From Gammaproteobacteria bacterium (GTDB lineage: Bacteria; Pseudomonadota; Gammaproteobacteria; Xanthomonadales; Wenzhouxiangellaceae): DNA of 33,150 bases. Numbering within the stretch: position 1 is the stretch's first letter; every line of letters begins with the position of its first letter. Position numbers and translations under genes: made by a program. Shown here in pieces: positions 1-33,150 of this stretch. The notes beneath the pieces were generated by a model that saw only the letters and a program-made list of their open reading frames with translations, ran no database searches and was not told the DNA's origin. The stretch is from NCBI GenBank assembly GCA_021772955.1, contig JAJFKZ010000073.1, positions 1-33,150 of the forward strand, given 5' to 3'.

Positions 1-505
1 CAATAACATGATGAAACCGATCATTTTTGCGGCTTAGCTAACGCAGCAGCTTCGACGCAAGGCATCTTGGAATGGGATCAGCGCAACCGCACCCACGTCC
101 CGAATCCAGTTTGTTTTGACCTCTCTGGCGAGCTTTTTCGTTTTTCGCGCATTATATAAGTAAGACCCAAACTCGGCTAGCTGACTTAGCGCTTAGCAAG
201 CCTGGTTAATGGGCGTAGCAGGCTAAGCCTGTCGCCAGTGCGACCGTGTATGTTCTGTGAGCACTGACGCTGTTGGCCGGCTGTGGTACACGGAGGCGAA
301 GCAATGAAATGTTCTGACCAAGTGAAAGTCTGCGGTACTTTTACCGGGCTTTGTTGTTGTGATACTCAGCAGTGAGGAATTGGGCAGGGCGTTCCCCAAG
401 CTTTGAACCCCGCTAGGGTTAGCCTGGGCACGATGAAAACCAACCTGCGACTGCCTCGTTTAGCCGAGTCAGTTGTTGAATATAAAAATCAGGAGTTGGA
501 TTACG

Positions 506-1738
506 ATGCGCCAATTGGACAGGATTTTAATAGCCGCCTTGATCGGCGCATTGTTATATAGCACATCTGTTTTTGCAGTGTACCGCCAGTCGGTGCAATT
601 GATCACTGCCACCGGCGAAGCGATACCACACACCAAACTGTCTTTTACTCCGGTTACTGATGATCATGGTGAGGTCGGTGAGGTTGCGATTGAGGAAAAC
701 GAATCTGACCCAAGTATGATCTGGCTGGTGTTTCCCGGTGATGATTCCATGGCTGGGACACTGACGGTCGCGATGCCGGATCATGATGTTGCCATCGAGA
801 TCCCGGCTGCTGACAACGGCGAGATGATCATTGTCGATGTCGATTCCGGTTCAGCACAGGTGGCAACGTCTGTTGATGATGACGCTGCGGAGTACGATAG
901 TGCCGGACACCAGGCTGATACAGACGACGACAACGCGCAAGCAGCAGCCGATTTTGATCTTACACCGTTCATCACCCCGATCATCATCGGGCCGCGTAAT
1001 GAGGTCGGTACTGAAAGTCTTGGTCAGAAGGCAGTCAAAGGCGTTATCGGCTCGACACTCGGCGGGTTCCTGGGCGGCGGCTCGCGCCGCTCATCGAAAT
1101 CACAAGCTCCGAAGACCAGACGCGATCCCACGCGCCGTGACGAACCGCTGGTTCTCAATAATCCAGCGGCACAGGCCGCTATCGGGATCAGGACGAAATG
1201 GACTGACGACGGCCTGTTGCTCAGTTTCAACATCAAAGAATCGGATGACCGCGGTACGTTTCAGTATGTTTATGTGGTCGATGAGAATGGCCGCATGCTT
1301 TTGCCGCAAAATATCGAGATTTACAAAATCTGGCAGAAGCATACGCTCACCGTAAGTTGGACCAGAAGCGAATACATCGACGGGGCATTGGTCAGTCGCA
1401 CATCAGGCGGGTGGAGTGAGAGTTGGACGACTGATCTTGGCACATTTACCCAACACAGCGATGACACCGTGCTGGCGCCAGGTATCTGGCAGATGGCGGG
1501 ATTCGATCGCGCCCACGCTGGATTGCGCTCCATTGGTGCGACATTTGATATCGATCCTGCACAGTTGTCGGCACTTGGTCGCTTGTATGTGATCGTGCAT
1601 ACCACTCGGCCCAGCCTCGATCCGGTGACGACAGTGCCGTTTGCAGCGACACTCATGTTTAATCACGTATCGGTCACCGACACTCCTGAACTGGAGTTGC
1701 TGCTGACACCAACGTTAATCAACCCGGAAGATCTTTGA
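506..1738 (+). CDS. Uncharacterised exported protein, first gene of the secreted-protease operon
   Basis: ORF 473-1738; the more likely start is ATG 506 (MRQLDRILIAALIGALLYSTSVFA signal peptide) with AGGAG at about 491. Gly-rich zipper-like stretch (GVIGSTLGGFLGGG) mid-protein. Stop overlaps the next start (TGATG). Confidence 0.75.
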   Translation: MRQLDRILIAALIGALLYSTSVFAVYRQSVQLITATGEAIPHTKLSFTPVTDDHGEVGEVAIEENESDPSMIWLVFPGDDSMAGTLTVAMPDHDVAIEIPAADNGEMIIVDVDSGSAQVATSVDDDAAEYDSAGHQADTDDDNAQAAADFDLTPFITPIIIGPRNEVGTESLGQKAVKGVIGSTLGGFLGGGSRRSSKSQAPKTRRDPTRRDEPLVLNNPAAQAAIGIRTKWTDDGLLLSFNIKESDDRGTFQYVYVVDENGRMLLPQNIEIYKIWQKHTLTVSWTRSEYIDGALVSRTSGGWSESWTTDLGTFTQHSDDTVLAPGIWQMAGFDRAHAGLRSIGATFDIDPAQLSALGRLYVIVHTTRPSLDPVTTVPFAATLMFNHVSVTDTPELELLLTPTLINPEDL

Positions 1739-2256
1739 TGCTAATCAAAAACAAAGCCTGTCGAATGATTTGTCTGGCCGCGGCGTTTGTCCTGTGGACA
1801 GGTGCCAGTGCGCAAACGATAGATCGTGTCCCGGATGATTTCAAGATTGTCCTGTCGGCCAGCCCGCGGGTGCCCGGTGCTTCGTTCGGCAGTCAAACTG
1901 TCGAGATCACAGCTGATGGCGCAGTCTGGTTGTCTGCAGTAAGGACTCCAGAGGGGGAGTTGCTGGCAGTTGACCTCAAGATTTCGCCAGCGGCGGTAGA
2001 ACGCATCTGGCAAGCCGTTGCCAAGCACGATTTTTTCAATTTACAACCCGAATACCGTGATCCGGAGATCTATGACGGTGATTTTGCAGCGCTCACTGTA
2101 TGGGCCGGGCAGCGTAAACACCAGGTCAAAACAGTCAATATCAGGGTATTAGACTTCGACTTGATCACCGTGGCGGTCAATGCTGAATTGCCACAAGACA
2201 GAGTGATTGTATACAACGCGTTGTTCATCCCGGAATACAAGGAAGTCCAGCGATGA
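1738..2256 (+). CDS. Uncharacterised exported protein (about 172 aa)
   Basis: Signal peptide (MICLAAAFVLWTGASAQ). ATG 1738 overlaps the upstream TGA; the ORF stop overlaps the next ATG (ATGA). Confidence 0.75.
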   Translation: MLIKNKACRMICLAAAFVLWTGASAQTIDRVPDDFKIVLSASPRVPGASFGSQTVEITADGAVWLSAVRTPEGELLAVDLKISPAAVERIWQAVAKHDFFNLQPEYRDPEIYDGDFAALTVWAGQRKHQVKTVNIRVLDFDLITVAVNAELPQDRVIVYNALFIPEYKEVQR

Positions 2257-4295
2257 ACGGTCTGCCCGTATCACGGTTGTGGCAGGCGATCAATTTGATG
2301 CCATTGCCGGTTGCATTGATATTACTGGTCCTGGCCAGCGCAATTGTTGCGCAGGTGAGTACCCAACAGACCGGGCCGTGCGAAGTCACAATCACCATTC
2401 CGATCGAGATCTATGGCCCGCGCGCCACGCCAGAAAATGCCGCTGATTGGAAAAAGCAAATCGAAGCAATCTGGAACGGCCCGTCCGAATCAATCGCATT
2501 GAAGATTTTTGAAGATTCCAAATTACGCAAGGATAATCCTGATTTGTTCAAAAATCCTGGCGATATGCCAACCACGATACGTGAGACTTATAAGGATATG
2601 TTTGGTGAAGGCATGCAGATCAACTGCTGCACAATCAAATTTGTCGCCGATATCAAAGTACGGGCCGATGATGCTGCGCCGGACAGTGGCTACAATCAGG
2701 TACGTGCAGTGCCGGCGCACTATGGCGAATGGGATACGCTAGGCAAGATACCTCTGATTGGTGATTATGTCGGTGAATATAAAATAAAATGGTTTCGTTC
2801 CTTTGTTCGACACCTTCCTGAAACCCCCGATGATTTGCCCGGTGGCGAATGGGCGCATGAACCGGATTCCCCGGCCTATGCGCATGAAGTCGGTCACTTG
2901 CTGGGTGTCAAAGATTATTACGAAGACAAAGTGGATGCAAACGGCCACACCCATAGCGAGGCACTGCCCGGGCATGAAAATGACTTGATGGGCGGCGATA
3001 CTCAGGGATTTCCAAAGGACGAGCATCTCAAGCAGATTCTTGAATTTCACAACGTGACATGCGACTGTTGTCCGACCTCCGGCCTGGATGCGATGCTACA
3101 GTCATTTGCCATCACTTCACGCGCTGCCGGAGATGCCATGGTGGCCAACAATTGTGCTGTCTTGCGGCAGACACTGAACGATCTCAGAGATCAGCGGAGT
3201 AATGCAAAATTGACGCCGCTGCCGGTGTTGGAGAAATACAATCTGATAAAGCAACTGGACGAGAAAATCGAACAAGTGCGAAAGGCATGGTTAGCCTGTG
3301 ATCCAGAGCCAATTGACGATGTGGCGACTGGCAGCTTGGGTGAATACGGCATGTCGTCCGATGCCACGACGTTTTGCACCTACGACAATGGCCTGCCGAC
3401 ACCGATCGGCGGACTATCGATTCCGCTTCCTTACTCTCCGCTGGGTGGACGGCCGGCTACGACACCAGGCAGCCAGCCCGACGAAACACCTGGCAGTACA
3501 CCTGGCAGTACACCTGACGAAACTCCTGGCAGTACAACAACGCCTGGCCCCGGCCTGATCCCGCCACGGCCTGGACTGACACCGACAGTGATACCGGTAC
3601 CGCAAGGCAGCAATGATGGCGACGACGATGGCGACGGTGACGACGAACCGCGTGACACGCCGCCGGAATCGAGTGACACACCTAGCGATACTCCCGTCAC
3701 GGTGCATATCAAGGCGAAAAAATCAGTATTGCAGCCAGATGGCAAGCGGCTCATTTCGGGCGATCCGCAACCCGGACGCCGCATCAAGCTAATTGTCCCG
3801 GAATTGCTGAATCCAGCTCTGCCGCTGGCTGGCAACGACAAGGATATTTCAACAGGTGCAGCCGATGATCCTTTGCAGTGCACAACCGACGACAAGGGTG
3901 AGTGTGATATCGATGATATTCCCGTCACCGGTTCGCGAATCCACCGGACCGATATTGAAGTTCCGGTGCAGGAAGTAAAGAGTGGTGTAATCCTGGCAGA
4001 CGGTACAGGTACGGATACAATCCCGGCAGGTGGTGAGGTCACGGGCGGCTTCACGCTGGGTGGCAAGGATTACTTGCGCGTGCGTTGGGATGTCGGTCTC
4101 GACCTTGGTTACCGACTAAAACTCGACGCCAGTTATGATTGGCACGAGGATTTATGCAAGGATGAGCAGCCCGGGCCGTGGAGTGCAATCGATTTTGAGA
4201 AATTTGGCCATGTCGAACAAAGTTTACCGGGCAGGACCTTGTCTTTGCATTTGCTGCATCTTCTGCCGGTGGCAGATGAACCTTCGGGACAATAG
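2253..4295 (+). CDS. Secreted or membrane-anchored metzincin-like metalloprotease with Thr/Pro/Gly linker and C-terminal beta-domain-like region
   Basis: HEVGHLLGVKD matches the HExxHxxGxxD/H zinc motif, followed by a possible Met-turn (NDLMGGD). N-terminal hydrophobic segment, TPGS/PDET repeats, acidic DGDDDGDGDDE tract. Confidence 0.7.
   Translation: MNGLPVSRLWQAINLMPLPVALILLVLASAIVAQVSTQQTGPCEVTITIPIEIYGPRATPENAADWKKQIEAIWNGPSESIALKIFEDSKLRKDNPDLFKNPGDMPTTIRETYKDMFGEGMQINCCTIKFVADIKVRADDAAPDSGYNQVRAVPAHYGEWDTLGKIPLIGDYVGEYKIKWFRSFVRHLPETPDDLPGGEWAHEPDSPAYAHEVGHLLGVKDYYEDKVDANGHTHSEALPGHENDLMGGDTQGFPKDEHLKQILEFHNVTCDCCPTSGLDAMLQSFAITSRAAGDAMVANNCAVLRQTLNDLRDQRSNAKLTPLPVLEKYNLIKQLDEKIEQVRKAWLACDPEPIDDVATGSLGEYGMSSDATTFCTYDNGLPTPIGGLSIPLPYSPLGGRPATTPGSQPDETPGSTPGSTPDETPGSTTTPGPGLIPPRPGLTPTVIPVPQGSNDGDDDGDGDDEPRDTPPESSDTPSDTPVTVHIKAKKSVLQPDGKRLISGDPQPGRRIKLIVPELLNPALPLAGNDKDISTGAADDPLQCTTDDKGECDIDDIPVTGSRIHRTDIEVPVQEVKSGVILADGTGTDTIPAGGEVTGGFTLGGKDYLRVRWDVGLDLGYRLKLDASYDWHEDLCKDEQPGPWSAIDFEKFGHVEQSLPGRTLSLHLLHLLPVADEPSGQ
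3462..3533 (+). repeat. 12-bp coding minisatellite (about six degenerate units, TPGS/PDE-type repeats)
   Basis: acaccaggcagc, cagcccgacgaa, acacctggcagt x2, acacctgacgaa, actcctggcagt in consecutive 12-bp units. Confidence 0.8.
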
Positions 4296-4298
4296 ATA

Positions 4299-5732
4299 AT
4301 GAATTACCATCGTATTCGCTTTATCGGCCAGTTGATCGGCATTGTACTGTCAGTTTCCGTTGCCGCTGCATTCGACGGCAATACGGTGCCGGATGATCCC
4401 TATTTCAACGCAAGTGGCAGTTGGGGCCAATCGTACCCCGATCAATGGGCGCTCAAACGTGTTGGCTTCGACGAAAGCCAGGATAGCGCATGGCGCCTTG
4501 TTGGTGATCATACATCGCCGGTTATCATTGCGGTGATCGATACTGGTCTCGACTGGAATCACGCCGATATTTCCTGGAACAATATCTGGAGCAATCCAAA
4601 CGAAATCCCCGAAAACGGTATTGATGATGATAGTAACGGGTACATCGACGATGTGATTGGTTGGGATTTTTATGCCAGCGGCAACAAACCCTGGGATCAT
4701 GATGGTCATGGTACATTCGTTACCGGGATCATAACGGCCGCTTCGGATAATGGTATCGGTATTACCGGAATCAATCCCTATGCTCGTATCATGGTACTCA
4801 AGGCATTGAATAATTTTGGTCATTCACGAGCTTCCTATCTGGCCGAGGCGCTGGTCTATGCCGCCGACAATGGCGCACGCATTGTCAACCTGAGCGTTGG
4901 CGGCAAGGGCTTGACGCCGGTCGAACGCGAGGCGGTGGAATATTCCATAAAAAAAGGCGTCTTGATCGTGGTTGCAGCAGGTAATGAAGCTGTGCAGACT
5001 GAGGAATTCGGGATCGCAGGGCTGCCTCAGGTTATCACTGTCGCGACGACTGGATTGAGCGATCAACACGAGATCTTTTCCAATTGGGGGATGAGTGTTG
5101 ATCTTGCTGCTCCTGGCATCGATGTACTTAGTCTGCGTGCGCGGCACACCGATTTTATGGCCGGTATTCCTGAGATTGAATACCAGCCTGGTGCTGCATA
5201 TGTCGGAGCCGACAAGCGTTATTATCGCGCAAGTGGTACTTCATTTTCGGCACCGATTGTGACTGGTATTGCCTCGTTACTGCTGGCAGACAAACCGGCA
5301 CTGACGAATGAGGAGGTTTACCGTATTTTGACGCAATCGGCGAATGATATAGATCCCCCTGGACTTGATCAATATACCGGTTTTGGGCTGGTCGATGCAC
5401 GTTCTGCATTAAAAGCAGATCCACGCTTTTTTATCACCGCGTCGATCGACGATGTACAGATTGTTGTATCCGAAAATGGCCAGGCAGTTGAGATAACCGG
5501 AAGTACATTGGCCGACAGTTTCGCGCATGCTGAGCTGTATCTGGGCCTGGGGGAATCACCCGAGAATTGGCACTCCGTGGCAACCAGGCTGAGCAATCCT
5601 GTCGACAACGACGTTTTGGGACGGATACCTGCCGCTGCTTTCGCCGGGGGCCCTGTTTGGGTTCTGCGACTGGTTACCACCCACCGCAACGGACAAACTC
5701 GCGAAGCACGATTCAGGATCGATCTGGAATAA
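4299..5732 (+). CDS. Subtilisin-like (S8) serine protease, exported
   Basis: Asp motif VIDTGLD, His motif HDGHGTFVTGI, Asn motif AAGNE, Ser motif GTSFSAPIVTGIASLLLA; N-terminal signal peptide. Confidence 0.93.
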   Translation: MNYHRIRFIGQLIGIVLSVSVAAAFDGNTVPDDPYFNASGSWGQSYPDQWALKRVGFDESQDSAWRLVGDHTSPVIIAVIDTGLDWNHADISWNNIWSNPNEIPENGIDDDSNGYIDDVIGWDFYASGNKPWDHDGHGTFVTGIITAASDNGIGITGINPYARIMVLKALNNFGHSRASYLAEALVYAADNGARIVNLSVGGKGLTPVEREAVEYSIKKGVLIVVAAGNEAVQTEEFGIAGLPQVITVATTGLSDQHEIFSNWGMSVDLAAPGIDVLSLRARHTDFMAGIPEIEYQPGAAYVGADKRYYRASGTSFSAPIVTGIASLLLADKPALTNEEVYRILTQSANDIDPPGLDQYTGFGLVDARSALKADPRFFITASIDDVQIVVSENGQAVEITGSTLADSFAHAELYLGLGESPENWHSVATRLSNPVDNDVLGRIPAAAFAGGPVWVLRLVTTHRNGQTREARFRIDLE

Positions 5733-5928
5733 ACAAGCGTCTCGCATGTCGTGAAATCAAAGCTATGCTGTGATAACTGGCAGGCTGTTCACTGAATCGT
5801 GTGGGTAACGCGCATGATCCGAGTGTATCCGGACCGAGATCAAGGCCACCCAGATGGAAATGAATTGCCCGTGCTGGGGTTGTCAATTATGCCGACTGAG
5901 CCGGTTAATTATGCTGGGTCACGGTCAG

Positions 5929-6969
5929 CTATGAATGATCATCTGTCCGAGCATCAATTTGAACGTCAAGTCTGGCAATCACATCCTTGATCTCTATCAG
6001 GTGCATCACCTTGGCGTGCTCAATTCTTGTGCCCCAGCGCAGTTGTTCGGCTGGCTTGTTTCGATATTGCCTGGCGGCGTCTACAAAGCGATCAACGCAC
6101 AGGTGCAGTGAGTTGTAGGGGCCGCTGCGCCTTGACCAGGTGGCGGCATGCAGGGCAATCACGGGCGTTCCCAAGGCATTGGCCCAGTGCGATGGACCAC
6201 TGTCGGGGGTCAGAATCAGATCGCAGCGTTGCAGCAATGCCAGCATGCGTGTTGGCGTATCGCGTCCGATCAGGTTGATCAGTGGTGTTGCACAATGCTG
6301 TGCAATGGCCTGACCGAGTTGCTGCTCCAGTTGGCCCGGCCCGCCAAGCAGACACACCTGCAGGCCCAGCGCATGCGCATGCTCGGCAACACTGGCGTAG
6401 CCCTGGGCATGCCAATTGCGCGATGGATGGCTGGAGCAGGGACTGATGCCCAATACAGGTTGATCATCGGGGAGCATTTGATTGGCCCAGCGTCGATCCG
6501 CCTCGGCAATCTGTAGCGGCCAGGTTGGTTCGGTGACTTCACAATCCAGTTTGCGGGCAAAGGCCAAAAACCCCTGCACCTGGTGTTGTGGCGGGTGTTC
6601 GTTGATGGTTTCGTTGATACACCAGCGATGGACTTCACGTTGTCGCAACCGATCCCAACCGATGCGTCGTTGCGCCCGGATCGTCATGCTCAGCAGGTTG
6701 GCGCGCAGCGAGGTCTGCATTTGTAGCAACACGTCATAGCGCGGGCGCAGTTGGCGGCGTAATGCCCGGATTGCTGCCCAACCGCCGCGCTTGTTGTAGC
6801 CGAGCAGTCGCAAGCCAGGCAGTCTGGGTATCAGGGCTTGCAGCTTCGGGTCGATGACCCAGTCGATGTCGCTGTCGGGATACCGTTCACGCAGCGCATG
6901 GATGACGGGCAGTACATGTGAAACATCGCCCATCGAGGACAGCCTCAGTATGCATATGCTTTGCGTCAT
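5929..6969 (-). CDS. Glycosyltransferase family 9 (heptosyltransferase-like, LPS core)
   Basis: MTQSICILRLSSMGDVSHVLPVIHALRERYPDSDIDWV N-terminus; LTPDSGPSHWANALGTPVIALHAAT is typical of GT9. The ORF allows an upstream start at 6981. Confidence 0.88.
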   Translation of the reverse strand: MTQSICILRLSSMGDVSHVLPVIHALRERYPDSDIDWVIDPKLQALIPRLPGLRLLGYNKRGGWAAIRALRRQLRPRYDVLLQMQTSLRANLLSMTIRAQRRIGWDRLRQREVHRWCINETINEHPPQHQVQGFLAFARKLDCEVTEPTWPLQIAEADRRWANQMLPDDQPVLGISPCSSHPSRNWHAQGYASVAEHAHALGLQVCLLGGPGQLEQQLGQAIAQHCATPLINLIGRDTPTRMLALLQRCDLILTPDSGPSHWANALGTPVIALHAATWSRRSGPYNSLHLCVDRFVDAARQYRNKPAEQLRWGTRIEHAKVMHLIEIKDVIARLDVQIDARTDDHS

Positions 6970-6998
6970 AGCGTAATGCAATCACGCGCTGGGTTATC

Positions 6999-7763
6999 AT
7001 GGGCGCCCGGGTGTCGAACACAGAAGGAGTAGTCAGACTCGTGCAGGCGGCTTTGCATCGTCAGGATCATATTCGTATTCTATACGATGCGGATCAGTTA
7101 CAGCGCCCATCGCCAAGCTGGTTTGATCCGGAGTATTGGCATGGTCAGGGTGAGGCCACACTGATGGACAGCGGGCGTGGTGCCAGCTGGAAGGTGTCCA
7201 CGACGGTCGGCCCGGCGCTACTGAAACACTACTTGCGCGGTGGACAAATGGCCAGGATTACGCGTGATCGCTATGTGTTTACCGGCTGGGAGCGCAGCCG
7301 CGCACTGCGGGAGTGGCATTTACTGGCGCAAATGCAGGCAATGAATTTGCCCGTGCCACAACCTCTGGCCGCATTGTGTAACCAGCAGGGGCAATTCTAC
7401 ACTGCCGCTTTGCTATGCCGTTACATCGAGCAAGCCAGGCGCTTGCCTGTGGCCTTGCAAGACTGCAACCCGGCGCAAGCTGAAACCCTGCTGCGCAACG
7501 CATTGCACGCGCTTGAGACACTGCATTCTGCAGGTGTCTATCACCCGGATATGAACTTTGGCAATGTGCTGGTCGATGCCGCCGACAAGATCTGGTTGAT
7601 CGATTTTGACCGTGCTCGTTGGCAGCGTTCCGGCACGCTGATGCATCGACTGTCACTGCCGCGCATGCAGGCCCGATTACAGCGATCGGCGCAGCGCTTG
7701 CAGGTGCGCGGTGAACTCCAGCCGCAACATGCGCTGCGGCTGGAGCAGTTGCTTCGCGACTAA
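6999..7763 (+). CDS. kdkA: 3-deoxy-D-manno-octulosonic acid (Kdo) kinase
   Basis: Lipopolysaccharide-kinase-like motifs GVYHPDMNFGNVLVD and IWLIDFDRARW; WFDPEYWHGQG N-terminal region; next to a GT9 gene. Exact start uncertain. Confidence 0.82.
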   Translation: MGARVSNTEGVVRLVQAALHRQDHIRILYDADQLQRPSPSWFDPEYWHGQGEATLMDSGRGASWKVSTTVGPALLKHYLRGGQMARITRDRYVFTGWERSRALREWHLLAQMQAMNLPVPQPLAALCNQQGQFYTAALLCRYIEQARRLPVALQDCNPAQAETLLRNALHALETLHSAGVYHPDMNFGNVLVDAADKIWLIDFDRARWQRSGTLMHRLSLPRMQARLQRSAQRLQVRGELQPQHALRLEQLLRD

Positions 7764-10498
7764 TCGAGAATTTGACCGTTCTCGTCCAGATACTGTATCG
7801 GCCCCAGGTCCAGCGCCTCCAGTTCGGCATCAATTTTGGCGCGATCACCGACCAGCACCCAAAGTAGATTCTGATCGTTGATGTAGTTACCTGCAGCGGC
7901 CCGCACGGCTTGCAGGTCCAGTCCTCGATAACGGCTGGCCAGGGTATCGATGTAATCTTGTGGTCGATCAAAGACCTGGTTGCTTACCAGTGCGCCGAGT
8001 ACCGCAGCAGCAGTCTCATACTGGCCGGGCAGGCTGTTGGTGTTGTTATTAACCACTTTTTTCAGTTCATCTGCGGTCGCCGGAGCGTCACCCAGATAAC
8101 CGGCCAGTTCGCGCTTGATCTCCAGGATTGATTCGCTGGTCTTGTCGGTTTGCACTGGCGCGTAGATCAGCCATGGGCGTTGTCCTTTTGCGTTTTGCGT
8201 AAACGTGAATGCCCCATAGGCCCAGCCCTTGTCTTCGCGCAGATTCATGTTGATGCGTGAGGTGAAGCTACCACCGATGATGTCGTTCATGGCTTCAATC
8301 TCAAGATTGTCCGGCGTGCTGGTCGAAGGAATCAACTGACCGGCCATGATGACGGTTTGTGGCGCGCCTGGGCGATCAATCAGATAAACCGAGCTGGATT
8401 TGCGCTGTGCAACCTGCGCCAGAACTTTGTCTCTGTGGACATCTTTGTTGGCATGCCAGTTGCCAAAGTGCTTGTTCAGCAGTTTGGTGATCTGTTCCAG
8501 CGAGCTGTCACCGACCACGAAAAGTTTGGCATTGTCAGCTTGCAACCAGCGCTGCTGAAATTGTTGCAGATCGCCAGACTCGATACTGGCGACAGATGCT
8601 TCGGTACCGGAGCCGGTAAACGGAATACCGTAGGCATGGTCCTGGCCATACAAAAGTGGCGGCAGCGCGCGCAGTGCCAACCCGATCGGTTGTGCTTTTT
8701 CCTGCTGAATACGCGCCAGCATGCGCTTTTTCTGCAGCGCCAGATCGGCTTCCCTGAACGCCGGGTTGCGGATGATATCGCTGTACAGCTGGATGGATTC
8801 ATCCAGATTGCCGGTTAGCGCCGACAAACTCACACTGGTGGTGTCCAGACTGCTGCCACTGGCCAGGTTGGCACCGAGTTCTTCACTGCGCTGGCTGATT
8901 TCAAGCGCACTGAGCTGCCTGGTGCCCTCGGTGAGCATGCCGGCTGTGAATCCGGCCAGGCCGAGTTTGCCGCCGGCATCGGCAGCATAACCAGCGTCAA
9001 ACACCATGGTCATTTCCACCACTGGCACCGCATCGCGGCGCGCAAACACCACTTCGATACCGTTGTCCAGAGTACTGCGCTGAGTCTGTGGAAAATTCAG
9101 ATCCGGCATTTCGCCCACGGCTGGCAACTGGCTGCGGTCTGCGCTGCTGGCCACGGTGTTGTAAGCCGGGTAGGGCAGTACTGTGAGCTGATAATAGGGC
9201 TGCAGCAGCCAATCGCTGGCAACCTGTTGCAGGTCTTTGCTGCGGGCGGCATTGATGCGTTCAAGACTGACCATGAAATGCCCCGGGTCGTTGGCATACA
9301 GCGCACCCTGCGCCAGCGCCACGGCCTTGCCACCGAAGCCGCCAATCTGTTCCAGGCCACGGATCTCACTGGCATTGATGCTGGTCTTGATGCGTTGCAA
9401 TTCAGCCTTGCCTGGGCCTGTGTCGATCAATTGCTGCAGTTGCTGCTCCAGGATGGTGGTGACTTGCTCGGGTTTTACGCCAGGCTGCAGACTAGTGCTG
9501 ATGGTGAAAATGCTGGCCAGTTCATGACGTTCCAGGCTGGCACTGATATCCGTCACCAACTGTAGCTCCTGCACCAGCTTCTGATACAGCCGTGAGGTCT
9601 TGCCACCGCCCAGAATGTCGGCAAACAGACCCAGCTGATCGGCTGCTTCGGTAATGCGTCCGGGTACTGCCCAGCTTCGATAGATGCGAGTCTGCGGGAC
9701 CTGATCGTGCATGCTTTCGATGATGTCGCTGTCCAATGTTGGCACCCATTGATTCAATTTCTGCAAGGGTGGCCCGGCCGCAATATCGCCAAAATACTTT
9801 TCCACCAGTGGTTTGGCGGTGGCGACGTTGATGTCTCCGGCCAGCACCAGTACCGTGTTGGCCGCGCCATAGTAGGTGTTGAACCAGTTCTTTACGTCAT
9901 CCAGGCTGGCGGCATTCAGGTCTTCCAAGGAACCGATCGTACTCCAGCGATACGGGTGCCCCTGCGGAAACAGCCCCTCCTGCAGTCGATACCTGACCTT
10001 GCCATAGGGCTGATTGTCGCCCTGGCGTTTTTCATTCTGCACCACGCCGCGCTGCTCATCCAGCTTGTCCTGATCAATGACCCCAAGCAGATGGCCCATG
10101 CGGTCTGACTCCATCCACAGCGCCATGTCTAATGCCGGGGTAGGCACTGTGGCAAAATAATTGGTGCGATCAAGCCAGGTGGTGCCGTTCATGCCGGTAG
10201 CGCCGACCTGTTCGAACGGTTTGAAATACTCGTCGTTGTAGTTTTCGCTGCCGTTGAACATCAGGTGTTCAAACAAATGCGCGAAGCCGGTTTTGCCAGG
10301 CTGTTCGTCCTTGGAGCCGACGTGGTACCAGACGCTGACAGCAACAATCGGTGCCTTGTGGTCTTCATGCACGACCACGCGCAGTCCGTTGTCCAGCTGG
10401 AATTGCTGGTAATCAATCGATAAATCTGGCGTATTGGCAGACGACAGTGTGCTGCCCAGCAACAGCAGAATGGTAACAAGGGGGCGTAATGAGATCAT
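7760..10498 (-). CDS. M16 family (pitrilysin-like) zinc peptidase, two-domain, exported
   Basis: HxxEH motif in GFAHLFEHLMFNGSENY; signal peptide; full two-lobe M16 length (912 aa). Confidence 0.93.
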   Translation of the reverse strand: MISLRPLVTILLLLGSTLSSANTPDLSIDYQQFQLDNGLRVVVHEDHKAPIVAVSVWYHVGSKDEQPGKTGFAHLFEHLMFNGSENYNDEYFKPFEQVGATGMNGTTWLDRTNYFATVPTPALDMALWMESDRMGHLLGVIDQDKLDEQRGVVQNEKRQGDNQPYGKVRYRLQEGLFPQGHPYRWSTIGSLEDLNAASLDDVKNWFNTYYGAANTVLVLAGDINVATAKPLVEKYFGDIAAGPPLQKLNQWVPTLDSDIIESMHDQVPQTRIYRSWAVPGRITEAADQLGLFADILGGGKTSRLYQKLVQELQLVTDISASLERHELASIFTISTSLQPGVKPEQVTTILEQQLQQLIDTGPGKAELQRIKTSINASEIRGLEQIGGFGGKAVALAQGALYANDPGHFMVSLERINAARSKDLQQVASDWLLQPYYQLTVLPYPAYNTVASSADRSQLPAVGEMPDLNFPQTQRSTLDNGIEVVFARRDAVPVVEMTMVFDAGYAADAGGKLGLAGFTAGMLTEGTRQLSALEISQRSEELGANLASGSSLDTTSVSLSALTGNLDESIQLYSDIIRNPAFREADLALQKKRMLARIQQEKAQPIGLALRALPPLLYGQDHAYGIPFTGSGTEASVASIESGDLQQFQQRWLQADNAKLFVVGDSSLEQITKLLNKHFGNWHANKDVHRDKVLAQVAQRKSSSVYLIDRPGAPQTVIMAGQLIPSTSTPDNLEIEAMNDIIGGSFTSRINMNLREDKGWAYGAFTFTQNAKGQRPWLIYAPVQTDKTSESILEIKRELAGYLGDAPATADELKKVVNNNTNSLPGQYETAAAVLGALVSNQVFDRPQDYIDTLASRYRGLDLQAVRAAAGNYINDQNLLWVLVGDRAKIDAELEALDLGPIQYLDENGQILD

Positions 10499-10577
10499 CG
10501 TTTAATGCTTCCTGTATGTTATAAAATAAAGCGCTTCAGCTTACCAGCAGTGCAGTTGTCTGCCTGTGCAAATAGTC

Positions 10578-11270
10578 ATGGATAGTACAAAATTGGATAT
10601 TGAACAAATCGATCTTTTCAGCGTGCCCATTTGGCGTTTCCGGCTGCCGGAAATGCAGCCTTATGAAGCAGAACTGCGTCAACAGATGTTGCAACAATGG
10701 GAGGCAGGTGCGTTTCAGAAACACCAGTTTGGCTATGGCTATCAGACCTCCAGCGTGCTGTTTGATCGGGACAATCTGGCCGCCAGCCCGGCCCTGCAGA
10801 CCTTGCAGCAGGCATTTGCCAGCCGCGTGCGGCAGATACTGCGACAGCGTGTTAATCACACTGTTCACCTGCCGCCGGATGTTTATGCGTATATGGCCTG
10901 GGCACTTGTGCAAACCAACGAAGACTGGGTCAATGGCACCTGGCACGATCATGCGCCGGCGCTGATCAGCGGCTGCTATTACCTGCAACAGCCGGAAACG
11001 GCCCATGACACTGAGGGAGCCCTGGCATTTCAGCGACCCGGCAGCGTCGATAGCTTTGTTCGCCAAGTGCAATATGTGCAGCCGCAGCAGGGTGATTTTA
11101 TTTTGTTTCCTTCGTATTTGAGTCATCGGCCCACACCATGCCCGTCAGCTCGTGAGTTACGTATTTCTATCAATATGGACGCGTATGTGCATTGGCTGCA
11201 CTGGGACGAGTCGGGCAAGCCACGGATTCATCCAGAGCGTTACCGACAATTGCGAGAAGACTCACTCTGA
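10578..11270 (+). CDS. Putative 2OG-Fe(II) oxygenase-like protein (TIGR02466 / 2OG-FeII_Oxy_5 type)
   Basis: IDLFSVPIWRFRLP N-terminus; WVNGTWHDHAPALISGCYYLQQPE and GDFILFPSYLSHRPTPCPSARELRISINMD match the family pattern. Confidence 0.75.
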   Translation: MDSTKLDIEQIDLFSVPIWRFRLPEMQPYEAELRQQMLQQWEAGAFQKHQFGYGYQTSSVLFDRDNLAASPALQTLQQAFASRVRQILRQRVNHTVHLPPDVYAYMAWALVQTNEDWVNGTWHDHAPALISGCYYLQQPETAHDTEGALAFQRPGSVDSFVRQVQYVQPQQGDFILFPSYLSHRPTPCPSARELRISINMDAYVHWLHWDESGKPRIHPERYRQLREDSL

Positions 11271-12134
11271 CTGGTTTGCCGTCAGCTCAGTGTCGGCTTG
11301 CTCGCTTGCCGCAGGATCTTCGCTAGCGACCACCTGGCTGATCAGCACCAGTGCCGCCAGTCCGGAACTGTCGAAGTATTCCATGCGTTCGGACTGGATG
11401 CGACGCTGTTGCTGCAAATAGCGTGCCCGGTACTGCGGTTGCTCCGGGTGTTCGTTGCTGGCGTCCGCAGCTGATGGAGTATTGCTGGTGGAGCGAAAGT
11501 AGAGCACTTCCGAGCGCTGCTCGATGTTCAGGTCGACGGTGCCGATGTAGCCGGTGTTGATCTTGATGCTGCCATCCAGCTGATAGGTCAACTCGTCGCT
11601 GCCTGCTGGTTGCTGAGCGCTGGCGGTAGCTTCATCGTCAAGCTCGCTAGATACCGCTTGCGAGGCGGCTATCAGGAGTTGATCGTCATGGATGCGCCAA
11701 CGGCGGCCGATGCCCGCAGGTTGCTGCCACTGATAATAGCCCAGCAACTGATAATCCTTTTGCAAACGCAGCCAGGCCTTGTGCATTGGTTCTGAGGCAA
11801 ACAGCTGATCTTCAGTCAGGTTCAGGCTGGCCGCCATTCGGCCCGGGTCGCCGGCTTGCGCAAACATGGTCGGCTGCACCGTCAGCTTGCTGAAATCGCC
11901 AATCTCGGCCACCGCATGCCAGGCGATGTCGCTGTCCGGGTGCGCGAACAGCAGCAGTTCCACATGCCACTCTTGCGATTCTTCTGCTGGCTTTTGTGCC
12001 TGGTCTGACTGCGCACTGGCCATGCCAATGCCCGCTGCGAGCAGCAGAATCAGGCAGCTGCACGCGCGCCTGAGTATGACACTTGGGTCAGGCGTGCTGA
12101 GCCTTGCTGGTGGTTTCATTGCGGGTCGATTCAT
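11262..12134 (-). CDS. csiV: CsiV-like protein (peptidoglycan-binding CsiV family), exported
   Basis: Signal peptide followed by EWHVELLLFAHPDSD; located directly downstream of mfd, as is common in gammaproteobacteria. Confidence 0.65.
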   Translation of the reverse strand: MNRPAMKPPARLSTPDPSVILRRACSCLILLLAAGIGMASAQSDQAQKPAEESQEWHVELLLFAHPDSDIAWHAVAEIGDFSKLTVQPTMFAQAGDPGRMAASLNLTEDQLFASEPMHKAWLRLQKDYQLLGYYQWQQPAGIGRRWRIHDDQLLIAASQAVSSELDDEATASAQQPAGSDELTYQLDGSIKINTGYIGTVDLNIEQRSEVLYFRSTSNTPSAADASNEHPEQPQYRARYLQQQRRIQSERMEYFDSSGLAALVLISQVVASEDPAASEQADTELTANQSE

Positions 12135-15100
12135 GGCTGGTACTATCCGTTGTTTTCAGGTCCTGCAGTAATTGACGAATATAAAGCAATCGCTGTTGAT
12201 CGTCATCTATCGTGGCTTTCAGGCTCAGCCGATGCTGACCCTGCAGTTTGAACTCATCCGCCTGATATTGCACCTTCTTGATCAGATTGGCACTGTTCAG
12301 CTGCGGCTTGTCACCGATATCAATCCAGCCGCCGCCGGGACCAAAATCAATGCGTTCAAGCCCCATGGCTTTGGCTTGCAACTTCAGTTGACTGATCGCG
12401 ACCAGGTTTTTGGCTGGTTGCGGCAACAGACCGAAGCGATCGATCAGTTCAATCTGTAGCTGCCGCAGTGCCTCATTGTCAGCGGCCATGCTGATGCGTT
12501 TGTACAGCGTCAGTCGCATCGGCACGTCAGGCAGGTAATCGTCCGGGATAAACGCCGGCAAATGCAATTCGACATCGCCAGTGCGCAATAAGGGCTGACT
12601 CAGATCCGGCTCCTCGCCAGCGCGCAGCGCTGCTACAACCTGTTCCAGCATCTGCAGATGCAGTTCAAAGCCAAGCGCCTGCATCTGTCCGCTTTGTTCC
12701 TCTCCCAGCAACTCACCGGCACCACGAATTTCCATGTCGTGCGTGGACAGTGCAAAGCCCGCTCCCAGGTCTTCCAGCTCACTGATGGCATCCAGGCGTT
12801 TGCGCGCGTCGGCGGTCAGGTTTTGCCAGTCCGAGATCAGCAGATAGGCAAAGGCCCGATGGTGTGAACGTCCGACCCGTCCACGCAGCTGGTGCAATTG
12901 CGCCAGTCCGAAGTGGTCGGCTTTGTTGATGAGGATGGTGTTGGCGCTGGGTACGTCGATGCCGTTTTCAATGATCGTGGTACTGACCAGAATACTGAAC
13001 CGGCGTGCGTAAAAATCACGCATGACGCGTTCCATCTCAGGCTGCGGCATCTGGCCATGCGCGATGGCGATGGTCTCGTGCGGGAACAATCGTGCCAGCT
13101 GGTTGGCCATGGCCTGGATGGTGCGCACCTCATTGTGCAGAAAATACACCTGACCGCCGCGTTGCAGTTCACGCTCGATGGCATCGGTGATCAGGGTGTC
13201 GTCCCACTGGGTGACGGTGGTCTTGACCGCGATTCGGCGTGCCGGCGGCGTGGCAATGATGGAAAGATCACGAATGCCTGACATGGCCATGCCCAGGGTT
13301 CTGGGAATCGGCGTCGCGGTCAGGGTGAGCATGTCAACCGAGGCGCGCAGGGTTTTCAGTTTCTCCTTGTGGCGCACACCGAAGCGCTGTTCTTCGTCAA
13401 CAATCAGCAGACCCAGATTGTTGAAGCTGACATTGTCCTGCAGCAGTCGGTGGGTCCCGATAACGATGTCCAGCGTACCGTTCTGCATACTCTCAAGCAA
13501 GGCGCTGGCTTCTGCTGACGAGCGGGCTCTCGAGAGCAGGCCGATTTTCACCGGCCAATCGGCAAAACGGTCGGAAAACACATTGAAATGCTGGCGTGCC
13601 AGCAGGGTGGTAGGACACAGCAAGGCAACCTGATAACCAGCCTGCGCGGCCACAAACGCGGCCCGCAGAGCAACCTCGGTCTTGCCAAAGCCGACATCGC
13701 CGCAGATCACACGGTCCATGATTCTGGTGCTGGTCATGTCTTGCAGAACCGCATCGATGGCGGTTTGCTGGTCCGGGGTTTCCTCGAATGCAAAGGTTGC
13801 TGAAAACTCGGTGTAGAGTTTGCGATCCAGCACCATGGCAGTGCCGACGGAAGCTTCCCGGCGGGCGTAGATGTCCAGTAATTCGGCTGCCGCATCACGG
13901 ATTTTTCGGGCCGCCTTGCGCCTGGTTTTCTGCCAGCGATCACTGCCAAGTTTATGCAGTGAGGTTTTGTCACTGTCGGCGCCGATGTAGCGAGTGATCA
14001 TTTGCAAATCACTGATCGGCACATACAGTTTGTCGCCTTCGGCGTATTCCAGGGTCAGGTATTCACCTTCCATGCCGGCCACCTGCAGCAGACTCAAACC
14101 CCGGTAACGGCCGATACCCTGTTCCTCGTGCACCACCAGTGCACCCGCCTGCAAATCTGCCAGACCACGGATCACGGCGGCCGGGTCACGTTCGCTGCTG
14201 CGGCGATGTTTTTGTCGCACCCGACCCTTGAACAATTGTGTTTCGGTCAGTATCAGCAGCTGTTCGTCGGGCAACTCCAGGCCATCACTGAGCGGCAGGT
14301 CCACCACGGCCAGACGTACATCGGGGCTGGCTCGAAACGCATGCCAGTCGGGCAGATGCCGGGTTTTGATGTTGAAGGCCGCGAGCGACTCTGCCAGCAC
14401 TTCACGTCGGCCCGCACTGTCGGCAGCGAGCAGTATGCGGCCCGAATAGGCTGACAGCAACCGATTGATGCCGTGCTCGGCCGTGCTGCTGTGCAGGTCG
14501 ATTTCTGGTGCAGCATTGACCTGGAAATGACAACGTGTGGCAGCTGTGGAATGCTGGTCATCGGCTGCCAGCTCAATGCTGCCGGGGCGATCCAGTTCGC
14601 CGTGCAGTTCGTTCAGATCGATATACAGCTCATCGGGGCTGAGGATCGGTCGCTGAATGTCATGCCGGCGTTGCTCGTAGCGCTCATTCACGTGTGACAG
14701 AAACTGTTCTGCTGCAGCTCTGCAATCCGCCTGCAGGATCAGCTGCGGATGCTGGCCCAAGTAATCGAACAGACTGCTGGTTTGTGCAAAAAACAGCGGC
14801 AGAAAATACTCCAGGCCCTGTGGATGATAACCCTTGCGTAATTCCTGATAAATCGTGCAGTGGCGCATGTCCAGCGCAAAGCGCTGTCGATAGCGTTGCC
14901 GAAACAGTTCCGTGGATTCGGGGGTAAATGGGTATTCCCGACTTGGCAACAGGTTGATGCCGGTCAGCGATTCCAGCGATCTTTGTGTCTCTGCATCAAA
15001 GCTTCGTAACGAGGCAATTTCATCATCCAGCCATTCGATCCGAAGCGGATTGGCCGAGCCTGAGGGAAATACATCCAGCAGTGCACCACGCTGGGCAAAC

Positions 15101-15612
15101 TGACCGGTCTGGTACACCGCATCCACGGCGTCATAACCGGTGTTGATCAGGTTTTGCCGAAACTGCAGCATCGGCAGTTCAATACCCACTTGCAGCTGCA
15201 TGCTGTGGCCATGGATGAATTCTGTCGGCGACAGACGCTGTAACAATGTGCTGACTGGAACAATCAACAGACCGCGTTGGGTGTTGGGCAGACTGGCGAG
15301 GGTCGCGAGCCGGGCAGAAATGATGTCCGGATGTGGCGAGAACAGATCGTAGGGCAGGGTTTCCCAGTCGGGAAAGTGCAGTACCGGCAATTGCTCATCA
15401 TCACGCAAAAGCAGGCAGTCGCGCTCCAGCATGCTGGCTTGTTGCGCACTGCTGCAGATGACCACGGTGAGGCCGTGATGACGTCGCGCCGTTGCACACA
15501 CCGCCAGTGCCGAGGCGGCCGCACGTGCCGGGCTGCCATGCAGTCCGTGCCAGACGTTAAGCCCCGAATCGGCCGGCAACGGCGGATGCAGCGGTGAGTA
15601 GGAATCTCGCAT
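12088..15612 (-). CDS. mfd: Transcription-repair coupling factor Mfd
   Basis: 1174 aa; CarD-like RNAP-interaction region (VVHEEQGIGRYRGL), helicase motifs GDVGFGKTEVALRAAF, IVDEEQRFGV, TATPIPRTL, QLRGRVGRS. Confidence 0.98.
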   Translation of the reverse strand: MRDSYSPLHPPLPADSGLNVWHGLHGSPARAAASALAVCATARRHHGLTVVICSSAQQASMLERDCLLLRDDEQLPVLHFPDWETLPYDLFSPHPDIISARLATLASLPNTQRGLLIVPVSTLLQRLSPTEFIHGHSMQLQVGIELPMLQFRQNLINTGYDAVDAVYQTGQFAQRGALLDVFPSGSANPLRIEWLDDEIASLRSFDAETQRSLESLTGINLLPSREYPFTPESTELFRQRYRQRFALDMRHCTIYQELRKGYHPQGLEYFLPLFFAQTSSLFDYLGQHPQLILQADCRAAAEQFLSHVNERYEQRRHDIQRPILSPDELYIDLNELHGELDRPGSIELAADDQHSTAATRCHFQVNAAPEIDLHSSTAEHGINRLLSAYSGRILLAADSAGRREVLAESLAAFNIKTRHLPDWHAFRASPDVRLAVVDLPLSDGLELPDEQLLILTETQLFKGRVRQKHRRSSERDPAAVIRGLADLQAGALVVHEEQGIGRYRGLSLLQVAGMEGEYLTLEYAEGDKLYVPISDLQMITRYIGADSDKTSLHKLGSDRWQKTRRKAARKIRDAAAELLDIYARREASVGTAMVLDRKLYTEFSATFAFEETPDQQTAIDAVLQDMTSTRIMDRVICGDVGFGKTEVALRAAFVAAQAGYQVALLCPTTLLARQHFNVFSDRFADWPVKIGLLSRARSSAEASALLESMQNGTLDIVIGTHRLLQDNVSFNNLGLLIVDEEQRFGVRHKEKLKTLRASVDMLTLTATPIPRTLGMAMSGIRDLSIIATPPARRIAVKTTVTQWDDTLITDAIERELQRGGQVYFLHNEVRTIQAMANQLARLFPHETIAIAHGQMPQPEMERVMRDFYARRFSILVSTTIIENGIDVPSANTILINKADHFGLAQLHQLRGRVGRSHHRAFAYLLISDWQNLTADARKRLDAISELEDLGAGFALSTHDMEIRGAGELLGEEQSGQMQALGFELHLQMLEQVVAALRAGEEPDLSQPLLRTGDVELHLPAFIPDDYLPDVPMRLTLYKRISMAADNEALRQLQIELIDRFGLLPQPAKNLVAISQLKLQAKAMGLERIDFGPGGGWIDIGDKPQLNSANLIKKVQYQADEFKLQGQHRLSLKATIDDDQQRLLYIRQLLQDLKTTDSTSHESTRNETTSKAQHA

Positions 15613-15699
15613 AGTGAAAAGCTGAGTCAGTAATGAGTTGTGACGGTCTGCTGTGGTCCGGTCACTGCGGCAGCTCTGACCGCAATCATGCTGATGAAT

Positions 15700-17433
15700 T
15701 CAGGGGCGGTAGTTGACCACCGGTTTCCCGAACCAGCGTAATAGTATAAACAGTACCGCAGCCGATGACAGCAGCCCCAACCACCAGGGCAGTCCATAGC
15801 CAACCGGAATCATGGCCACCAGCATGGCAACGACACCAACCAGCAACGCATACGGCAGCTGCGTGCGCACATGTTCGATATGATCGCAGTGACTGGCCAT
15901 GGACGACATGATCGTGGTATCTGAAATCGGCGAACAATGATCGCCCCACACCGAGCCTCCCAACACTGCCGCTGTGGCGGTATAAATGATGTGCCAGTGT
16001 TGCTGTTCGGTCATGCCTTGCAGGTCCAGCATGGTCCATGCCATCGGTAGTGCCAGTGGCAATAAAATGCCCATGACGCCCCAACTGGTGCCGGTGGCAA
16101 AGGCTGTGGCTGCGGCGATCACAAACACCAGCGACGGCAGCAACTGCACCGGCAACCAGTCGCCAATCAACTCGACCAGATAATTGGCGGTACCCAGTTG
16201 CAACGTGATTTCGCCCAATGACCAGGCCAGCAGCAAAATGATCATGGCGAACAGCATGTTCTGTATGCCGCTGAACCAGGCCTTGAGTGTTTTTTCCACG
16301 CTCAGCAGTCGTCCTGGCAGCGTAACCAGCACTGCCGACAACACGCCCAGCATGGAGCCCCAAAGCAGTGACTTGTAGCTGTCGGAAGCACCCACGATGT
16401 TGCGCAGTGTCGCGGCATCCCCAGCCAGTGCCTGCACCCCCGTGTACCAGAGCCCACCCATAACCGCAATGATTAACACGGCGATGGGGATCAGGGCATT
16501 GCGGGCGTGGGCGTGCTCGGCATCGATGCTGTTTTCAATGTCCGTGTGTTCGGCATTGCTGGCCGCACCGGGTTGATCGGCAGGATCCAGCCGGACCCTG
16601 GTTTCGGCATCCAGCATGGGGCCGAAATCGCGGCCGCTGACGGTAATCAAGAACACGAAAAACAAGGCCAATAGCGGGTAAAAGCTGTATGGAATGGAGT
16701 TCAGGAACACCAGGTAGGCCTGTTCGTTGAAACCCTCTATGCCGGCGATGGCATCCTGAATCAGTCCGACTTCATAACCTACCCAGGTGGTAATCAGCGC
16801 GATGCTGGCGACCGGTGCAGCAGTTGAATCGACGATGTATGCCAGCTTGGCACGGGAAATGCGCATGCGATCGGTCAGCGGTCGCATGGTATTGCCAACC
16901 ACCAGCGAGTTGGCATAATCGTCAAAAAAAATGGCCAGCCCCATGCACCAGGTGGTTATCGCTGCACGCCGGGCGTCGTTGGCCCAGTGACTGATGCGCT
17001 TGACGATACCCTGCATGCCGCCGTTGGCCGAGATGATGCCGACCATGCCGCCGATCATCAATGAAAACAATATGATTGCGGCATGATCGCTGTCACTCAG
17101 GGCGTTCAGAACATAGACCTGCAGCACGGCCAGCAAGCCGGAGAACACGGCTTCCAAATCCTGTCCGGCAACGATCCAGGCGCCCAACCAGACCCCGACA
17201 AACAATGCCGGCACCACTTGGCGAAACAACAGTGCCAGCACAATCGCCAGCAGTGGTGGCAGCACCGACCACAGGCCGCGATGATCGCCAAGTTCGCCGC
17301 TGGCTGCACTGGCTGCGTCGGGATACAGTGTGATCAGTACAACGATCAGCAGCATGAGGCTGGTTAATGCAGGTCGAAGTCGCGCCGGTTCGGCAGACGC
17401 TATGGAAAAGCTCGTTGCTGTGCTGATAATCAC
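15700..17433 (-). CDS. NhaC-type Na+/H+ antiporter family protein
   Basis: 577 aa polytopic protein with DDYANSLVVGNTMRPLTDRMRISRAKLAYIVDSTAAPVASI and GGSVWGDHCSPISDTTIMSSMASHCDHIEHVRTQLPYAL. Confidence 0.92.
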   Translation of the reverse strand: MIISTATSFSIASAEPARLRPALTSLMLLIVVLITLYPDAASAASGELGDHRGLWSVLPPLLAIVLALLFRQVVPALFVGVWLGAWIVAGQDLEAVFSGLLAVLQVYVLNALSDSDHAAIILFSLMIGGMVGIISANGGMQGIVKRISHWANDARRAAITTWCMGLAIFFDDYANSLVVGNTMRPLTDRMRISRAKLAYIVDSTAAPVASIALITTWVGYEVGLIQDAIAGIEGFNEQAYLVFLNSIPYSFYPLLALFFVFLITVSGRDFGPMLDAETRVRLDPADQPGAASNAEHTDIENSIDAEHAHARNALIPIAVLIIAVMGGLWYTGVQALAGDAATLRNIVGASDSYKSLLWGSMLGVLSAVLVTLPGRLLSVEKTLKAWFSGIQNMLFAMIILLLAWSLGEITLQLGTANYLVELIGDWLPVQLLPSLVFVIAAATAFATGTSWGVMGILLPLALPMAWTMLDLQGMTEQQHWHIIYTATAAVLGGSVWGDHCSPISDTTIMSSMASHCDHIEHVRTQLPYALLVGVVAMLVAMIPVGYGLPWWLGLLSSAAVLFILLRWFGKPVVNYRP

Positions 17434-17455
17434 GCTGGTGCTTGCTCCCTGGTGG

Positions 17456-17622
17456 CTAGCCCGTATATTTCATGAAGGGTTCGAGGTGCAACGCCAGATT
17501 TGGCCTGAACTCGAACAGGACAAACTGTATCCACTTCACTATGCAAAAATTCAATGTTGGCGCCTTGTTTATCCGTAAAGTATGACTAGTAACAGTCTGC
17601 CCTCATGACATATGCGGGCTAG
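17456..17622. mobile_element. MITE-like element, family A, 167-bp deletion form
   Basis: Imperfect terminal inverted repeats ctagcccgtatatttcatgaaggg / ccctcatgacatatgcgggctag (about 20 of 24 match). Interior shared with the 32226-32740 copy (tcgaggtgcaacgccagatttggcctgaactcgaacaggacaa). No coding potential. Confidence 0.75.
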
Positions 17623-17649
17623 TATCCTGATGCTGTCAGCTTGCGCGGA

Positions 17650-20373
17650 TCAGTGCCTGATAAGCTTTTCAGCGGCTGTGATCGCTTGCTCAAAGCGCTG
17701 TTTCAGCTTGACGTGATCTGCTGGCAGCATTGGCATGCTAGCATACCAGCGCTCGCGAATCAGGCGCAGTTGCTGGTCAGGCGATTGCTGCTCCTTGTCG
17801 CGCAGATGCTGGCTGAGGCGGTTGACCTGGTATTCCATGCGCGTTTGTCGATCTGCTGCCGGGGACGGCAGTCCGGCCATGAACTCTGCCGCTATACAGG
17901 CCATGCGAGCCTGTTCGCTCTGGGCTTGCAGATGTGTCTGCAACTCCGCTGGGCTCATCGCCAGCAGTTGTTCGTCCAGGTCAGCTTGTTGTTGTGTGGC
18001 GGACTGCAAAAAAGTCTCGATGGCTTGTTGCCGTTGCAGCGCGCTGGTGGCGCTGGCTTGCCAGTATTGATTTTCGCGCTGCTGCAGGGCCTGTTGCAGG
18101 CGTGATTCAAACTGGTCGGAGAGTTGCCGCAGCTGCTGTTGCAAGCGACGCTCTGGTTTAGCTAGTTGACGGAATTGCTGTTGCAGTTCTTCAAACTGAC
18201 CACGCAGCGTGGGCAGTTGCGAATCAGGCTCGCTCAGCAGCGTGGTCAAGGCGGTGACGATCGTCTCTTGTTGCTGCAATTGTTCCTGAATGTCGGCCTG
18301 CTGCTGCTGGCGTTGCTGGTCTTGTTCGGCGAACAAGGGATCCAGCGGGGCACGAAAGGCTTCCCACAGCGTTTGTTCCAGCTTGCGCGGCAATACTCCC
18401 AATTGCTGCCATTGACGCTGCAGTTGCTTGGCTTCATTCACAGCGCTGTGGTGGTCCGTATTGTGCGCAAGCTGTTCGGCCAGTCGGATCAAGCGGCGTT
18501 TGTCGTTTTCAATGTCAGCTGACAACTGCTTGATGCGTTCGGCAAGCTGATTCTGGCGCTGGCGCAGTCCGGCAATGATGTCCTTGCGTTGCTCGCCGGC
18601 GACGTTACCCACATCCTGAAAAGCGGCACTGATTTTGCGTTTTTGCTGCAGTAAAGCGGTGCTTTTGACTTGACTGTCGGCCAACAGCTCATCGGTGGCC
18701 TGAAACAGCTCGAGAATAATGGTTGCGCGCTCTTGACGCAGCGTATTACGGTTTTTAAGAAACGGTTTGGCGCTGCGCATGAGCATTGCGCAAACGCCGT
18801 GAAATTGTCGATTCAGCGCATGGTCCTTGCCCAGCGGTCGCAGGCCAGCCTGGATTTCGCTGGTTTCCAGCAATTGCCAACTGTGTTTGCTGTCCTTGAC
18901 CAGGTTAAGTAGGGCATCCATGCTGAGCTCATTGTCCTTGGCTTCGCGCAGCGTTTTCAACAAGCCGCGGCGCTGCTGGTTGTCCGACCAGCGTTGCCAT
19001 TTGCGTAATTCGTCCAGGGCGGTCTGCAGCTGCCTCAGACTGGCTGCATGCTGACTGTTGAATTGTTGCTGTTGTGGCCCCGCTAGCTGCTCGATCTGTT
19101 GCTGCAGCTGCGCATTCAGACCGCAGGCCAGCAGCAGTTTGCCGTCACTGGCAAGCTCCAGTGCCTGCTCCAGGGTCAGCTGCAACTGTTGCAGGGATGC
19201 GTGTTTGGTTTCGGCTTTGGCTTGCAGCCTTTGTTGTTCAGCAGCTATGCGATTGACCAGCTGATCCTGCAGCTGCTGGTCGGCGCGGCTGATAGCATTC
19301 AGTTTCTGCCATTGCGCCCGCCACTGCTCACGCCAGGGTTGCAAGTGTTGCTGCAATTGCTGCTCATGCTTGCAACGGCGTGCCAGTAGCGCATCCAGTT
19401 GTGCTGCCAAACGTTGCAGTGAGACTTGCGGCTGGTCGGGTGTTGCTGCACCCGTCGGGTCGTTGTTGGCAGCGGCTGCCGAGTCGGTCTGTGCGCTGCT
19501 GTCATCGCTGTCCTGTGCGGGTGCTTTGGGCGGCGCTGTTGCTGCCTGCTGCAGTATGCTGATGGCGGCTTGCCAGCGTGTCTGCAGTGATTGCGCGGCG
19601 GCAGATTCAGTGCCAAGTTGAATGGCCTCCCAACGCTTGTGCGCCTGCCCCAGCGCATCTTGCAACGACATGGTTGCAGCCGGGGATTGTTTGCCATGCA
19701 GCAGGCTTTCGAACTCGGCCAGCAGCTGCTGTGCCTGCTGCAGTTTGGCCTGCTCGGCAGTTGGCGCGCTCGGTTGCAGCTCAGTCAGCCGCTGCAGATA
19801 GGCTTGATACAACACCTTGTTATGCTTGCGCAGCTGCTTGCTGATGCGTTCCAGGGTTGAGGTCTGATCGATACTGGCGAGAATCAGGCTGCGCAGCTGC
19901 GGGTCTTGCTCCTGGCAGTACAAATCGCCCAGCAGCCCCTGCTTGCTGACGCAGTTCAGTGCCAGTTTGCGGACCGCGGCACAGTGTGCCTGCTTGGCCA
20001 GGGTCTCGATTTGTTGCTGCGCCCAGCTGTTGGCCTTGCCCTGCCATTGCTGCAGTTCGGTCAGCAGGGTGGTTAGTTGCTGCAGCTGCTCAGCGCTCGC
20101 TGCAGTCAACGCGGCGTTGTGTTCGAGCAGCCGGGTGATGATCAACTGACGATTATCAGGGTCGGTTTCGCTGGCCAGGCAGGCCAGAAACGTCTGGCTT
20201 TGCTGACAGCGCTTGAGTGCCGCCAGTCGCACGCTGGTATCCGGATCGCTCGCGGCGATTTGCGGCAGAGCCTGCAGCAGGCCATCGTCATGAGAACAAG
20301 CCACCGCCTCGACACGAATGGCAGCGTCGCTGTGTTGCCATTTCGGTGCAAACCAGTTACTTGCCTTGATCAT
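17650..20373 (-). CDS. DUF349 domain-containing protein (long Gln/Leu-rich helical protein)
   Basis: Repeated W-x(n)-F/L-style DUF349 helices (LQRQWQQLGVLPRKLEQTLWEAFRAPLDPLFAEQ). N-terminal HEAT-like segment. Start at ATG 20373 (MIKASNWFAPKWQHSD). Confidence 0.82.
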   Translation of the reverse strand: MIKASNWFAPKWQHSDAAIRVEAVACSHDDGLLQALPQIAASDPDTSVRLAALKRCQQSQTFLACLASETDPDNRQLIITRLLEHNAALTAASAEQLQQLTTLLTELQQWQGKANSWAQQQIETLAKQAHCAAVRKLALNCVSKQGLLGDLYCQEQDPQLRSLILASIDQTSTLERISKQLRKHNKVLYQAYLQRLTELQPSAPTAEQAKLQQAQQLLAEFESLLHGKQSPAATMSLQDALGQAHKRWEAIQLGTESAAAQSLQTRWQAAISILQQAATAPPKAPAQDSDDSSAQTDSAAAANNDPTGAATPDQPQVSLQRLAAQLDALLARRCKHEQQLQQHLQPWREQWRAQWQKLNAISRADQQLQDQLVNRIAAEQQRLQAKAETKHASLQQLQLTLEQALELASDGKLLLACGLNAQLQQQIEQLAGPQQQQFNSQHAASLRQLQTALDELRKWQRWSDNQQRRGLLKTLREAKDNELSMDALLNLVKDSKHSWQLLETSEIQAGLRPLGKDHALNRQFHGVCAMLMRSAKPFLKNRNTLRQERATIILELFQATDELLADSQVKSTALLQQKRKISAAFQDVGNVAGEQRKDIIAGLRQRQNQLAERIKQLSADIENDKRRLIRLAEQLAHNTDHHSAVNEAKQLQRQWQQLGVLPRKLEQTLWEAFRAPLDPLFAEQDQQRQQQQADIQEQLQQQETIVTALTTLLSEPDSQLPTLRGQFEELQQQFRQLAKPERRLQQQLRQLSDQFESRLQQALQQRENQYWQASATSALQRQQAIETFLQSATQQQADLDEQLLAMSPAELQTHLQAQSEQARMACIAAEFMAGLPSPAADRQTRMEYQVNRLSQHLRDKEQQSPDQQLRLIRERWYASMPMLPADHVKLKQRFEQAITAAEKLIRH

Positions 20374-21382
20374 ACTTATCCTGCTTAGCTGTGGGTGTAT
20401 TGGGGGTTGCCGGAAAGTATACACATTGCAGGTCCCGGGCCAGCATTATCGGGCCTTGATAGTGTTGTCGAATCGCGTTCATCTGGGTTTTCTCATCGCG
20501 CACTGCCCGCTGCATGATATGCGACAGCAACAGTCGCTTGGTCTGCATTGCTGCGGCCTTGCGGCCCAGTTCGGATGGTCGGGCATGCAAGCGTGCAGCG
20601 TTGGAGCCGGCGGATTCGGGGATCGCCAGGTGCAAGATGGCCAGATCACTGCGCGCGGCCAAGGCCACGAATGCGCTGTTATTGGCGTTCATGTCACCGG
20701 GTATGGCGATCTTGCGACCAGCAGCCTCGATTACATAGCCGACCGCCGGAACAATGCCATGTTCTACGCCGACGGCGTGAATGCGGATGTCATCGTCAGC
20801 AAAGATCAGGCTAGCGTCGGCCTGACGATCGATTTCATGCACGTTGATCCTGAACATGCCCTTACTGCCGTCAGCTATGCCGTCCAGATAGCGGTGGCTG
20901 GCGTCGGCAGCAATAAACGTGCCGTTGATGTAGTCTTGAATACCCGGAAAACGTGCGCTGCCACTGGGCCCAAACAGTTCCAGCGGCTTGCTGCGGCTGG
21001 AAAAATAGCTGCTCTTGACCAGCCCCGGCAAGGCACCGATGTGATCGACGTGCGTGTGCGTAATCAACAGTGCCTGCAGATCATTCAGGTTGGCCTTGCT
21101 TTGCGCGTAGCGCAGCAGACTACTGCTACCAATGTCGATCATGATTCTGGCCTGACCGTGCAACCACAGTAAATAACTGCTCGATGCCCGGTCGTCATCG
21201 GCGATGGGGCCTCCGGAACCCAACACTTGCAGCGCCAATTCATGTGCCTTGCAGCTGGCTGGGGCTGCATGCGTGGTCGGTGGCGTTGGACTTGCGGTCA
21301 CGACTGCGCTGCAGCAGAGAAGGCTCACTGCCAGCAGTAGCATAACCTGCCTGCGCAACAGCTGATTTGGTGATCGGTGCAT
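20357..21382 (-). CDS. MBL-fold metallo-hydrolase, exported
   Basis: HTHVDHIGALPGL zinc motif; signal peptide (MLLLAVSLLCCSAVVTASP); ILHLAIPE / RLLLSHIMQRA C-terminal motifs. Confidence 0.87.
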   Translation of the reverse strand: MHRSPNQLLRRQVMLLLAVSLLCCSAVVTASPTPPTTHAAPASCKAHELALQVLGSGGPIADDDRASSSYLLWLHGQARIMIDIGSSSLLRYAQSKANLNDLQALLITHTHVDHIGALPGLVKSSYFSSRSKPLELFGPSGSARFPGIQDYINGTFIAADASHRYLDGIADGSKGMFRINVHEIDRQADASLIFADDDIRIHAVGVEHGIVPAVGYVIEAAGRKIAIPGDMNANNSAFVALAARSDLAILHLAIPESAGSNAARLHARPSELGRKAAAMQTKRLLLSHIMQRAVRDEKTQMNAIRQHYQGPIMLARDLQCVYFPATPNTPTAKQDKYDQGK

Positions 21383-22434
21383 CAGGCGGCGATCGACAAT
21401 GCTGGCCCCGCTGGAGGCTGGTAAAAATCTGAGTGCCGCGTATTGGCGTGATCGTTCGCGCGCTGCAGCAACAGGTGTTCCAGTAGCCGCAATTGTACTT
21501 CGGGCTGTTCGACGCGCAGTAATTGCGCCAGCGCTGCGGTGTCGCCGGGCAAGGTCCGCAAATACCAGCCGATGTGTTTACGGGCCACGCGCAAGCCCTG
21601 TGCGCAGCCATAGAAAGCATGCAGATTCTGTACGTGTTGCAGCAGTACCTGACAGCGTTGATCGGCGCTGGGGGGTTGCGGCAAGCGGCCGTGCTGCAGG
21701 TATTGATCCACAGCAGCATACAGCCAGGGGTTGCCCTGGCCGGCGCGACCGATCATCACCGCAGCTGCGCCAGTGTGCTGCAGTACCTCACTGGCCTGTT
21801 GCGCCGAGAGAATGTCGCCATTGGCAATAACCGGAATGGAGACGGTTTCAACCACTTCGCGGATGGCACCGTAATTGACACTGCCGGTGTATTTTTGGGC
21901 GCGGGTGCGGCCATGCACCGTCAGCATATCGATGCCGCTGAGTTCAGCCAGTCGGGCAATGCGTACGGCGTTTTGGTTTTCGACGTCACTGCCAAGCCGG
22001 ATTTTCAGCGTCACCGGTACCGTCACCGCCTTGCGTACTGCCTGCAGAATGCGCGCAACCAACGGTTCGTCTGCCAGCAGTGCAGAACCGGCCTGCCTGG
22101 CGCAGACTTTTTTTGCCGGACAGCCCATGTTGATGTCGATGATCTCGGCGCCGTGGCGAACATTGAACATCGCCGCTGTGGCCAGATAATCAGGCACAGC
22201 ACCGGCGATCTGTACTACCACCGGTGCGGGTTCATTGTCGTGCTGGCGACGCAACACGCTCTTGCGCGTATGCTGCAAGGCGGGATTGGCGGCACTCATC
22301 TCGGCCACCGCATAGACTGCGCCCAACTGTTTGCATAGTTGCCGAAAAGGCAGGTCTGTGACCCCGGCCATCGGCGCCACCAGGCAACGTGTCGGGATAA
22401 AACGATCCGCCAGGTGAAAGCCGAAGTCGGTCAT
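21382..22434 (-). CDS. dusB: tRNA-dihydrouridine synthase, DusB-type
   Basis: APMAGVTDLPFRQLC, IDINMGCPAKKVCARQAGSALL, VTLKIRLGSD, VHGRTRAQKYTGSVNY, VIANGDI. ATG 22434 overlaps the stop of the upstream gene. Confidence 0.9.
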   Translation of the reverse strand: MTDFGFHLADRFIPTRCLVAPMAGVTDLPFRQLCKQLGAVYAVAEMSAANPALQHTRKSVLRRQHDNEPAPVVVQIAGAVPDYLATAAMFNVRHGAEIIDINMGCPAKKVCARQAGSALLADEPLVARILQAVRKAVTVPVTLKIRLGSDVENQNAVRIARLAELSGIDMLTVHGRTRAQKYTGSVNYGAIREVVETVSIPVIANGDILSAQQASEVLQHTGAAAVMIGRAGQGNPWLYAAVDQYLQHGRLPQPPSADQRCQVLLQHVQNLHAFYGCAQGLRVARKHIGWYLRTLPGDTAALAQLLRVEQPEVQLRLLEHLLLQRANDHANTRHSDFYQPPAGPALSIAA

Positions 22435-23723
22435 GACAACAGCTGGTCCAGAATCGAGAAGCCAGCCACCCAGGCCCCCAGCGAAGAGCCGAGATTGGTC
22501 AGCAGAAACACCAGCAGGGTTCTGGATACGCGATTGCGCCACCAGCCGCGCCAGCCGGTTACGTCACTGCGCAACGATTCAAAATCGGCCACTTTGGGTT
22601 TGCGCAGCCAGGCTTCCACGCTGGCCGAAACCATGCCGGCGGCCACCGTCGGATTCAGTGAGGTCAGTGGTGAGGCAATCAGTGCGCTCAGGATGGTCAA
22701 TGGATGACCACCGGCAATGGCGGCACCCAGTGCGGCGAACACAGCGTTGAAGATCACCCAGGTGCTGAGCAGATTGAAGCCAAGCTCCGGACTGCGGCTG
22801 AAGCCGATGGCAAAGCCGGCAAAGATCACCACAGCCAGAATCCATGGAATCAGTTTCGGCCATCGCGATGGCGGCGGCAGGCTTTCCAGACTGGCCAGCG
22901 TCTGCTCTGGCGTTGCATCTGTTTGCTGCAGGTATTGATCCAGGCCCTGCATATGCCCGGCACCGATCACCACCAGCGTATGTTGCGGCTGCCCGCTTGC
23001 TGATGCGACTGCTGCCGAGGCGTCAGTTTGATCGGTCTTGAGCGTGGCAACGCTGACCTTGCCGGCTTGCAACGCAGCGGCCATGTAACGATCGCGCTCA
23101 TCGATCAGGGTCTGAAACAGGGTCGGTGACTGTTGCGCGAATTCGGCAAAGGCGCTTTCCAGCAGATCGCCTTGTTTGAGCTGTTCAATGTCTTCTTCGC
23201 TGATGGTTTCGCGGCTGAATACGCTGGTGGCCAGACCGCCGAACAAACTGAATTTGGACCAGAACCCCATACTGCGCCAGACGCGCTTCAACGTCACGCC
23301 CAGATCCCGGTCGATCAGCAGAATCGGCAACTGCTGTTCATCGGCGCTGGCGATGGCGGCGCGCATTTCAGCGCCCGGCTCGATGCCAAACTGATCCGCC
23401 AGGCGTTGCTGGTACGCCGACAGCACCAGATTGGCCAGCATCAGACCGGCTCGACCCTCGCGTATCAGTTTGAACAGATCCTGTGAGCGCCAGTGATCCT
23501 TGTTACTGAGCATGCCGTAGCGCGCCGGGCACAATTCGATCGCGACCTGATCAAACACCCCGGTCGCCAACAGTGCGGTCACGGTTTCGGCGCTGTTTCT
23601 GGACACGTGAGCGGTGCCGAGAATGGTGATGTCGTGATCGTTCAGCGACAGCGTTTTATGCGGCTGGTCGCGCAGTATCTCCTGCAGGCGATCTTCCGCG
23701 GCGTGCGGCTGCGGCTGGGTCAT
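22431..23723 (-). CDS. TraB/PrgY family membrane protein
   Basis: ITILGTAHVSRNSAETV, VAIELCPARYGML, GAGHMQGLDQYL; C-terminal transmembrane segments. Start ATG 23723. Confidence 0.88.
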   Translation of the reverse strand: MTQPQPHAAEDRLQEILRDQPHKTLSLNDHDITILGTAHVSRNSAETVTALLATGVFDQVAIELCPARYGMLSNKDHWRSQDLFKLIREGRAGLMLANLVLSAYQQRLADQFGIEPGAEMRAAIASADEQQLPILLIDRDLGVTLKRVWRSMGFWSKFSLFGGLATSVFSRETISEEDIEQLKQGDLLESAFAEFAQQSPTLFQTLIDERDRYMAAALQAGKVSVATLKTDQTDASAAVASASGQPQHTLVVIGAGHMQGLDQYLQQTDATPEQTLASLESLPPPSRWPKLIPWILAVVIFAGFAIGFSRSPELGFNLLSTWVIFNAVFAALGAAIAGGHPLTILSALIASPLTSLNPTVAAGMVSASVEAWLRKPKVADFESLRSDVTGWRGWWRNRVSRTLLVFLLTNLGSSLGAWVAGFSILDQLLS

Positions 23724-23826
23724 GTATTTTGCTCCGTTGAATCGATTTGGATGACAATCAGGTAAGCGCCAGGTGCGCCCGGCGGTCACACCGGGCAGCT
23801 GTAGCTAGAAATTCTGCTGGTGATTT

Positions 23827-24132
23827 TTAGCCGTTGTTGCTAGCCACCGCCTGCTGTTGATGCAAAACGGTAGAGATGACGCGGTCGTACTCGAAGTAGA
23901 CACTGTAGTCGTCGAATCGCCAGCGCGTGATGGGTGGCTCACCCACGGGGCTGTATTGCTGCACTGGTTCGCCCCAGTTTTGCAGCACCTGGGCCTTGCT
24001 GATGCCGTTTCCTGGCAGGTGCATGGTGCTGGCGAGTTCCACATCCTCAATCAATAACACATCGGCCTGTGCCGTGAAGCCGCATACCAGGCAGGTCAGC
24101 ATTACCCAGGCAAGTATCAGTCGTTTGTTCAT
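23827..24132 (-). CDS. Small exported hypothetical protein (101 aa)
   Basis: Signal peptide MNKRLILAWVMLTCLVCGFTAQA; mature region VLQNWGEPVQQYSPVGEPPITRWRFDDYSVYFEYDRVISTVL. Confidence 0.75.
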   Translation of the reverse strand: MNKRLILAWVMLTCLVCGFTAQADVLLIEDVELASTMHLPGNGISKAQVLQNWGEPVQQYSPVGEPPITRWRFDDYSVYFEYDRVISTVLHQQQAVASNNG

Positions 24133-24136
24133 AGTG

Positions 24137-24387
24137 CTAGTCCGTCTATTTTATGAGGGGGTTGAGATGCAGGCTCAATCTGGCTATGCAGTTCGTTCGA
24201 TCTCTCGCAGAAGCATGGTTGTGGCCATGTTTCAAGGGAGCTCGGGCGAAACAGGACGCCAGCTTGGGTCTGCGCTCGAACAGAACCTAGTGTGCTGCTC
24301 TACTGTAGTCTATTTTCGCTCATATCATATTGATTCAAATGATAATAGTTAACTTAACGGTTTGTCTTCACGAAATGCGTGGACTGG
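24137..24387. mobile_element. MITE-like element, family A, degenerate 251-bp copy
   Basis: Starts ctagtccgtctattttatgaggg and ends cttcacgaaatgcgtggactgg (degenerate inverted ends, about 16 of 23). Internal agaagcatggttgtggccatgtttcaaggg matches agaagcatagccgtagctatggttcaaggg of the 32226 copy. Confidence 0.65.
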
Positions 24388-24458
24388 TCCAGTGTGCTGA
24401 TTTAAAACGATAATTCCATCATACCAGAAAAGTGCATACGATCATCAGCACAATGCAT

Positions 24459-24486
24459 AAAAAAGGCCGCCAGTTGGCGGCCTGAA
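24459..24486 (-). terminator. Rho-independent terminator of the Bax-inhibitor-1 family gene
   Basis: On the minus strand: TTCAGGCCGCCAACTGGCGGCCTTTTTTA, a GGCCGCC/GGCGGCC stem followed by a T run, about 40 bp after the stop. Confidence 0.85.
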
Positions 24487-24523
24487 TCGAATGTCGGAGC
24501 GTTCAGCATCGTGACAATGGGTA

Positions 24524-25216
24524 TCAATCTTCGCCGCCGAACACGCCCAGCAGATGCAGCATGCTGGTGAACAGATTGTAGAGTGATACGAACAGGGTTA
24601 TCGTCGCCATGATGTAATTGGTTTCACCGCCTTGAATGATCTGCTGGGTCTGGTACAGGATCAGGCCGGCCATGAGCAGGATGAACATGCTGGATACAGC
24701 CAGTGACAGGGCCGGCATTTGAAAGAAATAGGCACCCAGCCCAGCCACAAATGCCACCAGAATGCCAATCATCAGGCCCTTGCCCATCCAGCTGAAATCG
24801 CGTTTGCTGACCAGCGCGACCCCGGACATGCTGAAAAACACGATGCCAGTGCCACCCAGCGCCATCATCACCAATTCGTTGCCATTGCTGAACGAATTGA
24901 CATAAGCGTTCACGATGGGCCCCATGGTGACCCCCATGAATCCGGTCAGAGCAAATATTGATGCGATGCCCCAGACGCTGTTACGCAGCTTGGTGGTCAA
25001 AAACAGCAATCCGAAGTAGCCAACCAGGGTGATCATCACACCCGGATACGGCCAGTTGGCGGCAGCAGCAACCCATGCCATGGCAGCGCTGAACAACAGC
25101 GTCATGGACAGCAGCATGTAGGTGTTGCGCAGCACCTTGTTGCCGGCTTCGGTTCTGAGACCAGTCTGTTGCGCCGCGCTAGTATAGGTTTGCATGGCTG
25201 GTTTGTTGGTGTTCAT
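24524..25216 (-). CDS. Bax inhibitor-1 / YccA family membrane protein
   Basis: Seven-TM pattern with NTYMLLSMTLLFSAAMAWVA, FALTGFMGVTMGPIVNAY, FVSLYNLFTSMLHLLGVFGGED. Confidence 0.92.
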   Translation of the reverse strand: MNTNKPAMQTYTSAAQQTGLRTEAGNKVLRNTYMLLSMTLLFSAAMAWVAAAANWPYPGVMITLVGYFGLLFLTTKLRNSVWGIASIFALTGFMGVTMGPIVNAYVNSFSNGNELVMMALGGTGIVFFSMSGVALVSKRDFSWMGKGLMIGILVAFVAGLGAYFFQMPALSLAVSSMFILLMAGLILYQTQQIIQGGETNYIMATITLFVSLYNLFTSMLHLLGVFGGED

Positions 25217-25432
25217 CCGTCTTTACCTCGTTTGCCTGATGAAAATATCGCTGGGAATGGAACCAGTCTATAGGATCTGTGCATTGGATGTGCAATGGAT
25301 GGAACAGTTCCCATGACCATACTGGTGTGGACCATTGGACCATGACACCAGCTTTTGCGTCGATCACCTGGGCCAGTTTGCCATACTGAATTAAGCCATA
25401 CTGAATTAACCAGGGGGAGGGGGTTGTTTAAG

Positions 25433-25523
25433 TGGCGGAGAGGGAGGGATTCGAACCCCCGGAAGGCTACAAACCTTCAACGGTTTTCAAGACCGCCGCA
25501 TTAAACCGCTCTGCCACCTCTCC
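25433..25523 (-). tRNA. tRNA-Ser (anticodon TGA)
   Basis: Minus strand GGAGAGGTGGCAGAGCGGTTTAATGCGGCGGTCTTGAAAACCGTTGAAGGTTTGTAGCCTTCCGGGGGTTCGAATCCCTCCCTCTCCGCCA. Acceptor stem GGAGAGG/CCTCTCC, long variable arm, encoded CCA. Confidence 0.97.
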
Positions 25524-25601
25524 GCGAAACTGCATTGTATCTGATCTTCCGATCGCTTCACCATGCCGTTGAGGCATGTTGAACCGATTTTCAACGGTTT
25601 T

Positions 25602-25751
25602 GACTCGCGACGTCCTGTCGCTCGCCCTACGGGCACCCCTTTTGGGTGTCCAGCTCGGCGGTCCTGCCGAACTGAAGACTCGCGACGTCCTGTCGCTCGC
25701 CCTACGGGCACCCCTTTTGGGTGTCCAGCTCGGCAATCCTGCCGAACTGCG
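25602..25751. repeat. Two tandem 75-bp hairpin-rich units
   Basis: Unit 25602-25676 and unit 25677-25751, differing at 4 positions (gg/aa and aa/cg). Each contains several short palindromes (gcgacgtcctgtcgc, gccctacgggc, cacccttttgggtg, ctcggc..tcctgccgaa). Confidence 0.93.
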
Positions 25752-25799
25752 CAAGACCGCCGCATTAAACCGCTCTGCCACCTCTCCGCGAAACTGCAT
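25752..25799 (-). pseudogene. Partial duplicate of tRNA-Ser(TGA): 5' leader plus 5' half to the anticodon
   Basis: 48 bp identical to 25488-25535 (caagaccgccgcattaaaccgctctgccacctctccgcgaaactgcat). The next 12 tRNA bases (ttcaacggtttt, 25476-25487) recur at 25590-25601 on the other side of the tandem repeat. Confidence 0.9.
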
Positions 25800-26104
25800 C
25801 CGCTGGTCGTGTTGCCAGCGTGAAGCTGCTAATTGTAGCTGAGCAGCGATGATCCGGGCAAGTCCAATTTACACATCCAGATCGGATGGCGGGCCAAATT
25901 CGAAGCCGCACCTGGGCATCTCGCAGGGCCAGTTGAGCGCTGTCGTGACAACGCCGTTGCGCTCAAGCAGGGTGACCTAACCCGGCGTTGCTGGCTGTCG
26001 TGTTAGGCTTTAGCTGAAAAAGTGCCTCATAAATAGACAGCAGTCGTGTGATGGTTTGGTGTTGGATGCGGTCTGTGATAGCTGTCAATACTCGGAAACA
26101 CATT

Positions 26105-27769
26105 ATGAAAGCTTCGGATTTACTGGTGCAGTGTCTTGAAAATGAAGGGGTCGAATACATTTTTGGTGTTCCCGGTGAGGAGAATGCTGATTTTATGATG
26201 TCGTTGGAAAAGTCCACACAGATTCGCTTTATCCTCACCCGGCATGAGCAAGGCGCTGCGTTCATGGCCGAGATTTATGGGCGTCTGACAGGTAACCCCG
26301 CCTGCTGTCTGGGCACGCTGGGACCTGGCGCCACCAACCTGATCACCGGTGTGGCCGATGCCAATATGGATCGTGCCCCATTGATTGCCTTGACCGGGCA
26401 GGGTTCGACCGCGCGTTTGCACAAGGAGTCGCATCAGATCATGGATGTGGTCGGCATGTTCGAAGAGGTCACCAAGTGGAACACTTCGATTTACAACGCC
26501 AGCACCATTCCTGAGATTGTGCGCAAGGCCGTGCGCGTGGCGCGCTCGGAAAAACCCGGTGCCGTGCATATCGAACTGCCCGAGGATGTGGCCAAACACG
26601 CTACCGATGCGCGTCCCATGCAGGTTCATCGCTTTCGACGCCCTGTGCCGGATAACGAGATCGTCGATCAGGCCTTCGAACTGCTGAAAAACGCCAAACG
26701 GCCGGTGATTCTGGCCGGCAATGGCACCATTCGCAAGCGTGCCAGCAAGCAACTTCGAGAGTTGTGCGAGGCCACCGGCATTGGTGTACTGAGCACTTTC
26801 ATGGGCAAGGGTTCGGTCGATATGGACGCCGACTATTGCCTGTATACCATCGGTCTGGGCAACAAGGATTTTCCGACTTTGGCCATAGATGACGCCGATC
26901 TGGTCATCACCATGGGCTTCGATATGGTTGAATACCATCCGCATCTGTGGAACCCGAACTCGGATAAATGCATTATTCACGCCGATTTTTTGCCGGCTGA
27001 AATTGATGAGCATTACAATCCTCAGGTGGAGCTGGTGGGTGATCTGGCACAAACCTTGTGGATGCTCACCGAGCGCGTGCGGGCGTATCAGGAGCACGCC
27101 GAGCTGGGTTTTGATTTCCGCCGGCAACGCGAACTGCGCGGCAAAATGCAGCAGGAGTTCAGTGCCCATGCCAACGATGACGTAGCAGGTCCGGTGCGGC
27201 CACAAAAAATTCTCTGGGATGTGCGCCAGGTCATGGGGCCGGAAGATATTTTGTTGTCGGATGTCGGCGCGCACAAGATGTGGATCGCCAGGCATTATCA
27301 GTGCCATGAACCCAATACCTGTCTGATTCCGAATGGCTTTTGCTCCATGGCTTCGGCCATGCCCGGTGCCATTGCTGCACACATTGTGCACCCGCAACGC
27401 CAGGTACTGGCCATCTGCGGTGACGGCGGTTTCATGATGAATGTGCAGGAGATGGAAACCGCGAAAAGGCTGAACAGCAACATCGTGGTCATGGTCTGGG
27501 AGGACGGTGGTTACGGCCTGATTGCCTGGAAGCAGGACAACGAATTTGATCACCACACTGATCTGTCGTTTGGTAATCCCGACTGGCTGCAGTTGGCGCA
27601 AGCCTTTGGTTGGCATGGCCATCTGCTGAGCCGCAGCCGGGACTTGCAGGATGTATTGCGCCAGGCGTTCGCCGAAAGTGGTCCCAGTCTGGTGGTGGTG
27701 CCGGTGGATTATAGCGAGAACCCGATTCTGACCAAGCGTTTGGGCGAGCTGCTTGGTTCGTCGGCTTGA
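26105..27769 (+). CDS. ThDP-dependent enzyme, acetolactate synthase large-subunit-like
   Basis: MKASDLLVQCLENEGVEYIFGVPGEENADFMMSL; GTLGPGATNLITGVADANMDRAPLIALTGQ; GDGGFMMNVQEMETAKRLNSNIVVMVWEDGGYG ThDP/Mg motif. Confidence 0.9.
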   Translation: MKASDLLVQCLENEGVEYIFGVPGEENADFMMSLEKSTQIRFILTRHEQGAAFMAEIYGRLTGNPACCLGTLGPGATNLITGVADANMDRAPLIALTGQGSTARLHKESHQIMDVVGMFEEVTKWNTSIYNASTIPEIVRKAVRVARSEKPGAVHIELPEDVAKHATDARPMQVHRFRRPVPDNEIVDQAFELLKNAKRPVILAGNGTIRKRASKQLRELCEATGIGVLSTFMGKGSVDMDADYCLYTIGLGNKDFPTLAIDDADLVITMGFDMVEYHPHLWNPNSDKCIIHADFLPAEIDEHYNPQVELVGDLAQTLWMLTERVRAYQEHAELGFDFRRQRELRGKMQQEFSAHANDDVAGPVRPQKILWDVRQVMGPEDILLSDVGAHKMWIARHYQCHEPNTCLIPNGFCSMASAMPGAIAAHIVHPQRQVLAICGDGGFMMNVQEMETAKRLNSNIVVMVWEDGGYGLIAWKQDNEFDHHTDLSFGNPDWLQLAQAFGWHGHLLSRSRDLQDVLRQAFAESGPSLVVVPVDYSENPILTKRLGELLGSSA

Positions 27770-27833
27770 GCGCCGGCAGGCATACCTGTTCGGTCCACGC
27801 ACTACAATTATTATTTTTTAAGGAGACGCAATT

Positions 27834-29228
27834 GTGAACATGCTAGAGGTGACTTCGCCATTTGATGGTAGCGTGATCGGCGAGGTGCCATTGTCAGATG
27901 CCAAAGACATCGAGCGCGCGTTACAGACCGCCCATGACCTGCATCGAAACAAATCGGCCTGGTTGCCACTGCATGAGCGCGTAGCAATTTTGGAAAAACT
28001 GGCGCAACTGATGACGACACAGCGCGAGCAGTTGGCGTTGCAGGCCGCACGCGAAGGCGGCAAACCGCTCCAGGACTCACTGGTGGAAACCGATCGCGCC
28101 ATTGATGGGGTGAAAATCTGTATCGAGGTGATTCGTCATGATCATGGTCATGTCATCCCGATGGGTACGACCGCAGCATCGGTTGGTCGTCGAGCCTTTA
28201 CCCAGCGCGAACCCATCGGCGTGGTGGCTGCCGTCAGCGCCTTCAATCATCCTTTGAATCTGATCGTCCATCAGGTTGCCACAGCGGTTGCGGCCGGCTG
28301 TCCGGTACTGGTCAAACCGGCCATGACCACGCCTTTGTCGGCCTGGTCATTTGATCAGTTGCTGCACGAGGCAGGTCTGCCTGAGGCCTGGTGTCAGTTT
28401 GTGCTGCCGGCAGATAACGAATTGATCGAGCGCATGGTGACCGATTCCCGCGTCGCGTTTCTGACCTTTATCGGCAGCGAGAAGGTGGGGTGGATGTTGC
28501 GCTCCAAACTTGCGCCGGGCACGCGCTGTGCACTTGAACATGGCGGTGTTGCGCCGTTGTTTGTTGCCGCAGATGCCAATCTCGATGCTGCCAGTGCGGC
28601 CATCACCAAGGCCGGGTTCTATCACGCCGGCCAGGTCTGTGTCTCGGTGCAGCGGATCTTTGCTGAGCAGTCTGTCGCGCGCGAGTTGAGCAAACGGTTG
28701 GCAGCCGCGGTGTCGGAACTGAACGTGGGTGATCCGACCGATAGCAGGACCGATGTCGGCCCATTGATTCGCCCCGAGGAGGTCGAGCGTGTCCACGCCT
28801 GGGTGGAGCAGGCGCAGGGGCAGGGTGCCGAGCTGATTTGCGGTGGCAAAGCCTTACCGAACCATTGCTATGCACCGACCGTGCTGTATAACCCGCCTGC
28901 CGATGCCAAAGTCAGCAGCAGTGAAATTTTCGGCCCGGTGGTGTGTATCTACCCGTACACTGATCTGGACGCTGCCATTGCGCAGGCCAACAGTGTGCCC
29001 TATGCTTTTCAGGCAGCTGTCTACACGGCCTCGTTGGCCACTGCCGAACAGGTCTATGCCAATGTCGATGCGGCGGCGGTGATGGTCAATGAACACACGG
29101 CGTTTCGGGTCGATGGCATGCCGTTCGCGGGATTGAAACGATCTGGTTATGGCACCGGGGGCATGCCCTATACCATTGAGGACATGCAGGTCGAAAAAAT
29201 GCTGGTCTGGAACACCAATATCACATGA
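27834..29228 (+). CDS. Aldehyde dehydrogenase family protein
   Basis: Catalytic ALEHGG Glu and GFYHAGQVCVSVQRIF Cys motifs; KPAMTTPLSAW; SSSEIFGPVVCI; AAGGAG ribosome-binding site upstream of a GTG start. Confidence 0.93.
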   Translation: MNMLEVTSPFDGSVIGEVPLSDAKDIERALQTAHDLHRNKSAWLPLHERVAILEKLAQLMTTQREQLALQAAREGGKPLQDSLVETDRAIDGVKICIEVIRHDHGHVIPMGTTAASVGRRAFTQREPIGVVAAVSAFNHPLNLIVHQVATAVAAGCPVLVKPAMTTPLSAWSFDQLLHEAGLPEAWCQFVLPADNELIERMVTDSRVAFLTFIGSEKVGWMLRSKLAPGTRCALEHGGVAPLFVAADANLDAASAAITKAGFYHAGQVCVSVQRIFAEQSVARELSKRLAAAVSELNVGDPTDSRTDVGPLIRPEEVERVHAWVEQAQGQGAELICGGKALPNHCYAPTVLYNPPADAKVSSSEIFGPVVCIYPYTDLDAAIAQANSVPYAFQAAVYTASLATAEQVYANVDAAAVMVNEHTAFRVDGMPFAGLKRSGYGTGGMPYTIEDMQVEKMLVWNTNIT

Positions 29229-29238
29229 GTTCCGGCAC

Positions 29239-30825
29239 TTGAAGAAAGGTCCGGCCAAACCGCGTATTGTCATCATTGGCGCTGGCTTTGCCGGCGCCTG
29301 GACGGCCAAGTACCTGCAGCGCAAATTGCGCGACAGCGCCGAAATCGAATTGATCAATCAGGTCAATTATTTTGTCTTTCAGCCGCTGCTGCCCGAGGTC
29401 ACTTCGGGCACAATCAGTGCTCAGGATGCGGTCACACCATTGCGGCAGATGGTACCAGGGGTACGGTTTCGCATGGCCGAAGTGCTGGATATTGATTTCG
29501 ACCGCCAACGCATTGACCTGCTGCAAGGCAGCAAGCGCAGATTGATCAGCATTGATTACCAGCATGTGGTCATCGCCTGTGGGCAGTCAGAAGCCAGAGA
29601 CCTGTTGCCGGGTCTGAGTGAGCATGCCTTGTCCTTGAAGGATGTTGCGGATGCGCATCATTTGCGCAATGTTCTGATCGATCGCCTGGAGCACGCAGAC
29701 ATCACCTCGGACCCACAACTGAAGCAACGCTTGTTGACGCTGGTGGTGGCAGGAGGTGGGTTTTCCGGCATTGAAACCATTGGCGAAGTGTCGGAAATGC
29801 TGCGCCGCATCCTGCGTTATTACCCGAATGTGCAGGCCCATGAAGTACGTGGCATTTTGCTGCAACGCGATGCGCGCATCCTGCCGGAAATGCCGCCACA
29901 ACTGGCCGCATATGCGCATCGGCAGTTACTCCGTCGTGGGGTGGAAATCCACCTGAACACCGGTTTGCGTGCGGTCAGCAAGGGCTGTGTCGAGTTGGAC
30001 AATGGTGACATGATTGCAGCAGCAACGGTGATCAGCACCATTGGTAATGCACCCACAGCGATGATCAAGAAATTGGAGCAGCAGCAGCGTGTGCATTTAC
30101 AGCATGGCAAGCTGGCGGTTGATCGTATGCTGCGCTTGCCGCAGAAAAATGCCTGGGCCATCGGCGATGTGGCGTTGATTCCGTTGACCGATAACGCGCA
30201 GCAAAAATCCGACTATGCGCCGCCAACAGCACAGTTTGCGGTGCGCGAAGCTCAGTGCCTGAGTGCCAATATCTGTGCCACGCTGAAGGGTGAGCAATGT
30301 CATCCGTTTCATTACCGGCCGCGTGGCTCTTTGGCCTCCATTGGCCACTACAAGGCCGTAGGAGAGGTGTTTGGTGTGCGTGTTTCTGGCCTGCTGGCAT
30401 GGTCGATATGGCGTGGGTTTTACATGCTCATGCTGCCACAGTTTGTGACCCAGGTACGTGTGGCATTGAACTGGTTTTTTGATTACTTCATGCCACGTAG
30501 CGTGGTGCAGATCACTACTCGCGGCGAGTCTTGTACGCGCAATGTCTTGTACCGTGCCGGTGAAACCATTTTTGCTGCCGGACAGATGGTGGATGGTCAT
30601 TACACGATTGTCGAAGGTGAAGTAGAGTTACGCAGAGACAATGAGTCTGCTTGTGTACTCAAAGCGGGAGCATACATGGGTTCGTACATGCATCAGGACA
30701 CAGCAACGAAAATCGAGCTGGTGGCCAAAACCGATTGCAAACTGCTGACTTTACGCAATGCCGATGTGACGCGGCTGAGTCAGGCCATTCCGGCGTTGCA
30801 GAAACATTTTCAGCAGCCATCATGA
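29239..30825 (+). CDS. NAD(P)/FAD-dependent oxidoreductase (type II NADH dehydrogenase-like) with C-terminal cyclic-nucleotide-binding-like domain
   Basis: IVIIGAGFAGAWTAKYL and LTLVVAGGGFSGIETIGE Rossmann motifs; AWAIGDVALI; C-terminal VLYRAGETIFAAGQMVDGHYTIVEGEVELRRD...VLKAGAYMG cupin/cNBD-like. Most plausible start is TTG 29239 (LKKGPAKPRIV). Confidence 0.83.
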   Translation: MKKGPAKPRIVIIGAGFAGAWTAKYLQRKLRDSAEIELINQVNYFVFQPLLPEVTSGTISAQDAVTPLRQMVPGVRFRMAEVLDIDFDRQRIDLLQGSKRRLISIDYQHVVIACGQSEARDLLPGLSEHALSLKDVADAHHLRNVLIDRLEHADITSDPQLKQRLLTLVVAGGGFSGIETIGEVSEMLRRILRYYPNVQAHEVRGILLQRDARILPEMPPQLAAYAHRQLLRRGVEIHLNTGLRAVSKGCVELDNGDMIAAATVISTIGNAPTAMIKKLEQQQRVHLQHGKLAVDRMLRLPQKNAWAIGDVALIPLTDNAQQKSDYAPPTAQFAVREAQCLSANICATLKGEQCHPFHYRPRGSLASIGHYKAVGEVFGVRVSGLLAWSIWRGFYMLMLPQFVTQVRVALNWFFDYFMPRSVVQITTRGESCTRNVLYRAGETIFAAGQMVDGHYTIVEGEVELRRDNESACVLKAGAYMGSYMHQDTATKIELVAKTDCKLLTLRNADVTRLSQAIPALQKHFQQPS

Positions 30826-32123
30826 CGCGCTCTGTTGACAGTCCACAATGGCAAGCCCGGTTGACCGAGTTGCTCGAACAGCTGTGCGCGCTCGAGCAAT
30901 CCGTGCGCATACTCAGTACCTTGAGCTGGCCGCGAGAGGTACGCCAGGTGTTTCTGCAAGCAGATGGCAAGCAACTGCCGCAGGTCAGTTACCCGGCATT
31001 CGATGCCAGCGAGATACTCACCGGTTTGAGCGCATTGCGAACCCAGGCACTGCACCAATTCGGTACCAGCGAGGCGATCGGGCAATGGCTGCAGCGACTG
31101 CTCGACAGTGTCGAGCATGGCGCCCGCCTGTTGGGAGCAATCGGCAGCAAGGATTTTTTACGGCACAGTACCCAGTTGTTTGGCATTCCGGGGCAGGTCA
31201 TCTCAGATGGCAAGACTACGGTGCTGGCACTGGCTGAAAATTTCAATCAGATTCTCGAAGGTCTGGACAAGTTGCAACTGAGTTTTCCGGAACAAGAAAT
31301 TGATGCCGAGCACCTGGCCGAGCAGATCAGCCGCGCGGTCAAGAAAAAATTTGCCGATCAGGCTCCGGCGGTCGAGGTGGTGGAAGAGCTATCGGCCAAG
31401 GCGCTGGCTGGCTCCACCCGCATCCGCATCCGCAAAGACGCGCGTTTCACCAACAAGGACGTGGCGCAACTGATTCACCATGAAGCTTTCATCCACGTGG
31501 CCACCAAGCTCAACGGCAAGGCGCAGACCAGACTGCCGATCCTGGGGCGCAGTCATGCCGGTACTACGGCTACTCAGGAAGGGCTGGCGGTGTTTGCCGA
31601 GTTCATCACTGGCAGCATGGAGCTGGATCGCTTGCGACGCCTCACGGATCGCGTGATTGCGATACAAATGGCGATTGATGGCGCTGATTTCATTCAGGTC
31701 TACGAGTACTTTCTGGAACGCACCGGCGGTCGGCGTGAACAATCGTTCGACAATGCCCGGCGCGTGTTTCGAGGTGGAGTGTTGACTGGCGGCGCGCCGT
31801 TCACCAAGGACATTGTTTATCTGGATGGCCTGCTGCGAGTGCATAATTTCCTGCGCACCGCCGTCAGTCTCGGCCGCTCGGATCTGCTGCATCTGATGTT
31901 TTGCGGCAAGCTGGATATTGAGGACATTGGCGTGATTGCGCAACTGGCTGCGGCTGGCGTGTGCGAACCGCCGCGCTATTTACCGCCGTGGATGGAGGAT
32001 CTTGGATTCTTGTTGAGCTATCTGGCGTATTCTTCGTTCTTGAATACCGTGGATATGTCGCGACTGCGCCAACATTATCAGCAACTGGCTTCTGAGGCAC
32101 CGATTTGTGCGTTTTCCAATTGA
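30822..32123 (+). CDS. QEGLA-motif protein (DUF1704, 'flavohemoglobin expression-modulating QEGLA motif' family), putative metallopeptidase-like
   Basis: QLIHHEAFIHVATKLNGKAQ and TQEGLAVFAEFITGSMELDRLRRLTDRVIAIQMAIDGADFIQVYEYFLE. ATG 30822 overlaps the upstream TGA. Confidence 0.87.
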   Translation: MTRSVDSPQWQARLTELLEQLCALEQSVRILSTLSWPREVRQVFLQADGKQLPQVSYPAFDASEILTGLSALRTQALHQFGTSEAIGQWLQRLLDSVEHGARLLGAIGSKDFLRHSTQLFGIPGQVISDGKTTVLALAENFNQILEGLDKLQLSFPEQEIDAEHLAEQISRAVKKKFADQAPAVEVVEELSAKALAGSTRIRIRKDARFTNKDVAQLIHHEAFIHVATKLNGKAQTRLPILGRSHAGTTATQEGLAVFAEFITGSMELDRLRRLTDRVIAIQMAIDGADFIQVYEYFLERTGGRREQSFDNARRVFRGGVLTGGAPFTKDIVYLDGLLRVHNFLRTAVSLGRSDLLHLMFCGKLDIEDIGVIAQLAAAGVCEPPRYLPPWMEDLGFLLSYLAYSSFLNTVDMSRLRQHYQQLASEAPICAFSN

Positions 32124-32225
32124 GTTACATCGTCTTCGGTGGCTACTGACATGGTCGGGATTATTCGGCCCATTGTCTGTACGTCACTGGTTCTGGCGCG
32201 AGCCATATCCTGTGAGCCACGGCGC

Positions 32226-32740
32226 CTAGCCCGCCTATTTCATGAAGGGTTCGAGGAGCAGGGCGAAGCTGGCTAAGCAGCTTGGACGATCGCCCGCAGA
32301 AGCATAGCCGTAGCTATGGTTCAAGGGCGATCGCTCGAGGTGCAACGCCAGATTTGGCCTGAACTCGAACAGGACAATCCGTATCCACTCTAGTGTACCC
32401 GCCAGTAATACTGTGACATTCAGAGTGCGCCTGAGGCTGCAGTACCAGGCGCAAGCCGCAGTGAATGGCAAGCCCTTGACCAGGATTGCAACGCCGTAAT
32501 GCAGCCTCAAGCGCACTCCCGCAGGGCAAGCCGGAAAGCGCTCATCCGCTGTGTTATGGCTCTTGGCAATGGAATGGCCATTACCTGCGAGCCATGCCTT
32601 GCGTCTAAGCACTTTCTGACTCGCTGAACGTTACAGTATTACTGGTGGGTACACTTGTACGCATCAATTCACTGCTATCGCCTTGTTTATTCGTAAAATA
32701 GGACCAGTCACTGTCCGCCTTCATGAAATAGGCGGGTTAG
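32226..32740. mobile_element. Composite MITE-like element: family A (251 bp) interrupted by family B (264 bp)
   Basis: Terminal inverted repeats ctagcccgcctatttcatgaaggg / gccttcatgaaataggcgggttag (22 of 24 match). Left and right parts match the 17456-17622 copy. Confidence 0.87.
32392..32655. mobile_element. MITE-like element, family B, nested inside family A
   Basis: 32-bp terminal inverted repeat agtgtacccgccagtaatactgtgacattcag / ctgaacgttacagtattactggtgggtacact (29 of 32 match). Internal inverted repeat 32423-32441 / 32500-32518 (18 of 19). Confidence 0.88.
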
Positions 32741-32757
32741 ACTGACAACTCTCAAAA

Positions 32758-33150
32758 TCAGTCGAACTTGACCAGCGCACCAGTCTTGTATCGCTCCCAA
32801 TAGGCCAGAAATTCTCGTCTCACCACCGGCATCAGAAAATACAGTCCGATGATGTTCGGGAAGGCCATGGCGAAAATCATCGCATCGGAGAAATCCACCA
32901 CCGCGCCTAGCTGCATGGAAGCACCGATGACGACAAAGATCAGGAAGAGGATTTTATAGGTTGTATCGGTCACCTTGGTATCACCAAACAGGTAGGTCCA
33001 CGACTTCAGACCATAATAGGACCAGGACAACATGGTGGAAATCGCAAACAACACCACCGCCAGCGTCAGCACATACGGGAACCAGCTGATCTGCTTGGCG
33101 AACGCGGTTGATGTCAACGCCACGCCATTGGCGGTGCCGGTGGGATCATA
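32758..33150 (-). CDS. Alanine/glycine:cation symporter (AGCS) family protein, C-terminal part (runs off the window)
   Basis: LSWSYYGLKSWTYLFGDTKVTDTTYKILFLIFVVIGASMQLGAVVDFSDAMIFAMAFPNIIGLYFL is typical of AGCS C-termini; the frame stays open to the window edge. Confidence 0.9.
   Translation of the reverse strand, partial: YDPTGTANGVALTSTAFAKQISWFPYVLTLAVVLFAISTMLSWSYYGLKSWTYLFGDTKVTDTTYKILFLIFVVIGASMQLGAVVDFSDAMIFAMAFPNIIGLYFLMPVVRREFLAYWERYKTGALVKFD

Follow-up and report, generated by a model that had tools for sequence, protein, structure and literature searches.

A tRNA-Ser copy that is split at its anticodon by a tandem hairpin repeat, found in the 33,150-nucleotide stretch of DNA analysed here (the window), is real and belongs to a class-wide family of tRNA-hosted RNA elements that are related in layout to the tRNA-linked repeats (TLRs) of E. 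coli. The original prediction, made from this stretch alone, was of a tRNA-Ser duplicate interrupted at the anticodon by exactly two 75-bp units, and its coordinates and identities proved right in every detail. Comparisons with relatives establish this family and how widely it occurs, a fold backed by covariation, junctions in tRNA loops, and a strong excess of GGA in the first and last hairpin loops.

On the minus strand, the broken copy is identical over 48 of 48 bp to the intact tRNA-Ser locus (25752-25799 against 25488-25535). This stretch comprises the leader ATGCAGTTTCGC and bases 1-36 of tRNA-Ser(UGA), terminating in GGTCTTG. It is followed by two 75-bp units in tandem (25602-25751; TRF period 75, 97% match), as assembled in a fragmented MAG, and then by AAAACCGTTGAA at 25590-25601, the same letters as 25476-25487 in the intact gene. 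The interruption separates the last anticodon base from the first two (the cut is between 35 and 36 in standard numbering), and the copy has neither V-arm nor T-arm. The intact tRNA-Ser gene is uninterrupted and has the same orientation as the adjoining repeat array (Table 1). A tRNA intron or group I intron was rejected because the interrupted copy, with its V-arm and T-arm missing, is incomplete, and the open reading frames spanning the array (110, 92, 88 and 86 aa) are without support. The promoter scan found one promoter-like site against 0.2 expected in shuffles (25832-25861); it did not call the box GATACAAT in the spacer. Just 3' of the intact tRNA gene lies a perfect 15-bp tandem duplication, GCCATACTGAATTAA in 2 copies (25380-25409). 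In searches against phages and plasmids the listed matches were to the tRNA parts of the query, with none to the element itself.

Table 1. Features of the tRNA-Ser locus in the window.
Feature	Position	Strand	Score or remark
Promoter-like site TTGCCC-18-TACAAT, 5' of the broken copy	25832..25861	-	consensus match only
tRNA-Ser(UGA) leader and 5' half (bases 1-36), identical to the intact gene	25752..25799	-	
75-bp unit 1, four hairpins	25677..25751	-	80.8 bits
Unit 1 GGA, first loop	25737-25739	-	
Unit 1 GGA, last loop	25688-25690	-	
75-bp unit 2, layout as unit 1	25602..25676	-	80.6 bits
Unit 2 GGA, first loop	25662-25664	-	
Unit 2 GGA, last loop	25613-25615	-	
AAAACCGTTGAA, anticodon-loop/stem continuation of the tRNA copy	25590..25601	-	
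Spacer before the intact gene, 3' end GATACAAT (-10-like)	25534..25589	-	sequence only
Intact tRNA-Ser(UGA), anticodon TGA	25433..25523	-	58.3 bits to RF00005

The locus structure is neither chance nor an artefact of a single assembly. In G001, the sole congener in the genome set, three broken copies stand in tandem before an intact tRNA-Ser gene (contig C37, JAHJQV010000045.1), each interrupted by a single 78-bp unit at the point in the anticodon where the window copy is cut, and the distance to mfd is comparable at the two loci. Each unit of the G001 array has the -10-like box of the window spacer. Because three tandem copies occupy the same locus, copy number varies (three broken copies with one unit each, against one copy with two units in the window), and the arrangement is not an accident of one MAG; the assembly artefact that the original prediction had allowed for is set aside by the same junctions occurring three times in the congener. 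The broken halves match the intact gene of their own genome (the window reads GGTTTA, and the four G001 copies all read GGTCGA) and have therefore evolved in concert within each genome. Where the units of the window and of G001 differ, the second and third hairpins have changed on both sides of a pair.

The 75-bp unit is one example of a structured element that has four hairpins and shows strong covariation. RNAalifold on 11 units gave compensatory changes in 13 of 20 pairs. Across 89 distinct elements, pairing is kept in 92.8% of cells, and 444 cells are double-changed, compared with 140 +/- 11 when shuffled and at most 79 when slid, a contrast that is still large given that the alignment was fitted to the model and so favours it. 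The original prediction was right that a hairpin element lies within a tRNA copy and that the unit was duplicated later.

Reading the tRNA-Ser loci of 60 genomes (the window's own and relatives) for broken copies revealed structured inserts in the T-loop (GTTCGA/A, the slash marking the insertion point), the D-loop (TTGA/A and GTCGA/A) and the anticodon loop, in broken copies that stand 5' or 3' of intact genes. A covariance model built from 11 units, R1, matched 96 sites, spread over 26 of these 60 genomes and in many cases near tRNA-Ser, -Arg, -Gln, -Glu, -Phe or tmRNA genes. A tRNA or tmRNA gene was present in 28 of 60 loci of about 1 kb, against a chance expectation estimated at below 2% (about 50 tRNA genes per 3.5 Mb). 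A strict rule requiring both junctions (n = 90) assigned 28 inserts to the T-loop, 5 to the D-loop and 4 to the anticodon loop; further inserts, decayed on one side or bordering another unit, go uncounted, and the rule places the window's two units under 'other' because each abuts the other on one side. Some 20 elements, judged by eye, are dispersed without tRNA flanks. Anticodon-loop inserts occur elsewhere in G041/G051, in G286 (L300) and in an uncultured Xanthomonadales MAG (L158), where D-loop and anticodon-loop inserts are found together in one broken tRNA. No tRNA insert in antisense was seen among 144 matches. Since R1 had been trained on GGA loops, we built a further model, R3, in which the end loops are masked and T-loop flanks are included; it found elements in 106 of 276 sampled gammaproteobacterial genomes and 92 of 215 genera, hosted mostly in tRNA T-loops (TTCGA/A), with D- and anticodon loops also used. 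The original prediction was too cautious here: the insert is no local accident, with related elements in T-, D- or anticodon loops of partial tRNA copies across the order and class. Its refuting case, units in relatives with no tRNA fragments around them, holds only in part: some related elements are dispersed without tRNA flanks (L097-L103), but the congener locus keeps its tRNA context. A pattern match at L159 (ARRA01000001) lies inside a coding gene and looks like chance.

The window's own genome, G000, has further T-loop inserts on contigs C62 and C169, in a T-loop/3'-end form, and a second array at C150:9079-9363 (L055, 679-964), where a tRNA-Ser copy carries a D-loop element (GGTCGA/../ATGGGC). 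The second array has a period of 183 bp and runs to the contig end, and its intact tRNA gene probably falls in the assembly gap. An own-genome pattern containing ACANGGANGT skips the window units, which have ACAGGACGT there, and matched the C150 array through mismatches. Four dispersed related elements that are not in tRNA (L097-L100; C61, C154, C127 and C114) sit in a longer repeat with flanks TTTAACG[..]CCATGAAAAAGATCGG, and four near-identical dispersed copies outside tRNA in G001 (L101-L104; C18 and C30) are flanked by GCGACACGCAACGCGGCCTGCGCCG and AGATGACGGC. In G038 two element copies lie 3' of tmRNA (L145) with the repeated flank TATTCCCGCTGCGGGAGGA. The opening part of four downstream, rtT-type repeats (L057, L060, L128 and L129) is the tRNA 3' end in inverted and imperfect form, so that the repeat as a whole could close into one long stem. 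Elements also lie within about 1 kb of csrA in six genomes (G001:C30, G041:C112, G051:C450, G068:C104, G144:C38 and G174:C23), in several cases with a tRNA-Ser gene alongside.

GGA is the CsrA/RsmA motif, and the window array has four GGA in hairpin loops, the multiple GGA looked for in a sponge. Of 85 R1-type elements, 68 carry GGA in the first loop and 61 in the last, and 1 of 123 middle loops has it. Among distinct R3 elements in CsrA-positive genomes the counts are 65 of 82 (first), 59 of 82 (last) and 6 of 127 (middle). For these counts the Fisher p is about 5e-38, a descriptive value that treats related sequences as independent. The two GGA of an element are 33-72 nt apart (median 51). 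About one-fifth of the elements in CsrA-positive genomes, including all those seen in G050, have no GGA.

CsrA was found in 243 of the 276 class genomes, and the window's own genome has csrA (G000:C155). Within the window's family, CsrA-positive genomes come from its own genus and two others only (G000, G001, G003, G004 and G010). CsrA was not found in 31 genomes of four genera (G002, G005-G009 and G011-G035), three of them single-contig, and appears to have been lost in this whole clade. Elements of the CsrA-less clade have GGA in the first loop in 5 of 51 cases, in the last loop in 3 of 51 and in both in 0 of 51. A model of GGA-less elements, R2, detects elements in 27 of the 31 CsrA-less genomes and in 0 of 29 others, 28 of which are CsrA-positive; R2 was trained on GGA-less units, and what is informative is therefore how the genomes divide. 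On a tree of Mfd, from which the rows for G005, G006, G008 and G046 were ignored as a false cluster read in the wrong frame (an opposite-strand ORF), the CsrA-positive and CsrA-less groups are sister clades. The clade-wide switch in CsrA and GGA is therefore one evolutionary event and not many, a point against the proposed titration of CsrA. Elsewhere, CsrA was not found in G303 and G287, whose elements have no GGA; G210, a genus-mate of G303 that likewise lacks GGA, has only a divergent CsrA. G124 is mixed for GGA and is contaminated. The conservation of GGA loops and their correlation with CsrA, both absent from the original prediction, point to a function.

We consider that the locus is probably a 5'-sided TLR variant that hosts a mobile or formerly mobile element and would serve as a CsrA/RsmA decoy made together with the pre-tRNA. 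A sense-strand structured element of about 75 nt, hosted by the partial tRNA copy, would be transcribed with the pre-tRNA from the promoter-like site upstream, and RNase P would cut the array off at the tRNA 5' end. Once freed, the leader could bind and titrate CsrA/RsmA through its four GGA hairpins, of which each unit supplies two at a distance of about 50 nt, so that a rise in tRNA synthesis would lower free CsrA. Gene conversion or unequal crossing-over may keep the tRNA halves in step with the intact gene, and the number of units and arrays may drift. Extending this to the class is more tentative, and we put it at somewhat under an even chance: tRNA-hosted elements may act as decoys for CsrA/RsmA and so couple CsrA activity to the synthesis of stable RNA, with CsrA-less lineages having lost GGA and kept the elements. 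A host site in any tRNA loop, the anticodon loop included, and on either side of the gene, is a part of this wider proposal that we hold equally tentatively.

Several observations count against titration of CsrA. A CsrA-RNA predictor gives the 19 tRNA-operon TLRs of E. coli scores under 0.01, and CsrA phenotypes shifted only modestly when the rRNA-operon repeats RrA/B/F were deleted or overexpressed (PMC8144298). The distribution is also mixed: GGA is kept in G164 (5 elements) and G232 (1 element), where csrA was not found in fragmented assemblies, and some elements lie away from tRNA. If the GGA pattern does reflect CsrA binding, CsrA, which regulates globally at the post-transcriptional level, would be linked to tRNA synthesis by a widespread set of RNAs made along with tRNA, and the purpose of tRNA-linked repeats would have a possible answer. 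The CsrA-less clade with its GGA-less elements is a natural experiment that makes the idea testable.

It is unlikely that the repeat is a purely selfish palindromic mobile element, REP/RAYT- or IS200/IS605-like and moved as ssDNA, that inserts 3' of TTGA or TCGA. For such an element tRNA loops would be safe, motif-bearing targets, inserts would survive only in spare copies, and the GGA loops would be recognition signals for a transposase. The repeated insertion of a short hairpin sequence at TYGA/A-type sites in T-, D- and anticodon loops fits this explanation, as do two inserts in one broken tRNA (L053 and L158) and copies dispersed away from tRNA (L097-L103). However, the Y1 transposase (PF01797) was found neither in the window's MAG (88% complete) nor in the array-bearing G011, G013, G018, G024 and G041, the tRNA inserts are all in sense, and a transposase signal would not predict the loss of GGA alongside that of CsrA. 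We regard as still less probable an aid to tRNA processing or expression, in which the folded leader array would act as an attenuator or would adjust how the pre-tRNA folds, how stable it is or how RNase P/RNase E cleave it. The position of elements beside intact tRNA genes, always in sense, would suit this role, and recruitment of RNase E by the repeated 3' end has been suggested by Stenum et al. (PMC8144298), but it leaves unexplained why GGA is confined to the two end loops, how the GGA are spaced and why some copies are dispersed, and the elements vary freely in copy number and in whether they stand 5' or 3'. Functionless debris, left by a duplicated tRNA gene that took an insert and is now decaying, accords with a broken copy that has no T-arm and no apparent gene product, and is very improbable given the strong covariation, the conserved loops and the presence of elements in 92 of 215 sampled genera; the conserved structure already disfavoured it.

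TLRs have been known since 1978, and the repeats at E. coli tyrT (rtT) were reportedly described by Egan and Landy in 1978 and by Rudd in 1999. E. coli K-12 has 22 TLRs, whose hallmark is an 18-19 bp copy of a tRNA or 5S 3' end, and which, according to Stenum et al. (2021), had no known function before that work (PMC8144298). The window copy likewise lies beside a tRNA gene in the same orientation and has the rtT-type hairpin layout (models R1 and R3, covariation); it has no 18-19 bp 3'-end identity to an upstream tRNA or rRNA. Because it carries the 5' half, it falls outside the TLR definition and counts as a variant of TLRs that is 5'-sided and sits in the anticodon loop. The likeness to rtT that the original prediction drew is real, and calling it loose was too cautious. 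The tyrT repeat reads GGTTCGA/hairpin-hairpin-CCCGAAGGG-hairpin-GAGT/AATCCTTCCCCC, and its T-loop junction (GGTTCGA/element/AATCC) is of the kind found in most relatives of the window element. Both loci have tandem units beside a tRNA gene, a partial tRNA copy and an insert in a tRNA loop, and both inserts have four hairpins, CCC-GNA-GGG and a terminal hairpin, which is a shared layout and not proven homology. The window differs in its upstream position, 5' half, anticodon-loop break and two units per copy, and its units have GGA loops whereas the rtT insert has none.

The window gave no match to the Rfam family RtT (RF00391, cut-off 45 bits), for which the best relatives scored 35.4 and 26.4 bits. 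AaHKsRNA22 (RF02902) scored 27.4 bits on relatives, under its cut-off of 39.8; it shares the hairpin order and the motif GAGC..GCGA with the window unit, and differs in loci and hosts. REP/RAYT sequences are also small hairpin repeats, and the window unit has GTAG before its last hairpin; REP/RAYT lie in general intergenic regions, whereas window-type sites are often tRNA loops, with no Y1 transposase found. RsmX/Y/Z and CsrB/C, like the proposed role of the window array, would titrate CsrA/RsmA through several GGA hairpins, and are free-standing genes with their own promoter and terminator, unlike the array hosted in a tRNA copy. Rfam sponge families had no match in the window, and rsmX reached 36 bits on the relative L057, below its cut-off of 56. 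Arrc20 and Arrc21 of Pasteurellaceae are expressed RtT-family RNAs 5' of tRNA genes (PMC4986893) and thus resemble the window array in their place upstream; loci and hosts differ. RrA, RrB and RrF lie 3' of 5S rRNA between two terminators in the rRNA operons of E. coli and bind Hfq and CsrA (PMC8144298). CsrA binding was measured in vitro there, while for the window we infer it; these TLRs resemble the window array in having GGA loops, and are co-transcribed with a stable RNA, as is proposed for the window.
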